Shown one piece after another: positions 1 through 64,000 of a DNA stretch of 64,000 nucleotides. The notes under the pieces were generated by a model. The model did not search any database and had not been told where the DNA came from. It worked only from the letters and a program-made list of their open reading frames with translations. The DNA is taken from positions 3,718,402-3,782,401 of the forward strand of contig NZ_CP036264.1 of NCBI RefSeq assembly GCF_008035925.1, written 5' to 3'. A program made the translations under genes and the position numbers. The first letter of the stretch is position 1; the number at the start of each line of letters is the position of its first letter. Source of the DNA: Stieleria maiorica. GTDB taxonomy: Bacteria > Planctomycetota > Planctomycetia > Pirellulales > Pirellulaceae.

Positions 1-709
1 CACCGCTGTCTCGAAACAGGTTCAGCACCATTTTGCTCTGGCTGTAAAGACTCCACTTCTGTTCGGCCGAAACCGTCCCGGGGATCAATCGTACGAATTC
101 CAAATCCTGCAACCCGTCGCACCTGGACGGAAAATGACCAAAGATGTCGAAACGATACTCGTTGATCTCGCAATACATGGCGATCTGGCGGAGCATCTCC
201 CAGCGGTCTTCGAACACGGTGCCGACGAAGACCAGATCTCGCACCCACGGATCATCGTCCAACGCCGGTGGCAGCATGGTTGCCGTGGGCAGATACTTCG
301 CTCGGCCGTTGACGCAGGACAACTCGTTAGAAAACCGCATGCTGTAGCCATCGTGCATGCCGATCGGCTCGTACGGATCGTCGGTCGCGATCAACACGGT
401 CGGCATCCCGCGATGTGTCAATGATTCGACGACCCAACTGCGTGAGTCGCGAAAATACATCCCGCTGATGAACACGATCGCCTGAACGCCGTTGCGAATG
501 TCCATCGCTTTGCCGATCAGGTCGCTGCCCAACAGATTCGGGCTAAGCAATTCCAGAATCGAGAAGGTGGGATAGGGCAAGACATTTGCACCGATCTCGG
601 TCAATCCTTCCAGATATCCTTCCCACACATCACGCGTCGAAAACGGCGCCGCATCGGCGACCAGCATGATCGTCCCGTCCTGGAAACTGATCTCATCGCC
701 GTCACTCAT
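1..709 (-). CDS. CgeB-like glycosyltransferase-family protein, 3' end outside window
   Basis: I translated this frame by hand; it is open from ATG at 709 to the window edge, about 236 residues, so the C-terminus is missing. It begins MSDGDEISFQDGTIMLV and has alternating hydrophobic strands typical of a Rossmann-like fold, then ATDDPYEP, DLVFVGTVFEDR and, near the edge, SLYSQSKMVLN. The 'VFVG-x-RW' block followed by a 'YS-x-K-x-LN' block is what CgeB-type (spore maturation protein, GT4-like) glycosyltransferases show before the nucleotide-sugar site. Role is probably sugar transfer to a surface glycan or protein; substrate cannot be told. Its ATG lies inside the last codons of the upstream gene (8-base overlap), so the two are probably translationally coupled. 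Family call is from remembered motifs and is moderate. Confidence 0.55.
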   Translation of the reverse strand, partial: MSDGDEISFQDGTIMLVADAAPFSTRDVWEGYLEGLTEIGANVLPYPTFSILELLSPNLLGSDLIGKAMDIRNGVQAIVFISGMYFRDSRSWVVESLTHRGMPTVLIATDDPYEPIGMHDGYSMRFSNELSCVNGRAKYLPTATMLPPALDDDPWVRDLVFVGTVFEDRWEMLRQIAMYCEINEYRFDIFGHFPSRCDGLQDLEFVRLIPGTVSAEQKWSLYSQSKMVLNLFRDSG

Positions 710-1073
710 TGCCACCAAAGTATCCTGCGTAAAGTGAAAACTCTTCGTTGGACCGGGCGATCTCCAGGTACGTGAATTCGGCGCCGAGCAAATTCTGCAC
801 CTCACGCTGCCTGGCGCGGCGAATCCGACCGATCCGCCGCCGATTCTCGCGTAAACGGTCGGCCAAGCGATTGATCCGCGCGGTGAACTCGGTCGTGCTG
901 AGCGCCGAACGCTCGCCCGGAATCGTCCGCACGCGTTCGCGTTTGAGCTGCAACTCGGATCGGCGAACGCGGATCCGAGCCGAATGCAGGCGCGTCGTCC
1001 CCAATCGATCCGACAATTCCACCAGCGGTTGGATCTCTCGTCGCAGCGCCCGTTGTCGCTTTTTCTTGCTCAT
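702..1073 (-). CDS. small arginine-rich protein, unknown function
   Basis: A 123-residue protein starting MSKKKRQRALRRE. It is strongly basic over residues 1-95, with many RR and RIRR pairs, and then has an acidic end (ARSNEEFSLYAGYFGGNE). Charged residues are spaced as in a long helix or coiled coil, and there is no signal peptide or membrane segment. I do not recognise a family. It overlaps the start of the following CgeB-like gene by 8 bases in a different frame, which supports both being real and co-expressed. The overlapping reading frame on the opposite strand has no recognisable features. It could bind nucleic acid or serve as a partner of the glycosyltransferase, but neither is shown by the sequence. 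Confidence 0.5.
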   Translation of the reverse strand: MSKKKRQRALRREIQPLVELSDRLGTTRLHSARIRVRRSELQLKRERVRTIPGERSALSTTEFTARINRLADRLRENRRRIGRIRRARQREVQNLLGAEFTYLEIARSNEEFSLYAGYFGGNE

Positions 1074-1187
1074 GGTGCAAACTCATGGAGGGATGAATCG
1101 ACCGATGCGGCTATCTTACATCAAAGTCGCTTCGAGGTTGGCATCCAGATCGTCAAAAATCGACAACGGATCGTGTGCTGCCGCCAG

Positions 1188-3941
1188 CTAGATCTGATCG
1201 GCCGCGTGTTTTCGAAGCAGCCGCTCGGCGGACTCGATCGCGCGGAGTCGCGTCTGATCGGGTTGATCGATTTGCTTCATCGATTCGGTCCACTGGACGG
1301 CTTGCCGGACCAATTCCGACGCGGCACCTTCATCACCACTTTGGCGGCGCAACTCTGCCAAGTCCAGCGAGATTCGGATGGAAGCCAAGGCCATCGTAGG
1401 GTCCTCGGGGACCAGATCGATCAGTTGACTGTAGAACCGTAGTGCAGCCACGAAGTGCAGCATCGCCGCTTCATGGTTCTTAATCTGCTGGGCCAGCGAA
1501 CCGGCCGTCGCGTGGTGGGACGCAAACACTTTCAGCCGACTTTCGCTGGGCGCATCCGCAGCGGCCTGGGACCAACTTTGCAACCCGATTTCACAGTGGT
1601 CAAGCGCCTCCTGCCGTTTTCCCAACCGCATCAGGATTTGCGAGTACCGCGTGTGCAACCCGCCCTTGACGTCTCGATGACTGCGGCGATGGGGGTAGTC
1701 TTTGACGACGTCATCAATGAGCTCCACGGCCGCACGAAAATGAACTTCGGCGCCAACATCGTCGTTTTCCGCCTCACAAATCTGTCCCAGCGTTCGGTGG
1801 CTCGCCGCCAAGTCACGTCGGATGGAAAACGTTTGTTTGGGCGACGGGTAATGCACCACCGTGGAAGGGTGAAACCGGTAACCGTCGGGATGCACACGTT
1901 GCAATTGAAGCCGCTGCTGCAACAATTCCTCATGGATCTGCCTGGATTGATCCAATTTGCCTTGCCGGCAATACATGTCAGCCAGTTGGTGTCGATTCCA
2001 AATCAACGACAACGTGTCCACGCCGGGTTCGGAGACGTCGGGCTTCGTGTCCTCCAACAGCTTGATCGTGCGAAAATACTCTTGTTCGGCACGTTCGAAA
2101 TCGCCGCGGGACACGCACATCCGGGCACAAAGATTGTGTGACTTCACCAGCGAAAAACGGCGATCAGGGGCGACGGGGAGCGCCGCACCGTCGATTTCAA
2201 TCGCACGCTCGATCGCGGTTTCAAATGCGTCCCAGTCAGCTTGACCCTCGGCCGACATCTCCAGCAGCATCCGTGCCTCACTGCGATAACACTCGGCAAG
2301 CTCTTCGCTTGTGGCGGCCTGTTTCGTGCCGGCCAACGCGGTTTCAAACTGGTCGGCAGACGATCGAAACGCATCCAATGCGTCTGCCGGTTGCTCCAGT
2401 GCATCATACAGGTATCCCATCCGGGTCTTGATTCGGGCATTTTCGATCAAGCTATCTGCGTCATCGCCGTTGGTATCGACCAGTTGCTCATAAAGATGCA
2501 AGGCCTCATTCAGCAAGTCTTGTTGAATGCCGACAAACTCCGGCTCCTCTCGCTCGATCACACGACTGAGCATGACCTCCACCGCCTGGATCGTCTTTTC
2601 AAAGTTTGCGGTGCGGCGTTCCAGGTGTCGGAGCGCCGCCTTTTCATTTCGATCGGCTCGAATCCACAAGCTGGTGATCGTGATCAAACTGACCGAAACC
2701 AATAAAACGATCGCCAACGCCATCGATGATACGAGCGGATAGCGGGCGCACAGACGCATGCCCCGTTCCAACCGCGTGACCGGACGGGCGTGGATCGGTT
2801 TCTTGTGCAGCCAAAGCTCCAGGTCGGTCGCCAACTCTTTGGCGGTCTGGTAACGCCGCGAAGGAGACTTTTGAAGACACTTCAGACAGATCGTTTCCAG
2901 GTCACGCGGAATGTCCGGCTTCAACGATCGGGGACTCGGTGGGTCGACATAAATGACCTTTTGAATCACCGCCTGGCGGTCGCCGCGAAACGGCAACTCC
3001 GACGTCAACATTTGAAACAGGATCACGCCGAGCGAATAGATGTCGCTGCGAGAGTCGGCGGTGTGCGAGTCCCCGCGGGCCTGCTCGGGCGGCATGTACG
3101 TGGGGGTGCCCAGGACATTTCCCTGGGCCGAAAGTGTCGTGTGTGCCAGTTCCCGCTTGGCCAGCCCAAAGTCGGTTACATGGGGTTCACCCGAATGGTC
3201 GACCAAAATGTTGGACGGTTTCAAGTCACGATGAATCACGCCGCGGCAATGTGCGTAGTGGATCGCGTCTGCCAACTTGGCACAGATTTCCGCCGTTTCC
3301 TTGATCGCAAGCGACGACGCGGCGATCGACTTGGAAAGCGTTACCCCTTCGATCAACTCGCTCGCAATCAGCGCGCGGTCACCATAAAAAATGACCTCGT
3401 GAATGGTGACGATGTTCGGATGCTGAAACTGGGCCGCCGCACGCGCTTCCCGCTCGACCATCTTGCGATTGAACCGATAGCTGACGTCGTCGCGAGGGAT
3501 TTTTAGCGCGACGAAGCGATCCAAAACGGTGTCATAGGCCTTCCAGACCTGTCCATAACCGCCGACACCGAGCAATTGCAGCAGGCGGAATTTTCCGATC
3601 GAACTGGGCCGTCCGGCAGACTCGATCGAATCGGTCGTCCCGGCCGAAGGGGTCTCGAGATTGTCGGTGATGGTGACGCCGGCCGGGTATTGCTCTGAGA
3701 CCGAAAACTCGCCCGTTTCGGATCCGACCGCATCGACGCTAACCATTCCTTTGGTCTGGTCCGGATCCCTCTGCTGCTCCGATTTCATCTCTCGCTCGGC
3801 TTCCAACAACGCCTCGATCTCGCGGCGGATGTCGTCGGGAAGATTGGAAGATTCCAGCAACTCCATCTGGCCTTGGCGGTCCAACCGAATCGCTTCGGAG
3901 AACAGTTCGTCAATCGTCTCGTTGCGATGCTCTGGCGTCAT
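1188..3941 (-). CDS. membrane Ser/Thr protein kinase with TPR-like C-terminus
   Basis: Hanks-type kinase of about 917 residues counted from MTPEHRNET. The open frame extends 93 codons further upstream, but that extension is arginine/cysteine-rich, lies partly over cheB and looks non-coding. An alternative ATG at 3998 has AGAGGA upstream, but too far away. The N-terminus (1-50) is the short acidic helical region common in planctomycete kinases. The kinase domain is about 117-385: glycine loop LGVGGYGQVW, K147 in VALK, HRDLKPSN with D239, DFG at 257, and GTPTYMPPEQ activation segment. All catalytic residues are present, so it should be active. A membrane helix follows at about 401-427, then several helix-pair repeats resembling TPRs to the C-terminus, presumably outside the membrane. 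It lies 155 bases downstream of cheB on the same strand, so joint transcription with the chemosensory cluster is possible. Confidence 0.9.
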   Translation of the reverse strand: MTPEHRNETIDELFSEAIRLDRQGQMELLESSNLPDDIRREIEALLEAEREMKSEQQRDPDQTKGMVSVDAVGSETGEFSVSEQYPAGVTITDNLETPSAGTTDSIESAGRPSSIGKFRLLQLLGVGGYGQVWKAYDTVLDRFVALKIPRDDVSYRFNRKMVEREARAAAQFQHPNIVTIHEVIFYGDRALIASELIEGVTLSKSIAASSLAIKETAEICAKLADAIHYAHCRGVIHRDLKPSNILVDHSGEPHVTDFGLAKRELAHTTLSAQGNVLGTPTYMPPEQARGDSHTADSRSDIYSLGVILFQMLTSELPFRGDRQAVIQKVIYVDPPSPRSLKPDIPRDLETICLKCLQKSPSRRYQTAKELATDLELWLHKKPIHARPVTRLERGMRLCARYPLVSSMALAIVLLVSVSLITITSLWIRADRNEKAALRHLERRTANFEKTIQAVEVMLSRVIEREEPEFVGIQQDLLNEALHLYEQLVDTNGDDADSLIENARIKTRMGYLYDALEQPADALDAFRSSADQFETALAGTKQAATSEELAECYRSEARMLLEMSAEGQADWDAFETAIERAIEIDGAALPVAPDRRFSLVKSHNLCARMCVSRGDFERAEQEYFRTIKLLEDTKPDVSEPGVDTLSLIWNRHQLADMYCRQGKLDQSRQIHEELLQQRLQLQRVHPDGYRFHPSTVVHYPSPKQTFSIRRDLAASHRTLGQICEAENDDVGAEVHFRAAVELIDDVVKDYPHRRSHRDVKGGLHTRYSQILMRLGKRQEALDHCEIGLQSWSQAAADAPSESRLKVFASHHATAGSLAQQIKNHEAAMLHFVAALRFYSQLIDLVPEDPTMALASIRISLDLAELRRQSGDEGAASELVRQAVQWTESMKQIDQPDQTRLRAIESAERLLRKHAADQI

Positions 3942-4095
3942 CGATTTCCATCCAAGGTCGACGTTGCAAATCAGCAGGTGGCATTCGCCGTAACGCATGC
4001 GTTCGTTAAAAGTCCTCTTTCTGTCATTGTATCCGTTTTGATGACGCGCGGAGTCATCGCAGTTGACAATCCGAAGGGACTCGCCGTCTCGTCGA

Positions 4096-5148
4096 CTATG
4101 TTCGATTCGCGACCAATTGGTCCAGTCGTGGGCCGATCGCATCGAGCGGCAACACGGTGTCGACGGCACCGGCCTCGACCGCAGCACGCGGCATCCCGAA
4201 CACGACACAGGATGCTTCATCCTGGGCGATGGTCACACCGCCGGCCTCGTGCACCTTGATCAGTCCCCGAACACCGTCATCGCCCATCCCGGTCAGAATC
4301 ACACCGGCGGCGTCGCAGCCGAACGCATCGGCAACCGACTCGAAAAGATGGGTCCCCGCGGGGCGAAATCCCGCGATCGGCGGCGCATCGGAAAGACGGA
4401 TGCGAGTCCGCGTGACTCCCAGGTGAAGGTCTTGGGGGGCAAAATAGACCGTCGCCGCTCGCAACGTCTCCTTGTCGGTTGCAATTTTGACCTTCAACGC
4501 GATCACTTCATCCAGCCAGCTTGCGAACCCGTTCATGAATCCGGCGGCAATATGTTGGACGACCAGGATCGGGACGGCGATGTCGGTCGGCAGGGCGCCC
4601 AGAACCTTAACCAGGGCGGGCGGTCCACCGGTCGACGCGGCGATCGCGATCACGCGGATCCGGTGTGGTTGACTCAGGCATTCCGGGGGTGAAACCGCAT
4701 TGACCTGGTCGGGCTGATGCGACATCAGATGCCGACGGCGACGGATGACAAAGACGCCGGCCATCGCCTTGACCGCTCGGACGACCTCTTTGGCGCGGGC
4801 CTCGTATTCCGGTGACGAAGGCCCGACCGGCTTGAGCAACAGGTTCACCGCCCCCAGCCGCAACGTTTCCATCGCCGTTTCCACTTCACCGGCGCGACTG
4901 GCCGCGGAAACAATCACGATCGGGGTGGGATGCTCGATCATGATTTCCCGGGTCGCGGCGAACCCGTCCATCACCGGCATGTCCAAATCCATGGTGACGA
5001 CATCGGGTTTCAGTTTCTTGACCTGTGCGACTGCTTCGAGTCCGTTGCGGGCAAAGCCGACGACCTCCAGGTCCGGGTCGGATCCCAGAATGTTCGCCAG
5101 AACATCGCGCGCCGTCGGCGAGTCGTCGACGATTAAGACCCTCGGCAT
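4096..5148 (-). CDS. cheB: chemotaxis response regulator protein-glutamate methylesterase CheB
   Basis: 350 residues from MPRVLIVDDSPTARD; a longer in-frame start exists but would run back into cheA. AGGAAA lies just upstream and the gap to cheA is 13 bases. An N-terminal receiver domain carries phospho-acceptor D54 in TMDLDMP. The C-terminal methylesterase domain has the catalytic triad S172 (AASTGG), H199 (VQHIAAG) and D291 (GMGDDG). The enzyme removes methyl groups from (or deamidates) glutamates of the receptor, giving adaptation; the receiver domain is expected to be phosphorylated by the CheA encoded immediately upstream. In Wsp-type systems this position is taken by WspF. Complete, with no missing residue. 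Confidence 0.95.
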   Translation of the reverse strand: MPRVLIVDDSPTARDVLANILGSDPDLEVVGFARNGLEAVAQVKKLKPDVVTMDLDMPVMDGFAATREIMIEHPTPIVIVSAASRAGEVETAMETLRLGAVNLLLKPVGPSSPEYEARAKEVVRAVKAMAGVFVIRRRRHLMSHQPDQVNAVSPPECLSQPHRIRVIAIAASTGGPPALVKVLGALPTDIAVPILVVQHIAAGFMNGFASWLDEVIALKVKIATDKETLRAATVYFAPQDLHLGVTRTRIRLSDAPPIAGFRPAGTHLFESVADAFGCDAAGVILTGMGDDGVRGLIKVHEAGGVTIAQDEASCVVFGMPRAAVEAGAVDTVLPLDAIGPRLDQLVANRT

Positions 5149-5161
5149 GTTCTGCGGTTTC

Positions 5162-8100
5162 CTAAATGAGTTGGGCGACGGTTTCCAGCAGATTTCGCTG
5201 CTCGAAATTTCCTTTTTCGATATACGCGTTGGCACCCACTTGGACGCCCCGCTGTTTGTCGGCATCGGAACCTCGCGCGGTGACCAGCACGACGGGCAAA
5301 TCTGCCGATGCCTCGCGACTACGCAGTGCGGCGGTCAAGTCGAAGCCGTTCATGCGGGGCATGTCAATGTCGGTGACAAGAATGTCGAACGACCGCTCCT
5401 GGATCAGCTCCCAGGCCTGTTGGCCATCGGCGGCCGTCGTGACTTCATAACCGGCCGACTCCAGGATATTGCGTAACAGGACACGCGTGGTCACCGAGTC
5501 TTCGGCCAGCAACAGCATCCGCCCGGCCGTATCCGGCCCGGCCGCGGCACGGCCGGTCGACTTGGGGGCCGATCGTGTCGCAGGCTCGTTGTCGACCTTC
5601 AACCCCAATGCCGTTCGAACCACGCCTGCCGCATTGATCACCAACGCGATCTTGCCTGTCGGAAGTAGCGTACAGCCGGAAAAATGCCGCAGACGTCGCA
5701 CCCGTGAACCAAGGTTTTTGACCAACACTTCCTGCTCGGCCAGCACTTCGTCCACGACGACAGCCACCGATTGGTCCCCCACGTTCAACACGATCGCCAT
5801 CCCCTTGGCCGATTTGCCCGACAACAGCCCCTTGGATGGCAATCGCAACGTCTGGGCCAACGAAGCGACCACCATCGGCGCCTCGCCCAGCAGCAACGAA
5901 TCCCGTCCCGCGGAAGATTTCAGGTCGTCGCGGCCGAATCGAACTAAACGCTGAATCGCGGAGGTGGGAATGGCATATGTCTGGTCGGCGACCACAACCA
6001 TCATCGATCGGATCGTCGTCAGGGTCAGCGGCACGTTTAGCGTGAATCGGGTTCCCCGTCCCGGCGTGAACGTCACGTCGACCGAACCGTGCAGCGATTC
6101 CACCTGACTTTGGACCACGTCCAAACCGACACCACGGCCGGAGATGTCGGTGATCAGTTTCGCTGTCGAAAAACCGGGCGCAAAAATCAACCGCGCTTGT
6201 TCGCGGGGGTCGTCTGGGATCTCAATGTCTCGCTTTCGCGCGATGTCGCAGATTCGCTGCAAATCCAGCCCGCCGCCATCGTCCTCCACTCGCACTTGGA
6301 CCAGCCCGCCGCGCAACTCGGCTGAAACGGTAATCGTCGCCCGCTCCGGTTTCCCCAGCTCCTTGCGGCGGCTGGGGACCTCGACGCCGTGGTCGGCCGA
6401 GTTACGCACCAGATGCAGCAACGGGTCCTTCAAACCCTCCAATACCGATCGGTCGACTTCAACCTCCGCGCCGACGATTTTCAGTTCGATCTTTTTGTTT
6501 CCACCGGTCGCGATATCACGCACGGCCCGTTGCAATCCGCCACAGGCATCCGAGAACGGCAACATCCGCACGTTGTACACTTCATCATCGAGCAACCCAC
6601 AGGTTTGTTGGAGCATCCGGTTGTCGGACTCCATCGCGCTTGCCAACGCATCGAGCCGTGACGTCAGGGCGGTCAAGCGGCTGGCGGTTTGCTCGATTAC
6701 CGCCGCGATCCGACGCGGGTTGGCGACGTCGCGCTCGTCCGAGACACGCTGCCCCAAATCACGCATCGCCTGTTCGTTCTCGCGCCAGGTTCCTCGCAGT
6801 TCGGACGCCAGATCTCGAACCGCCGCGGCGTCCTTGGCGCGAAACGCTAACCGGCCGCGGGCGACCAGCAACTCGCCGCTGTGCGAAAGCAATGCGTCGA
6901 GTTTCTGAGCCGGAACGCGGATCGAAGCCCCCGGATCGGAGTTCACTCGGTTAGCGACCGGAGTTTCCCGTCCGCCTTTCGGTTGCGGTTTGCGCCCTCC
7001 GGCATGCTCCGCCGCGGACGGGGCGGACTCACGTGTCGAAACGGGATCGCTTTTGGTCTTAACCTCCGGTGGCGGAGCGTCCTTTGGCGGATCGCCCGGT
7101 GGCTTTGCAGATGGCCGCATCTGCGCGGAATCCGCGGCGGAACTCCCGGACGACGCGTCCGAGGACGAGGCCCCGGAAAGCAGCGCGTCGATCTTGGAGG
7201 TCCTGGATTCCATCTCCTCCAAGTCCAACGGAACGCCGTCGCGCAGCTGATTCCCCGTGTCACGAATCACGTCAACGGCTTCAAGCATGGCGGTGGCCGT
7301 CTGCGTCGTGAACGGGCACGTTCCGCCGCGGATCGATTCCAGTTCGTCTTCCAGCCGATGACAAAGGGCCTGGATCGGACCGAGTTTGACGACCCCCGCG
7401 GCACCCTTCAGACTGTGTGCGGAACGAAACAGGTTCGCAAGCAAGGTCTCGCGCTGTTGGTCATCGGTGACGTTTTCTATCGCAATCGTATCTCGCGTCA
7501 GACTGGCACAGCGGTCCTCCAACTCTTCCAAGAAGACCGGAAGCAGCGCCTGGTTGATCGGCGGCATCTTGGGCTTGGAGTCAGGGGGCGGCTGCGTCAT
7601 CGCGGCGTCAGCGACGGCGGGACTTTCGTCAAAATCAAAGTCGTCTTCGTCTAGATCCTCATCTTCACTGCGGCTCGTTTCGGGACGACTCGTTTCGGCA
7701 CCGGCTTCCTGGGCGTCACCGGGTTGGTCGGCTGCAACGCTCGGCGTGTCTCCGGCGGCAACCTGTTCGGCCAGACGGTCCAATTGCGGTAACATCGCGA
7801 TCAACGGTGCATCGTCGAGTTCCTGTTCGGCGCGAATCCGCATGCCGATTTCTTCGATCGCATCGACGGCCTTCAACAAGATCGATGTCATTTCGGGGGA
7901 CAGCGTCTGGTCGGAATTGCGATAGTGCTCGAAGATGTCTTCCAGGCGGTGGCAGGCGGTGTTGATCGGATCGATGTGGACCACGGCCGAGGCGCCCTTG
8001 AGACTGTGGGCGGCGCGAAAGATTGAGGTCCATGCTTCCGCCCGTTCGTCTTCGGAGAGATTGTTTTCCAGCGCCAACAGGTCGCGGCCGAGCGTGTTGA

Positions 8101-8164
8101 CGTGCACATGCAGTTCGTCCAAAAAGGTCGCCATCAGTTGCTGAACGAGTTGGTCACGATTCAT
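5162..8164 (-). CDS. cheA: hybrid chemotaxis histidine kinase CheA with two Hpt domains and a receiver
   Basis: 1000 residues. Two Hpt modules are visible, each with an AHSLKGA motif: H53 and H250. They are separated by an acidic linker (about 140-195), and a second Pro/Ser/Lys-rich linker runs about 330-415. Then come the dimerisation region, an HATPase with N box (LVRNSADHGVE), DDGGGLD and GRGVGLDVV, a CheW-like regulatory domain, and a C-terminal receiver (MLLLAEDSVTTR) with phospho-acceptor D932 in TDIDMPRMNG. Both phospho-histidines and the ATP site look intact. The fused receiver matches WspE or other alternative-function CheA proteins and may act as phosphate sink or output. It sits 21 bases after the receptor gene and 13 before cheB. 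Confidence 0.96.
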   Translation of the reverse strand: MNRDQLVQQLMATFLDELHVHVNTLGRDLLALENNLSEDERAEAWTSIFRAAHSLKGASAVVHIDPINTACHRLEDIFEHYRNSDQTLSPEMTSILLKAVDAIEEIGMRIRAEQELDDAPLIAMLPQLDRLAEQVAAGDTPSVAADQPGDAQEAGAETSRPETSRSEDEDLDEDDFDFDESPAVADAAMTQPPPDSKPKMPPINQALLPVFLEELEDRCASLTRDTIAIENVTDDQQRETLLANLFRSAHSLKGAAGVVKLGPIQALCHRLEDELESIRGGTCPFTTQTATAMLEAVDVIRDTGNQLRDGVPLDLEEMESRTSKIDALLSGASSSDASSGSSAADSAQMRPSAKPPGDPPKDAPPPEVKTKSDPVSTRESAPSAAEHAGGRKPQPKGGRETPVANRVNSDPGASIRVPAQKLDALLSHSGELLVARGRLAFRAKDAAAVRDLASELRGTWRENEQAMRDLGQRVSDERDVANPRRIAAVIEQTASRLTALTSRLDALASAMESDNRMLQQTCGLLDDEVYNVRMLPFSDACGGLQRAVRDIATGGNKKIELKIVGAEVEVDRSVLEGLKDPLLHLVRNSADHGVEVPSRRKELGKPERATITVSAELRGGLVQVRVEDDGGGLDLQRICDIARKRDIEIPDDPREQARLIFAPGFSTAKLITDISGRGVGLDVVQSQVESLHGSVDVTFTPGRGTRFTLNVPLTLTTIRSMMVVVADQTYAIPTSAIQRLVRFGRDDLKSSAGRDSLLLGEAPMVVASLAQTLRLPSKGLLSGKSAKGMAIVLNVGDQSVAVVVDEVLAEQEVLVKNLGSRVRRLRHFSGCTLLPTGKIALVINAAGVVRTALGLKVDNEPATRSAPKSTGRAAAGPDTAGRMLLLAEDSVTTRVLLRNILESAGYEVTTAADGQQAWELIQERSFDILVTDIDMPRMNGFDLTAALRSREASADLPVVLVTARGSDADKQRGVQVGANAYIEKGNFEQRNLLETVAQLI

Positions 8165-8185
8165 CGCACCAGATTCACATGGGGG

Positions 8186-10699
8186 TTAGCGGTCGGTTAA
8201 CGATGCCAGCTCGTTGCTCAACCCGGCCAGGTTTTGAGCGGCGTTTTCGATGTGACGGATCGCTTCGACACTTTGTTTGGTGACGGTATCGATGTTGCGA
8301 ATGCCGTGGTTTAATTGCGTGACGGCGGCGGCTTGTTGGTTGGCGGTCGCGGAGATCTGTGATGCCGTTTGCGCGGACTCGGCCAATGTCGTCGCCAGAG
8401 AGTTGATGGTTCCGCCCGCCTGGGCGATGATCTCGTTCGCCTCGTGAACGGTCCTGGTCCCCTGTTCGGTGGACATGACCGCGGCATTGGTCGCTTGTTG
8501 GATTTCGCTCAGGATGACACGCACCTGGGCGGTCGCGCGTTTGGATTCCTGGGCCAACGATTTGACCTCGGCGGCGACGACGGCGAATCCCTTGCCATGT
8601 TCGCCGGCGCGCGACGCTTCGACCGAAGCGTTCAGGGCCAGCACGTTGGTTTGTTCGGCGATTTCACTGACCGTCGCCGTGATTTCGCCGATCGCATTGG
8701 CGCGTTCGGCCAACGACAACATGCTGTCGGCGATCGATTCGACCTGATGCTGTACCTTGTCCATCGCCTGGACGGAATCCTCGATCGCGCGGAGCCCGAC
8801 GTTTCCGATTTCGTCGGTGTGGCGTGCCGATTTAGCGACCTCATCGGCCCGCAATGCCGCCTGGGCCGCAGACTGTGCGATCTGATCGGCTGTCGCGACC
8901 ACTTCGGCCACCGTTGCCGCCTGTTCCTGGGTGCCGGTGGATTGCTGGCTGGTCGTGGCAAGGATTTGCTGGGTCGCCACGGCCAGGCGATGCACCGCGT
9001 CTTGAATGGCTTGGAACAACTGCATCCGCTCGACTTCGGCACGTTTCCGAGCGGTGATGTCCTGGACCAGACCGATAAAAACGATCTCACCGTTGCGTTT
9101 TAGCTCGGAAACGCGGAGTGAAATGGAAAACGTCGATCCGTCTTTGCGAACCGCCTCGAGTTCGCGATCGTGACCGATGATGCGAGCTTCACCGGTCTCC
9201 AGATAGCGACGCAGGTAGCCGTCGTGCTGCTCACGGTGGGGCGAGGGGGTCAGCATCGAGACGTTATTTCCGATCACTTCGTCGGCGCGATACCCGAACA
9301 AGGTTTCCGCGGCCAAGTTGAACGAGGTGACGACGCCTGCGGAATTGATCGTCACCAAACCATCGGCCGCCGCGTTGAAGAGTGCTTTGGTTCGTGCCTG
9401 CTGATCGGACGCTTCACGGATCATCGTGTTCAGTTTTTCGGTCATCGAGCGAAACGATGCTTCCAACTTGCCCGCTTCTCCGATCCCGTGCGACATCGGA
9501 ATCTCCGTGTCCAGGTTCCCTTCGGCGATTTTGTCCGCGGAATCCAAAAGGGTTGAAAGAGACGCGGTCAGTTTCCAGGCGACAAAGAAAACCACCAGCA
9601 AGGCGATGACAGAAACGACCGTTCCGATCAACAAGTAGGTCGTCGCCAAATCGTTGACGCGAGCCAGCGAGGTATCGCTGTACTCGCTGAGCGCGACAAA
9701 CCAAAACCGGTTTGTGTCTTCCGGGGCGCTGTAAAACATCCGTCGATGCGTGGCAACCATCCCGCGGTTGTCCGGTCGATCGGCCGCGTCGACGGATTCG
9801 GCGTAGGTGTCAAGCTGACGATCATAGCGTCCCGCGGCGTCGCGGCGCAGGAGAAGCTCGGCACGTACAGGTCGCAGGTCGGCGAAAACATTCGGGCTGA
9901 ACAACGGCAATTCGTCGATGTCGCTCCGATACAGAAACTGCATCGATTGATCGGAAACCTCCACCTGCAGGTCGTCGTTCTGGCGATCCAAGTGGCTGAT
10001 CGACGGGTTGAACGCGACGGCACGCTGGAGCAATTCGCGGCCATCGACCGTAATGACAAACACGCCCTTGAGTGTCTGGGAATCGCGTCCGGTGCCGCTG
10101 CCGAAAAACGGGGTGCAGAAATAGACCGCGACGTTGCCCATTCGATCCTGCATCATGGGTGAAATGTGAACCTGTCCCTCGGTCAATTCGGCCGCCGATA
10201 GAAAGTGTGGCTCGGTACCGATCGACCCGAGGTCTTCGGTTCGCAGCACCGTAGATGCCCCCTGTTCCTCGACGACCATGACGCCTTCGCCCTCGGCATC
10301 GTACACCGCACAGCGAATCCGTTCGGGATAAAACGGCATTTGCGCCGACACGATCTGGCCCAGACGGGCGATCCAAAGCTCCGTCGTCGATCCTTGCTGA
10401 ACGGGGTCCTGACCGGGATTGAGCGTGTTGTCCCAACAACGCACGATTCCAGGGATCGGTGGAAACGTAGGAATCGTCAGCGTGTCGGCCCGGGTTTGGG
10501 CCACCACGCTCATGATCTGATTGGCGATCGCATCGGTTTCCGCCTGCATCTTGTCCAGCGTCATGTCGGTCACCACGTCTCGGCTGCGATCAAACGCGAT
10601 GCGTCCCATCGCGGCCATCGAGATGACGATCGCGACGGCCGTTAACGCAGTGAACTGCCACCTTAATGAAATCGATTGGATTCGCTCGGACAGGTTCAT
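8186..10699 (-). CDS. methyl-accepting chemotaxis receptor with periplasmic sensor, HAMP and PAS
   Basis: 837 residues from MNLSERIQSISLRW; a 31-codon in-frame extension would run inside the preceding cheW gene and is rejected. Membrane helices lie at about 15-35 and 351-372, bounding a periplasmic sensor of roughly 315 residues that resembles a double-Cache region in length. A HAMP domain (about 373-425), one cytoplasmic PAS domain (about 438-560) and the methyl-accepting coiled coil (about 575-835) follow. The conserved hairpin tip EIAEQTNVLALNASVEASRA is at about 676-695. The C-terminus has no CheR-docking pentapeptide. The receptor feeds the CheA encoded 21 bases downstream; the ligand cannot be deduced. 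The PAS domain means it could integrate an internal redox or light-type cue with an external one. Confidence 0.93.
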   Translation of the reverse strand: MNLSERIQSISLRWQFTALTAVAIVISMAAMGRIAFDRSRDVVTDMTLDKMQAETDAIANQIMSVVAQTRADTLTIPTFPPIPGIVRCWDNTLNPGQDPVQQGSTTELWIARLGQIVSAQMPFYPERIRCAVYDAEGEGVMVVEEQGASTVLRTEDLGSIGTEPHFLSAAELTEGQVHISPMMQDRMGNVAVYFCTPFFGSGTGRDSQTLKGVFVITVDGRELLQRAVAFNPSISHLDRQNDDLQVEVSDQSMQFLYRSDIDELPLFSPNVFADLRPVRAELLLRRDAAGRYDRQLDTYAESVDAADRPDNRGMVATHRRMFYSAPEDTNRFWFVALSEYSDTSLARVNDLATTYLLIGTVVSVIALLVVFFVAWKLTASLSTLLDSADKIAEGNLDTEIPMSHGIGEAGKLEASFRSMTEKLNTMIREASDQQARTKALFNAAADGLVTINSAGVVTSFNLAAETLFGYRADEVIGNNVSMLTPSPHREQHDGYLRRYLETGEARIIGHDRELEAVRKDGSTFSISLRVSELKRNGEIVFIGLVQDITARKRAEVERMQLFQAIQDAVHRLAVATQQILATTSQQSTGTQEQAATVAEVVATADQIAQSAAQAALRADEVAKSARHTDEIGNVGLRAIEDSVQAMDKVQHQVESIADSMLSLAERANAIGEITATVSEIAEQTNVLALNASVEASRAGEHGKGFAVVAAEVKSLAQESKRATAQVRVILSEIQQATNAAVMSTEQGTRTVHEANEIIAQAGGTINSLATTLAESAQTASQISATANQQAAAVTQLNHGIRNIDTVTKQSVEAIRHIENAAQNLAGLSNELASLTDR

Positions 10700-10733
10700 G
10701 CGGTGGCCTTCAGGTCGAAGCTGGATGTTGCAT

Positions 10734-11354
10734 CTATGGTTGGTCGTTCTGGTCGATATAAATCCGGTCGCAGCGCAGCAACGCATCGCCATCGAAGATC
10801 ATGATCGCGTCGGCGGTGCACCCGACCAGCAGGTCCACGACGCTGCCCAATCCGCCACTGGGTTGGCGGATATCCTGCTTTCGGATCGTGGTCACGTGCT
10901 CCAATTCGTCGACCAAAATCGCACACTCGGGTTTTGCGGTTCCCAGAACCAACACCTGTGCGTCGCGCCGGGTTTCTCCCGACAAACCCAGGAAAGAACC
11001 GAGATCGATGATGGCAGTGATCTCGCCACGCAGATTGGTCAGCCCCAAGAAAAAATCGTCGGTATCGGGAATCGGCGTGATCGACTGCGGTTGCATCAGC
11101 GCCAACACGAACCGCGTTTCGATCGCCGCTTCTTCGCTACCGAGCCGAAACCGAACGACCTCGATCAACTCGCTCGTGTCGATCGCTCGATCGGGAATCC
11201 GCGCCAGCTGTCGTGACCGCTCGGCCATCAGCGCCTTAATCTGCGCTTCGTTCAAACTTTCGGCACTGCGGAGCGACTCCTGGGCGCGGGACAGACGCGC
11301 CTTGATCCCGGCCCAGTCGAATGGTTCCTTGCGCGATCCGTCATTCATCATCAT
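10734..11354 (-). CDS. CheW-family coupling protein with N-terminal extension (WspD-like)
   Basis: 206 residues. Three consecutive ATG codons (11354, 11351, 11348) are available. The first overlaps the cheR stop codon as ATGA, so translational coupling is likely. The CheW fold covers about 65-205, with the characteristic LTNLRGEITAIIDL segment and a C-terminal DGDALL strand. The 60-residue N-terminal extension contains ALMAERSRQLAR, the type of motif seen before the CheW domain in WspD and other long CheW proteins. It would link receptor and CheA. The presence of two different CheW genes flanking cheR reproduces the wspB-wspC-wspD arrangement. Assignment to CheW is firm; WspD equivalence is inference from size and order. 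Confidence 0.9.
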   Translation of the reverse strand: MMMNDGSRKEPFDWAGIKARLSRAQESLRSAESLNEAQIKALMAERSRQLARIPDRAIDTSELIEVVRFRLGSEEAAIETRFVLALMQPQSITPIPDTDDFFLGLTNLRGEITAIIDLGSFLGLSGETRRDAQVLVLGTAKPECAILVDELEHVTTIRKQDIRQPSGGLGSVVDLLVGCTADAIMIFDGDALLRCDRIYIDQNDQP

Positions 11355-12874
11355 GAATCTCGCCTCAACTCGATGCGGGAGAGTTGTGACTGGGCGGCCA
11401 CGGCGATCTCGGAGACGGTTTCACCATTGGACAGGGGCAAAACGTCATCGGCATCGCCCAGGGCGCACAATTCACAGACCCGACGGAAGTGTTTGCGTGC
11501 TGAATCATATTGTCCTCGCCGCAGCTGGATCGACGCAAACAGAAAATGACTCATCACCGAAGATCGATTCAGAAAAATCGCCTTTCGAATCGATTCCAGG
11601 GCCATCAGCGGCTGGTCCGCATCGGAAAGCAAGACGCCGTACAAGTAGTGCAGTTCCTCGACCAACGGATGACGCACGGTCGCCATTCGGCAAATCTCCG
11701 TGGCGCGACGCGGGTCGATCGCGGCGACCGCCTTGATCCTCACCAGGCAGGCTTCGGAATGATCGACCAGATCCTCCGTCAGCCTATCGGCCCGCGCAAA
11801 GTCACCGGCGTCCAAGGCCGCCACCGCCGCGGCGATCTTCCCGGCCGGCGTTGTCGGAGTGACCTCGCCGGGCGCGCGTTTTGCAAACACTCCCCTGGAA
11901 CGCGACGGTGTCGATGTGACTGCCAACGCTTTTTGCTGCGACGCAGTTTCGGGACGGTTGCTCGTGACATTCGACTCGCCGGTCGTTGCGTCACCCGGCC
12001 GTTGAACGCGGAATGTGTCTCCGGCGGGCTGACTCGACTGGCGTGGCACCTCCAAGCGACGACGATAGAAGACGCCCAGATCGCTGGACACCACTTCAAA
12101 TTCGGCGTGCCCGGCAAGCTGTGGATCGCCCGAAGCCGTGATCAGCCATCCGCCCGGCGCCAAGCACTGATACAACCGCCGACTGATCTCGCCGACGGTC
12201 TCAGACCCGAAATAAATCAACACATTGCGACAGAGGATCAGATCCATGTCGCAGGTTCCGCTGGCAGGCGACGGATATGTGTTGACAGCCAGATTCAAAC
12301 GATGAAACCGAACACGTCGTTTGATGCGTTCGTTCAACGTGTAGCGATCTCCCGAGACGCTTGCGAATGATCGAACCACATCGGATGCTTCGCCGCGAAA
12401 CGACCAGGGGCGGAACTCGGCCCGGCGAGCCTTCTCCAGCGCCGTGTTGGATAGATCGGTGGCCAAGATGGTCGAGGCCGATGAAACATGTTCCTGCGTG
12501 AACACGATCGCCAACGAATACGCCTCCTCACCCGACGCACATCCGGCCGACCACGCCCGAATCGGTTCGAGCGGACCACGACGCAATCGCAACTCGGGAA
12601 GCACCGTGTGGCGGATGAACTCGAAATGCTGTGGCTCGCGAAAGAAATAGGTTTCCCCGACCGTCAGTTGATCGATACAGTCGGACAGCAAGGGTGGACG
12701 TTTGGCCAAGGTCAATCGAAACTCCGCGTACCGGCCCACCCCGGCACGCTTCATCAGCTGCTGCAAGGTGGCCATCGTGTAACGGAGTTGATCCTCGCGG
12801 AATTTGATCCCGGTGTGCTTCGTCAACCATTTCAACAGGTTTCGAAACTCGGGATCATTTTCCGCCGCGTCCAT
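11351..12874 (-). CDS. cheR: chemoreceptor glutamate methyltransferase CheR with TPR-like C-terminus
   Basis: 507 residues. The N-terminal helical subdomain (1-80) ends in TVGETYFFREPQHFE. The SAM-binding site has WSAGCASGEEAYS (108-120), followed by ATDLS and ILCRNVLIYF, all diagnostic of CheR. After about residue 275 comes a Thr/Ser/Pro-rich linker, then a helical C-terminal half with TPR-like periodicity (LHYLYGVLLSDADQP and following). This matches WspC or FrzF-like CheR-TPR proteins rather than the short enteric CheR. It methylates receptor glutamates with SAM. The ATG shares one base with the preceding cheW stop (TGATG), and its own stop lies within the ATG run of the next cheW, so cheW-cheR-cheW form a translationally coupled unit. 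Confidence 0.95.
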   Translation of the reverse strand: MDAAENDPEFRNLLKWLTKHTGIKFREDQLRYTMATLQQLMKRAGVGRYAEFRLTLAKRPPLLSDCIDQLTVGETYFFREPQHFEFIRHTVLPELRLRRGPLEPIRAWSAGCASGEEAYSLAIVFTQEHVSSASTILATDLSNTALEKARRAEFRPWSFRGEASDVVRSFASVSGDRYTLNERIKRRVRFHRLNLAVNTYPSPASGTCDMDLILCRNVLIYFGSETVGEISRRLYQCLAPGGWLITASGDPQLAGHAEFEVVSSDLGVFYRRRLEVPRQSSQPAGDTFRVQRPGDATTGESNVTSNRPETASQQKALAVTSTPSRSRGVFAKRAPGEVTPTTPAGKIAAAVAALDAGDFARADRLTEDLVDHSEACLVRIKAVAAIDPRRATEICRMATVRHPLVEELHYLYGVLLSDADQPLMALESIRKAIFLNRSSVMSHFLFASIQLRRGQYDSARKHFRRVCELCALGDADDVLPLSNGETVSEIAVAAQSQLSRIELRRDS

Positions 12875-13338
12875 CAGCCCTGCTTCTCACTTGTCGGCGA
12901 CGACGACACGATGGATGCCAACGCGCTGCGGTCTTCGGCATCCAACAGGTCTGACGGAGTGAGCAGTTGGACAAAGCCCAGCGTGGTCTTGACGAGCTGT
13001 CCGGTCGGTGTGGCGGACTCGTCCCCGTCATCGGATGCCTCGGACTGCAGCGTCGCCAGATCGACCGCGCGATCGGCGTGCAACGCGTAGCGCAACCCGT
13101 CGTCGCGGATGATCACCAAATGATCCGTGTGGCGGACCGGCATCGCGGGGAGCCGCAGACACTTTCGCGTATCCAGAACCGGAACAACCTCGCCGCGCAG
13201 ATTGATGATCCCCATCACGGTTTCTGGCACTCGGGGCAAGGAAAGTGGCGTCACCGCACGGACGACTTCGACCACCAAATCGGCGGAAACCCCCAGCGGA
13301 CGCTCGTCGATTTCGAATACAAGAATGTTCTTTGCCAC
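12874..13338 (-). CDS. cheW: CheW coupling protein
   Basis: 154 residues, starting at GTG (13338), with GAGG seven bases upstream. It is a single CheW domain: ILVFEIDERPLGVSADLVVEVV at the start, then MGIINLRGEVVPVLDTR, the signature strand-turn-strand of the family. It connects the receptor to CheA. This is the first gene of the chemosensory cluster, so its promoter should lie in 13339-13532 or further upstream; I see no convincing sigma-70 boxes there. The C-terminal SSSPTSEKQG tail is unstructured. Overlap with cheR by one base indicates coupling. Confidence 0.93.
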   Translation of the reverse strand: MAKNILVFEIDERPLGVSADLVVEVVRAVTPLSLPRVPETVMGIINLRGEVVPVLDTRKCLRLPAMPVRHTDHLVIIRDDGLRYALHADRAVDLATLQSEASDDGDESATPTGQLVKTTLGFVQLLTPSDLLDAEDRSALASIVSSSPTSEKQG

Positions 13339-13833
13339 GATGACCTCGCCTCGGGCACATCGGTCCCAGAACCGAAGGAGCGGAAGGATGTGATTTCCAT
13401 TCTAGCGAGAATCGCAGCGGATTGCCCGCAGCGGGGGAGCGAGCAGTTGGTTGATCGCAGTGACCGGCCATGGGACAATCCATCACGTCGTCCCTTGCAA
13501 GAAGATCGCCACCGCCGAATCACCCACGAATGGCTAGCTGGACATCGCCGCTTTGACGTTGCTACGCTCGCCAGAGCGTGGAAATCTCCGGTGCCCCACC
13601 TTCTGGCGAAGGTAGCTACGTTTGACCGGCGATTTACGATGTTTCTTGTGCAAAGTGGCGCTGTCCAGCTAGGCAATCCGAATGATTGTACGATCTGCAC
13701 CTGCCCCCCGACGAAACAAAAACACGCGACCGATTCGAACGCCTGCTTGCACTGGCGAGGTGACAATCAGTGGCGTTGAGACCAATCGCGTAGAGTGCAG
13801 TCACCGTGAGCAGAATCAAAAATGAGGACTCCC
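13339..13833. other. intergenic region between the divergent cheW cluster and a secreted-protein gene
   Basis: About 495 bases without a gene. It must hold the promoter of the chemosensory cluster (minus) and that of the plus-strand gene at 13834. Positions 13533-13672 are a mobile-element-like repeat listed separately. The remaining 194 bases on the left and 161 bases on the right contain only short, unconserved reading frames and no RNA gene that I can recognise. Confidence 0.6.
13533..13672. mobile_element. MITE-like repeat with terminal inverted repeats, copy 1
   Basis: The element begins ctagctggacatcgcc and ends ggcgctgtccagctag, which are near-perfect inverse complements over about 22 bases. 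Inside is a second inverted pair, gctacgctcgccagagcgtgg and ccaccttctggcgaaggtagc. A second copy lies at 39601-39775 with the same ends. No coding capacity, about 140 bases, intergenic: the profile of a non-autonomous transposable element or long REP-type hairpin. No clear target-site duplication is visible. Confidence 0.75.
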
Positions 13834-14859
13834 ATGTCTCTCCGTTCAAGCACGCTGTGCTTCATCTACTTTCTTGTCTCTACACCAAGCCTCGCCGACG
13901 ACCGCAAAGCGCCCAGCACTGCGAAGGAAATCGCATTACAGGGACTCGCTGATCTTGCCCTGTTACGCGACAGCACGCTGAAAAGGTACTCCTTGATGAT
14001 CCAAGGAGAAAGCCAAATCGTCTACGATGCGTCTGTCGCAAGGCCGCCTCTACAGATCAACAGAATCTACAAGTTCCTTGCCGCCGACAGCAATCGAGGG
14101 CTCGAGTATCTTTCCCATTGCAAGGTGATGGGGCCAGAATCCACCAGCCGAGCGTATGAACATCAGTACTGGGTGGAGTTCTACAAATGCAAGGATGAAG
14201 CGATGGGACGTTATGGCTCGGCTTCGCGACGACCATACAAGGTGCGTGAGGCAAACCAGTCCATCAATGATTTCATGGAGAAACAGCGTCTCACCGGCGT
14301 CCGGATTTCCATTTTCGACACGCTGATCATTCACCCGATGTTTGTCGGGAACGGGGATGACCAATACGGCTGGATCGAAAGGACTTACCTGCAAAAATCA
14401 GAACTGCTCGAAGCAGCGAAGGTGACCCAGGGAGATGTGAGAAGCAAATGGCGGTGGAAATCCGGAGTTCACGATTTTGAAATTGAGTTAGTCCAGGGCA
14501 AAGCATACGACTACCTCCCTGTAAAAGTCACGTTCAAAAGTAAAGACACGAGCAGGCCTCACCATTTCGGCGAAACCGAGATCAAGTGGAAAAAGCATCC
14601 GTCAAGCGGCTTTCTTCCCTCCGTCTTGAAGATGGCCTCGGGAAGCCCATTCGGTCAGAAGCAAGAACACCACCACTGGGTCCTTGACTGGCGTATTGGC
14701 GATGAGCTGCCCATTGACTTCTTCCAGTGTGGCCTTTCGGACTTCCGTACTCAGTTTACGCCGGTCTACGATTTCGAGGTTGACATCTACGCGCGTCCGG
14801 GCGGACTCATCCTCGGGACTCCATGGAAGACTCCCGAGGCGCTGATCGAGGAAGATTAG
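13834..14859 (+). CDS. secreted protein of unknown function
   Basis: 341 residues if started at MSLRSS (13834). GAGGACTCCC immediately precedes this ATG, making it a better start than the ATG four codons earlier at 13822. The first 21 residues form a signal peptide (FIYFLVSTPSLA, cleavage before DDRK). The mature part is a mix of beta strands with many aromatic residues (YWVEFYKCKD, WKSGVHDFEIELVQG) ending LGTPWKTPEALIEED. It resembles planctomycete periplasmic proteins that share a lipoprotein-carrier-like beta fold, but I cannot name a family. It is a single-gene unit, divergent from the chemosensory cluster. The base composition is slightly lower in GC than its neighbours by eye, which may indicate transfer. 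Confidence 0.7.
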   Translation: MSLRSSTLCFIYFLVSTPSLADDRKAPSTAKEIALQGLADLALLRDSTLKRYSLMIQGESQIVYDASVARPPLQINRIYKFLAADSNRGLEYLSHCKVMGPESTSRAYEHQYWVEFYKCKDEAMGRYGSASRRPYKVREANQSINDFMEKQRLTGVRISIFDTLIIHPMFVGNGDDQYGWIERTYLQKSELLEAAKVTQGDVRSKWRWKSGVHDFEIELVQGKAYDYLPVKVTFKSKDTSRPHHFGETEIKWKKHPSSGFLPSVLKMASGSPFGQKQEHHHWVLDWRIGDELPIDFFQCGLSDFRTQFTPVYDFEVDIYARPGGLILGTPWKTPEALIEED

Positions 14860-15053
14860 CGGGGCGGTTAAATCTCACGCGGCGCCTCACAAACAGAAAA
14901 GGTTCCCTTTGGCCGCCGAAGTAACGCTGCTGTTCGTCCCATTTGGTCTGCTTTGGTTCAGCGTATCACGAACCACTTTGCCTAAAGAACTTCTCCCAAA
15001 GGGAAAGTGCTAAAGCCGGTTGCCAAATGCCGTGTTCATAGAATCAACTTCTT

Positions 15054-16100
15054 CTACAGCGTGCACATCTCGACGTTGTCGAAGTTTCTGCCGTAGTACT
15101 GCATGTATTGCACTTTGCGCTCGATCGCCTCAATCACATGCGCCGAAAAGTTGACCTTTTCGAATTGCTGGGCGCTGCCCAGCCCGCCGGGGCTGAACAC
15201 GTTGATTTCCATCAGTTTGTCACCGACGATGTCCAACCCGACCAGGAACATGCCGTCCTGGACCAACTTGGGGCGCACGATCTCGGCAATCCGGAGTGCG
15301 GTTTGATCGATTTCCGCGGCCGCTTTGGTCCCACCGGCGTGGATGTTGCTGCGCATGTCGCCGCCGCTGCGGACACGCCGAAACGCCGCATACTTGCGTT
15401 TCACACTCAGCGGGCGGCCGTTCATCACAAACAACCGCATGTCACCCTGTTCGGCGGCGGGCAAGAATTCCTGGGCGATGACGAACCCGTCTCGGCTGAC
15501 CGCGTCGATCATTTGATTCAGGTTGGGGATGTCTTCCGGACGCACCAAAAAGACGCTCGCCCCGCCGGACCCTTGCAACGGTTTGATGACGATCTTGCCC
15601 TGTTCGTGGGCAAAATGTTTGATGTCGTCGCGGTCGCGGGTGATCAGCGTTTTCGGACGAACCTCTTCGGGAAACAACTGAAAGTACATCTTGCTGGATG
15701 CTTGGGATAAACCGGTCGGATCGCTGAGCACGATCACCCCGTGCCGCATCGCCGTTCTTGCAAACTCACTGGCCGTGGTCGCGGCCCAAGGCCGAGACAA
15801 ATAGTCATCGGAGGGAACGTTCCTGAGCATCAACACGTCCAACTCATCGACCGTGATTCGACTGCGGATGGCCTTCTTGCCCTGCAAAACGGTGGTGTAG
15901 CTATCGGAAGTGCCGTACTTGGCCTTGGGAACCGATCGGGCGCGGGCACGGATCATCCCGTCCGGGTCATAGGCTAAATCCCCCACTCCCATGACCCAGA
16001 CTTCGTGTCCGCAATTGACCGCCGTATGTCCTAGACGGCTGGTCGTGAACTTCCCCTCTTCGGTCGCGACGTCGTTGACCAGAAAGCCGATGCGCATCAT
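15054..16100 (-). CDS. glutathione-synthetase-like ATP-grasp ligase, paralog 1
   Basis: 348 residues with the layout of prokaryotic glutathione synthetase. The N-terminal Rossmann part (MRIGFLVNDV) is followed by LRNVPSDDYLSRPWA (92-106), the ATP-grasp lysine and glycine loop IKPLQGSGGASVFLV (172-186), QEFLPAAEQGDMRLFVMNGRP (210-230) and the metal-binding end GLDIVGDKLMEINVFSPGGL (288-307). It should ligate a carboxylate to an amine with ATP, but the true substrate is unknown; GSH itself is doubtful because no gamma-glutamylcysteine ligase is nearby. It is close to identical in many blocks to the paralog at 18034. The start overlaps the preceding metallopeptidase stop (ATGATG). The conserved tail QYMQYYGRNFDNVEMCTL recurs in all three versions of the gene in this operon. 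Confidence 0.85.
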   Translation of the reverse strand: MMRIGFLVNDVATEEGKFTTSRLGHTAVNCGHEVWVMGVGDLAYDPDGMIRARARSVPKAKYGTSDSYTTVLQGKKAIRSRITVDELDVLMLRNVPSDDYLSRPWAATTASEFARTAMRHGVIVLSDPTGLSQASSKMYFQLFPEEVRPKTLITRDRDDIKHFAHEQGKIVIKPLQGSGGASVFLVRPEDIPNLNQMIDAVSRDGFVIAQEFLPAAEQGDMRLFVMNGRPLSVKRKYAAFRRVRSGGDMRSNIHAGGTKAAAEIDQTALRIAEIVRPKLVQDGMFLVGLDIVGDKLMEINVFSPGGLGSAQQFEKVNFSAHVIEAIERKVQYMQYYGRNFDNVEMCTL

Positions 16101-18034
16101 GTTCCCCTTTCTTTATTGATGAGATCAAGAATCGTTGTGCGAGGAGTGATCTGCTTTAATCGAAGCTGTGCCTCGGCGCGGTCGAGGTACCGCGGCCGAA
16201 GTGACGGCTCGCGTAAGATGCCTCGAAACAACAACTCACGAACGATCGGGACGTGTTCGACGGCGATCTTGCCGATCAACAATGGCTCGACCTCGCCACC
16301 GCTGCCCAAGTAATCCAGGATATCGACCAGTCCTTGCAGATACAGCGCATCCTTCGTTAATCCGCCGCCCCGGAACACACGCATCGTGATCGTGTACGCG
16401 GTCCGTGGCTCAAATCCGAACCCGTCGACCAGTTGTTCAAACACGCTCACAAAGCTCTCTCCGCCGATCAACTGGTCGACCGCAATCACCCGCGCCGCCA
16501 ATGTTCGCATTCGTGCTTCCCCCAAGCCGCCGACCAGGTATTCCGCCAGCACGGCCAGCCCCTCTTGCAACGCGTCGTAGCCGGACAATCCGATCTGCAG
16601 CAACCGCAGCGGTTGGCTTGCGGCGTTGAAATAGGTGACCAAATGCGTGCCGACTTCGTGTTGCAACAACGCATCGGCACGACGCTCGGCGATACGAGTT
16701 TCTCGGCCGATCAGCAACTCAGACCCTGACACCATCAATCCCGAAAACAGGTCGTCACGCAGACTGACTTTCGCCTGGAACGCGGGCGAGAGAGCCCGAT
16801 ATGATTCGATTTCCGCTTTCGCCCGTTCGGCGAAGGCGGGGGCGTCCAGCATCGACGGAGCTTGCGATGCTCCGTTGCGATCGGGTAGGGCTTGCAGGAC
16901 TGCGAACGCCAATTCGCGAAGCTTGGGCTTCACTCCCTGGAACACTTGCAAACTGCCCGGCAAGAAACGACGCGTTCCGATGTCTGCCAACATCGAAATC
17001 TGCCGATCCAGTTCGTATTGCGTCTGCCGGAGCACATAGGCCATCGTCGGATCGGGCACGCGTTCGGTCGCGATCTTCATCAACCGTCGTTTCAATAGCA
17101 ACGGATCGACGTCCAGCGGCCGGTACTGAAACACGGGCGTCTTGCGAAACCCGGATTCAGAATATTTTTCCCAAGCCCGCTCCGCGTTGATCGGTGTGAC
17201 CAGCAACAGAAACTTGAATTGCCCGCTCAAATCGGACAACTGGCGATCGATCACCAAGACCTGCTTGGACAGACGACTGTCACCGAGCGAGAAGTAGTGC
17301 TGCGGTCGCACCTCGGTTCGATTGAGCGCGAACGCAAAGAACCCTTTTTTCAGTGAATGGGAAACATCGCGAATAAACGACCTTGCAACGCGATCGTAAA
17401 CGTCGCCCGATTCCGGATCGCGATAGACCGGCCGGACCTCCATCCCCAAGATGTGACATCCGATTTTGGTTTCCACTTCCTCGGACATCAACGACGACAT
17501 TCCGGGCGGGTGGTTTTCCGCGTGCATGTTGACTTCCACGGCCGCCTTTTTCCGGTGCAGACTGATCTGCTGCAACGAAAACTGCAACGTCGCCACCGTG
17601 CCTTCGGGGCGATGTGGCCGCCGTGTCAACAATCGAAACGCCGGTCGCGGCAATTCGACCTCGCCGGTCGACGCGTCGTACTCCGCGTGATCTTCACCGG
17701 ACCAGATTTCCAGGATCAGAAACGCGCCCAGACGCTCGATCGCTGTTTCAGCCACTCGACGGACGAGCCGTTTTAATCCTTTGCGCTCCGTCGCGGTCCC
17801 CGGGGCACACAAGAATGACGCCTCGGACATCACCAGCCGCGCGGTTCCTTCATCGCGCCGCCGAGGGTTACGGCGATAGACGCACAGAAACGGCAACAGG
17901 CGATCCATCTGCAGCATGCCACCGCCGGGCAACGGCTGCCGTACGCGTTTGTCTTCGGCCAAACGTTGACAAACACGTTCGATGACCGAATCGCTAATCA
18001 CTTCCTCACGTTCGGGAGCTTCAGATCGCAACAT
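16097..18034 (-). CDS. QEGLA-motif (DUF1704/MATCAP-like) metallopeptidase, paralog 1
   Basis: About 645 residues from the ATG at 18034, which shares one base with the preceding ligase stop (TGATG). A GTG four codons earlier is the alternative. The protein has HEVGTH at 459-464 and QEGLA at 490-494, about 31 residues later. This is the signature of the 'flavohemoglobin expression-modulating QEGLA motif' family, which in eukaryotes includes the MATCAP tubulin tyrosine carboxypeptidases. By analogy HExxxH would bind zinc and the QEGLA glutamate would be the third ligand. The N-terminal third is beta-rich with FLCVYRR. No signal peptide, so cytoplasmic. Function in bacteria is not established; from context it acts on something made by the adjacent ATP-grasp ligases. 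Confidence 0.82.
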   Translation of the reverse strand: MLRSEAPEREEVISDSVIERVCQRLAEDKRVRQPLPGGGMLQMDRLLPFLCVYRRNPRRRDEGTARLVMSEASFLCAPGTATERKGLKRLVRRVAETAIERLGAFLILEIWSGEDHAEYDASTGEVELPRPAFRLLTRRPHRPEGTVATLQFSLQQISLHRKKAAVEVNMHAENHPPGMSSLMSEEVETKIGCHILGMEVRPVYRDPESGDVYDRVARSFIRDVSHSLKKGFFAFALNRTEVRPQHYFSLGDSRLSKQVLVIDRQLSDLSGQFKFLLLVTPINAERAWEKYSESGFRKTPVFQYRPLDVDPLLLKRRLMKIATERVPDPTMAYVLRQTQYELDRQISMLADIGTRRFLPGSLQVFQGVKPKLRELAFAVLQALPDRNGASQAPSMLDAPAFAERAKAEIESYRALSPAFQAKVSLRDDLFSGLMVSGSELLIGRETRIAERRADALLQHEVGTHLVTYFNAASQPLRLLQIGLSGYDALQEGLAVLAEYLVGGLGEARMRTLAARVIAVDQLIGGESFVSVFEQLVDGFGFEPRTAYTITMRVFRGGGLTKDALYLQGLVDILDYLGSGGEVEPLLIGKIAVEHVPIVRELLFRGILREPSLRPRYLDRAEAQLRLKQITPRTTILDLINKERGT

Positions 18035-19077
18035 CACAGCGTACACAGATCAACGTTGTCGAAGTTCCGCCCGTAATATTGCATGTAGTTCGCTTTGCGT
18101 TCGAGCGCGGCGATCACGTAGCGGTTGAAGTTGATCTTGGTAAACTTCTGGGCACTCCCCAGACCACCGGGGCTGAACACATTGATCTCCATCAGCTTGT
18201 CGCCGACGATATCCAAACCGACCAGAAACATGCCGTCCTGGACCAGTTTCGGACGCACGATCTCCGCAATTTTCAGTTCCACCTCCCCGATTTCCGCGGC
18301 CGCTAGTTTTCCGCCTGCGTGGATGTTGCTGCGCATGTCGCCGCCGCTTCGGACGCGGCGGAACGCGGCGTATTTGCCCTTCACCTGCAACGGTCGCCCG
18401 TTCATGATGAACAGCCGCGTGTCGCCGTCGGCCGCGGCAGGCAAATACTCTTGGGCGATCACAAAGCCGTCGCGGCTGACCGCGTCGATCATCTGATTCA
18501 GGTTCGGAATGTCGCTTTCGGTGACCAGGAACACGCTGGCCCCGCCGGAACCCTGCAGCGGTTTGAGCACGCAGCGGCCCTCTGCTTTGGCAAAGTCTTT
18601 GATCTCGTCGCGGTCTCGCGTGATCAGCGTTCGTGGCCTCACCTCCTCGGGGAACAACTGAAAATACATCTTGGTCGATGCCTTGGCCAAACCGTTGGGG
18701 TCGTTCACCACGATCACGCCGTGACGCATCGCGACGCGTCCGAATTCGGCGGCCGACGAGGATGCCCAGGGCCGTTTCAAGTAATCATCCGACGGCACGT
18801 TACGGAGCATCAGCACGTCCAGATCGTCGACCGTGATCCTTGACTTGACCGACTTTTGACCCTGCAGGTCCTTCAGGTACGCTTCGTGGTTCCCGTACTT
18901 TTTCTGCGGCACGCTGCGGGCCCGAGCGCGGATCGATTCGTCCGGATCGTAGGCGAAATCGCCGACCCCGATGACATAGACTTCGTGCCCCTGATTGACC
19001 GCTTCACAGCCCAGACGCGTCGTCGAATAACCCGCCTCCTCGGTCAAAACGTCGTTGACAACAAATCCAATCTTCAT
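18034..19077 (-). CDS. glutathione-synthetase-like ATP-grasp ligase, paralog 2
   Basis: 347 residues, closely similar along its whole length to the ligase at 15054: MKIGFVVNDVLTEE at the start, LKPLQGSGGASVFLV for the nucleotide, GLDIVGDKLMEINVFSPGG for metal, and the same tail NYMQYYGRNFDNVDLCTL. AGGCGGA lies before the ATG. Differences cluster in the 60-80 region and near 255-275, where substrate or partner contacts could differ. Its stop codon supplies the first base of the next gene's ATG. Two nearly identical ligases each paired with one QEGLA peptidase suggest duplication of a peptidase-ligase cassette. Product unknown; peptide or amino-acid ligation is the most likely chemistry. Confidence 0.85.
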   Translation of the reverse strand: MKIGFVVNDVLTEEAGYSTTRLGCEAVNQGHEVYVIGVGDFAYDPDESIRARARSVPQKKYGNHEAYLKDLQGQKSVKSRITVDDLDVLMLRNVPSDDYLKRPWASSSAAEFGRVAMRHGVIVVNDPNGLAKASTKMYFQLFPEEVRPRTLITRDRDEIKDFAKAEGRCVLKPLQGSGGASVFLVTESDIPNLNQMIDAVSRDGFVIAQEYLPAAADGDTRLFIMNGRPLQVKGKYAAFRRVRSGGDMRSNIHAGGKLAAAEIGEVELKIAEIVRPKLVQDGMFLVGLDIVGDKLMEINVFSPGGLGSAQKFTKINFNRYVIAALERKANYMQYYGRNFDNVDLCTL

Positions 19078-19113
19078 CGATCCGCCTTTGGGTCTGGAGA
19101 ATAGGAAACAGCA

Positions 19114-19233
19114 TTAATGTGTGGCCAGTTCCACGTTGCTAAAGTTGCGCCGGTAGAAACGCATGTAGTCAACTTTTCCTCCCAGCGACTCGAGCACCGC
19201 GTGGGTGAAATTGACGACGATTCCCATTCGCAT
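19114..19233 (-). pseudogene. 39-codon micro-ORF joining both ends of a third ATP-grasp gene
   Basis: The frame starts MRMGIVVN, matching the first eight residues of the two neighbouring ligases, and continues directly with FTHAVLESLGGKVDYM and RFYRRNFSNVELATH, matching their last 31 residues. About 310 codons are missing between, in frame, with intact start and stop. The start overlaps the upstream peptidase stop as TGATG, exactly as in the intact gene pairs, so coupling would still deliver ribosomes. It is either an internally deleted ligase gene or a retained small peptide made of the conserved tail. I call it a pseudogene conservatively. It lies 36 bases before the intact paralog 2. Confidence 0.7.
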
Positions 19234-21203
19234 CACGCACCGCCGTTCGTCTTGTGTTCGTTCGTCTGGAGTTGCTTGACCAGATCGACGACCGAGCAAG
19301 TGCTGCCCCGCAATCCGGCCAAACGGGCGACGGCCACCGGATCCTCCATGTAACGCGGCGTGATCGGCGCCTTGCTGAGTACACCGCGGTATTGCAGTTC
19401 TTTGATAATCGGAATGTGCTTGACCGCCATTTTGCCGACCAAGAGTGGATCCAAGTCGCCTCCTTTCTGCACGTATTTTAAGATCGCAACCAATCCGCGC
19501 AGATAAACGCAATCCTTCGTCAAACCGCCACCACGGTAGACCCGCATCACGACGTTGTACGCCGCCCGTTTGCTCAAGCCGAATTCACCGTGAATCGAAC
19601 GATAGTTCTCGACAAACGATGCGCCTTCGGCCATCTGACGCACCGCGACCACGCGGGCCCCCAACTGCCGCATCCGCGAAACGGTCAGTCCACCGACCAG
19701 ATACTCCGACAACACCGCCAGCCCCTCTTGCAATTCTTCATAGCCGGCCAAACCCGAATAGAGTTGTTGAAACGGCTGCAATCGGCCGTTGTAATAGGTC
19801 ACCAGGTGCGTCCCGACTTCATGGGCCAACAATGCCGCCACACGATCTTCGGCGAGCGATAGATCGGTATTCACCATCAGTTTGCCGCGAGAAACGATCA
19901 ACCCGCTCGCTTCGTCGGAGATGACGACCCTTGCCTTGAACTCCGGACAACTGCCGCGGTAATGGTCGATCTCTCGCTGGACACATTGGGCGAATCGTTT
20001 GGCGGAAAACATCTGCGGCTTTCCCGCCGGATTCTTCGACGGCAACGTCGTCAACAATTCCTTCGCGACGCCCAGCACGCTGTCGCTGACGCCGCCGAAC
20101 AACGCCACACTCAGATGTTTGAATCGTGGCGTGTCACGGTCCCGGAGCATCGTCAGCTTCAGTTCCAGCTCCTCCTGTTTTTCCTCGAACAGACGCTGCA
20201 ACGTGGGGTCTTCGACGCGTTCGATCGGAATCTTGTACAACTGGCGTTTCAGCAACGCCGGATCGACCGGCAGTGGACGATAATGGAATTCGGGAGGATG
20301 CTCGCAGTGTCCGGCTTCAAACTCCTTCCAGGCGCTGGTCGGATTGACCGGTGTCAGTTGGACCAGGTAGTCGAACTGGTTGCTGACCTCGGCCAGTTGA
20401 CGGTCGATGTCCCAGACCGCTTTGACAACCGCTTTTCGCCCTAGTGTGTGAAAGTGGGGCGGGCTGTGTGTCGTACGGTCACAAGCGAACTGATAATAAG
20501 CGTGCCGAAGCGAGACGCTCAGACTCCGGCGCAATTGCCCCATCAGCAAGGGGAACTTGATCGCGGAGCCGGCTTTTCGAAACACCGGTGGAACCACCAA
20601 TCCGATCTGCCAACAATTCGCCGCCCGAGCGCGTGCGGCATCGATCAGAGGTTTCATGTCCGGCGGATAGCCGTTGACGCCTCGCTGGACGTGAACTTCG
20701 ACACCCTGTTTGAGCACCTTGGTTTTCTGCAAACGCTTTCGAAACGCTTCGACCGTGTTGTCCAATTTGGCCGTGCCGGGGGCGCGGATCGTGAAGCTGG
20801 GCAACACCGTAGGAACTGCAGGATCGTTGGCTTTGCCGCCATCGGGCGCCGACCAGAGCTCGACAATCAGGAACGCACCAAATTCTGCCGACAACGTTTC
20901 GACGACCGTCCCGACCAGTTCGGTAAGACCGCCATGGAATTCCGCTCCACCCGAACCGATCAGATACGACGCTTCACCACGCACCAATTGCTCGGTTCCG
21001 GGGTCCTCGTCCTCGGGCGGTTGGCGGTACACACACAAGAACGGGACTTGCCGATCGATGTGCACGCGGCCCTTGTGCGGTAGCGTCCGGCGGACACGCA
21101 CGTTTCGCGACAATCGATCTCGGACGGCCTGGATCAAGGAGCGGGGCAAATCGCTCGCGCCGGCTTCGTCCATCTTTCTCATTCCGGGGGTGGTCGTGGA
21201 CAT
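19233..21203 (-). CDS. QEGLA-motif (DUF1704/MATCAP-like) metallopeptidase, paralog 2
   Basis: 656 residues from the ATG at 21203, four bases after the preceding gene's stop. It has HEVGTHLVTYYNG with the zinc site at 461-466 and QEGLAVLSEYLVGGL at 492-506, spaced as in paralog 1. The flanking sequence YSGLAGYEELQEGLAVL is shared as well. The proteins diverge more in the N-terminal 350 residues, where paralog 2 has an extra acidic stretch (PPEDEDPGTEQ). No signal peptide or membrane segment. Predicted metallo-carboxypeptidase or peptidase by kinship with MATCAP; the substrate is not known. It starts the part of the operon whose following ligase has been reduced to the 39-codon remnant. Confidence 0.82.
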   Translation of the reverse strand: MSTTTPGMRKMDEAGASDLPRSLIQAVRDRLSRNVRVRRTLPHKGRVHIDRQVPFLCVYRQPPEDEDPGTEQLVRGEASYLIGSGGAEFHGGLTELVGTVVETLSAEFGAFLIVELWSAPDGGKANDPAVPTVLPSFTIRAPGTAKLDNTVEAFRKRLQKTKVLKQGVEVHVQRGVNGYPPDMKPLIDAARARAANCWQIGLVVPPVFRKAGSAIKFPLLMGQLRRSLSVSLRHAYYQFACDRTTHSPPHFHTLGRKAVVKAVWDIDRQLAEVSNQFDYLVQLTPVNPTSAWKEFEAGHCEHPPEFHYRPLPVDPALLKRQLYKIPIERVEDPTLQRLFEEKQEELELKLTMLRDRDTPRFKHLSVALFGGVSDSVLGVAKELLTTLPSKNPAGKPQMFSAKRFAQCVQREIDHYRGSCPEFKARVVISDEASGLIVSRGKLMVNTDLSLAEDRVAALLAHEVGTHLVTYYNGRLQPFQQLYSGLAGYEELQEGLAVLSEYLVGGLTVSRMRQLGARVVAVRQMAEGASFVENYRSIHGEFGLSKRAAYNVVMRVYRGGGLTKDCVYLRGLVAILKYVQKGGDLDPLLVGKMAVKHIPIIKELQYRGVLSKAPITPRYMEDPVAVARLAGLRGSTCSVVDLVKQLQTNEHKTNGGA

Positions 21204-21207
21204 CGTT

Positions 21208-21999
21208 TTAAATCAGCTGAGGACGGTTTAAGGCGTCCATGACAAACGGCACCGAGAATTGAAGGGCACGCGAAATGGCATCGACGGCGGATGGGTCCGG
21301 CTGACCGGTCCACTCGTCCATGAAGAACTTTTTGAACTCGATGGCGATCGCGACGCCGGTCGTCGGAAACGTCTCATGAATCCATCGCGGCCAGTTCCCG
21401 CCACGAAACTTGACGTTCTCCCGGACGTCCAGCCGTCCGCCGGGAAAGTCAAATTCTCGCAGTGCACCGATCAGCGCATCCACCACATGGCCCCATCGAT
21501 GTCGGTCCATCGTTCCGGTGCCGATGTTGACCTGGGGATTGGCTTCGGGGTCGGCAACCTCGCCGTCCGGCCCGGCACGTCGATGGTTGTAGGTGTGTAA
21601 GTCGTACAGCACGAAGTGGCCCTGTTCGATCACGATCCGGGTCAACAGTTCGTGCATCGCATGGTAGAACGCGTCGTACTCGCTCAGCGATTTGGCGAAC
21701 ATCTCGTCGGCCGGATTGTCTTTCCAAACCGTCAGTCCCCAGGCGTCCTCGGGGGTTCGGTAAACCGCTTTCTCACGAGGACGATTCAAGTCGACTTCGA
21801 ACCGTGACCGCAAACCGATCACACGCGTGGGAACACAGTTCGTCCAAACACCGGTGAACGGGTCTTCTTCTCGTAGCCGGCCGAGATCGTCCAGCTTGAT
21901 GTGTGACATCACATCGTCACGCAACGCGTGCCCGTCGTGGACGGCCGTTGCCACCAACGGACCATCGCCACGCTCCGATGTCCAAATCTGATCGACCAT
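21208..21999 (-). CDS. N-formylglutamate amidohydrolase-like enzyme
   Basis: 263 residues from MVDQIWTSER; GGGGGA lies about ten bases upstream of this ATG, which is why I prefer it to the ATG nine codons earlier. The family (PF05013-type) pattern is visible: an N-terminal metal motif VHDGH (H21, H24), then YDLHTYNHRR, VNIGTG and a C-terminal IAIEFKKFFMDEWTG with the conserved acidic residue. In histidine catabolism HutG-type members release formate from N-formylglutamate, but no hut genes are here. Being first in an operon of ATP-grasp ligases and QEGLA peptidases suggests it hydrolyses an acyl- or amino-acyl-glutamate made or processed by them. Cytoplasmic; moderately confident in family, not in substrate. 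Confidence 0.75.
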   Translation of the reverse strand: MVDQIWTSERGDGPLVATAVHDGHALRDDVMSHIKLDDLGRLREEDPFTGVWTNCVPTRVIGLRSRFEVDLNRPREKAVYRTPEDAWGLTVWKDNPADEMFAKSLSEYDAFYHAMHELLTRIVIEQGHFVLYDLHTYNHRRAGPDGEVADPEANPQVNIGTGTMDRHRWGHVVDALIGALREFDFPGGRLDVRENVKFRGGNWPRWIHETFPTTGVAIAIEFKKFFMDEWTGQPDPSAVDAISRALQFSVPFVMDALNRPQLI

Positions 22000-22412
22000 T
22001 CCGCTTTTCCCCCGAGACGTGATCATGCCAGGCGCGAAACGTGAGCCAGGGGGCTTGGTGTCCCTGACTTGCGCGTGCGGGCTAAATCAACCGACCGATG
22101 TGCGGTTTCGTCACCGCCGACAGGTCCGACCGTTGTGCACGCATACGCCATGCCAGAATGCCGACCCGCGTGAGGATCGCTCGACTCTGCGAACGCTTGG
22201 GTAAGCATCCGTCAACGGATGACCGGCGGCGACGCTGGGGGCCGGCCCGAGAAATCTCAGCGTGATCCCATCGTGGTGCACGCCACTGGAAAATATTTTT
22301 CTACCGGCGGTCATCCGATTGCCACCGTCCGCTACCGGGTTCGATCGCAGCTTCGGATGCGTTCTTCGGCAGGGCCGGTTCGGTCGGCGTGACGATTGGC
22401 AGTTCACCCCTG
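22000..22412. other. intergenic region upstream of the ligase/peptidase operon
   Basis: About 413 bases. It must contain the operon promoter on the minus strand. Positions 22059-22084 carry a degenerate piece of the same repeat that forms the hairpin at 53157-53220. AT-rich gaaaatatttttct at 22290-22304 stands out from the GC-rich background and could be part of a promoter. No gene or RNA is recognised. Confidence 0.5.
22059..22084. repeat. remnant of an AGCCCG-type intergenic repeat
   Basis: The reverse complement reads tagcccgcacgcgcaagtca followed by gggaca. It aligns to agcccgacgcgtaagcgagg gac at 53157 with small differences. Only one arm is present, so it cannot fold into the hairpin seen at the other site. 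Confidence 0.4.
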
Positions 22413-23804
22413 CTACTGCGGCGGATTCAGTCGAAACCGAACTTTCGTGGCGCTATCGTTCTTCATCTCCAGAACCTCCGCGACAGCCCCTTCCAACTCG
22501 ATACGGTCACCCTGAGTGAGAATCTTTTGGTGATAGTCCATCAACATGCCGCTGATCGTGTCGGCCTCGTCGGACTCGTTCAGCGGGATTGCCAGCCGAC
22601 GTCGCACCTCATCGATTGACGTCGTGCCGTTGACGAGGAACTGGTCCCTTCCCTCGGGTACGATGTTTGGATCGGCGTTGTCGAATTCGTCGTCCACTTC
22701 ACCGACGATCCGCTCCAACACGTTTTCCAGGGTGACGATTCCCGTGATCGTGCCATATTCGTCGATCACAAACGCCAGCAATTGATGCGTGGCTTGGAAG
22801 TGCCGCAGCACCTTGCTGATCGGCATCGTCTCATGGACCTTCTTGGGAGGGCGAATGATGCTTCTGACATCGAACTGGGCGTCTGTTTCGGGGACGGTCA
22901 ACAGGTCCTTGATGTGCACCACCCCCAACACCTTGTCCAGCGACCGATCACACACCGGGTAGCGTGTGTGCATCGTGGTCCGCACCAGTTCACGGAGCTT
23001 GGAAATCGGTTCGTTGACGTCGAAAAAGACAACGTCCCCGCGAGGCAACATCACCCGCCGGACGATCAAATCGTCGAACTCAAACACGTTGTTAATCAGC
23101 CGGTGTTCACTGCGGGTCAGGTTGCCGTGAACATGCGCTTCGGTCAGCAGCGCGCGGATCTCCTCCTCCGTGCTGACCGATTCGTGATCCGACGCTCCCC
23201 GAATGCCCACCAACGTCAAGAGAAACGTGGTGACGACATTCAGAATCGTCAAAAACGGATATAGCACCGCGTAGAAGAATTTCAGCGGGATCGCGCACCA
23301 CAACAGAACCTGTTCGGGACGGCGGATCGCAAAGATCTTGGGGAATTGTTCGCCGGCAACCAGGTGCAACCCGGTGATCACCGAAAACGCGATCGCGAAT
23401 CCGATCACCTTGATCACCGCTTCATCGGTCACCCCCACCCATCCCAGCATCGGTTCGACCAGCTTCGAAAACGCCGGTTCGCCGACCCAGCCGAGTGCCA
23501 GCGAGGCCATCGTGATGCCCAGTTGGCAGGCCGACAGCGATTCGTCCAACCGCTCGGCCAGCCAGCGCGCCGTCCCGGCAAACAGCTTTCCCTCACGAGC
23601 GAGCTGGTCGATCCGCGACACACGCACTTTGACAAGCGCGAATTCGGCGGCCACGAAAAAGCCGTTCAACACGATCAGAAAGACCGCGATCGCAAGAAAC
23701 AGCAACGTCCGGCCGCTGCCACCCGATTCGGCGCCCGTCACGTGGGAACCGACCTCGCCATACAACGCCGATCCAATGAAAAAGAAACCGAGTGATCCGA
23801 TCAT
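22413..23804 (-). CDS. CNNM/CorC-type membrane protein with CBS pair (hemolysin family)
   Basis: 463 residues from MIGSLGFFFIGSALYG. The open frame runs 161 codons further upstream through low-complexity repeat DNA and that part is rejected. A DUF21/CNNM transmembrane domain spans about 35-220 (ALVKVRVSRIDQLA, AFAIAFSVITGLHLVAGEQFPK), then a CBS pair (about 236-360: MLPRGDVVFFDVNEPI, FVIDEYGTITGIVTLENVLE) and a CorC/HlyC C-terminal domain (about 380-460) starting FLVNGTTSIDEVRRRL. Such proteins move or sense magnesium or cobalt and sit in the inner membrane; the hemolysin label is historical. Domain set complete. Single-gene unit next to a long repeat field. Confidence 0.9.
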   Translation of the reverse strand: MIGSLGFFFIGSALYGEVGSHVTGAESGGSGRTLLFLAIAVFLIVLNGFFVAAEFALVKVRVSRIDQLAREGKLFAGTARWLAERLDESLSACQLGITMASLALGWVGEPAFSKLVEPMLGWVGVTDEAVIKVIGFAIAFSVITGLHLVAGEQFPKIFAIRRPEQVLLWCAIPLKFFYAVLYPFLTILNVVTTFLLTLVGIRGASDHESVSTEEEIRALLTEAHVHGNLTRSEHRLINNVFEFDDLIVRRVMLPRGDVVFFDVNEPISKLRELVRTTMHTRYPVCDRSLDKVLGVVHIKDLLTVPETDAQFDVRSIIRPPKKVHETMPISKVLRHFQATHQLLAFVIDEYGTITGIVTLENVLERIVGEVDDEFDNADPNIVPEGRDQFLVNGTTSIDEVRRRLAIPLNESDEADTISGMLMDYHQKILTQGDRIELEGAVAEVLEMKNDSATKVRFRLNPPQ

Positions 23805-24006
23805 GCGTTTTGACGAGTGGAAAGGGAGGGGGGGAGATAAGAAGAAGCTGCGGGTTCCAAGCCGCGGCATTATACGCTTCGCCTGAGATGCGCGAAATCG
23901 CCGGGCCTGCATCAACCAATCTCGACCAATCCGATTCCGCGATCGACCACGGACGAACATGTGACGGTCGGGCATGGAGGCACAGCGGACATCCGCCGGT
24001 TCGCCA

Positions 24007-24364
24007 GCGGCCGCTGTTCCAGTAGCCCGCTGCGGAGATCGGGTAAGAAGATTTGGGGGGTAAGAAAATGACGAATCACACCATCCATTCCATCTAGCCA
24101 ATCTTCCTACCTTCGAAATTCCACTCACTTCGCCCACCCTGCCAACCCACCGGGGACAGACCCCAGACCGCCGCGGCAGACCACCGGGGACAGACCCCAG
24201 ACCACCGCGGCCGCTGTTCCAGTAGCCCGCTGCGGAGATCGGGTAAGAAGATTTCGGGGTAAGAAAATGACGAATCACACCATCCATTGCATCTAGCCAA
24301 TCTTCCTACCTTCGAAATTCCACTCACTTTGCCCACCCCTGCCATCCCACCGGGGACAGACCCC
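24007..24364. repeat. direct repeat, two copies of about 160 bases with a 200-base period
   Basis: Copy 1 (24007-24164) and copy 2 (24207-24364) both start gcggccgctgttccagtagc and end ccggggacagacccc. They are identical apart from a few single-base changes and one-base indels. A third, partial copy (24427-24485) retains cctaccttcgaaattccac through cggggacagacccc. The near identity implies a recent tandem duplication. Confidence 0.85.
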
Positions 24365-24543
24365 AGAGCACCGGGGACAGACCCCAGGCGATCGGGGACA
24401 GACCACCGGGGCAGACCCCAAGACCACCTACCTTCGAAATTCCACCCACTCCGCCCACCCTGCCATCCCGCCGGGGACAGACCCCGGACGATCGGGGACA
24501 GACCCCGGGGCGGCCGTCCCGGGGCGATCGGGGACAGACCCTG
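24150..24543. repeat. array of about nine GGGGACAGACCCC mini-hairpins
   Basis: The 13-base core ggggacagacccc (GGGG/CCCC stem, acaga loop) or a one- or two-base variant starts near 24152, 24187, 24352, 24372, 24394, 24408, 24472, 24494 and 24529, often within accggggacagaccccag. It resembles REP-type elements mobilised by IS200-like REP-associated transposases. No such transposase lies in this window. Confidence 0.75.
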
Positions 24544-24849
24544 GGGCGGCCTCGGGATCGTTCGGCCATGGGCCGTTCACACCCGTATGCCTTGGGCATC
24601 GCCCAAGGTCCACATGAAAACCGAGATCAATTGGCCAACGGCGATCCACAGACTGGCCGTCGAGTTGCACGCCGCCGGAAGGCGAAAACACGCCTGCTCA
24701 CAAAACTAGCAATTCCGGGATTTCTGCTTAGCGACTAAGCACGTTCAGGAGGCACTGTCCAAGTTGAGCCAATCTGTATTTTTTTCTTGGGTTTTTAAAT
24801 CGTTACCCAGAAACACGTTGCGCCACCAAGGTGGGCATCTGACGAGTCA

Positions 24850-24866
24850 TTGGCCCAGCACTTGCC
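24850..24866 (+). promoter_or_regulatory. candidate sigma-54 promoter for the ammonium transporter gene
   Basis: TTGGCCCAGCACTTGCC matches the YTGGCAC-N5-TTGC pattern, with the invariant GG and GC doublets exactly ten bases apart. It lies about 180 bases upstream of the amt ATG. Nitrogen-regulated amt genes are typically sigma-54 dependent. No NtrC site was identified. Confidence 0.4.
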
Positions 24867-25045
24867 AACTCAGTGCCACCGATGTGGATGCCACACCATT
24901 AAGCCCGCTTTCGACTCTTGAGCATCGTGATAGATGGCCCAGGTAGGAGTTTCCGGCGGCTTGGTTGCTGGCCGATCGAGTGTGCGTCCCGGCGTATCCG
25001 GGACCACTCAACCTATTTCCCAATTTCGAGAAGGTTTGGAATCGA

Positions 25046-26416
25046 ATGTCTAAGTTATTGCGAGCACCACTGCTCACAGGTTTGGTTTTTGCGGGGGCAT
25101 TGTGTCTAGGAGCGGTCTTCACCCCCGAGGTGATGGCCCAAGCCGAAGAGGCGGTCGCGGAAAGCGCCTATTCGTCCGAAGAGTACGTCGCATCGGACGG
25201 CTACGCCGTGTTTGCGGTCAACAACTTGTGGATCTGCATTTCCGCCGCCCTGGTGTTCATCATGCACCTCGGGTTCACGACCCTGGAAGCGGGTCTGACG
25301 CAGAAAAAGAACGCCGTCAACATCATCTTCAAGAATGTCTGGATCGTCTGCACGGGTATCTTGCTGTACGCGATGTGGGGCTTCAACGCGATGTACCCCG
25401 GCGACTTCAACGGCTACTTCGCGATGGGCAGTTGGTTCGGCGCGTCGCTGAACGACGTGTCGATGACGACGGCCGACTACAACGCCGGGTACACCTGGTG
25501 GGGTGACTTCATCTTCCAAGCGATGTTCGCTGCGACCGCCGCGACGATCGTCTCCGGTGCCGTTGCCGAACGCGTCAAGCTGCCGACGTTCATGCTGTTC
25601 TCGACCCTTTTGGTCGGTTTCGCCTATCCGATCATCGGCAGCTGGAAGTGGGGCGGCGGCTGGTTGGATCAAATGGGATTCTATGACTTCGCCGGTTCCA
25701 GCATCGTGCACGCGTTCGGCGGTTTCGCGGCTCTGGCCTGTGTTCTGCTGCTCGGCCCGCGTACCGGCAAGTACACCGAAAGCGGCATCAAGCCGATCGT
25801 CGGTCACAGCATGCCGTTGGCCGTCATCGGCGTGTTCCTGCTGTGGTTGGGTTGGTTCGGATTCAACGGCGGATCGGCCCTTTCGGCGGATCCCAAAGCA
25901 GTCTCCTACGTGTTTGTGACCACCAGCCTTGCAGCTGCAGCCGGTGCGATTTCGTCGATCGTCGGATCGTACGTGCTGTTGAAGAAACCTGACGTGTCGA
26001 TGGCACTCAACGGGATCCTGGCCGGTCTGGTCGGCATCACGGCCGGAGCGGACACCGTCGGTGAGGAATCGTCGATCGTGATTGGTGCGATCGCAGGTCT
26101 GTTGGTCGTCGTCGCGATCCTCGGATTCGACAAGATCAAGATCGACGATCCGGTCGGGGCAATTTCGGTTCACGGCGTGTGCGGCATCTGGGGCACCGTC
26201 GCCGTCGGCATCTTCTCGATGGACGCCAGCCACAGCTTCGTCACCCAACTGATCGGCACCTTGGCCATCGGCGGTTTCGCGTTCGCGTTCTCCGCGATCG
26301 TCTTCGGAATCCTGAAGGTCACGCTCGGTGTTCGAGTCAGCCTGGAAGAGGAAACCCTCGGATTGGACATCAGTGAACACGGCATGGCTGCCTACAACGG
26401 TTTCGAAACCGCTTGA
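25046..26416 (+). CDS. amt: ammonium transporter (Amt family)
   Basis: 456 residues from MSKLLRAPLL; 27 further codons are open upstream but lack Amt features, and GGA precedes the chosen ATG. Residues 1-31 form a signal peptide as in many bacterial Amt proteins, followed by eleven membrane helices. Both pore histidines are present: H222 in GSSIVHAFGG and H376 in VHGVCGIWGT. Other Amt signatures are FAATAATIVSGAVAERVK and WGGGWL. It transports ammonium/ammonia across the inner membrane. No glnK/PII gene follows, which is unusual because amt and glnK are often paired. Probably monocistronic, with a hairpin at 26490. Expected regulation is nitrogen limitation, supported only by the sigma-54-like site. 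Confidence 0.95.
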   Translation: MSKLLRAPLLTGLVFAGALCLGAVFTPEVMAQAEEAVAESAYSSEEYVASDGYAVFAVNNLWICISAALVFIMHLGFTTLEAGLTQKKNAVNIIFKNVWIVCTGILLYAMWGFNAMYPGDFNGYFAMGSWFGASLNDVSMTTADYNAGYTWWGDFIFQAMFAATAATIVSGAVAERVKLPTFMLFSTLLVGFAYPIIGSWKWGGGWLDQMGFYDFAGSSIVHAFGGFAALACVLLLGPRTGKYTESGIKPIVGHSMPLAVIGVFLLWLGWFGFNGGSALSADPKAVSYVFVTTSLAAAAGAISSIVGSYVLLKKPDVSMALNGILAGLVGITAGADTVGEESSIVIGAIAGLLVVVAILGFDKIKIDDPVGAISVHGVCGIWGTVAVGIFSMDASHSFVTQLIGTLAIGGFAFAFSAIVFGILKVTLGVRVSLEEETLGLDISEHGMAAYNGFETA

Positions 26417-26489
26417 AACCGTGGTGTGACGACATCGTCGTGAATGATTGAACCTTCTCGGCTCTTGCCTGGGCCAGAAGATCCCAGTT

Positions 26490-26516
26490 ACCCGGGCGTG
26501 TTTTACATGCCCGGGT
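26490..26516 (+). terminator. hairpin after the ammonium transporter gene
   Basis: acccgggcgtg and catgcccgggt form an 11-base stem (one G-T wobble) around a five-base loop. It is 74 bases after the amt stop and 44 before the end of the convergent PEP-CTERM gene. No long T run follows, so it may work in both directions or only protect the 3' end. Confidence 0.5.
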
Positions 26517-26559
26517 CTGGGTATTTAATGGGGCGGCCGGTCGGCGATACAACGTGCCG

Positions 26560-27264
26560 TCAACTCCGCCGACGGCGTAGCACGATTCCAGCGACGGCGA
26601 GCGAAAGTGCCAAAGCGGAGGTCGGCTCGGGGATCGCCGTGACCGTGCCGCGAGCCACCATCGTTCCCGTGATCCCCAGGTCCCCGCCGGCGAGCGTTTC
26701 GGTGTCGCTGATTCCCATGCTAAAGAACAGGTCGTACTGATCGCCGTTCTTTGTCGCCGTCAACGTTCCCGTTCCGCCTCCGCTGATTTCGGTGCCGGCG
26801 AGTGTGACGTTGACAGGAGAAACTGTCCCGCCGGTCAGCAGGATCAGGTGTTCTGTGCCAGTGAACGAACCCCCGTTCACGACGCTCGAAGCGGGCGTCG
26901 TATCTGCGGTCGCAGTTGTTCCCACTCCATTCAACGTCATCGTTTCGGTCGGGTCGTTGGGATTGCCCGTCGGCACGTTCTCCATCGTCCAGTCGCTGCT
27001 GATCAGATTGCCGCCGATCAAATTCAAAGACGAGATCACCCCGGTTGCAAAATCGATCTCGATCTCAGCATTGATCGTTCCCGACAACTCGGTCACCGAC
27101 GCGCCGATCGGAAACCCGCCTGCCGACAACGCCAAATCGAGTGTGTTGACGGTCGGGGTCGCTGGATCGAGCGTCAAGATCGTACTGACGGTCGCCCCAT
27201 GTAGCGGCGGACCTTGCATCAACACAATCAGCAACAAGCCAGCCGCAATTCTTAGTTTTCTCAT
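26560..27264 (-). CDS. PEP-CTERM sorted exported protein
   Basis: 234 residues from MRKLRIAAGLLLIVLMQ, with GAGGGAAGA eight bases upstream. It has an N-terminal signal peptide (cleavage near LHGA), then a Gly/Thr/Ser-rich beta-strand region with few charged residues. The C-terminus IPEPTSALALSLAVAGIVLR RRRS is a PEP motif, membrane helix and basic tail. PEP-CTERM proteins are recognised by an exosortase (EpsH/XrtA type) and processed during export; no exosortase gene is in this window. The internal region has no recognised enzymatic domain, so a surface or extracellular-matrix role is likely. Confidence 0.85.
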   Translation of the reverse strand: MRKLRIAAGLLLIVLMQGPPLHGATVSTILTLDPATPTVNTLDLALSAGGFPIGASVTELSGTINAEIEIDFATGVISSLNLIGGNLISSDWTMENVPTGNPNDPTETMTLNGVGTTATADTTPASSVVNGGSFTGTEHLILLTGGTVSPVNVTLAGTEISGGGTGTLTATKNGDQYDLFFSMGISDTETLAGGDLGITGTMVARGTVTAIPEPTSALALSLAVAGIVLRRRRS

Positions 27265-27731
27265 TGATGTCTTCCCTCGGTAGGACCAGTTAATGGCCGC
27301 CCAGTATAGACGCCACCAACATGCCAAGGCAGCTTTTCCCCCAAAAACATTCCCTCACAGCGGCGTCTCCTAATGCACCGCGTTGGGGGATCGCCGCGTT
27401 GTTCACAATCCCGTAGCCGCCCAGTTGACCGCAGACATGTGCTTCTTCGCACAGTCCACACGACCATTCATCACACTGCCGATCGCCGCGTTTCAAGAAG
27501 CGGCGCGTCTGTTCCTCCTTGTCGTTTTGGCGTGATCGATAGACGCACACCGCTGCGATGGGCCGATCCGCCTCGTTCCGTTGCTGCCCTGGCAGTCGTC
27601 CGCCGACATGACCGACGTCGTAGGCCGGCGCCTGGCGTGGGATTTGCACGACGCGATGTCGTCAAGCGACGGGGCAGTTCATCAATCGCGGTCTGCATCG
27701 CGTTTTTCATTCCCAGGTCACCAGCAACTTG
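27265..27731. other. intergenic region between divergent PEP-CTERM and glgX genes
   Basis: About 467 bases that must hold both promoters. One minus-strand frame (27290-27649, 119 codons) contains a short cysteine cluster (CDEWSCGLCEEAHVC), but it has no ribosome site and overlaps the PEP-CTERM leader, so I do not call it a gene. No RNA gene or repeat is recognised. Confidence 0.5.
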
Positions 27732-29912
27732 ATGGCGGCAGCCCGAACACGAGAGAGCAGCGCTGTGGGAGCGATTGGCAACACGAATCTGCCCACCAGT
27801 TGGTTTACGATTGAGGGGAGCGCGCATCCGTTGGGCGTGGTTTGGTTGGAAGAAGAACGGGCGTTTAATTTCGCGCTCTATTCCAATCACGCGACCGGCG
27901 TCTCGCTGCTGTTGTTCACCCCCGATCAGCTCGGCCAGCCCTGTCGACGAATCGACCTGAACCACTTGGTCAACAAATCCGGTCGCATCTGGCATTGCCG
28001 CGTTCCGGAGTCGGAATTGGGCGGTGCGATCTATTACGGCTACCAGGTCCAAGGCCCCGCGGGCGGTCGGAAGTATGACCTTCACGCGTTCGATGATCAG
28101 AAACTGTTGATCGATCCGTACGCGACGGAGATCCATTTTCCCGACAGCTTTGATCGTGCGGCGGCGATCCGACCGGGATCGAATGTCGGCAAGGCACCGC
28201 TGGGCGTCCTTCCCAGCGTCAAAGAACAGGAAGCCTCTCCCTGGAAAGCCGACCGCGTTCGATTTCATGAACACGACTTAGTGATCTATGAATTGCATGT
28301 CCGTGGATTCACTCGCAACCCCAACAGCGGCGTCGATTCCCAGCGACGCGGGACTTACTTGGGCGCGATCGACAAGATTCCCTACCTGGTCGAACTGGGC
28401 ATCACCGCCGTGGAGCTGATGCCGGTTTTTCAGTTTGATCCCCAAGAAAACAACTTCTGGGGCTACATGCCGCTGAATTTTTTCGCACCGCATTCTCAAT
28501 ATGCCACGCATCAGCGGAATGCCGCCCGCGAGTTTCGGCAAATGGTCAGCGCGTTCCATCAAGCCGGCATCGAAGTGCTATTGGATGTGGTGTTCAATCA
28601 CACGACCGAAGGCGACGAGCACGGTCCCTGTTACAGTTTTAAGGGAATCGACAACAGCAGCTATTACATCACCACCGGTGACCCCGCACATCCCTTCGCC
28701 AATTTTTCGGGCACGGGCAACACGCTGCATACCAAGAACCGTCACACCGTGCGGATGATCTTGGACAGCATGCGCAGTTGGGTCCGCAACTACCATGTCG
28801 ACGGGTTTCGGTTCGACCTCGCATCGGTCTTCAATCGACGCGGCGACGGCTCGGTTTCGTCAAGCCAGTCGCGGTTGGTTGCCGCCATTCGCGCCGACCC
28901 GGTGCTGGGAAAGGTGCGATTGATCGCCGAACCCTGGGACGCGGCGGGGCTGAACCAACTCGGACAAGGATTCCCGGGCAAACGCTGGATGCAGTGGAAC
29001 GGGCGGTTCCGTGACGACGTTCGCCGCTTCGTCAAAGGCGATGCGGGGTTGTTAGCCGAGATGGTCCGGCGGATGTATGGCAGTGACGACTTGTTCCCCG
29101 ATTCGCTGAACGAAGCCTGCCATCCCTACCAAAGCGTCAATTACATTAATTCGCATGACGGATTCACGTTGTACGATCAGGTTTCGTACAACCAACGTCA
29201 CAATTGGGTCAACGGTGAACAGAATCGGGACGGGCACCGCGACAACCATAGTTGGAATTGTGGGGTCGAGGGGGATGCGGGCGCGAGCGATGAAATCATC
29301 AAGCTGCGAATCCGACAGGCGAAAAACTTTTGTTGTCTGTTGATGCTTGCCAACGGCACCCCGATGTTTCGCGCCGGTGATGAGTTTTTACAGACCCAAT
29401 ACGGCAACAACAACCCCTTCAACCAAGACAACAAATTCAGCTGGCTGGACTGGGACCGACTGCAGGAACATGCAGTGTTCCATCGTTTCTTTCGCATGAT
29501 GATCGCCTTTCGCAAGTCACACCCGACGATCGCACGCAGTCGTTTTTGGCGTGAGGACGTTCGTTGGTACGGCACCGGAGCGGACGTCGACTGGTCGTAC
29601 GATGCCCGGCAATTCGCCTACTTCCTTTGCGGTGAATCCCAACGCGACATCGATTTGTACGTGATGGTCAACGCCGACTGGAGGCCGCATACGTTTTCGA
29701 TCCAGCACTACGAGTCATCTGATTGGGAAGTCGCCGTCAACACCGCCGCCGCGACGCCCGATGACATTTACGACAGCGGGCAGGGGCCACGTCTCCGGTC
29801 ACGACAATTCTCCGTAGCCGCGCGATCGGTCGTCGTTCTCCGCTCGTGTCGAGCCACCGAGGCGGACGCCGAGAAAGCCGAGATCACCGGACCGCCAAAC
29901 AAGCCGCGCTAA
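27732..29912 (+). CDS. glgX: glycogen debranching enzyme GlgX (GH13 isoamylase type)
   Basis: 726 residues from the ATG at 27732; a GTG at 27765, seven bases after GAGAGAG, is a credible alternative. The N-terminal CBM48-like domain (HPLGVVWLEEERAFNFALYS) is followed by the GH13 barrel. It shows conserved region I DVVFNHT, region II GFRFDLASVF with nucleophile D362, region III LIAEPWDA with acid E400, and region IV INSHDGFT with D476. The remaining GlgX hallmarks FRAGDEFLQTQYGNNNPFNQD and SWLDWD are present. It cuts alpha-1,6 branches of limit-dextrin glycogen in the cytoplasm. Stands alone; no other glg gene is near. Complete. Confidence 0.95.
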   Translation: MAAARTRESSAVGAIGNTNLPTSWFTIEGSAHPLGVVWLEEERAFNFALYSNHATGVSLLLFTPDQLGQPCRRIDLNHLVNKSGRIWHCRVPESELGGAIYYGYQVQGPAGGRKYDLHAFDDQKLLIDPYATEIHFPDSFDRAAAIRPGSNVGKAPLGVLPSVKEQEASPWKADRVRFHEHDLVIYELHVRGFTRNPNSGVDSQRRGTYLGAIDKIPYLVELGITAVELMPVFQFDPQENNFWGYMPLNFFAPHSQYATHQRNAAREFRQMVSAFHQAGIEVLLDVVFNHTTEGDEHGPCYSFKGIDNSSYYITTGDPAHPFANFSGTGNTLHTKNRHTVRMILDSMRSWVRNYHVDGFRFDLASVFNRRGDGSVSSSQSRLVAAIRADPVLGKVRLIAEPWDAAGLNQLGQGFPGKRWMQWNGRFRDDVRRFVKGDAGLLAEMVRRMYGSDDLFPDSLNEACHPYQSVNYINSHDGFTLYDQVSYNQRHNWVNGEQNRDGHRDNHSWNCGVEGDAGASDEIIKLRIRQAKNFCCLLMLANGTPMFRAGDEFLQTQYGNNNPFNQDNKFSWLDWDRLQEHAVFHRFFRMMIAFRKSHPTIARSRFWREDVRWYGTGADVDWSYDARQFAYFLCGESQRDIDLYVMVNADWRPHTFSIQHYESSDWEVAVNTAAATPDDIYDSGQGPRLRSRQFSVAARSVVVLRSCRATEADAEKAEITGPPNKPR

Positions 29913-29956
29913 AGACACCTCGTGCTTCGTCGACCGCAACTCCATTTTCGTTTTAG

Positions 29957-30090
29957 ACGATGTGTTCCGAGTGTCACCGTGTTCTCCGAACTCGGCGGAT
30001 CACAAAAGCGGAGCGTTGCCCCGCGCCGACCTCGGAGAGGACGGCGACTGTCCGGCCCAATCGAAAATGATGCTGCCGTAGACGACTAGT
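29957..30090 (-). repeat. gene-end hairpin repeat, copy 1
   Basis: Read on the minus strand this 134-base unit starts ctagtcgtctacggcagc and ends cggaacacatcgtc. It matches the unit at 58341-58475 almost throughout. The arms gtcgccgtcctctccgag and ttcggagaacacggtgac pair into a long hairpin. The first bases of the repeat make the TAG stop of the gene at 30086-30769. Confidence 0.8.
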
Positions 30091-30769
30091 CGTCCGCCAA
30101 CAGCCAGTTGTAGTTCCAGATCGGGTTGCCACAGTCGACACAGGTCTCGCCGTTGTCCAACACCCCCGCCTTGCAACTGGCACAGTCCGAGATGCCTGGC
30201 AGCAAGAATGTTTGGCGGTCGCGTTCCTTGGCCGCCAGCTGGGTGGCACCGAACGCAACCGCGACCACGATCCGTACCGCCGACGGCATCAATTGATAGA
30301 GCACCAACGGGCACTTCCGCGCCTCCGGATACACGCGTTCCAGACAGCTGGCAAAATGCCGACGCCGACCGTCTTCGTCCTGTTGGGCATACTCATTGAC
30401 CCGTTGGCTGATCGGGCCGTTGCCGAAACTGCCGCCCAGTCGCAGTTCCCCTAACCAACCGCGTACCCAGTTGTGATCGGCGACGAAACCCGCGTTACCA
30501 GCGAAGTCGGCCGCTTCGATGATTTGCCAAATATCGATCTCGGCCTTGGCGTTGTATTCACTTTGATCCAGTGAGATCGGAATGCTCATCGAGTCCATTC
30601 CGAAATAGCGTTCGACGTCGAGATGAATCCGGTGGAATACCAGATCACGGACCGTGTTCAAGCCGATCGAAAGACTTTCCACGATCCCGATCCCCTGCCC
30701 CGTTCCCGTGACCTGATCTAAGGACGCGGCGGCTTGTGTGTGCCTGGATGAATGATGTGTGCTGGTCAT
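30086..30769 (-). CDS. C-terminal zinc-ribbon protein, unknown function
   Basis: 227 residues from MTSTHHSSRHTQAAA; 57 open codons upstream are rejected because they are arginine-rich and unlike the rest. Residues 30-190 look helical with several aromatic and acidic blocks (VFHRIHLDVERYFGMDSM, QSEYNAKAEIDIWQIIEAAD). The C-terminal 34 residues hold four cysteines in two pairs: C196/C199 (CASC) and C210/C213 (CVDCG), the layout of a treble-clef or rubredoxin-type zinc ribbon. I do not recognise the family. It lies about 180 bases downstream of the VWA protein gene on the same strand. The stop codon comes from a dispersed repeat, so the original C-terminus may have been different. Confidence 0.65.
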   Translation of the reverse strand: MTSTHHSSRHTQAAASLDQVTGTGQGIGIVESLSIGLNTVRDLVFHRIHLDVERYFGMDSMSIPISLDQSEYNAKAEIDIWQIIEAADFAGNAGFVADHNWVRGWLGELRLGGSFGNGPISQRVNEYAQQDEDGRRRHFASCLERVYPEARKCPLVLYQLMPSAVRIVVAVAFGATQLAAKERDRQTFLLPGISDCASCKAGVLDNGETCVDCGNPIWNYNWLLADD

Positions 30770-30949
30770 GATCGCAACTTCTACCCCCCTTGCTCCATTC
30801 AATATAGCGGTCTGCCGAGACACGCAGCGCGAGCAGTCTTCAATTTGGCGAGATTGGTTTCCCGCCCGCGCTGCCGCCGGAATGACACGTCGGAGCAAAT
30901 CCCAAGCCAATCGGCCGGTCGATTGGCATTTCAAAATCACGTCGTCGAA

Positions 30950-32953
30950 TCAGTCGATCGACCGCACAACCACACGCTCGAAGCAAATGTTGACTTCGTG
31001 TGCCGGGCCCCGGCCGTAGGTCGTTTCGGATCGGTTCCAGGCGTAGAATCCGAGACGCGGCTTGAATCGCAGCAGTGTTTGTTCACCGATACGTATCCAC
31101 TCCATTTCGTCCTTCTGCTCCGTGGGTGCATAGACTTCGGCGGTGTACTTGCGTCCCTTTTTGGTGATTTTGAAGATCATCGTGACTTGTTTTCCACGAA
31201 CGTGGGGCAGCGACTGCCGCGTGCCCGTTCGGTCCTCGCCGAGCACTTTTTCGAACTGCAGCTGCGGGTTGTAGTTGTAGCCGCCACCTCCGAAGGCCGC
31301 ATGGCCCAGGAACAGTGCTGATTGATGATCTTGAAACAAGGCGATTCCGACATCACTGTTTTGATTGGTCAGCCGCGTCGTGGCCTGGACCTCGATTTCA
31401 TAATTCCCACTCGGCAGTTCCCGGTCGAGCAACACCAGGTTCTTTAGCGGATCGGTTTCGTCACCCGGAATCCCGAATTGCGAGACGATGTTCAGTCCAT
31501 GTTGGATGCCGATGTGGCTGGCAGACGGTTCAAGGATTTCGAATTCTTCGTGAAACGTCTCGACATCGTCGAACACGGTGAAGAAGGCTGCGTCGGTGGG
31601 CGGCGTGTCCGAGACGGTTCGTCGAAAGACATTTTCGATCACCGCAAAGTTATCAAACGTGGCCGTCGCCTCGGGTTTGTTCTGCCAACCGTTGGCGGCG
31701 ATCAACGCGGGTCGGGCGGCATCGAATCCCGCGGCTGCTTGTGCTCCGACCTCACGCCAATCCACCTTGCCGGTCTTGGGGTCAGCGACCTTGACATAGC
31801 CGGTGAACACAAACCCGCGTTTGACGATCTTGAGCGTCATAAAGTCGGACCCGGCGGCGACACCGGTCGCGAGCGAGTTGGAGACCGGGGCAACATGGTC
31901 GCCCAAGACCTTGCACATCGTGAATTTGCGTTCGATGTTGTTTCCGTAGGGATGTGCGGAATACGCCAATTCGATCACGTGTCGGTCATCGGCCCGCAAT
32001 TGTAAGGCCGCTCCCTGTCCGAGTGACGAAATCGCAAAATCCAAGTCCACCGAAACCTCGTAGTCGTCGGCGACAATCGGATCGGTGCGTTGGACCACGT
32101 TCTTGGTCTGATCGGTGTCGTGCCAATCCCCGACGTGCGGGCTGTTGTTTGCGTCGTCGGTGTGTTGAGAAAGAATCAACAGTTCGCCGTCGATGGCCGC
32201 GTATCGATCGACGTCGGGCCGAAGCACCGTCCATTGTGCTCCTAATTCCTCCGAATCGAATCGGTCGACCACAAGCTCGTTGCGTTCCAGTTCTTGCACT
32301 TCGGTGGTTCGCAGCGCCGTGCGGACGACCTCTGTCAACGCCGTCCGCAGTCCCGATGCGTCGCGTGCGAGCACAAACTCCCCACCGCCGGCTGACGCGA
32401 TGGATCGCAACTGGGTTTCCTGTTGCGGATCGACGCCGAAACCCACGACATGAATCTTGATCTTGAAACCGGCTTCGCGAAGCGACTTGGCCACCGCGAC
32501 CGGATCACCGCCGCACGTTTCGTTGCCGTCGGTGACCACGATGACGGATTTTGGCGTGTCGCGGTTGCGGGCCAACAAGACGTCGCGACCGAGCAGCAGC
32601 GAGTTCGCGATCGGCGTCGCGCCAAGTGGTTTCAAGGCGGCGACGGTCAACTGGTATTCCGCCTGGACGAATGGGGCGATCGGCATCCGCAGTTCGATGT
32701 CTTGGCAGGCTCCCGGTTGTCGAGACGTCGTGCGGTGTCCAAACAGCATCACACCCACGTCGTGGTGCTGGAGCGTGGCAGGCAATCCCAGCAACGCCGA
32801 CTTGGCCGCATCAATTTTGGAGATTCCCTCGGGGGTCGTTTCTTGCATGCTGCCGGACGAATCGACGATGACCAACACATCCGCGGCTGGAGTGGTGGCA
32901 CGCGGCAACATCACGACGAGTGCGGTAGCCAGACAGAGCATTTTAGTTTTCAT
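30950..32953 (-). CDS. secreted VWA-domain protein with lectin-like beta-sandwich repeats
   Basis: 667 residues with a signal peptide (about 1-23, ending TTPAA). The VWA domain runs about 24-200, with complete MIDAS: D31-S-S-G-S, a TPI-ANS threonine and VVTDGNE. This fold binds a metal ion and usually a protein ligand. The rest has two similar segments (about 230-430 and 450-660), each ending in an IVV-type strand. They contain WTVLRPDVDRYAAIDGELLI and FKPRLGFYAWNRSET, patterns found in concanavalin-like/laminin-G-like beta sandwiches that often bind carbohydrate. Expected outside the cytoplasmic membrane. It diverges from the kinase cluster starting at 33182 and may share regulation with it. 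Complete. Confidence 0.8.
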   Translation of the reverse strand: MKTKMLCLATALVVMLPRATTPAADVLVIVDSSGSMQETTPEGISKIDAAKSALLGLPATLQHHDVGVMLFGHRTTSRQPGACQDIELRMPIAPFVQAEYQLTVAALKPLGATPIANSLLLGRDVLLARNRDTPKSVIVVTDGNETCGGDPVAVAKSLREAGFKIKIHVVGFGVDPQQETQLRSIASAGGGEFVLARDASGLRTALTEVVRTALRTTEVQELERNELVVDRFDSEELGAQWTVLRPDVDRYAAIDGELLILSQHTDDANNSPHVGDWHDTDQTKNVVQRTDPIVADDYEVSVDLDFAISSLGQGAALQLRADDRHVIELAYSAHPYGNNIERKFTMCKVLGDHVAPVSNSLATGVAAGSDFMTLKIVKRGFVFTGYVKVADPKTGKVDWREVGAQAAAGFDAARPALIAANGWQNKPEATATFDNFAVIENVFRRTVSDTPPTDAAFFTVFDDVETFHEEFEILEPSASHIGIQHGLNIVSQFGIPGDETDPLKNLVLLDRELPSGNYEIEVQATTRLTNQNSDVGIALFQDHQSALFLGHAAFGGGGYNYNPQLQFEKVLGEDRTGTRQSLPHVRGKQVTMIFKITKKGRKYTAEVYAPTEQKDEMEWIRIGEQTLLRFKPRLGFYAWNRSETTYGRGPAHEVNICFERVVVRSID

Positions 32954-33181
32954 GATTTGAACTCGTTGGTTAAATCGGCGATGGGGCGGGTCAGAATCCC
33001 GCGTTCGACACCAATACCGACTGTCGTTTCCGATCCTGCGCCGTCATTCAAAAAAGTTTTCTGCGGTTTTCGATCTCAAATCGCGCAGGCCCGCCGCAAC
33101 ACGTCGGTAGGAAGCAGTGAGCCCGGCCCGATCGAGCTCATTGCGACCACGTTCCTGCCCAGCCCCGAAGAGGATCTGCCG

Positions 33182-34234
33182 ATGCCCACACCGAAAACAG
33201 CTCCCAAGAAACGAACGCCCACACCCAAACCGCCCCAGGATTCGAAGGATTCCAAATCCGGAAAAAAGCCGATGGCCCTGATATTGGACGGCAAGAAGGT
33301 CGCCGAATTGCTCTCGACCGCCGCCAGCGCGTTCGCGATGAACAACGTGCTGACCATCGAAACGGCAAAAGACGAGGGATTCTTTGCCAACGTGGCGAAC
33401 TTTTGGGCCAGGGGGACGCCGCGATCACTCACCAAGACCAGCCTGGATGCCAACTTGTATCGGGCGCGGCGAAAAGAGGCATTGAAGATCTATTCGCGTC
33501 GATTCTTCGAGAAAATGGAAGAAAGCCCCGCCGCCGCCCTGGCCTATTTGCGGACCAAACAACTCGAAATCCAGCTCAATCGCAAAGGGATTGCGATGAA
33601 ACGCAAAATGGCCAACGCCGTCAACGACGACGTGATTCGCCAATTGAATCTGTCGATCAACGCAGCTTACGGCGTCCAAACGTCGATGAGTGTCCTGTTT
33701 GTCGTCGTCTCCGGCGGAGCGGGGCTGACGTTCCTGGGGGCAATGGGCGCCGGTGTCGGATACTCGATCGCCTGTAGCGTTGCCAAGACGGTCGCCGAGG
33801 GCAAAGGCGCCAAACTGGTCGCGTTGTCGATGATGCCCGCGATGACGCTGGCATCGGCATCGGGCATCGCCAGTGAAAGCATGCTGAAGAGCTTTGGCAA
33901 GGACATCAGCGATGAGTTTTTTCAGGCCTCCAAGGAAGCACACCAGCGGGCCGCCCGCCGCCTGGAGCGGATCGAACAATCACGCACTCGCCAGGCACGG
34001 CAAGGCGCCCTCCGGCGAGCCCGCGCCAATGTAGCCAATACCGGTAGAAATCTTCGCAACTTGAAAATCGCACGGGTCGGCGTCAAAGGCCTGTCGTCGG
34101 CAGTCGGTATACTGTTCATGTTGCCGGAAATCGAAACCGCAATTAAATTCGATTACGCCCAGCAGCAAGATCGTCACCCTTCCAAACGACGCCCGGATTT
34201 GATCGGTCACGCCAAGCGATTGACGGGCCACTAA
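33182..34234 (+). CDS. hydrophobic protein of unknown function preceding a Ser/Thr kinase
   Basis: 350 residues from MPTPKTAPKKRTPTP; GAAGAGGA eight bases upstream supports this start, and 253 further open codons upstream lie antisense to the VWA gene. The basic Lys/Pro-rich N-terminus (1-30) has no signal peptide. A helical region (90-160) precedes a Gly/Ala-rich hydrophobic stretch at 168-202 (SGGAGLTFLGAMGAGVGYS) and a second at 211-231. These resemble glycine-zipper helices that can pack in membranes or form pores. The C-terminal part is strongly basic and coiled-coil-like (RRLERIEQSRTRQARQG). I cannot name a family. It is 33 bases upstream of a kinase gene, which suggests a regulated partner or a substrate. 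Confidence 0.6.
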   Translation: MPTPKTAPKKRTPTPKPPQDSKDSKSGKKPMALILDGKKVAELLSTAASAFAMNNVLTIETAKDEGFFANVANFWARGTPRSLTKTSLDANLYRARRKEALKIYSRRFFEKMEESPAAALAYLRTKQLEIQLNRKGIAMKRKMANAVNDDVIRQLNLSINAAYGVQTSMSVLFVVVSGGAGLTFLGAMGAGVGYSIACSVAKTVAEGKGAKLVALSMMPAMTLASASGIASESMLKSFGKDISDEFFQASKEAHQRAARRLERIEQSRTRQARQGALRRARANVANTGRNLRNLKIARVGVKGLSSAVGILFMLPEIETAIKFDYAQQQDRHPSKRRPDLIGHAKRLTGH

Positions 34235-34267
34235 GCGACCGGCACTGAGATAACGGATCCGCCAGCG

Positions 34268-36646
34268 ATGACCAGTGACCAGCCGATTGACCCGCCTGCT
34301 GATGCGACATCGCATCGGGACGGCGAGACGTCGTTTGGCGAAGAGACGCTGGAATCCTCGCACCATGCCGAGGCTCCGATCCCCGACAGCTTCTTCAGCA
34401 AAACGTCCGACGCCCCACCTGCGTCCGATCCAGACGACGATCCGGTCCCCGACCGAATCGGGGACTACGATGTCATCGGAACCCTCGGCAAGGGTGGCAT
34501 GGGGATTGTTTATCTGGCGCGTCAAAAAGCGGCCAATCGAACTGTCGCGCTGAAGGTGATTCGCCCCGAGCACCTGGCCGGCATGACCGCCGAACAACGT
34601 GAGCGGGCGTTGACCCGGTTTCGCACCGAAGCCCAAGCGGCGGCACGGCTGGACCATGAGAACATGGTGACGCTGTATGACGTCGGTGAATCCAATGGTC
34701 AACAATTTCTCTCGATGCGGTACGTCCAAGGCCGCTCGTTGGCGGAGATCCTGCGTTTCGGACCGATCGACAATCGTCCTGCGGCGACCTACATCCGCCA
34801 GGTTTGTCGGGCGTTGGACGAAGCCCATCGGCAAGGCATCTTGCATCGCGACTTGAAGCCGCAGAACATCCTGATTGATGCCAAGACAGATCGCGCCTTG
34901 GTGACGGACTTCGGACTGGCCAAACTGACCGAACAGGAGGACGGGCTGACACGCGACGGCGATGTGATGGGCACGCCCCAGTACATGTCGCCCGAACAGG
35001 CCCGTGATTCGGCCGGCGTGACGGTCCGGTCGGATGTCTACGCGATCGGCGCGACGCTCTATCATATGCTCACCGCTCGGCCCGTCTTCCAGGCCGCGAC
35101 CGTTTGGGAAACGCTTCGCCAAGTGATGGATCGTCAACCGGTTTCACCGCGTCAGTTGAATCCCGCGATCGACTTGGACCTTGATACGATCTGTCTGAAG
35201 TGTCTGGAGAAGGATCCCACCGGCCGCTACAAGAGTGCCGGGGACGTTGCGGACGAACTGGATCGTTACCTTTCCGGCGTTCCGATTCTGGCACGTCCGA
35301 TCAGCACCTTGGGACGCTTGCGGCGTTGGAGTCGACGCAATCGATTGATCGCCGCCAGCGCCGCGACGGCATTGGGGTGTCTCGTGTTCGCGTTCATTGC
35401 CGTCAGTGTATCACTGGTGCAAACCCGTTCGGCGTTCGAGCGTTCGGAGCTGAGTTTCAAACAAGCGCTCGACGCCGTCAACGATTTCTTCACCACCGTC
35501 AGCGAAGAAACCCTGCTCGATCAACCGGGATTAAAACCCCTGCGGCACGACCTGATGCGTCAAGCCCTGCAGTATTACGACCGTTTTCTGGTCCAGCGGG
35601 CAAATGATCCCACGATCGCCGACCTGATGGGCGTCACGCATTACCGCGTCGGCTTGATCACCGCCGAAATCGAATCCCACGAAGCCGCACTGGACCATTT
35701 TGACCGGGCGATCGAAATCCAGCGTCGCGGCCTGGAGGATCGTCCGCAATCGCAAGTCGGTTTGCGGGAACTCGCCAATTCATACAACGCCCGTGGCGAC
35801 AGCCTGTATCACCTCGGTCGCTGGGAATCGTCGCTGAATTCCTTTCGCCAGTCGAAACGGCTGAGGCAACAACTCGTCGAGCTTCAAAGCGACAGCATCG
35901 AGTATCGGCGGCTGCTGGCCAACGCCGACATGAATCTTGGCATCGTGTTCAAACGCTGCGGAAACCTCCCGGCGGCGTTCGATGCGTTGGGAGCGGCGAC
36001 AGAGCTTCGTGAACAACTGTCGCAGGAACACCCTGATCATCCCAGCGTGCTGCGTGATGTCGCCAAAGGCTATTACGCCCTTGGCGGTGTCTACGCCCAG
36101 CAGGGGATGATGGATTCGGCTCGAACCTACTACGATCGCGCCATCGATTCATTTTCACAGCTGGTGCAGATGCCAGGGGCCATTGACGATCACTACCTGC
36201 TAAGCGGCAGCCATTTCGCGCGGGCCGGGCTGCTGGAAGAGCCCGCCGGCGCGATCGAAGGCTTCCGTCGTGCGATGCGCGAAATGGCTCCCGTTGCGGC
36301 CATCAATCCGAATGTCGACAAGTACCAAATGATGCTGATCAACTGCGGGTTCGAGATCGCCTTCCGCTACGAGCAGCTGGGGCAGATCGATGACGCCGCG
36401 TCGACGCTGCGGTCGGCAAGCCGCACCGCGATCGCGCTGGCCCGGCGGGATGACCGTTCCGCGCAGGAAGTCGCACGCATCCTGCTGGAACTTGCGCGTT
36501 TGGAATCATCGGGTCAGGGGGAAACGGCGATGTGGATTCACTATCAACGGCTGGCCACCGATGCGCTTGAAGAATTGCCGCAATCGCCGACCCTGACGCA
36601 GCTCGTTCAGGAAATCGATTCCCGCGTCGAGTCGCTGTCAAATTAG
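34268..36646 (+). CDS. membrane Ser/Thr protein kinase with TPR repeats
   Basis: 792 residues. A disordered acidic N-terminus (1-60) precedes a Hanks kinase domain at about 65-338: glycine loop LGKGGMGIVYLAR, K96 in VALK, HRDLKPQN with D195, DFG at 214 and GTPQYMSPEQ. All catalytic residues are present. A single membrane helix lies at about 360-384. The C-terminal 400 residues are made of TPR-like helix pairs (HYRVGLITAEIESHEAALDH, YYALGGVYAQQGMMDSARTY). Kinases of this design are expanded in planctomycetes and are often encoded near ECF-like sigma factors, as here. Substrates could be the outer-membrane-like protein or sigma factor encoded next; that is inference. Confidence 0.92.
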   Translation: MTSDQPIDPPADATSHRDGETSFGEETLESSHHAEAPIPDSFFSKTSDAPPASDPDDDPVPDRIGDYDVIGTLGKGGMGIVYLARQKAANRTVALKVIRPEHLAGMTAEQRERALTRFRTEAQAAARLDHENMVTLYDVGESNGQQFLSMRYVQGRSLAEILRFGPIDNRPAATYIRQVCRALDEAHRQGILHRDLKPQNILIDAKTDRALVTDFGLAKLTEQEDGLTRDGDVMGTPQYMSPEQARDSAGVTVRSDVYAIGATLYHMLTARPVFQAATVWETLRQVMDRQPVSPRQLNPAIDLDLDTICLKCLEKDPTGRYKSAGDVADELDRYLSGVPILARPISTLGRLRRWSRRNRLIAASAATALGCLVFAFIAVSVSLVQTRSAFERSELSFKQALDAVNDFFTTVSEETLLDQPGLKPLRHDLMRQALQYYDRFLVQRANDPTIADLMGVTHYRVGLITAEIESHEAALDHFDRAIEIQRRGLEDRPQSQVGLRELANSYNARGDSLYHLGRWESSLNSFRQSKRLRQQLVELQSDSIEYRRLLANADMNLGIVFKRCGNLPAAFDALGAATELREQLSQEHPDHPSVLRDVAKGYYALGGVYAQQGMMDSARTYYDRAIDSFSQLVQMPGAIDDHYLLSGSHFARAGLLEEPAGAIEGFRRAMREMAPVAAINPNVDKYQMMLINCGFEIAFRYEQLGQIDDAASTLRSASRTAIALARRDDRSAQEVARILLELARLESSGQGETAMWIHYQRLATDALEELPQSPTLTQLVQEIDSRVESLSN

Positions 36647-36794
36647 TCGGGTCACGCCCCCTGTGTCGATGATGACCGTCGATGTGGGTGTCGCTGCGTG
36701 GTCCGGAAGAGATTCTTGACATTTCGAAGCGAATCACTTCAGTGGCTCCGATACCCTTCTTGTGAGGACCAAACTCCAACGGAAGGGATTTGCC

Positions 36795-38165
36795 ATGAAC
36801 GGATTGCAGGCCAGATTCGCGTTCGCCACGCTCTTCCTTTGCCTGAGCGTCGAGACATCGATCAGGGCACAACAACCCGACGAACCGGCGTCGTCACCGG
36901 CTCCGATCACCAGTGCCGACCGAAGCGATCAAGCGGTGCCACCGGTTCCCGCCACGCCGTCGCCCCAGTCCCCCATCCCGTCGCCATCCGATGGTGAACA
37001 GCCACCGGCGACACCGTCGCAGTCGGTTGCACCAGCGCCAGTCCCCTCGCTTGCGCCCCCATCCCCATCGCCGTTTGCTTCGTTTGCACCGACGACACAG
37101 CCCACCAGCATGCTCGATTCGTTGCTCGGCCAATCGCGTGCCCGCTCACGAGGTCCGATGAACCGTTTCGCACGGACACCCGAATTCTTCGGTGACATCC
37201 TGGTCGGCGGAGACTCGGTCGTGGACACCGGTCTGGCTATCGTGCGAAACGATCTTCCGTTGGCAGCGTCCAGCCGTCGCGCCAAGATCGCCGATCACAA
37301 CAAGGCCTATCCGGTCGACCGTGCGTTCATCAACTACCACCACTTTTCGGCCGCCCAAAACCAACGGCGATCCGGCGTCTTGGACGAAAACGCCGTGGAT
37401 CGATTCACCGTCGGGTTCGAAAAAACCTACGATCAGGGCCGCGCGTCGGTGGAATTCCGTTTGCCGTTCGCGGAACGATTCACCATCGACGATCCGGATT
37501 ATCGTTTGGTCGGGGGAAACGTCGGTAACCTGGCGATCATCTTCAAGCGGCTGATCCACCAAACCCAGACCCGCGCGATCGCGGCGGGCATCGGGTTTGA
37601 CACTCCTACCGGATCTGATGTGCGGGGCGAACTACCGCTTCAGGGCGTCGAATTTGAAGTCGACAACGATTCGATTCACCTGCTGCCGTACATCGGGGTC
37701 GTGGGTGCCCCCGGTGACCTGTTCTATCACATGTCGTTTCAACTGGACATTCCGATCAACGGCAACACCATCGAAACAGACACCGGCGGATTGATCGAGC
37801 GGGGCGTGCTGGACGAGACGTCGTTTTTCTATTTTGACATCTCGGCAGGGTACTGGTTTTTTCGTGAATCTTGTCGATGTCCCGGAAGGGGGCGTCTGGG
37901 ACTGGGCCGGCTGACAGGGCTGGCAGGTGTTGTCGAGTATCACCTCAACAGCACGCTCGGCGACGGAGATTTCGTCACGCTGGGAACCGGCTTTGCATCC
38001 TTCGGGACGCCGCAAGATCTGGGAATCTCAAACCTGACCATCGGATTGCATGCCGAATTGGATTACCATACCAAGTTGCGTGTCGGCGGCGCATTTCCGC
38101 TGTCCGAAGAACCCGAACGATTCTTCGACGGCGAATTCATGCTGTCGTTGATTCGTCACTTTTGA
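36795..38165 (+). CDS. exported proline-rich protein with outer-membrane beta-barrel-like domain
   Basis: 456 residues from MNGLQARFAFATLF; GGAAGGGA six bases upstream fixes the start. Residues 1-25 are a signal peptide ending AQQ. Residues 26-110 are Pro/Ser/Ala-rich and probably span the periplasm or are glycosylated. The remaining 340 residues consist of alternating hydrophobic/polar strands with many aromatic ends (VDRFTVGFEKTYDQGRASVE, FYFDISAGYWFF) and finish MLSLIRHF with a C-terminal aromatic, as in outer-membrane barrels. No family name can be given. It follows the kinase by 148 bases and precedes a sigma factor by 43 bases. Confidence 0.6.
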   Translation: MNGLQARFAFATLFLCLSVETSIRAQQPDEPASSPAPITSADRSDQAVPPVPATPSPQSPIPSPSDGEQPPATPSQSVAPAPVPSLAPPSPSPFASFAPTTQPTSMLDSLLGQSRARSRGPMNRFARTPEFFGDILVGGDSVVDTGLAIVRNDLPLAASSRRAKIADHNKAYPVDRAFINYHHFSAAQNQRRSGVLDENAVDRFTVGFEKTYDQGRASVEFRLPFAERFTIDDPDYRLVGGNVGNLAIIFKRLIHQTQTRAIAAGIGFDTPTGSDVRGELPLQGVEFEVDNDSIHLLPYIGVVGAPGDLFYHMSFQLDIPINGNTIETDTGGLIERGVLDETSFFYFDISAGYWFFRESCRCPGRGRLGLGRLTGLAGVVEYHLNSTLGDGDFVTLGTGFASFGTPQDLGISNLTIGLHAELDYHTKLRVGGAFPLSEEPERFFDGEFMLSLIRHF

Positions 38166-38208
38166 CACCCCGGCGACGATCCGTACCACTCACATCGGCA
38201 AGTGCCCG

Positions 38209-38952
38209 ATGGCCGATGATTCATTCCGAGACCAGAACTTCTTTCCGACCACCAATTGGTCGATCGTACGTCATGCCGGCGATCGAGACGATGTCGAACA
38301 ATCCGCGGCACTTCAAGAACTGCTCACGCGCTACTGGTCCGCGCTGAAGGTCCATCTCGTCAAATCCCGTCAGGTCCAATCCAGTGACGCCGATGACCTG
38401 GTCCAGGGATTCATCGAATACAAGATTCTCGAACGCGACTTGCTGGCGGTCGCCGAGCCGTCGCGTGGACGTTTCCGAAGCCTATTGATCCACTCGTTGG
38501 ACAACTACGCCAAGAACGAACTGGCAAAGCGTCGGGCCAAAAAACGTGCCGCCGATTACGCGTTTCCAATCCCCGACCACGAAATCGGCGTCGGTTCGTC
38601 GGCGGCGGCTGGTATCGGCAACGCGTTTGACGTTCAATGGGCACGATCCGTCCTGTGGGAAGCCGCCGATCGCATGAAGCAAGATTGTCGCCTCAGCAGT
38701 CGGGACACGTTGTGGCAGGTCTTCTACGGTCGAGTCCTCGCGCCGATCTACGAGAACGCCCCGCCGATCAGCTACCAAGCGATCGTCGACCAATTCGAGT
38801 TTCGTTCACCAACACAGGCCTCGAATACGTTGATGACCGCAAAGCGAATGTTCGCGCGATCGCTGCGTTTGGTGATCAGCCAATATGTTCACAATGACCA
38901 GGAGATCGAACAGGAATTAGTGGACCTTCAGGAAATCCTGTCGCGAGCGTGA
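38209..38952 (+). CDS. planctomycete ECF-like RNA polymerase sigma factor
   Basis: 247 residues. The N-terminus FFPTTNWSIVRHAGDRDDVE is the hallmark of a sigma family found next to planctomycete kinases. A sigma-2-like region follows (about 30-110): LLTRYWSALKVHLVKSRQVQ, then the QSSDADDLVQGFIEYKIL helix for -10 recognition and core binding. A sigma-4-like helix-turn-helix is at about 185-230 (ISYQAIVDQFEFRSPTQASN). It should direct RNA polymerase to an unknown set of promoters. No anti-sigma gene with a ZAS motif is adjacent; the membrane kinase two genes upstream is a plausible controller. Its stop overlaps the open frame of the next gene but not that gene's best start. Confidence 0.85.
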   Translation: MADDSFRDQNFFPTTNWSIVRHAGDRDDVEQSAALQELLTRYWSALKVHLVKSRQVQSSDADDLVQGFIEYKILERDLLAVAEPSRGRFRSLLIHSLDNYAKNELAKRRAKKRAADYAFPIPDHEIGVGSSAAAGIGNAFDVQWARSVLWEAADRMKQDCRLSSRDTLWQVFYGRVLAPIYENAPPISYQAIVDQFEFRSPTQASNTLMTAKRMFARSLRLVISQYVHNDQEIEQELVDLQEILSRA

Positions 38953-39023
38953 TCAGGCCTTACGCCTCACGGACTCGCCACTCCTCTCTCGTCACGCCGT
39001 CCAACTGCACTATGGGAACGCTG

Positions 39024-39485
39024 ATGGAACCCAACCCGAAAACGCTCTCGCAGCTTTTTCAGCTCGATCACGAGGGCGAATTGTGGCGACCAGACGAATA
39101 CCGTTCGATCTTTCAGCACCAGTTGCACGTTGACGTCTCCGAGTTAGCGAGCTCCGAACATTCAACGGATCCGGCTGAGACGAATTCGACGCCGATCTCG
39201 ATCGACACGTTGCTGATGTCGCAGCGGCCTTCACCACAGGATCTGGTTGCCGTCAAACAGTTTGCAAAATCGAGTGGGGCGGCCCCCGATGGTCCGCTAC
39301 CCAAACCTGTCGCGGCGGTGCTCTACCTGCTCGCGATCGCCAAAGCACTTCAGGCAACCGAGACGCGGATTACGGAATTGGATGACGATTCGTTGAAGAC
39401 GAAACTGACGTGGGCCGCTGGCCAAACCTGGCTCGACGATCACTTCCGCGTGATGCTCCGCGCAACCGCACGGCGATTGGGCTGA
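39024..39485 (+). CDS. small protein of unknown function downstream of the sigma factor
   Basis: 153 residues from MEPNPKTLSQLFQLD; GGGAACG precedes this ATG, while the ATG four codons earlier and longer starts have no ribosome site. The first half is acidic and probably disordered (SSEHSTDPAETNSTPISID). The second half is helical with a hydrophobic core (VAAVLYLLAIAKALQATETR). No signal peptide, no recognised motif. The position right after the sigma factor suggests a shared role, for instance as a cytoplasmic partner. It could be a planctomycete-specific family. Confidence 0.55.
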   Translation: MEPNPKTLSQLFQLDHEGELWRPDEYRSIFQHQLHVDVSELASSEHSTDPAETNSTPISIDTLLMSQRPSPQDLVAVKQFAKSSGAAPDGPLPKPVAAVLYLLAIAKALQATETRITELDDDSLKTKLTWAAGQTWLDDHFRVMLRATARRLG

Positions 39486-39804
39486 GTGTCCGCCCGCCGC
39501 GGTGCCCAGTTGATTCAATCGTTTTCGATGAATGAAATGGACCATGCGAGTACGAATCGCAAGTGAGTGGATCCGTCTTGTCCCATGCTCGCGCTGCGGA
39601 CTAGCTGGACAGCGCCACTTTGACGTAGCTACGCTCGCCAGAGCGTGGAAAACTTTAACGTAGCTACGCTCGATGCGAGCGTAGAAAACCCCGGAGATCC
39701 ACCTTCTGGCGAAGGTAGCTACGTTTGGCCGGCGATTCACGATGGTTCTTGTGCAAAGTGGCACTGACCAGCGAGTCAATCAGCAGGCCGTGGGCGAACT
39801 CCCG
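39486..39804. other. intergenic region between convergent unknown gene and sulfatase
   Basis: About 320 bases between two convergent genes. It mostly consists of the second MITE-like copy at 39601-39775. The 115 bases before it and the 29 bases after it hold nothing recognisable. As no promoter is required here, an element insertion would be tolerated. Confidence 0.6.
39601..39775. mobile_element. MITE-like repeat with terminal inverted repeats, copy 2
   Basis: It starts ctagctggacagcgccactt and ends aagtggcactgaccagcgag, which are imperfect inverse complements and match the termini of copy 1 at 13533. It differs by a 35-base internal insertion that includes a small palindrome, gctacgctcgatgcgagcgtag. 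The shared core gaccggcgatttacgatg (copy 1) / ggccggcgattcacgatg (copy 2) confirms homology beyond the ends. No coding capacity. Confidence 0.75.
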
Positions 39805-41532
39805 CTACTCTGCGTCGATCACGGCATGGGCCGTTCGGTCGCCGACGACGAAGTATCCCAGCGGGTGCTCGTTCGTGTCGGTGATCAACCACACCGCGCC
39901 GGGGCGTGTTTGCAGCGGCTTTCGCCAGCCGGACTCCAGCGTCCCGAAGGACTTGGGGGTTCCCCGGCGATCCATCCAAAACACTTTCACCGGCTGGTCG
40001 CGACGGTTGGTAAACACGACATCGAATCGATTGCCGTCTGGCTTTGACGGCGGTGCGCCGGACTCCGTTGCGGCGTGCCACGCCAACTTCTGCAGCGCCT
40101 CGTCACTCGGCGCGACATACTCGGCGAACTCCGCGGGAGCCGACGCACGCATCCGGGCGATCCGTGCCGCATGCTCGGGCTCGGACGCCAAGTTGTTCCA
40201 CTCGTAGCGATCGTTTCGGGTATCGTACAGTTCGTGATCCCCGTTGTCATATTGAATGAAACGCCATCGTCGCTCGCTCAGTCCATAGTTCCCCGGTCGA
40301 TTCAAATAGGTGATCGAGACGTGTGGCCACTCGGCCGCGGGATTTTCCAACAGCGGTAGCAATGACGGACCATGGTTGGACTCTTTCGGCGGCAGTCCGG
40401 CCAACTCGGTCAGCGTCGGATACAGGGACAGCAAGTTGACCGGGGCGTCACAGATCGTGTTCGGGGGAGTCCCTGCCGTCAGGCCCGTCGTCCCCGGAGG
40501 AACCCGGATCATCAGCGGGACACGCGTGCAGGCGCGCCACGCAGTGTACTTTTGCCAATGCTGTTTTTCACCCAAATGCCAACCGTGGTCACTCCATAAA
40601 ACGACAATCGTGTTGTCCCTGTTCGGTCCGCGTTCGAGCGCATCGATCACGCGGCCGACCATCGCATCGGCGAAGGCGATCGAAGTGAGGTACCCCTGAA
40701 CGCCCTGCTTCCATTGACCGTGTTTCAGAATATGCCCGAAGTATCGATTCGGTCCGCGTCGCTTTCCCTCCGGGGGCAAATCATCCAAGTCGTCTTCCCG
40801 GTAACCCGGCGGCAATTGAATGTCATCGAGCGGAAATTGATCAAAGTATTTCTTGGGGACGAACCACGGCTCGTGAGGACGATAGATGCCGCAGGCCAGA
40901 AAGAACGGTTTGTCGTGCTGTTTGCCCAGTTGCTCGCCAACCCACTTTGATACCAAATAGTCTCCACCAAATTCCTCGTCCGTCACATCCAACGGCCCCC
41001 AATCCGTTTCGCGGTACTGCCAGGGACCACCGACCGGCAGACTGACGGGCCGCTTTTCCGGATACAGCGTACGCGGAAACGGATCTTCGGTTTCCTTGGG
41101 CGGGTAATACTGATCCCAGGATTGTTGATCGATGAAGTAGTGCAGTAACTTGCCCGATCCGGCGGACCAATAACCATGCCGCGAGAAGTACTTCGGCAGC
41201 AGTTCGGCATCGGGCAACAACTCGCGCATCTTTTGGCGATTGTCGTAAAGCCCGGAAACATGCGGCGAAATCCCCGTCATGATCGCGGTCCGCGACGGAT
41301 TACATGCCGGCGCGGGACAATGCGAGTTGGTAAACAACATGCTGACTTCGGCCAGCCGATCTAAATTCGGAGTCGCCGCTTGGGGATGCCCGCCCATGCA
41401 TCCGATCCAATCATTCAAATCGTCGACGGCGATGAACAAAACGTTGGGTGGGGCTGCCCGGACAGGGACCGGTACCCCGAGGCTCAAAACGGCAACCAGA
41501 CAGAGGGTAGAAATCAGCGAGCGATGCAGCAT
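39805..41532 (-). CDS. secreted sulfatase with C-terminal VHL-beta-like domain
   Basis: 575 residues, with a signal peptide ending VRAA (about 27). The sulfatase core has metal aspartates D37-D38 (AVDDLND) and active-site motif C77-N-P-S-R81-TAIMTG, whose cysteine would be converted to formylglycine. The iduronate-sulfatase-like features SGKLLHYF, CGIYRPHEPW and LWSDHGWHLGEKQHW place it near S1_7. After the core, about 503-560, comes FTNRRDQPVKVFWMDRRG and then FGTLESGWRKPLQT RPGAVWLITD. The order 'W-x-D-x-x-G ... L-x-x-G ... T ... W-x-x-x-D' is that of the von Hippel-Lindau beta domain. It removes sulfate esters from polysaccharides outside the cytoplasm; the extra domain may mediate binding. 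No formylglycine-generating enzyme gene is here. Confidence 0.88.
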   Translation of the reverse strand: MLHRSLISTLCLVAVLSLGVPVPVRAAPPNVLFIAVDDLNDWIGCMGGHPQAATPNLDRLAEVSMLFTNSHCPAPACNPSRTAIMTGISPHVSGLYDNRQKMRELLPDAELLPKYFSRHGYWSAGSGKLLHYFIDQQSWDQYYPPKETEDPFPRTLYPEKRPVSLPVGGPWQYRETDWGPLDVTDEEFGGDYLVSKWVGEQLGKQHDKPFFLACGIYRPHEPWFVPKKYFDQFPLDDIQLPPGYREDDLDDLPPEGKRRGPNRYFGHILKHGQWKQGVQGYLTSIAFADAMVGRVIDALERGPNRDNTIVVLWSDHGWHLGEKQHWQKYTAWRACTRVPLMIRVPPGTTGLTAGTPPNTICDAPVNLLSLYPTLTELAGLPPKESNHGPSLLPLLENPAAEWPHVSITYLNRPGNYGLSERRWRFIQYDNGDHELYDTRNDRYEWNNLASEPEHAARIARMRASAPAEFAEYVAPSDEALQKLAWHAATESGAPPSKPDGNRFDVVFTNRRDQPVKVFWMDRRGTPKSFGTLESGWRKPLQTRPGAVWLITDTNEHPLGYFVVGDRTAHAVIDAE

Positions 41533-41553
41533 GATTTGGTCTTTTTCAATCGG

Positions 41554-42384
41554 TCAGTGGTCATCCCACAACTGTCTTAGCAACGCCGCCATCCTGGGAT
41601 CGTGTGCTTCAAGCTCGCTGCGGTCAAACGGGTAAAAATCATTGCGTCCGAAAAACGCTTCCGAGGTCTCCGCAAAGTACTCGCGGTCGTTTGTCATCGC
41701 GTAGGCCTTCTCCGTCTTGCCGTTACCTCGCCGGACCGCGTCGTAGCGGCCGCTCCTCTTGGCGACGTCGTACCTCGCACGGATTTCCGCGTTGTCAAAC
41801 CCGAGCACTTGGTCGTGATAGGCGTGCGCGAGTTCGTGGATCACCAGCACGGGCATTCGCTCGACTTCCCGTTGAAACTGCGGGATGTTCGTGAATTCGA
41901 CACAACGATGAAGCTTGGGGTGCCGGCCTTGCCTGGCCAACCAGCCCGCCCCCGGGTGATACTCCCCGGTCGGACCGAACCCCTTGTACTTGGGTGAGAA
42001 CCAGATCGGAACGTTGATCAAACGAGACACCGCTGATTCCGGTAGCAATTGTTTGACCGTCCGCAGTTGTTCGCCCAACAATTCGAGCGCACGTTCGGTC
42101 GCTTCCGGGTGCGAATTCAAAAGTGTTTCACTAACACGGACCGGCCAGCCCTCGACGGCACGTGACGAGTATCCGAGAACGGCGGCGCGAGGATCGTCGC
42201 TGCGAATCCAATCGGCTTCCCGCTGCTGAGCTTCAAGCATCGGTGTTTCATTCGCCGCAAGCTCTACCGTGACCTGTGCCGGCGTTTCGGAAACCTTCTG
42301 CCCCCTTAGACCCTGTGGAAGGAGGCTGAAGCAGACAGTCAAACCCAGAACTCTCGACAACTGGTTGCAGCATCCGGCCTTCAT
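41554..42384 (-). CDS. secreted zinc metallopeptidase
   Basis: 276 residues from MKAGCCNQLSRVLG; 28 upstream open codons are rejected because the signal peptide (about 1-28) begins at this ATG. The zinc motif HELAHAYHDQ has H183, E184 and H187. A downstream DREYFAETSEAFFGRNDFYP supplies E235/E239 as likely third ligand, the arrangement of gluzincin-type ATLF/Mop-like peptidases. The region GFGPTGEYHPGAGWLARQGR may line the substrate groove. It is exported and could act on surface or polysaccharide-associated proteins. Located 21 bases after the next sulfatase-proximal region, between two sulfatase genes on the same strand. Confidence 0.75.
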   Translation of the reverse strand: MKAGCCNQLSRVLGLTVCFSLLPQGLRGQKVSETPAQVTVELAANETPMLEAQQREADWIRSDDPRAAVLGYSSRAVEGWPVRVSETLLNSHPEATERALELLGEQLRTVKQLLPESAVSRLINVPIWFSPKYKGFGPTGEYHPGAGWLARQGRHPKLHRCVEFTNIPQFQREVERMPVLVIHELAHAYHDQVLGFDNAEIRARYDVAKRSGRYDAVRRGNGKTEKAYAMTNDREYFAETSEAFFGRNDFYPFDRSELEAHDPRMAALLRQLWDDH

Positions 42385-42546
42385 CAAACACCCTTTCGTG
42401 TTGGTTCGTCTCGGTCCAGAACAACTGTATTCAGCAAGACCGGTTCGCGCAAGCCCCATCGCGTCCAATCGACTTCCATTTACTTGGGGGACCGAGGCCC
42501 CGAAAGCCGTTGGCGACCTTCGAAATCACGGTGATGAGACCAAGAA

Positions 42547-44136
42547 CTATTTTGCCGCCTTCATGTCGGCGCGGTAACTGTTCATCGGTTGGGGCGGTTT
42601 GCCGGTCACCTTTCCCCGTTGCTTTGCCGGCAGGTGGTCAACCTCCTCGGCGACCTCGTGCCACAGCGCGATCAACTCCTTCGCCTTTTCCGGATACTCA
42701 CCGCGCAGATCGTTCAGCTCGGAGCGGTCTTTGCTGATGTCATACAGTTCCCACTTGCCGCCGTTTGCCGAGACGATCTTCCAATCGCCTTGCCGGATCG
42801 CCCGGTTCTTGGAAAACATGAAATACATCCAAGGGTGCGGTGTTCGTTCTTGTCCCTTCAGGATGGGCAGCAGGGACTTCCCTTGCACCGGCGTGATCCG
42901 GCGGCCTTCGAATTCGCTCGGGTACTGTGCGCCGGCGACATCGATCAACGTCGGCATGAAATCGATCAGGTGACCGGGCTGGTCGGTGAAAGATCCCGGA
43001 TCGGTCTGCAATCCGGCTGGCCAGTGCACAATCAGCGGAGACGAGATCCCGCCTTCATGTTGATTCTGCTTGTACCAGCGGAAGGGAGTGTTCCCCACGT
43101 GGGCCCAGCCGGTGTCATAGCACCAGTACGAATCCGGATCCCAGGGGCGCAGTTCCTTGCCCCGCGTCCGCTCGAACGGACAAGCCCCGTTGTCGCTGCA
43201 AAACATGAACAGCGTGTTCTCGAACTGGCCGGCGGATTTCAGATGATTGACCAACCGACCGATGTTCTGGTCCAGGCAATCCACCATGCCGGCGAATGCC
43301 GCCATCCGTTCCTGTTCCCACAATTTGTCCGCCTCGCTGAGTTCCTCCCATGCGGGAATGTAGTCAGGACGATTGCTGAGCGCAAATCTCGGGTCGATCA
43401 ATCCGCTTTCGATCTGTCGCGCGTAGCGTTGCTTGCGGATCGTGTCCCAACCATCGCGATAGCGTGTCCGATATTTTTCAAAATCCTTGCGTTTGACGTG
43501 CAGCGGATAGTGCGGTGCGTTGTAGGCCACATACAGAAAAAACGGTTTGTCGCTGGCGGTCGCTTCGTCGACAAACTTGATCGCGTAATCCGTGTCGGCA
43601 TCGGTGGTGTAAAAGTCTTTGCCGAAGTCGTTGAAAGGTTCACCGTTGATGCGAAACGTCTGATCGCCGGTGAAGAAGTTGGTCGCTCCGCTGAGGTGTC
43701 CGAAATAGCGTTGGAATCCGCGGTCGGTCGGCTCCTTTTTCAAGTGCCATTTTCCGGACATCGCCGTGAAGTAACCTGCTTGATTCAAAACTTCCGCCAA
43801 CGTGACGGCGTTGTCCATCGCTTCATTCCCGGCTTGCTGGCAGTACAGCCCTGACAGCAGGCAGATTCGCGAAGAGTGGCATTTGGCGGTGTTGTAGAAC
43901 TGGCGAAACCGCAACCCGTTTTGGGCCAAACCGTCTAGCGTCGGTGTTTCGATTTCACTTCCGTAACACCCCAGATCTGAAAACCCGAGGTCGTCTGCCA
44001 TGATCAAGACGATGTTGGGCCGCGAGGCCGCCGGTTCGGCGGCTCCAAGCGAATCCCAAAATGGAATCGCCAAGCCCAGGGTGAGGATCGCGCCGATCGT
44101 AAACCGTTGCAACGTGGAATGCTTGAACATCGCCAT
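42547..44136 (-). CDS. secreted arylsulfatase with non-canonical CxSSR active-site motif
   Basis: 529 residues with a signal peptide (about 1-33). Metal aspartates lie in MADDLGFSD (D48, D49), and the substrate histidine region is FFLYVAYNAPHYPLHV. The expected C/S-x-P-x-R tag is C86-H-S-S-R90-ICLLSG, with serine in the place of proline. The arginine and the rest of the recognition helix are present, so the protein may still be modified, but this is a real deviation. FCSDNGACPFERT and GGISSPLIVHWP match arylsulfatase A-like (S1_4-type) enzymes. It would hydrolyse sulfate esters in the periplasm or outside. Same strand as the other two sulfatases, 62 bases before the next one in gene order. 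Confidence 0.88.
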   Translation of the reverse strand: MAMFKHSTLQRFTIGAILTLGLAIPFWDSLGAAEPAASRPNIVLIMADDLGFSDLGCYGSEIETPTLDGLAQNGLRFRQFYNTAKCHSSRICLLSGLYCQQAGNEAMDNAVTLAEVLNQAGYFTAMSGKWHLKKEPTDRGFQRYFGHLSGATNFFTGDQTFRINGEPFNDFGKDFYTTDADTDYAIKFVDEATASDKPFFLYVAYNAPHYPLHVKRKDFEKYRTRYRDGWDTIRKQRYARQIESGLIDPRFALSNRPDYIPAWEELSEADKLWEQERMAAFAGMVDCLDQNIGRLVNHLKSAGQFENTLFMFCSDNGACPFERTRGKELRPWDPDSYWCYDTGWAHVGNTPFRWYKQNQHEGGISSPLIVHWPAGLQTDPGSFTDQPGHLIDFMPTLIDVAGAQYPSEFEGRRITPVQGKSLLPILKGQERTPHPWMYFMFSKNRAIRQGDWKIVSANGGKWELYDISKDRSELNDLRGEYPEKAKELIALWHEVAEEVDHLPAKQRGKVTGKPPQPMNSYRADMKAAK

Positions 44137-44198
44137 GGTTCTCTTTGAAATGAAATTGGATGCGTCGGTCGTGATTCCGCCGCAGTCGACGACTCGCC

Positions 44199-46043
44199 CT
44201 ACTTGGCCCGCTTGTTCTTTTCCGGCTTGTCCGCCACGTCCATGTACTCTTTCATCCGATCAACGTAGCCGCCGTGGTCAAATTTGCACAACTTCATCGA
44301 TTCGGTGTAGGGTTCGATCCCGTCCCCGATCCAATCGATGATGTTGAACACCTTTAACGAGGCATAAGAGCTCTCGCGTAACAACTGGTTCCAGCATGCT
44401 TGGGCGGCCGCTTTGTCCCCGTCTCGGTACAGGATCCAGGCCGCCATCGCACGGACATGATGTGATTCATCTTGCAATGCCGGCCGAATTTCCGACATGT
44501 CCAGCGGCGCCGATTCCTGCAGGTTGAAACATCCGACGATCGCCCAGTAGCGAACGCCGGAGTCTTTCGCCCGCAGGTCTTCGTACAAGCGTCCCAGGTT
44601 GTCTGGATTCTGCTCAAGAGCCCGCGCGGACGCCTGCTGCAGTGCGGGAAGATCGTACAGGGACGGGGTCCGCACCATGTCAAAAATCGTCTTTCCGCTC
44701 GCTTCACTGCGACGGACGATTTCGCTCTCGGGTAGCAAACCGGCATCAAAGTGTTCCAATTGCCAGCGGTCCAAGGCCTTGCTCAATCGTTTCGCGTCCT
44801 CGGCATAGCGGGGATCGTCGATCAAATTGTGAACGTTGTCCGGATCGACCGAGGTGTCATACAGTTCCTCCATCGGCTTGGTTCCGAAGAAACGGCCGGT
44901 CACCGCGTCGGTTTTGCCGGCGCGATGATGCTCCTCCCACGCCTGGGTCGCACGCATGATCCACAAATAATTCAGATGCTGTCCCCAGGGGGCGTAGGGC
45001 ATGTAATTGCGGATGTACAAGAAACGACGGTCGCGGATCGCTCGGACGTTATCACAGCGTTCGTCCATCCGGGTGCGGAAACTGACGTGGTACTCTCGCG
45101 ACTCCTTGTTCGGACCCAAGAACACCTTGCCCTGCAAATAATCGGGCTTCTCCGCACCGCAGATGTCCAACCAAGTCTTGGTCATGTCGATGAAGCTGAC
45201 CAGATCGTCGATCTTGGTGCCGGGCTGGGCGGGACGTAGATGTTTGAATTTCTCCGGGATGCGGACGATCAACGGGCAATGCGTTCCGCTGTTGAACAAG
45301 AACCGTTTGCTGCGGGCGATCACGCCGCCGTGGTCCGAGTTGTGAATCACGATGGTGTTTTCGGCCAACCCGGACTCCTCCAGCCGCTTCAGCGCCAGCC
45401 CGATGTCGGCATCCATCTTCTTCATCTGGTCGTGGTAGTGTGCGTAGTTTTTGCGGATGTCCGGAATGTCGGGATGGTATTTCGCCAGCCGTACGTCATC
45501 GGGGCTGTGCGTGGTGTGGTTGACGTCGCCGAATGCCCTGGACTCGTGCGACTTGGTGCTGTTGATGACCATAAAGAATGGTTGCCGTTGCTTCAGCTGG
45601 TCCCAATCGGTCTTGTCGGTGTCCCAAGCACTTTTGTCGTCGCGGCCGCCGATGTTGTAGTCCGTCTTTTTATCGTTGCCGACGTAATACCCGGCGTCCT
45701 TCAACAGGTCCGGGTAGTACCGGATCCGATCGTGGGGGATCGGATAGCGGCTTCGCATCGGGTGCGTTCCCATCGACAACGCATGGACGCCAGTGATCCA
45801 CGTGCTGCGTGACGGTGCACACACCGGCGCGTTGGCGTAACAATGCATGTACTGAAACCCTTCGGCCGCCAGGGCATCGATATTGGGCGTGTCGGCGTGG
45901 GGATTGCCATAGCATCCGACCCAATTGACGTTGTTGTCTTCACAGGTCAGCCAAAGGATATTGGGACGCTCGTCGGCGACGGCGATTGTGCCGGACACGA
46001 TGGCGAGGACGAGGACAAGAAACCGAACAAGGCGATGGGGCAT
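44199..46043 (-). CDS. secreted sulfatase with C-terminal helical repeats (S1_8-like)
   Basis: 614 residues with a signal peptide ending IAVAD (about 24). The motif C75-A-P-S-R79-STWITG is canonical. TCEDNNVNWVGCYGNPHADT and HNSDHGGVIARSKRFLFNSG are typical of the sulfatase subfamily annotated S1_8. After residue about 450 comes a helical region with HEAT-like periodicity (ALQDESHHVRAMAAWILYRD) and a lysine-rich end. It removes sulfate from a polysaccharide substrate in the periplasm. It is the first gene of the minus-strand sulfatase group; its promoter should lie in 46044-46373. Complete. Confidence 0.92.
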   Translation of the reverse strand: MPHRLVRFLVLVLAIVSGTIAVADERPNILWLTCEDNNVNWVGCYGNPHADTPNIDALAAEGFQYMHCYANAPVCAPSRSTWITGVHALSMGTHPMRSRYPIPHDRIRYYPDLLKDAGYYVGNDKKTDYNIGGRDDKSAWDTDKTDWDQLKQRQPFFMVINSTKSHESRAFGDVNHTTHSPDDVRLAKYHPDIPDIRKNYAHYHDQMKKMDADIGLALKRLEESGLAENTIVIHNSDHGGVIARSKRFLFNSGTHCPLIVRIPEKFKHLRPAQPGTKIDDLVSFIDMTKTWLDICGAEKPDYLQGKVFLGPNKESREYHVSFRTRMDERCDNVRAIRDRRFLYIRNYMPYAPWGQHLNYLWIMRATQAWEEHHRAGKTDAVTGRFFGTKPMEELYDTSVDPDNVHNLIDDPRYAEDAKRLSKALDRWQLEHFDAGLLPESEIVRRSEASGKTIFDMVRTPSLYDLPALQQASARALEQNPDNLGRLYEDLRAKDSGVRYWAIVGCFNLQESAPLDMSEIRPALQDESHHVRAMAAWILYRDGDKAAAQACWNQLLRESSYASLKVFNIIDWIGDGIEPYTESMKLCKFDHGGYVDRMKEYMDVADKPEKNKRAK

Positions 46044-46373
46044 GGCGTGACCGGCGGGGGAAAGAGGAAAGGCGGGGAGGAACAGCGGGCAATCCGATCG
46101 GGATCAATCGAAGAATTCGCCCGACGAAGAAGCGTCCGATTCTAACTGGACACGGTGGCTGAGGGTGCCGCTACCAAGCGAAGATGGATCCGATTTGAGC
46201 GAAAAAAACGCCGCCGCGATTCCCTCGCCTGCTGCGTCGCGATGCGGCGGCGAATCATCTAAAATGCCGGCCCAGCGCACCCGGCCGGGCCACTCGCCTG
46301 AACCGGCCGATGTGCCAACGCCATCATTCCGCCTCAACAGCGGCTGAATCACGAATCGACGGGAGAATCGGAG
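46044..46373. other. divergent intergenic region between sulfatase and histidine kinase genes
   Basis: About 330 bases that should carry two promoters. There is a run gcgaaaaaaacgccgccgcg near 46199 and a GC-rich stretch with the inverted pair cacccggccgggcc (46280-46293). I do not see a convincing operator or RNA gene. Confidence 0.5.
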
Positions 46374-48860
46374 ATGCCCAGAGTCGAGGAGACTCGCAGT
46401 GAATTGCTGGCTCAACTCGCTGAGATACAGGCGAAACTCGCGCGACTGGACCAGTCCGATCCGCCCGAGCGAGCGGCGGAGGAGGAGAGGCATTCGGCGG
46501 ACGCGTCTGCATCGATCGGGATTGCGCCACGCGATCCCGGCCGCGCCGATGTGGGCTTGATCGAATGGGACGCAAACGACGCCATCAGCCGCTGGACCAC
46601 ACAGGCGGAACAGATTTTCGGCTGGAAGGCCGAGGAGGTTTTGGGGAAACGCTGGGACGAGTTTCGCCTGGTGCACGAACGGGACATCACGCTGGTCCAA
46701 CAGGCGAATCGCGAGTTGCTGGAAGGGCATGTCGATTTCAACACCTGCTTCAATCGCAACTATCGCAAAGACGGGACGGTCCTGAATTGCGAATGGTTTA
46801 ACACCGTTCGACGCAATGACCACGGTGAGATCGTCGCCGTCGTCTCGCTGCCCCACGACGTGACCGGGCGTGTGCGTGCTGAGAGCCACATGCAGCACTT
46901 TCAAAACGCGATGCGGATGATCACCGTCGGTACGTCGCGGTCGACGGGGCTGGCGTTTTTCCAAGCCCTGGTTCGCTACATTTCCCAGTCCTTCAGTTTT
47001 CGATACGTGTTTGTCGCCTGCATCGATCAAGAGCATCCCAATCAAGCGCGGACCATCGCCTTTTGGTCCGACGGGCATTTGGCCGAAAACTTCGTTTATT
47101 CACTCGCCGGGTCCCCGACCCAAAACACCGTGATCAATCGGTCGATGGAATTCTGTGCCGATCACGTCCGACGGCGTTTCCCCAATGACGCCACGTTGGC
47201 TGAGTTTCATGCCGAAAGTTATTTGGCCACGCCGCTGGTCGGATCGGCCGGAGACGTCGTGGGGGTGCTGGCGGTGATGGATGACAAACCGATGGAGGAT
47301 CGCGGGGACATTCGCGAAATCATCGCGCTGTTCGGCGATCGGACCGCAATCGAAATCGAACGATCGATCGCCGAGGCCTCTCAGCATGCCAGTAGAACTC
47401 GGTTGCGGGTGCTGACCGAACAGTTGCCGGCGGTGCTGTGGACCACCGACCTGGATCTTCGCTTCACGCATTCCACCGGTGCCGGGCTGAAGAGTCTGAA
47501 TCAGAAGCCGGGCCAATCCGTCGGGCAAACACTATTCGAGTACTTTCAAATCGATGATGAGAACTTTGGTCCGATCGCGATCCACATCCGCGCACTCCAA
47601 GGGATCTCCGGCACGTCGGTCGTTGAATGGGCCGGGCTTGTTTTCCAAGTCTACGTGGAACCGCTTCGTGACCCGTCCGGAAAGATCATCGGCACCATCG
47701 GATTGGCCCAGGACATCAGCGAACTCAAGCGGGTTGAACAGTCCCTGATCCAAAGCGAGGAGCGTTTTCGCCGGCTGATTCAGCACGCCCCCGAGGCCGT
47801 CGTCTTGCTGGACACCAAAACCGGGCACTTTGTGATGGTCAATGAGGCGGCGGAGAAACTGTACAAGTATCCCGCCGAAAAGTTGCTGAAAATGGGGCCG
47901 CTGGATATCAGCCCCGTTGTTCAAGCCGATGGCCAGTTGTCGGCCGAAAAGAGTCGCGAAGTCATTTCAAAAGCTTGCGCCGGTGAAACGCCGATCTTCG
48001 AATGGACCCACCGCGATGCACTGGGCAATGAAATCCCGTGCGAAATCCGGTTGCTATCGCTCGAAGAAGGTGGACGCACCATTATCCGCGGAAGCGTCAC
48101 CGACGTGACCGAAAAGAAGCGCGCCGAAGAATCACTCAAGCGGCTGGAATCCGAACTGGCACATGTCGCCCGGGTTTCCACGATGGGCGAGATGGTCGGC
48201 GGACTGGCACACGAGTTAAATCAACCCCTGTACGCGATCCAAAACTTTGGCAAAGCCTGCGGGAATCTCGTCGCCGCCGAGGGAGCCATCGACCGCGATC
48301 GATTGCACCAGTGGCTCGACAAGATCACCTCCACCGCGCAATTCGCCGGCGAAATCTTGACCCGGTTACGCAGCTTTGTGTCTCGGGAACCGATCAACAA
48401 AACCACCCTCGATCTTGACGAAATCATCCAGTCGGCGCTGATGCTGACCAAACACGATGCGCAAGTCGCCGGCATCCGCGTCGAATACACCCCCGCCCCG
48501 CGGTTGCCACCGGTCAAAGCCGACAACGTGCACATCCAACAGGTTCTGGTCAATCTGATCAAAAACGCCTTCGATGCAGTCCAGAACCGATCCGTCGGCG
48601 ATCCCGTGGTGCGCATCTCGACGGAAAAACAGGGCGACCGCGTGGCCGTGACGGTCGCCGACAATGGGGCCGGTTTGCCGCCCGGTAACGTCCCGATCTT
48701 CGAAGCGTTTTGCTCCACCAAAACCAATGCACTCGGATTGGGCTTGGCCATCAGCACCACCATCGTGAAAGCTCACGGGGGGACCTTGCAAGCGAGCAAC
48801 GGACCGGAGTTCGGCGCCGTCTTTCGCTTCACTCTCGCGACCGCTCCGCAAGCCGATTGA
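46374..48860 (+). CDS. soluble sensor histidine kinase with PAS and GAF domains
   Basis: 828 residues without membrane helices. Order: coiled coil (1-50), PAS (about 65-170, WTTQAEQIFGWKAEEVLGKR), GAF (about 175-335, SYLATPLVGSAGDVVGVLAV), PAS (about 345-465), PAS (about 470-595) and a HisKA domain with H613 in GGLAHELNQPLYAI. The HATPase follows, with N box LINLIKNAFDAVQ-like sequence, DNGAGLPP and ALGLGLAIS. H-box context is that of FixL/DctB-type kinases. No receiver domain and no response regulator gene next to it. It senses an internal signal and could control the neighbouring sulfatase genes, which it diverges from; that is only context. Confidence 0.92.
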   Translation: MPRVEETRSELLAQLAEIQAKLARLDQSDPPERAAEEERHSADASASIGIAPRDPGRADVGLIEWDANDAISRWTTQAEQIFGWKAEEVLGKRWDEFRLVHERDITLVQQANRELLEGHVDFNTCFNRNYRKDGTVLNCEWFNTVRRNDHGEIVAVVSLPHDVTGRVRAESHMQHFQNAMRMITVGTSRSTGLAFFQALVRYISQSFSFRYVFVACIDQEHPNQARTIAFWSDGHLAENFVYSLAGSPTQNTVINRSMEFCADHVRRRFPNDATLAEFHAESYLATPLVGSAGDVVGVLAVMDDKPMEDRGDIREIIALFGDRTAIEIERSIAEASQHASRTRLRVLTEQLPAVLWTTDLDLRFTHSTGAGLKSLNQKPGQSVGQTLFEYFQIDDENFGPIAIHIRALQGISGTSVVEWAGLVFQVYVEPLRDPSGKIIGTIGLAQDISELKRVEQSLIQSEERFRRLIQHAPEAVVLLDTKTGHFVMVNEAAEKLYKYPAEKLLKMGPLDISPVVQADGQLSAEKSREVISKACAGETPIFEWTHRDALGNEIPCEIRLLSLEEGGRTIIRGSVTDVTEKKRAEESLKRLESELAHVARVSTMGEMVGGLAHELNQPLYAIQNFGKACGNLVAAEGAIDRDRLHQWLDKITSTAQFAGEILTRLRSFVSREPINKTTLDLDEIIQSALMLTKHDAQVAGIRVEYTPAPRLPPVKADNVHIQQVLVNLIKNAFDAVQNRSVGDPVVRISTEKQGDRVAVTVADNGAGLPPGNVPIFEAFCSTKTNALGLGLAISTTIVKAHGGTLQASNGPEFGAVFRFTLATAPQAD

Positions 48861-48951
48861 TCGCGATCGGCCGCTTGGCCACCACTCACGTCCCATCAAG
48901 TAGAATCTGCGACTGCATTTTTTCCCCCCGCCAACGTTGCTGGAGATTCAC

Positions 48952-51141
48952 ATGAGAAAACGGGCTTTGATGAAGTTGATCGTGATGCCTTTGATTTGCC
49001 TGATGGCGTGTTCACTGGCGTACACACAGGCAAGGGCCGACGTGCGTCTGCCGGGCTTCATCGGCGACCACATGGTGCTGCAACAACAGCAGCCCGTGCG
49101 GCTTTGGGGCTGGGCCGATGCAGGGGAAACCGTCGAAGTCTCCTTGGCCGAAAACAAGGCCACCGCGACGCCCGATGAAACGGGACGTTGGCAAGTCGAA
49201 CTGCCCGCGATGGACGCCAGCAATTCCCCCCAGACCTTGACCGTCAAGGGAAACAACACGATTCAGGTGAACGATGTCCTGGTCGGCGAAGTGTGGCTGT
49301 GCTCGGGGCAGTCCAACATGGAGTGGTCGGTTGCGGCCAGTGCCAACGCCAAGGCCGAAATCGCCGCGGCAGACTACCCGCTGATTCGACACATCAAGAT
49401 CCCACGCAATCCGTCCACCACGCCGCTTGACGACGTCAGCGCCCCGTGGAACGTCTGCTCGCCCGATACCGCGGGCAGTTTCACCGCGTGCGGATACTAC
49501 ATGGCGCGGCGGTTGCATCAGGATCTCGGCGTGCCGATCGGATTGATCAATTCTTCCTGGGGCGGCACGCGTGTCGAACCCTGGACGCCGCCGGTCGGGT
49601 TTCGCACCGTCGACGCGTTGGAGGGCATTTACAAGTCGGTCGTTCAGCGGACGCCTGGATCGGAATCCTATCAAGCGACGCTCGAAAAACACATCGACGC
49701 GACCCGACAATGGATCGACGGTGCCTCCGATGCGTTGCGATCAGGAACCGCGGTTCAGCCCAGCCCCGCGTTCCCGGAAGGGTTGCTGCCGTTCAAAAGC
49801 CATCAAGACCCGACCATGCTGTACAACGGCATGATCCACGCGTTGGTCGGATTCCCGATCCGCGGTGCGATCTGGTACCAGGGCGAATCCAATCACGCCG
49901 AAGGCATGCTGTATTTTGAAAAGAAAAAGGCACTGATCGGCGGTTGGCGAACGTTGTGGAAACAGGGCGACTTTCCCTTCTACTACGTCCAAATCGCACC
50001 CTTCCAATACGGCGACGAAGACCCCACGATCCTGCCCCGATTCTGGGAAGCCCAAGCGGCGACTGAGCAACTTCCCAACACCGGCATGGTCGTCATCAAC
50101 GACATCGCCACGCTTGACAATATCCATCCGCCGAACAAGCAAGACGTCGGCAATCGGCTGGCACTGCTGGCCTTGAAAAATGACTACGGGAAGGAAGACT
50201 TGGTCGCCCACAGTCCCGAGATGGAGTCGATGGAAATCTTGGACGGCCGGTTGAAGATCACGTTTCGAAATACCGGCGGCGGGCTGAAAACGCGCGACGG
50301 CAATCCGCCCCGTCACTTCGAAGTCATCGGCGCGGGCTCGGGCGGCTACCAACCGGCCGACGCCACCATCGACGGCGACGCCGTGATCCTGTCGTCCGAC
50401 GCCGTCGACAATCCCGTTGCGTTCCGATTCGCCTGGGACAAGTTGGCCGAACCCAACTTGACCGGCGGGACCGGTTTGCCGGTCGGGGCGTTTCGCGGCG
50501 GCGAGGAACCGGACTTTTTGAGCACGCTGGCGATCGATCGCGAATACCAGCTGGTCTATGACATCGATTTAGGCAAGCTGAATCAACGCGTTCAATACGA
50601 TCTCGACCACAGCGATGACGTCTCCGCGTTCGATCGCATCGGCTACCTGTTAGAACTCGGGACCGGGGCGGGGCAAGATCAAGCCGTCTTTGTTTCGATG
50701 AACGCGTTTACCGATGACGCGAAAAAAATCGGCCTCCCGACCGCGTCCTCGGGCGCGCATTTTCAACAGTCGGTCGAAGCGATGGACGTGTTTTCGTCGA
50801 CCGACAGCGTGGACCAAGGCCGCGCGATCGCGACCGGCAACATTGAATTCTGGCCCAGCAATTACGGGCCGGCCAACAAAGCCGGCGTCAAGAACGCGTC
50901 GGGATCGCGATTCGACTTCGGCGACGAACCGGCACCGCCGACGGCGGGCTACGGTTCGATGCAGGTTCACAACTTCGGCAAGCGGCAAACCGTGTTCGCC
51001 ATCAACCACTGGAGCGCCGCTGATCGAGCCGACATCGGGATCGGCAACAGCCCCGGCGACAACCGCGACTGGACATTTTCTGCAAACGCCGGTTCCTACG
51101 CCAAGAAACGGTTGCGCGTCTACGTCCGACCGACCAAGTAG
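48952..51141 (+). CDS. sialate O-acetylesterase-like SGNH esterase
   Basis: 729 residues from [12 protein letters not shown], with GGAG seven bases upstream. A signal peptide (1-28) is followed by an N-terminal beta domain ([18 protein letters not shown]). The SGNH catalytic parts are S121 in [21 protein letters not shown] near 307-317 and the [12 protein letters not shown] histidine near 392. The C-terminal 200 residues form an additional beta-rich domain ([20 protein letters not shown] onward) not found in the shortest members, perhaps carbohydrate-binding. It would remove O-acetyl groups from sugars outside the cytoplasm, helping the sulfatases expose a decorated polysaccharide. Sialic acid itself need not be the substrate. 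Confidence 0.88.
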
Positions 51142-51234
51142 CCACCCGACGGCGCATCCGAATTGCATCCCACGCTCGCCTGATCACCGTTTTCGTTCGC
51201 CCCACGGGCATGCTCATCCGTAGCCTGGGGGCAT

Positions 51235-53088
51235 TCAGTCGTCGTTGTTGCGTGTCAGGTGGCCGCTGCGGGCGATCGCCAACAACAACCACAGCATCAC
51301 CGCGATGCTTCCCAACATGCCGATCAGCCCGAACAAGCTGATCGGCTCCAACGTGGTGACATACAACGGGATGGATATCAGCGGAGAGACCTGCTGGGCG
51401 AGCAACAGGGACGATCCCAAGAACACCGCGCTGGCCATCACCCCCAGCACCAGTCGGTTGACCGAGGGGCCCAACCGCTGGTGTTCCAGTGTGATCCGGG
51501 TTTCCCCGCGGCGAACCATTTGCAGCAGTGAGACCAATTCGTCGGGGGCCGATTCGAGAAAGCTTTCCGCCTCCAAATAGATTCGCCGCGCTTGGCGGAA
51601 TCGCCGCTGGGGGCTCAACCGGCGGAGCATCGTTTTGTGAGCCAGGGATCGGATCACTTTGAGCGAGTCGAAACTGGCGCCTAGCTCGGACAACGTGCCT
51701 TCGAGCGAGATCAGCATTTTCAGCAACAGTGCGGACTGGTTGGGCAGTTTGATCGAATGTTTGTGTAGCAATTCGGTCAGGGCGGTCAACGCCCCGGCCA
51801 GATCAAACTCGTCCATCGATTGCTGGCCGTAGGTGCCGATAAAGTCGGCGACGTCGATCGACAGCGCGGATTCGTCCAGGGTCGGAGGTGCTTCACCGAC
51901 GCGTCGGATCAGACGCGTCAAGCGGTTTTGATCACCCGAGGAGATCGCGACCAGCATGTCTTCGATATTCTCGCGGAGCTTTTCATCGATTCGGCCCGTC
52001 ATCCCGAAATCCAGGATTCCCAGTCGGCCGTCTTCCAACAGGAACAGGTTGTCGGTGTGGGGGTCGGCGTGAAATTGGCCTTCTTCAAAAATCATCGCCA
52101 AATAGATGTCGGCGATCGCGTGACCGATCGCTTCGCAGCGTTCCGCATCCAGCGTGATCGGGGGCGATGATTCAGCGTCGTGCGCAGCGTCGTGCCCCGC
52201 GTCGTTGGGTCGCCGCGGGGCACCGTTGTCGGCGGATTTCCCGTCGGGGCGGGGGATCAGCGTCGAGGCGGGTGAGGGGACCGCAGAGGGCCGGAATCCG
52301 CTTCGCTCGGCGTCTCGCAAGCAGTCGGCCAGCGAGCGGCCCATCAATTCGTCCATCACCAACACGCGGCGGGTGCACAACTCGGCGATCGGATTGGGGA
52401 CGACGACATCAACGCTATGACTGGCGACCCAGGTGGAGAAGTGTTCCAGCGATTGCCGTTCGCGGCTGAAATCCAGTTCGCGGGTGATGATCGGTGCCAG
52501 TTGCCGGACGACATCGCCCGGTCGCCATGCCGCCACGGTTTCGACCCGCTCGGCCAACACCGCCAATCCGCTCAGCACTTCAATGTCCTGTTTGACCGTT
52601 CTTTCGATGCCCGAGCGCTGAACCTTCAGGACCACCCGGCGGCCGTCGTGCAGCACCGCTCGGTGGACCTGGCCGATCGAGGCACTCGCCAGCGGCTGGG
52701 CATCGATGCTGGCGAAATAGGCCTCGTAGTTCTCGCCCAGTTCTTTGGCGAGGGTTTGTCGCACGGTGTCGATATTGTCCGGACGCACATTGGCCCGCAG
52801 CCCCTTGAGTTCCTCGCTCAGGGCGACGCCGACCAGGTCGGGGCGGGCGGCCAGGATCTGGCCGAGCTTGATGAAGGTTGGGCCCAGATCGGTCAGCGCC
52901 ATCCGCACCCGCTGTTCGCGCGTGTACTCCGTCAACGGCGTGCCGCGATGATCTTTGAACCAACCCCGAAAGGGCAACCGACGATGCTGGCTCAGCCAAT
53001 CCGCGAGCCCGTAGCGGCGCAGCACGGCCAGAATCTCGCGCCAGCGGCGCAGATTCCGGTACAGCTGGGGGATCGCGGTGATTTTCAT
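51235..53088 (-). CDS. UbiB/ABC1 (ADCK) family atypical kinase
   Basis: 617 residues from MKITAIPQLYRNLRR; 19 open codons upstream have no typical sequence. The family signatures KxGQ (KLGQILAARPDLV, 74-86), ASASIGQVH (134-142), VVLKVQ with K155 and the HADPHTDN/DFGMTG catalytic pair are present. A Pro/Ala/Asp-rich insertion of about 45 residues interrupts the domain near 270-320. Two C-terminal membrane helices (VLGVMASAVFLGSSLLLA and ISLFGLIGMLGSIAVMLW) anchor it. UbiB proteins use ATPase activity to support quinone or lipid-related synthesis or transport. Probably monocistronic. Confidence 0.92.
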   Translation of the reverse strand: MKITAIPQLYRNLRRWREILAVLRRYGLADWLSQHRRLPFRGWFKDHRGTPLTEYTREQRVRMALTDLGPTFIKLGQILAARPDLVGVALSEELKGLRANVRPDNIDTVRQTLAKELGENYEAYFASIDAQPLASASIGQVHRAVLHDGRRVVLKVQRSGIERTVKQDIEVLSGLAVLAERVETVAAWRPGDVVRQLAPIITRELDFSRERQSLEHFSTWVASHSVDVVVPNPIAELCTRRVLVMDELMGRSLADCLRDAERSGFRPSAVPSPASTLIPRPDGKSADNGAPRRPNDAGHDAAHDAESSPPITLDAERCEAIGHAIADIYLAMIFEEGQFHADPHTDNLFLLEDGRLGILDFGMTGRIDEKLRENIEDMLVAISSGDQNRLTRLIRRVGEAPPTLDESALSIDVADFIGTYGQQSMDEFDLAGALTALTELLHKHSIKLPNQSALLLKMLISLEGTLSELGASFDSLKVIRSLAHKTMLRRLSPQRRFRQARRIYLEAESFLESAPDELVSLLQMVRRGETRITLEHQRLGPSVNRLVLGVMASAVFLGSSLLLAQQVSPLISIPLYVTTLEPISLFGLIGMLGSIAVMLWLLLAIARSGHLTRNNDD

Positions 53089-53156
53089 GCGGGGAGAGGA
53101 GAGATACGTCGCAGACGGTGTGTTTCCGGTAGCGGAAATTGCCAAAAGCCTGTGGA

Positions 53157-53220
53157 TGCCAGCCCGACGCGTAAGCGAGGGACGCGGCGAAACCCCTCGC
53201 TTACGCTTCGGGCTAGCACG
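53157..53220. repeat. AGCCCG-type palindromic intergenic repeat
   Basis: agcccgacgcgtaagcgagg at 53161 pairs with cctcgcttacgcttcgggct ending at 53215, forming a stem of about 20 bases around a short GC-rich loop. It lies between a UbiB gene start and a MoxR gene. Such hairpins are frequent in Rhodopirellula genomes as I remember them; a degraded arm is found at 22059. Confidence 0.75.
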
Positions 53221-53378
53221 GCCGCGTCATTCTAACCCGAGGGGCGAAACTCCAGCCGTGGCGGGGCGCCGCAAAAAGTTTTAGACAAATAAACGAATCG
53301 AATGGATCAGTTAAACTGGTACTCAGCCCCCACCGCCGGTGCCCCGCATCCACTCGTCTTTTCGTCGATTTGCCCCTG

Positions 53379-54389
53379 ATGACCGAAGCCCCCCCTGTTG
53401 TTGACCCGACCGCCGTAGCCCCGGGGGCCGGCGATGTCGCCAATGTCGCCGCGGTTTCCGATTTCGCCAAGCGGGTGATCGCAAACGTCGAACATGCGAT
53501 TGTCGGTAAGCGAAAGCAATTGGTGTTGTCGTTGGTCGCGTGGCTGAGCGGCGGGCACCTGTTGCTCGAAGACGTCCCGGGGGTGGCCAAGACCATGCTG
53601 GCCCGGGCGCTGGCCAAGAGCATCGGCTGCCAGTTTAAACGGGTCCAATGCACCCCGGACTTGTTGCCGACCGATGTGACCGGGACATCGATCTTCAACC
53701 AAAAGGAAGCCGAGTTCGAGTTTCGTGCCGGGCCGGTGTTCACGCAGGTTCTGTTGGCCGACGAAATCAATCGGGCGACACCGCGGACCCAGGCCTCGTT
53801 GTTGGAGGCGATGGCCGAGGGGTGTGTGACGGTCGACGGGACGACGCATGTGCTGGAAAAGCCGTTCTTGGTGATCGCGACCCAAAACCCCGTCGATCAC
53901 GAGGGCACGTTCCCTTTGCCCGAGGCCCAATTGGATCGGTTTCTGATGCGATTCAGTTTGGGGTACCCCACGATGGAAGAGGAGATGCGGATGCTGGACT
54001 TGCTTCAGCACACGCACCCGATCGACGGTTTGAAAGCGGTTGCGACGGCCAAAGAAGTGCTTGCGGCGCAGGCGGAAATCCGCAAGGTTCACGTCGATCC
54101 CCGCGTGCGTCAGTATTTCTTGCAGATCATCGAACAGACGCGTCGTCACAGTGATCTCGCGCTGGGGGGCAGCCCGCGTGCGACGATCGCATTGTTCCGC
54201 TGTGGGCAGGCGATGGCGGCGATTCGCGGGCGCGGATTTGTCACCCCGGATGACATCAAACGCGTGCTGCCCCCGGTGATGAATCACCGCTTGATCCTCC
54301 GCGGGGAATCTCGGCTCCGCAAAGTCACCACGGAAAGCGTGTTGCAGGACATCGTCAGCGAAATCGCGGTCCCGACCGTCTCGGCGTAG
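53379..54389 (+). CDS. MoxR-family AAA+ ATPase
   Basis: 336 residues from MTEAPPVVDPTAVAP. Walker A is the MoxR variant EDVPGVAKT with K71; Walker B is VLLADEINR (125-133). Sensor 1 is IATQNPVDHEGTFPLPEAQ and the second half has the lid domain with ALGGSPRATIALFRCGQAMA. MoxR ATPases act as chaperones that insert metal cofactors or activate VWA-domain partners and usually sit before a DUF58 gene. Here no DUF58 or VWA gene follows; a lipase gene is next after a repeat. The VWA protein at 30950 is far away. Complete. Confidence 0.93.
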   Translation: MTEAPPVVDPTAVAPGAGDVANVAAVSDFAKRVIANVEHAIVGKRKQLVLSLVAWLSGGHLLLEDVPGVAKTMLARALAKSIGCQFKRVQCTPDLLPTDVTGTSIFNQKEAEFEFRAGPVFTQVLLADEINRATPRTQASLLEAMAEGCVTVDGTTHVLEKPFLVIATQNPVDHEGTFPLPEAQLDRFLMRFSLGYPTMEEEMRMLDLLQHTHPIDGLKAVATAKEVLAAQAEIRKVHVDPRVRQYFLQIIEQTRRHSDLALGGSPRATIALFRCGQAMAAIRGRGFVTPDDIKRVLPPVMNHRLILRGESRLRKVTTESVLQDIVSEIAVPTVSA

Positions 54390-54679
54390 CGAATCGACCC
54401 GCTGCCAGCGTTTCCGGTCGCCGAACGCGCCAACGGTTGGGCGATTGAATCAGCCGTTTGGCGCGAGCCGACGGGCACCTACTTTATGAGCCGACGGCAC
54501 TAGCCGCGGGCCTTGGATTGCCCTTCGAGACTTGCAAGGCCCGAGGCTAGCGCCTACGGCTCAGTTTGCGTTCGAAACGGAGATCGGCGCGGTGGGCTGG
54601 TCAGGAGGGGGCCGGCGGACGTAGGCTGTACGCTGTGACCAGTTCGTCCGTATCACAACTCTGGAAGCGGAGTGCAGAG
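54390..54679. other. intergenic region with palindromic repeat
   Basis: About 290 bases. Positions 54488-54562 fold into a hairpin listed separately. Just before it, cagccgtttggcgcgagccgacgggc (54451-54476, written here as one 26-base span in coordinates only) looks like a further half-element of the same GAGCCGACGG type. The last 110 bases lead into the lipase gene. Confidence 0.5.
54488..54562. repeat. GAGCCGACGGC palindromic intergenic repeat
   Basis: gagccgacggcactagccgc gggccttg is followed after about 19 bases by caaggcccgaggctagcgcc tacggctc. The two arms pair over about 28 positions with a few mismatches. It has the appearance of the REP-like hairpins common between planctomycete genes and lies 98 bases after the MoxR stop. 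Confidence 0.75.
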
Positions 54680-55654
54680 ATGTCTGAAGACGGGGTGTTT
54701 GAAGACGTCGCCCAATCCGTCGCCCAATCCGTCGCCCAGTCCGTCGCCCAGTCCGTCGCCCAGTCCGTCCACGCGACCGGCAGGGTGCAGGATCCGGCAG
54801 AAGTCCCGTTGGTCATCCATTCGGTCGTCTCGGGGCCGATCGCAGAGATGAGTTTTCTGCGTCGTTCGCTGTTGTTTGCCGAGCTGTCGATGATTGCCTA
54901 CAACGATGAAGCGGAGGTGAAGGCTGCCGCGGCGATGATCGGATTTGACGACGTGACCTTTTTCGACCGCGACGGTTCACAAGCGTATCGTTTCCGCAAC
55001 GATCATGATTGTGTGATCGGATGCCGGGGGACCGAGCCGAACGAGTGGAACGATATTCGGGCCGACGCCAATGTCGCCAGTGTGATCGCCGAAACGGTGG
55101 GGCGCGTGCACCGTGGCTTCAAACGCGAGGTGGACGATCTGTGGCCGATGATCGAAACGGCCCTGTTGGACAACCGGCATTCGCTGTATTTCTGTGGACA
55201 TTCGCTCGGCGGCGCGATGGCGACCATCTGTGCCGGTCGATGCCACCTGTCGCACATCCCCAGTGACCCGGTGGAGTTGTTTACGTTCGGGAGCCCGCGG
55301 GTGGGTAACAGGAGGTACATCAACTACGTTAAACTGGACCATTATCGCTTCGTCCACAACAACGACATCGTCACGCGGGTGCCGCCGTCGATCCTGGGTT
55401 ACCGACACAGCGGAAGTGAAGTCTACTTTGATCGCAACGGACGCATCCGACGACTCGGGCGGGTTTCCAAACGGCGCGACAAGTGGCGCGGGTTTCTCCG
55501 CGGGCTTCGGCAATGGAGAATCGATCATTTCACCGATCATTCGATCCATCAATACATCCAAGCGATCGTGGTGGCAGTTCGGGACGAAGAGGCAGGATTG
55601 CGAGCGGGCGGTCGGGCGAAACCGGCGTCGGCCTACGCCGGCAGGGACGAATGA
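54680..55654 (+). CDS. class 3 (triacylglycerol-type) lipase with N-terminal VAQS repeats
   Basis: 324 residues from MSEDGVFEDV; GGAG eight bases upstream supports this ATG rather than starts 38 codons earlier. The alpha/beta-hydrolase core has nucleophile S175 in CGHSLGGAMAT, D229 in VHNNDIVTRVPP and probable H243 in YRHSGSEVYF, the class 3 lipase order. CRGTEPNEWNDIRADA provides the oxyanion strand. Residues 9-29 consist of five VAQS repeats coded by a perfect 12-base tandem repeat. No signal peptide, so cytoplasmic or membrane-associated through the repeat helix. Hydrolyses acyl esters; substrate unknown. Confidence 0.85.
   Translation: MSEDGVFEDVAQSVAQSVAQSVAQSVAQSVHATGRVQDPAEVPLVIHSVVSGPIAEMSFLRRSLLFAELSMIAYNDEAEVKAAAAMIGFDDVTFFDRDGSQAYRFRNDHDCVIGCRGTEPNEWNDIRADANVASVIAETVGRVHRGFKREVDDLWPMIETALLDNRHSLYFCGHSLGGAMATICAGRCHLSHIPSDPVELFTFGSPRVGNRRYINYVKLDHYRFVHNNDIVTRVPPSILGYRHSGSEVYFDRNGRIRRLGRVSKRRDKWRGFLRGLRQWRIDHFTDHSIHQYIQAIVVAVRDEEAGLRAGGRAKPASAYAGRDE
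54707..54766 (+). repeat. five tandem 12-base repeats inside the lipase gene
   Basis: The unit gtcgcccaatcc or gtcgcccagtcc occurs five times in a row and encodes VAQS each time. Two units have aat and three have agt. Because 12 is a multiple of 3, gain or loss of a unit changes only protein length. Confidence 0.9.
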
Positions 55655-55739
55655 GAACGATTCATTGTGAACAGCGACGAGATCGAGACGGGGACCCCGC
55701 TGGCGGTTTCGGTCAAACAGGACGGCACGAACAGTTAAG

Positions 55740-56753
55740 ATGAGCTCCACGAACGACCCGATGACGAATCCCGATGAAAATGAGGCGTTGCGTTCAACGC
55801 ATGTCGAAATCGACGGCGTTCGATTGAAGCTGGCCAAACCCTACGTCGCCCCCGGTCGCTGGATCGGCCAAGCCGAGATTTTCCAACAGCTTTTGGCCTG
55901 CTGGATCTCGTTGGATGAAGCCGATTTGCCGCTGACCCCGCGATTGATCGGGGCACCGGGCGTCGGCAAGACGCAACTGGCGATCGCGGCGGCCAAGGCC
56001 CAACGCCGTCCCTTGTTCATCTATCAGTGCACCGCCGACACGCGGCCCGAGGACTTGCTGGTGACGCCGGTGCTGAGCCAAAACGGCAACATCGCCTACC
56101 ATGCCTCGCCGTTGGTCACGGCGATGATTTGCGGCGGGGTTTGTGTCTTGGATGAAGGCAATCGGATGAATGAAAAGTCCTGGGCGTCGCTCGCGCCGCT
56201 GCTGGACAACCGGCGTTATGTCGAATCCATCGTCGCGGGCATCACGATTGATGCGCACAGCGAGTTTCGCGCCGCGGTGACGATGAACCAGGACGAATCG
56301 ACGTTTGAAATTCCCGACTACATCATGAGCCGGTTGCAGCCGACGTTGCCGGTCGGGTTTCCCAACAAGCAGGACGAAATGGCGATCCTGCAGTACCACC
56401 TGCCCTTTGCCGAGCCGGAGATGCTGGCGATGACGGTGGAGTTTTTGCAGCGTTCGCACCAATTGAAGTTGGAATTCTCGCCGCGCGACGGGATCAACTT
56501 GCTTCGCTATGCCCTGAAACGTATCTCGCAAAACCCCGATCATCCGGTCAGCCGTGACATCGCTTGGCAGGAAGCCCTGCAAAGTTGTCTCGGCGACGAA
56601 GCGTTGGATTTGGAGCAATTGTCACAGCGGAAAAGTCGAACACTCGGCGGCGACGCCGTCCCGCTGGGGCTGGCCGATTTGTTTTTCGATCCGGACGATC
56701 CGATGCACCCCGATCGCGATGACGACGATGATGACGAGGATTTCCATGTCTAA
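55740..56753 (+). CDS. MoxR-like AAA+ ATPase with acidic C-terminus
   Basis: 337 residues. Walker A GAPGVGKT (71-78, K77), Walker [10 protein letters not shown] (134-142) and sensor 1 [11 protein letters not shown] (178-188) are canonical for a MoxR/dynein-midasin type AAA. The second half has the helical lid. The end [19 protein letters not shown] is strongly acidic and may contact a partner or metal. Its last codons overlap the start of the phosphatase gene (ATGTCTAA, 8 bases), so the two are translationally coupled. This pairing of an AAA ATPase with a Ppx/GppA phosphatase is not one I know. Confidence 0.88.
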
Positions 56754-58344
56754 TTCGCTTGCGCGGGACCCCGCGGCCGCGTCCGTCGATCCGGCGCCGA
56801 CAACGATCCAGCGAATCGTCGCGGTCATCGACATCGGTGCCACGGCGATTCGGATGGCGGTCGCCGAGATCCACGCCGGTGGCAAGGTGCGAATGCTGGA
56901 CCAGTTGGTTCAACCGGTCCAGCTGGGAAAAGAAGCGTTCGACACACGTCGCTTGTCCCGAAAGAGCATCGAACGCGTCGTGTCCGTCCTGTCACAGTAT
57001 CAACGTGTCTTGCGAGAGTACGGAATCGAGGGGACCTCGGACATCCGCGTGGTCGCGACCAGCGCCGTTCGTGAAGCGTCCAACCGACTCGCGTTCACCG
57101 ATCGCGTCTTCACCGCGACCGGATTGCATGTCGAACCGATCGACGAGGCCGAAGTCAATCGAATCACCTACATGGGGATCACGCCCGAGTTGCTGGCCCA
57201 TGCGGAGCTTGCCAACGGCAAAGCGCTGGTGTTCGAAATCGGCGGCGGCAGCACGGAGGTCTTGATCGTCAGAAGCGGGAACGTGCTGGCCAGCAATTCG
57301 TTCCGGCTCGGGTCGCTGCGGATGTTGCAAGCGATCGACTTGGCCCGTGCCGGCGTCGATCGCCGCCGCGCCTTGCTGGAAAACCACATCAATCGGACGT
57401 TGACGCAGCTGCATGATTTTGTCCGCAGCGACGCACAGATGGATTTGGTGGCGATCGGCGGCGATATTCGCTTGGCGACCCGGCTGATCCTCGATGACTG
57501 GCAGCCTCACGAATTGGCGGTCCTGCCGACCGAAGCTTTGGCGGAACTGACCGACGCGGTGCTCAAAATGGGCGATGATGAAATCGTCAAACGGTTCGGC
57601 GCCTCGTTTGTCGAAGCCGAAACGTTGGGGCCGGCGCTGCTGTCCTACACGATGGTCGCCAAACAGTTTCGGCTGGAACACCTGTACGTCAGTGACACCA
57701 ATCTCCGCGAGGGGTTACTGAAAGACATCGCGGCCGGCGGCAGTTGGACGGCGGAGTTTCGCAACCAGATCGTGCGATCGGCGTTATCGCTCGGGCGGCG
57801 GTTTCACTTTGACGAGATGCATGCCCGCAGCGTCGCCGAGCTGGCGCGGAAACTGTTTGACCAGCTGCGGACCGAACACCGACTGGATAACCGTCACGAA
57901 GTGATCCTTCACGTCGCGGCACTGCTGCATGAAATCGGCATGCAGATCAACGTCCGCAGCCACCATAAACACGCCCTGTACATCATCAAGCACAGCGAAC
58001 TGTTCGGGCTGTCGCGGTCCGAGCTGCTGCAAGTCGGACTGATCGCGCGGTACTATCGCCGTGCACCGCCCCAACCGAGTCATACCGACTACATGTCGTT
58101 GGATTTGGAAACCCGCGTGATCGTCGGCAAACTGGCGGCGATCTTGAGGTTGGCGACCGCCCTGGACGACACCCGGACCAGTCGCATTCGCGAAATCGAA
58201 TGTCACAACGACGGCAAGCGGTTGATGATTCACGTCCCGGGGGTCCGGGACGTGTCACTCGAACAAATCGCGATGAAGCAACAATCCGGCCTGTTCCGCG
58301 ACGTTTTCGGGATGTCGGTTGCGTTGCGGGCCGGCGAAACCTAG
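56746..58344 (+). CDS. Ppx/GppA exopolyphosphatase-type protein with HD domain
   Basis: 532 residues from [20 protein letters not shown] lies six bases upstream inside the preceding gene. The actin-like ASKHA N-terminal half has [13 protein letters not shown] (27-39) and the phosphate loop EIGGGSTEV (near 165). The C-terminal half is the HD-like part: [24 protein letters not shown] near 390-413, as in E. coli Ppx. It would hydrolyse polyphosphate and/or pppGpp. A slight substitution in the first phosphate loop (IGATAIRM instead of IGSNSFRL-type) is notable. Its TAG stop comes from a dispersed repeat beginning at 58341. Confidence 0.9.
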
Positions 58345-58475
58345 TCGTCTACCGCAGCTTCGTTTTCGATCGGGTTGGACTGTCGCCGTCCTCTCCGAGG
58401 GCGGCGCGGGGTAAAGCTTCGCTTTTTCGCGGCCCGCCGAGTTCGGAGAACACGGCGACCCTCGGAACACGTCGT
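58341..58475 (+). repeat. gene-end hairpin repeat, copy 2
   Basis: 135-base unit from ctagtcgtctaccgcagctt to cggaacacgtcgt. gtcgccgtcctctccgag and ttcggagaacacggcgac are inverse complements and form a large hairpin whose loop region contains aagcttcgctttttcg. It is homologous to the unit at 29957-30090. The cTAG at its left end is the stop codon of the phosphatase gene. Confidence 0.8.
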
Positions 58476-58512
58476 CATGCACGCCAATCGAGTTGCGGTA
58501 GACGGCGTGTGT

Positions 58513-59352
58513 CTACGCTCCGCAGCCGCAGCTGCAGGGGCAGGTCTGTTGCACCGTTTTCATCACGGTGCAGGGAACCTGTTTTTCAACCGTGTAGGGG
58601 ACCTTGACGGTGCAGGTGCGGGTCTGTTCGACCTGCACGGTTTCCGGAACGCAGGCGGTGACCATCTTGGTCTTTTTGCGGTATTCCATCGTCTTGTAAG
58701 GATGCTTGATGGTCTTGGTTTCCGTTTTCGTGAAGTACTCTTTGACCTTGCGAGTCTTCTTGATCGGCACGGAGATGCAGACTTCGCAGGTGTAGGGTTC
58801 CTCGACGCAGACCTCTTTCATCACCGTGACTTCTTTGGTGACTTCGACCGGATTGGGGCACCAGACCTTCTTTTCGGTGCACTTGCATCCGCCACAGCTG
58901 TCGCTGGCGACCATTTGGATTTCCCAGTGGCCCTGGTCCTCGATACAGGTTTTGGTTTCGGTGACCGGCACACACTCGGTCCGCTTGCGGATCTTAGTGA
59001 CGGTGTCCTTTCCGGGGACCATGATGGTGTATTCTTGGTCGACCCAACGGAACTTCGGCGTTTTGACTTCGATGACTTGTTCGTCAACCTTTTCCACGCA
59101 CACCAGTGCGTTGTATTCGTAGGGGACCTGTTTTTCGACCGTGATCGTTTTGGGGACCAGCACCGTTTCGGTGCGTTGTTCTTCGCGATAGCACGTTTGC
59201 GTGACGGTCTTCATGACGGTGCACGGCACTTGGACCGTTTTCGTGCAGACGCCCGCCCCTTTGCATTTGGCACAATCGTCACAGGCGTTGGCGGTTCCGA
59301 CCAGCAAGGCGGTTGCGGCGGCCAGTCCGCCCCAGGATTTTGCGGCTAACAT
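58513..59352 (-). CDS. cysteine-rich YTV-type exported surface protein
   Basis: 279 residues from MLAAKSWGGLAAATALL, preceded by GGGGGAG; the ATG 14 codons earlier has no ribosome site. A signal peptide ends TANA, then CDDC. The mature protein has 23 cysteines and many repeats of the pattern V-P-(Y/C)-T-V-x-K-x-V, e.g. VPCTVMKTVTQTC, VPYTVEKQVPCTVMKTV and VEEPYTCEVCI. The YTV motif and cysteine content are those of a planctomycete-specific family proposed to build a disulfide-linked protein cell surface. Lys and Thr/Val dominate the strands. It precedes the giant surface protein in the same direction. Confidence 0.8.
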   Translation of the reverse strand: MLAAKSWGGLAAATALLVGTANACDDCAKCKGAGVCTKTVQVPCTVMKTVTQTCYREEQRTETVLVPKTITVEKQVPYEYNALVCVEKVDEQVIEVKTPKFRWVDQEYTIMVPGKDTVTKIRKRTECVPVTETKTCIEDQGHWEIQMVASDSCGGCKCTEKKVWCPNPVEVTKEVTVMKEVCVEEPYTCEVCISVPIKKTRKVKEYFTKTETKTIKHPYKTMEYRKKTKMVTACVPETVQVEQTRTCTVKVPYTVEKQVPCTVMKTVQQTCPCSCGCGA

Positions 59353-59508
59353 TTCGGTTGAACTCCCCCGAGTCTTCGAATCTTGTGGTTTCATTGCCGC
59401 ACCCGGAAACGCCGGTTCGTGCGGTTTCAGGTAAACCCTAGGTCGATCGTGGGGGGAGTCAAATCAACAATGTTGACTTTTGGCAACAATCGTTGCAAAA
59501 GGGCTCGG

Positions 59509-62500
59509 TCATGCCCCACCGTCGATTTCCAACCACAGATCGTCAAGGAAGCGATCGTCATCGTCATCCTGACCGAAGACGCTGTCCACCGCCGGAATCC
59601 AGTCGCTCGCCCGGTCGCTTTCTGCCTCGGGGCCGGATGACGTTTGCCTGGCGATCGCGTTGATCACCATCAGTGCATCGGACGGTTCGATGGCACCGTT
59701 TCCGTTGACGTCTTTGGCCCGGTCGGCTTCACTGAGCGTTTGCTCGCCGGAGGCAGAACTGTTTTGCGATCGCGCGACGTGGTTGATCACGACCAGGGCG
59801 TCCCGAGCCGACAGGATGCCGTCTTGATTGACGTCGGTCGCGGCAAACGAAGATTGCGTGACGACGGGTGGGGGATTGCTGGTGGTGGCGACCACCGACG
59901 CAATCTGACTCGGTTCGGTCACCGCGAGCAATGAAACCGGTGTGTCACGGACCGGTGCAAAGGGGACGAGTATGGGGGAGTTCATCGCGGAAAACGAAAC
60001 GGCTTCGGCCGGGATGATGATCGCACGCAACCATGTCAGCACGTCCTTTTTGGCTCCGCCATCGCCGATGACCTCGCAATCACGGAAAGCGTCCAGGCCG
60101 ACCTGGATGCAGACGTCGCCCGGGGTCAGTGAGGATTGTCCGCCGCCGTTGAGCACCTCGCCATCGGCAGACACGATTGAATCAGTGCCGAAGGCCTGGT
60201 CGCTCAACAGCACGTCATTGCCGTTTCCGCCGAACAAGAAATCGGTGCCCGGCCCGCCGGTCAGCAGATCCTGGTTGAATCCGCCGTACAGTGTGTCACT
60301 TCCCAGTCCGCCGGTGAGCGTTCCCAGGGCGGGTGTTTGGGTGGAGATTTGATCGTCGCCGTCGTTGCCGTCGATGCGAACAAATTCCACATTGGCGATC
60401 TCAAAGGGCTGGTCATTGGGCGTGTCATCGGTGCCGACGGTGATCCGGTCGTCACCGCTGGTGCCGACGATTTCGAATTTGTCGTCGCCGCCGCCGCCAT
60501 CAAAATCGATCAACTGCTCCGTCAACGTCACGTCGATCGTCACGTCGCTGGTCACCGTCAGCAGGTCGTTTGCCGATCCCGACGTGATGTCCAGCGACTC
60601 GATCCCCAGCGTTTCGAACACTTCGTTTCCGGTGGTCGCCCTGGGGGAGGCCGGCGTCGTGGTCGCGAGCACACCCTGCGCCGCGGCCGTGATGACGTAG
60701 CGCAAATCCAACGCGTCGGTGGCCGCAGCGGCGCTCAGAAAGACGCGGTCTCCTACCGCGACTCCCGACTCGGTCCCTTCGTCCGGGAATTCTGCGTTGT
60801 TGACCACCCCCTGATCCACGGTCAGCCCTCCGGGGGCGTTGTCACCGCCGTCAAGGAACAGTTGGCGGGTCGCGGCAACGGCGTCGCTGCCCAGGGGATC
60901 GTTGTTGATTCGGCCCAGGTAACCGGCGGCATCGGATCCCGCCGCTGTTAAAGTGAAGGTGTCCTCGCCCGCGTCGCCACTGAGGTCAACGACGGTGTTC
61001 AGAAACACTTCGTTGACGTTCAGCATGTCATCGCCGTCACCGGCGGACACCACCACAACGGCCGATCCGGTGCGGGTCGGTGCAGCGGTTTCAACGCCCA
61101 AGGTCACGGTGTCGCCGCCCGTTTCGGTGTCAATTTGCAGCCCCGCCTGGTCGCCCAGCGAGTTGACCGAAACCGCATCACCGGCGGTGCCCGTCGAAAC
61201 CAACGTGACACTTGATTGGCCGGTCGGGGTGATGTCTCCGGTCGAATCGATGGTCACGTCATCGACGCCATCACCGGTCGAGATCCGGCTGATCGCACCG
61301 TCACCCGTGTTGGTGACCGTCACCGCGTCGATACCGGCAAAGGTGTCCAGATTGAACGTCGTGGCGTCCGCAGTCGATGCCACGGTGACGGTGCTGTCAC
61401 CGCGACTGGTTCTCAGATTCAGCGTCTCGGTCGTTTCATAAGTCACCGTTCCCCCGGTGTCTCGTCGAACCGTGGTGGCTGAGACCGAGTAGCTGTGGGC
61501 TGTCAGGGAGAATTCGTCTGAAACATTGAGCGTATCGCCGCTGTTGACGGTGGTCGTGACCGTGACATCCGATCCGATCGTCTGTCGACCGCTTACCGAT
61601 TCAGGCGTCGGCGTGGCATCGTGGGCTTCACCGAAGACACAGATGTCCCCGAGGATTGCGTCCAGGTGACCAAAAAGATTCCCGTCGGGATCGGCCGGAG
61701 TGCCATCGGCCGTGGACGTGATGTTGAATGTATCGTTTCCGTCGCCTCCGGTGACGTCCACCGCGCTATCCGTCGCGGTTGCCTGGATATTGGTGACGTC
61801 GTTGCCATCGCCCAAGGAAATCGCGGTCGCCGAGGTGGTCCCGGTGCCGAGCAGGGTCACCGTGTCATTGTCGGCCCCCGTGTCGATTGCCAGTCCGCTT
61901 TCGGCGCCGGTGGTGGTGACCGTGACGGTGTCTTCGCCCGCACCGGCCGACAACCGCGTCACGCTGGCATCAACGACACCGGGAGTCCCCGTGGTGCCGG
62001 TGTTCAGAACGTCGATCGTGTCGTTGTTGTCACCCGAGTCGACGAGCAGAACGCTTTCGATCCCCGTTGTGGTGACCGTGATGGTGTCTTCGCCGGCGTT
62101 GCTGCTGACCGTCGTGCGTGTACGGTCGCCGGTTGTGGTGATCGTGATCGTATCGTCCGCCGTGCCCGTTTCCAGATTCAGCGTTTCGATCGTGTCATAG
62201 ATCAGCGGGACGACCAGCGCCGTCGTCGTCAACGTCGTGGCGTCAAGCGTGTAGGTATCCGCCCCGGCATTGCCTTCATTGCTGATGTTCAGCTCGTCAC
62301 CCAGATCATAGTCTTGTGTGACCGTGATCGACTTGGCCGTGACGGTTTCGGTGACGCCCGGCGTGGCGGCAATCGGATCTTGGCCGTAAACGCAGATGGC
62401 ACCCAGGATGTCGTCGAGCACGCCGGCGGGGTTGCCACGCATGACGGCGCGATCGGTGCTGCGCGAGCCGGCGGCGTCGGAGGAGATGTTGATCGTGTCC

Positions 62501-64000
62501 AATCCGGCGCCGGCAAAAATATCGGTCGCGCTTCCGGTTGCGGTGGCCCGCACGTTGATGACGTCGGAGTCGTCGCCGGTGTCGATGTTGGTCGCCGACA
62601 GTCCGCCGGTGCCAGACAACGTGACCACATCGTCACCGCCCCCGGTGTCGATCGCCAGCCCGCTTTCGGCACCGGTCGTGGTGACCGTGACATCGTCATC
62701 GCCGTCACCAGTGGTCACCCGCGTCACGCTGGCGTCGACCACGCCGGGCGTCGCGGTCGTGCCGGTGCCGAGCACATCGACGGTGTCGTTGTCGGCGCCC
62801 GAATCGATGACCAACACGCTTTCGATTCCCGTGGTGGTGACGGTGATGGTGTCACCGCCGGCACCGGTGTTGAGGGTTGCCCGCGTTCGATCGACGGTGC
62901 TGGTGACGGTGACGATGTCGCCGCCGGAGCCGGTTTCCAGGTTCAACGTCTCGATCGTGTCGTAGGTCAGCACGCCGACCGGTCCGCTGCGAGTCAACGT
63001 GGTTGTGTCGAGCGTGTAGGTCTGTGCGAACGCGTTGCCTTCGTCACTGATGTTCAATTCGTCGCCGAGTTCATAGCTTTGCGTGACGGTGATGGTTTTG
63101 GCGGTCACACTTTCGCTGATCCCCGGCGCGGCGATGCCGGGATCGTGGCCGTAAACGCAGACGTCGCCCCGGATGTCATCGAGCACGCCGGCGGGGTTGC
63201 CACGCATGACGGCGCGATCGGCGCTGCGCGTGCCGGCGGCGTCGGACGAGAGGTTGATCGTGTCCAGACCTGCGCCGGCAAAGATATCGGTCGCACTGTC
63301 GGTTCCCGTGGCTCGCACGTTGATGACGTCGGAGCCGTCGCCGGTGTCGACGTCGGTCGCCGAAAGTCCACCGGTGCCGGCCAACGTGACCACATCGTCT
63401 CCGCCTTCGGTGTCGATCGCCAGTCCGCTTTCGGCGCCGGTCGTGGCGACCGTGACATCGTCGTCGCCGTCTCCGGTGGTCACCAGCGTCACGCTGCCGT
63501 GGACTGTGCCGGGAGTCCCCGTGGTGCCGGTGCTGAGCACATCGATCGTGTCGTTGTCGGCGCCCGAATCGAGGACCAGTACGCTTTCCAGACCGGTGGT
63601 GGTGACGGTGATGCTGTCCGCGCCGGCGTAAGTGTTGATGGTCGTCCGCGTTCGGTCGCCGGTGGTGGTGATGCTGACGTCATCGCTGTCGCTGCCGGTT
63701 TCAACTACTAGCGTTTCGATGTCGCTGTATGACAGGCTGCCGGCAAAACCGGACGATGCGAGCGTGGAATCAGTCAATGCGTACGTTTCCGCGGCGGCGC
63801 TCGCGCTGTCGGAAAGATTCAGTTCGTCGCCCTGTGCCAGCATCGCGTCGACCGTGATGGTTTTGGCGGTCACGCCAGCGGGGGTCGTCGGCAGGGCTTC
63901 GCTTGCTCCTCCATCGATGACCAGCACGCCGTCGATCGCGTCCAGCGAGGTCAGGCCGACGTTGATGATGTCATTGCCGACGCCACCGTTTAGATTGACC
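59509..64000 (-). CDS. giant repeat/RTX/dockerin surface protein, 5' end outside window
   Basis: The frame is open to the right edge, giving about 1497 visible residues; the N-terminus is missing. Three long repeats of about 250-260 residues and a degenerate fourth are present. Each contains ETLNLETGS, DRTRTTINT, TGIESVLVIDSGADND, TTGAESGLAIDT and a single-cysteine end such as CVYGHDPG. They are Asp/Gly/Thr-rich beta-strand repeats with no tryptophan and few basic residues, consistent with a secreted calcium-dependent fibre. Near 60200-60310 lies an RTX-like block GGLGSDTLYGG, GGNGNDVLLS. A dockerin-like pair, DVNQDGILSARDALVVI and DVNGNGAIEPSDALMVI, is at 59650-59860. The C-terminal 50 residues are acidic. 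Likely an adhesin or matrix component. Confidence 0.85.
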   Translation of the reverse strand, partial: VNLNGGVGNDIINVGLTSLDAIDGVLVIDGGASEALPTTPAGVTAKTITVDAMLAQGDELNLSDSASAAAETYALTDSTLASSGFAGSLSYSDIETLVVETGSDSDDVSITTTGDRTRTTINTYAGADSITVTTTGLESVLVLDSGADNDTIDVLSTGTTGTPGTVHGSVTLVTTGDGDDDVTVATTGAESGLAIDTEGGDDVVTLAGTGGLSATDVDTGDGSDVINVRATGTDSATDIFAGAGLDTINLSSDAAGTRSADRAVMRGNPAGVLDDIRGDVCVYGHDPGIAAPGISESVTAKTITVTQSYELGDELNISDEGNAFAQTYTLDTTTLTRSGPVGVLTYDTIETLNLETGSGGDIVTVTSTVDRTRATLNTGAGGDTITVTTTGIESVLVIDSGADNDTVDVLGTGTTATPGVVDASVTRVTTGDGDDDVTVTTTGAESGLAIDTGGGDDVVTLSGTGGLSATNIDTGDDSDVINVRATATGSATDIFAGAGLDTINISSDAAGSRSTDRAVMRGNPAGVLDDILGAICVYGQDPIAATPGVTETVTAKSITVTQDYDLGDELNISNEGNAGADTYTLDATTLTTTALVVPLIYDTIETLNLETGTADDTITITTTGDRTRTTVSSNAGEDTITVTTTGIESVLLVDSGDNNDTIDVLNTGTTGTPGVVDASVTRLSAGAGEDTVTVTTTGAESGLAIDTGADNDTVTLLGTGTTSATAISLGDGNDVTNIQATATDSAVDVTGGDGNDTFNITSTADGTPADPDGNLFGHLDAILGDICVFGEAHDATPTPESVSGRQTIGSDVTVTTTVNSGDTLNVSDEFSLTAHSYSVSATTVRRDTGGTVTYETTETLNLRTSRGDSTVTVASTADATTFNLDTFAGIDAVTVTNTGDGAISRISTGDGVDDVTIDSTGDITPTGQSSVTLVSTGTAGDAVSVNSLGDQAGLQIDTETGGDTVTLGVETAAPTRTGSAVVVVSAGDGDDMLNVNEVFLNTVVDLSGDAGEDTFTLTAAGSDAAGYLGRINNDPLGSDAVAATRQLFLDGGDNAPGGLTVDQGVVNNAEFPDEGTESGVAVGDRVFLSAAAATDALDLRYVITAAAQGVLATTTPASPRATTGNEVFETLGIESLDITSGSANDLLTVTSDVTIDVTLTEQLIDFDGGGGDDKFEIVGTSGDDRITVGTDDTPNDQPFEIANVEFVRIDGNDGDDQISTQTPALGTLTGGLGSDTLYGGFNQDLLTGGPGTDFLFGGNGNDVLLSDQAFGTDSIVSADGEVLNGGGQSSLTPGDVCIQVGLDAFRDCEVIGDGGAKKDVLTWLRAIIIPAEAVSFSAMNSPILVPFAPVRDTPVSLLAVTEPSQIASVVATTSNPPPVVTQSSFAATDVNQDGILSARDALVVINHVARSQNSSASGEQTLSEADRAKDVNGNGAIEPSDALMVINAIARQTSSGPEAESDRASDWIPAVDSVFGQDDDDDRFLDDLWLEIDGGA
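61635..64000 (-). repeat. about 770-base tandem repeats inside the giant surface protein gene
   Basis: Units start near 63155, 62385 and 61635. The segment beginning gagcacgccggcggggttgc in each of the first two units is almost identical over about 300 bases, while the third unit is more diverged and a fourth (about 60960-61634) is weak. A gradient of similarity from right to left suggests successive duplications. Confidence 0.8.

What the first reader, a model, noticed from the sequence alone, without database searches (positions are those of the whole stretch)
15054..21999. Ligase/peptidase operon that resembles a bacterial tyrosination-type cycle
The sequence shows a coupled operon of an N-formylglutamate-amidohydrolase-like enzyme, two QEGLA (MATCAP-like) HExxxH peptidases and two glutathione-synthetase-like ATP-grasp ligases. 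Known: MATCAP enzymes remove the C-terminal tyrosine of tubulin, and tubulin tyrosine ligase is an ATP-grasp enzyme that puts it back. Inference: the bacterial operon could add and remove a residue on a small molecule or protein tail, with the amidohydrolase trimming an acyl group. No substrate gene is obvious. The one-base stop/start overlaps (TGATG) show strong co-expression.
Basis: partly seen in the sequence, partly recalled or inferred. Interest (0 to 1): 0.7.

Follow-up and report, generated by a model that had tools for sequence, protein, structure and literature searches.

The report
Bacterial MATCAP peptidase–ligase–amidohydrolase operon
Many bacteria carry a fixed set of three enzymes (one that adds an amino acid, a relative of the animal enzyme that clips tubulin tails, and an acyl-cutting enzyme), which looks like a make-and-break cycle on an unknown small peptide, possibly used when cells meet low salt.

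Summary
The window carries an FGase (21208-22026), a MATCAP/QEGLA peptidase (19233-21203), a GshB-like ATP-grasp ligase (18034-19077), a second peptidase (16097-18046) and a second ligase (15054-16100) on the minus strand.

The linkage is real and old: 67 of 80 related loci hold all three gene types, and their ligases come from 15 phyla. Only the long peptidase form is firmly linked; of 14 short-form loci one has a sub-cut-off ligase, 13 none.

New here: the long form's N-terminal part is a degenerate FGase domain; in some genomes an FGase domain is fused to the peptidase.

Best reading: an amidoligase/carboxypeptidase cycle on a short N-blocked peptide, working like RimK/RimB or Rlo but a member of neither. 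Neighbouring MscS, CorA and CNNM genes and published low-salt induction in a Photobacterium suggest a hypo-osmotic or ion role. Nothing points to tyrosine. Substrate unknown; no activity shown.

The parts
21208..22026 (-). FGase-family (PF05013) amidohydrolase, 272 aa; family-conserved active-site-type residues kept
   Evidence: H30, E53, N81, R82, H144, E230 conserved in 73 of 73 rows; AF2 pLDDT 93.8; best solved match 2q7s, an FGase
19233..21203 (-). Peptidase 1: degenerate FGase-like domain (about residues 20-245) plus MATCAP/QEGLA metallopeptidase domain (about 293-625)
19114..19233 (-). 39-codon relic of a third ATP-grasp ligase (about the first 8 and last 31 codons left; 912-bp in-frame deletion)
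18034..19077 (-). Ligase 1: GshB-like ATP-grasp, NF009110/PRK12458 type
16097..18046 (-). Peptidase 2: same two-domain architecture as peptidase 1 (likely ATG start at the TGATG overlap near 18034)
15054..16100 (-). Ligase 2: GshB-like ATP-grasp, in a separate paralogue clade from ligase 1
22413..24287 (-). Neighbour, not part of the core: CNNM/CorC-type transporter, 387 bp upstream on the same strand; this gene type lies near the module in 7 of 40 loci

Best explanation
The operon encodes an ATP-driven make-and-break cycle. One or more GshB-like ATP-grasp ligases add amino acids to the C-terminal carboxylate of a short peptide or amino-acid derivative; the MATCAP peptidase takes a C-terminal residue off; the FGase removes an N-acyl (or amide) block from the same compound or its breakdown product. 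The FGase-like N-terminal domain of the peptidase is a catalytically dead descendant of an FGase once fused to it, now probably a binding or docking domain. Several paralogous ligases per operon would give several residues or product lengths. The product most likely serves in hypo-osmotic or ion (Mg2+, polyamine) adjustment. Shown: gene linkage, conserved catalytic residues, fusions, homology of the dead domain. Inferred: same substrate, direction of each reaction, small peptide rather than protein, osmotic role.
For: Linkage: 16 of 18 over-cut-off ligases in 149 genomes of the window's phylum have PF08014 within 5 kb, 13 of 18 an FGase within 6 kb; in 229 genomes of the class of G149, 12 of 14 ligase genomes carry PF08014, in all 12 on the same contig beside the ligase; 67 of 80 loci hold all three. 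Fusion: FGase and MATCAP in one ORF with a ligase beside it in L069, L163, L174, L175, FGase motifs kept in these 4 of 4; in the 2 fusions without a ligase in the stretch (L164, L176) the His of D-x-H-x-Y-N is lost. Dead domain: HHalign of the peptidase N-terminus against the FGase family prob 85, E 6e-6 (one comparison), C-terminal control prob 0.1; the FGase His is Trp117 in 93 of 101. MATCAP site: H, E, H, E in 101 of 101; best solved fold human MATCAP 7z5g. Role: MscS 21 genes in 13 of 40 loci against 0.67 expected, CorA 7 v 0.16, CNNM 7 v 0.42; QEGLA gene 27.5x and near-numbered 'GshB' 38.4x up at low salt in Photobacterium damselae (PMC10308900, passages).
Against: No substrate, product or activity is known to me for any member. 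Solo ligases exist: G135:C20 and G130:C120 over the cut-off, three in G154, and below the cut-off G380 and G398 and G018, so a ligase can work without the peptidase nearby. L145 (in G154) has the peptidase with neither partner within about 10 kb on each side. A short-form MATCAP (L070) has a sub-cut-off ligase about 1.1 kb away, so the short/long split is not perfect. The fold match of peptidase 1 to FGase is weak and of the same rank as unrelated folds. CNNM is the only one of the five neighbour types beside this operon in the window. Those types were chosen after seeing the clusters, observed counts used local HMMs while expected ones used Pfam, and relatives are not independent. The published induction is in one species whose own locus I did not read.
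Confidence: 0.55

Rival explanations
1. The ligases are ordinary glutathione synthases of these organisms and the other genes are glutathione-turnover enzymes.
For: Nearest solved relative is E. coli GshB 1gsa; database names say glutathione synthetase; in the window genome the other NF009110 matches reach only 81.9 bits, and it has a GCS2 gene. The Photobacterium ligase passes one GshB model (PRK05246 291.7 v 272).
Against: Both window ligases miss the TIGR01380 equivalog cut-off (196.2 and 194.9 v 299.05) and PRK05246 (211.6 and 209.9 v 272). G149 and G150 hold both a module ligase and a protein at 439.5 and 435.5 bits to TIGR01380. The GCS2 gene fits the YbdK subfamily (302.3 v 176.4) and misses the glutamate-cysteine ligase cut-offs. 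Two or three ligase paralogue clades per operon are not expected for glutathione.
Confidence: 0.15
2. A protein C-terminal tagging cycle, functionally like tubulin tyrosination or RimK/RimB glutamylation of ribosomal protein S6, with a housekeeping protein as target.
For: MATCAP and ATP-grasp are the two halves of the tubulin cycle (peptidase side: PMC10499314 passages; ligase side recalled); RimB can cleave C-terminal glutamates from S6 that RimK adds (PMC12239564, passages). A housekeeping target would explain why no substrate gene was seen beside the operon.
Against: FGase-family enzymes act on small N-acyl amino acids in known cases (recalled); the separate FGase keeps its residues in 73 of 73, which fits a small metabolite better. 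No TTL-family match.
Confidence: 0.2
3. The operon degrades an imported blocked peptide (scavenging), the ligase making a carrier conjugate.
For: 51 of 80 loci have one peptidase and one FGase for one ligase, that is two hydrolases to one ligase; transporters are common neighbours.
Against: The neighbour transporters that I classified (among ten cluster representatives) are channels and Mg2+-type transporters, plus one amino-acid-permease/SLC12 type, not peptide importers; extra ligase copies argue for synthesis.
Confidence: 0.1

Closest known systems
RimK/RimB (ATP-grasp ligase plus peptidase on the ribosomal protein S6 C-terminus)
   Same: ATP-grasp ligase co-transcribed with a peptidase that can reverse it (PMC12239564 passages)
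   Different: RimB is a retropepsin-like aspartic peptidase; here the peptidase is a MATCAP metallopeptidase with an FGase gene or domain; ligases do not reach the RimK cut-off (64.3 and 65.6 v 143.4)
Rlo operon of Pseudomonas (RloA peptidase, RloB inactive transglutaminase, RloC ATP-grasp)
   Same: Peptidase plus ATP-grasp operon with a hypo-osmotic phenotype; loss of RloB or RloC rescues loss of the peptidases at low osmolarity (PMC12239564 passages); a dead enzyme domain is part of the system
   Different: Different, secreted peptidase family; no FGase named in the passages seen
Eukaryotic MATCAP/TMCP and tubulin tyrosine ligase
   Same: Same peptidase family and metal site; opposing ATP-grasp ligase
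   Different: Ligase is of GshB type, no TTL match; extra FGase-like domain; no tubulin; the best scores to the PF08014 model belong to short forms, not to these long forms
Glutathione synthase GshB
   Same: PF02951/PF02955 domains
   Different: Window ligases are below the GshB equivalog cut-offs; module ligases coexist with GshB in two genomes checked
N-formylglutamate deformylase HutG
   Same: PF05013 family
   Different: 22.9 bits v cut-off 278.75; here a regular partner of ligase and MATCAP

Membership tests
MATCAP peptidases (PF08014) | Profile score and HExxxH plus distal Glu metal site | tested here: met
   308.9 and 309.7 bits v 27; H461, E462, H466, E493 in 101 of 101 aligned
MATCAP peptidases (PF08014) | C-terminal carboxypeptidase activity | not testable with these tools
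   no assay; activity seen by me only for eukaryotic members (PMC10499314 passages)
Glutathione synthase GshB (TIGR01380) | Equivalog score | tested here: not met
   196.2 and 194.9 bits v 299.05
PRK12458-type 'glutathione synthetase' (NF009110) | Subfamily score | tested here: met
   439 and 452.6 bits v 408
FGase (PF05013) | Profile score and fold | tested here: met
   62.2 v 28.9 bits; 2q7s E 3e-13, TM 0.72
HutG N-formylglutamate deformylase (TIGR02017) | Equivalog score | tested here: not met
   22.9 v 278.75 bits
RimK/RimB system | RimK-family ligase with retropepsin-like RimB | tested here: not met
   TIGR00768 64.3 and 65.6 v 143.4 bits; the peptidases match only PF08014 at E<=0.001
Tubulin tyrosination cycle | TTL-family ligase | tested here: not met
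   no TTL family among Pfam matches at E<=0.001
Tubulin tyrosination cycle | Opposing add/remove reactions on one C-terminus | not testable with these tools
   needs purified enzymes

The most novel reading that the evidence does not exclude
A widespread, perhaps unnamed bacterial C-terminal tagging cycle in which a MATCAP carboxypeptidase and GshB-like ligases write and erase residues on an N-blocked peptide (or a protein tail) to set turgor or Mg2+/polyamine balance at low salt, with a dead FGase domain as the substrate reader; it would be the prokaryotic logic from which the tubulin-tail cycle's peptidase was drawn.
Probability: 0.3. Interest if true: 0.85.

Novelty: new variant of a known kind. 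Interest (0 to 1): 0.62.

Why it matters
Bacterial members carry labels such as 'flavohemoglobin expression-modulating QEGLA' and 'glutathione synthase'. If the module is one system, many such labels mislead (including, by inference, a reported low-salt 'GshB' response), and a tractable host exists: Sinorhizobium meliloti 1021 carries a copy on pSymB. It would give a third peptidase class paired with an ATP-grasp ligase, beside RimB and RloA, and a bacterial setting for the enzyme family that edits tubulin tails.

Tried and rejected
Ordinary glutathione pathway: rejected as main reading. HutG-type deformylation: rejected as family label. Every bacterial MATCAP belongs to the system: rejected; of 14 short-form loci held with wider flanks (L070, L072-L076, L186-L193) 13 have no ligase or FGase by local HMM and L070 has a sub-cut-off ligase. 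Substrate gene travelling with the operon: none seen among clusters of ORFs of 90 aa or more; ten cluster representatives were classified. Promoter and terminator scan: no more hits than in shuffles. Short-form MATCAP (one protein) against solved structures: no match at E<=0.01, so kinship of eukaryotic MATCAP with either bacterial form was not settled. Rhodopirellula baltica stress paper PMC2754498: 'glutathione' does not occur in the main text; passages seen. PMC3091676 (passages): the V. vulnificus clade-2 gene list has COG3930 (VV2_1203) next-numbered to 'glutathione synthetase' (VV2_1204), without comment in the passages seen. Paper searches gave no hits; others (40 of 48 listed; 10 of 48 listed) gave listings, of which I opened passages of seven papers. 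None of the passages described the three-gene link, but most subscription papers are not held; Iyer et al. 2009 on amidoligases (not held) may list such neighbourhoods, so I do not claim that the link is absent from print.
Full report
What is there. The window lies in a 9.9-Mb single-contig genome; its ligase 1 is 97% identical to that of 'Planctomycetes bacterium TBK1r', so it is, by inference, a Pirellulaceae-type planctomycete. On the minus strand, in order of transcription: FGase 21208-22026, peptidase 1 19233-21203, relic 19114-19233, ligase 1 18034-19077, peptidase 2 16097-18046, ligase 2 15054-16100. TGATG overlaps can be read at three junctions.

The relic. The gap between peptidase 1 and ligase 1 holds a 39-codon ORF whose ATG overlaps the stop of peptidase 1. 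Its first codons match the start of a ligase and the remaining ~31 the end: 82% identity over its length to the corresponding ligase of L077, L078 and L082, 77% to that of L079. A DNA alignment with L077 and L078 shows one gap of 912 bases, a multiple of three; in the relatives similar words (GTGAAC and GTCAAC) stand at the two edges. L077, L078 and L079, the closest relatives, have FGase, peptidase, ligase, ligase, peptidase, ligase. The three ligases fall in three separate clades; the lost one belongs with a nine-row clade with 100/100 support.

Linkage in the same phylum. Of 149 genomes, 29 have PF08014 and 9 a ligase over the NF009110 cut-off; all 9 have PF08014 (hypergeometric p 1.3e-7). 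16 of 18 such ligases have PF08014 within 5 kb and 13 of 18 an FGase within 6 kb. FGase itself is common: 50 of 149 genomes have PF05013.

Linkage elsewhere. Of these 80, 67 have ligase and FGase within 3 kb, 9 ligase only, 1 FGase only, 3 neither; of the 13 incomplete ones, 8 end at a contig edge within about 0.7 kb of the peptidase, while L110, L125, L129, L132 and L145 have at least 3.5 kb on both sides, and L145 lacks both partners. The ligases of these loci come from 15 phyla by their record names, most of them metagenome-assembled genomes. In 229 genomes of the class of G149 (a Sedimenticola record, so Gammaproteobacteria), 35 have PF08014 and 14 a ligase at E<=1e-90; 12 are shared (p 1.9e-9), side by side in all 12. 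I fetched 20 loci from 20 of these 35 genomes: 11 of 12 long-form loci have the ligase, 0 of 8 short-form loci have ligase or FGase. In the window's phylum 5 short-form loci (L072-L076) have none, and one (L070) has a ligase-type gene below the cut-off (303 bits) about 1.1 kb away and no FGase. On plasmids, the ligase matched 123 records (E<=1e-60) and the peptidase 116 (E<=1e-30), 79 of each from Sinorhizobium; annotated records show the order N-formylglutamate amidohydrolase, QEGLA, glutathione synthase, and S. meliloti 1021 pSymB has the same three ORFs.

The dead FGase domain. Peptidases of this class have some 265-290 residues before the MATCAP domain; no Pfam family matched there in the two window proteins. 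A profile of this part (92 of 100 rows used) against the FGase family gave probability 85, E 6e-6 for the single comparison over 167 columns; the MATCAP part as a control gave 0.1. AF2 models are confident (FGase pLDDT 93.8; peptidase 1 91.0). The best solved matches to peptidase 1 are human MATCAP 7z5g (E 2e-8), then a lipoprotein 3u24 (E 1e-3), then the FGase 2q7s (E 5.9e-3, TM 0.43 by target); nucleoside phosphorylases follow at similar E-values and the output does not say which part aligned, so the fold search supports the sequence result only weakly. The FGase family keeps H30, E53, N81, R82, H144 and E230 in 73 of 73; at the HHalign-matched place of H144 the peptidases have Trp in 93 of 101. 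The matched stretch starts only at FGase residue 87, so the fate of H30 and E53 is not settled. In six proteins an FGase domain sits in the same ORF as MATCAP, at the place of the dead domain: L069, L163, L164 (Pfam), L174, L175, L176 (local HMMs). The four with an adjacent ligase keep the HxGH, EED, LNR and DxHxYN motifs (L069 and L163 by eye; L174 and L175 by pattern); in L164 the His of DxHxYN is Tyr, in L176 it is Arg and LNR is LNL, and neither has a ligase in the stretch (whole genome of L176 none at E<=1e-90; L164 is a plasmid, its chromosome was not searched). Six is a small number and L174/L175 look like near-duplicates.

Not glutathione synthase. The window ligases miss the GshB equivalog cut-offs. 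Genomes G149 and G150 hold both a module ligase and a protein at 439.5 and 435.5 bits to TIGR01380; other genomes were not checked this way. The Photobacterium ligase passes one GshB model (PRK05246, 291.7 v 272) but fits NF009110 far better (487.9), which may explain 'GshB' labels.

What it may do. Representatives of neighbour clusters were identified by Pfam as MscS channels, CorA, MgtE, CNNM, amino-acid permease/SLC12, histidine kinase and Usp, among others. Against whole-genome densities in 40 genomes (216 Mb) the 659 kb of flanks hold MscS 21 genes in 13 of 40 loci (0.67 expected; 18 in 12 without three weak L141 hits), CorA 7 (0.16) and CNNM 7 (0.42), one of them in this window. MgtE (2 clear and 2 weak loci) and SLC12 (7 loci) were counted without an expectation; 21 of 40 loci have at least one of the five types, so 19 have none. 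Limits are given in the Against line. In Photobacterium damselae, the QEGLA gene RS17025 and the near-numbered 'GshB' RS17020 rise 27.5 and 38.4 fold at 1% against 3% NaCl (PMC10308900, passages); in Photobacterium sp. DA100 the ligase sits directly before the FGase-MATCAP fusion. Brackish genomes more often than marine ones have a mechanosensitive-channel gene, and lower-salinity biomes more often two Mg2+-uptake systems (PMC10219603, passages), gene types like those seen here as neighbours.

Mechanism. GshB-type ligases form an amide on a C-terminal carboxylate (recalled); eukaryotic MATCAP enzymes remove C-terminal residues (PMC10499314 passages). Together with an FGase this reads as a cycle on an N-blocked peptide. 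The Rlo operon gives a genetic model: loss of rloB or of the ATP-grasp gene rloC rescues loss of the peptidases at low osmolarity (PMC12239564, passages). The substrate remains unknown.

Verdict. New variant of a known kind (ligase/peptidase amide cycles), with a different peptidase class and a dead-enzyme domain.

Noticed in passing
window 22413-24287 and 24965-26416: CNNM/CorC-type transporter (closest NCBIfam model is polyamine exporter PaeA, 219 bits, below its cut-off of 500) and an ammonium transporter upstream of the operon.
   Followed up: partly
window 24007-24544: Direct repeats of 36-84 nt built on GGGGACAGACCCC, two 83-nt copies 98% alike; they lie in or next to the predicted start of the CNNM ORF, whose true start is probably further downstream.
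   Followed up: no
L158 / L173 (G000:C1 about 5903684-5906339): A second, different operon in the same genome: FGase, GCS2-like carboxylate-amine ligase and RimK-like ATP-grasp.
   Followed up: partly
L171 (G154:C1:1426409-1428069): A solo module-type ligase directly beside an MscS channel gene, with no peptidase or FGase found in the 14 kb held.
   Followed up: partly
L066, L080, L089, L115: Other loci have split or truncated ligase ORFs beside the module (e.g. G130:C144 with an internal stop), so ligase copies may decay often; draft sequence errors are not excluded.
   Followed up: no
L070 (G065:C516): A short-form MATCAP with a sub-cut-off ligase-type gene about 1.1 kb away and no FGase: possible link of the short form to a different ligase.
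   Followed up: partly
L001 (G000:C1:8837442-8838512): A third, short-form MATCAP gene in the same genome; no module ligase or FGase in the 4 kb held. Its partners, if any, are unknown.
   Followed up: partly
FGase model, PDB 3a9l: The FGase model also resembles phage poly-gamma-glutamate hydrolase (E 7e-4), a weak hint that gamma-linked glutamate could be the substrate.
   Followed up: no
window 10734-13338: Minus-strand ORFs that look like CheW- and CheR-type chemotaxis proteins by eye (label from reading, no family search).
   Followed up: no
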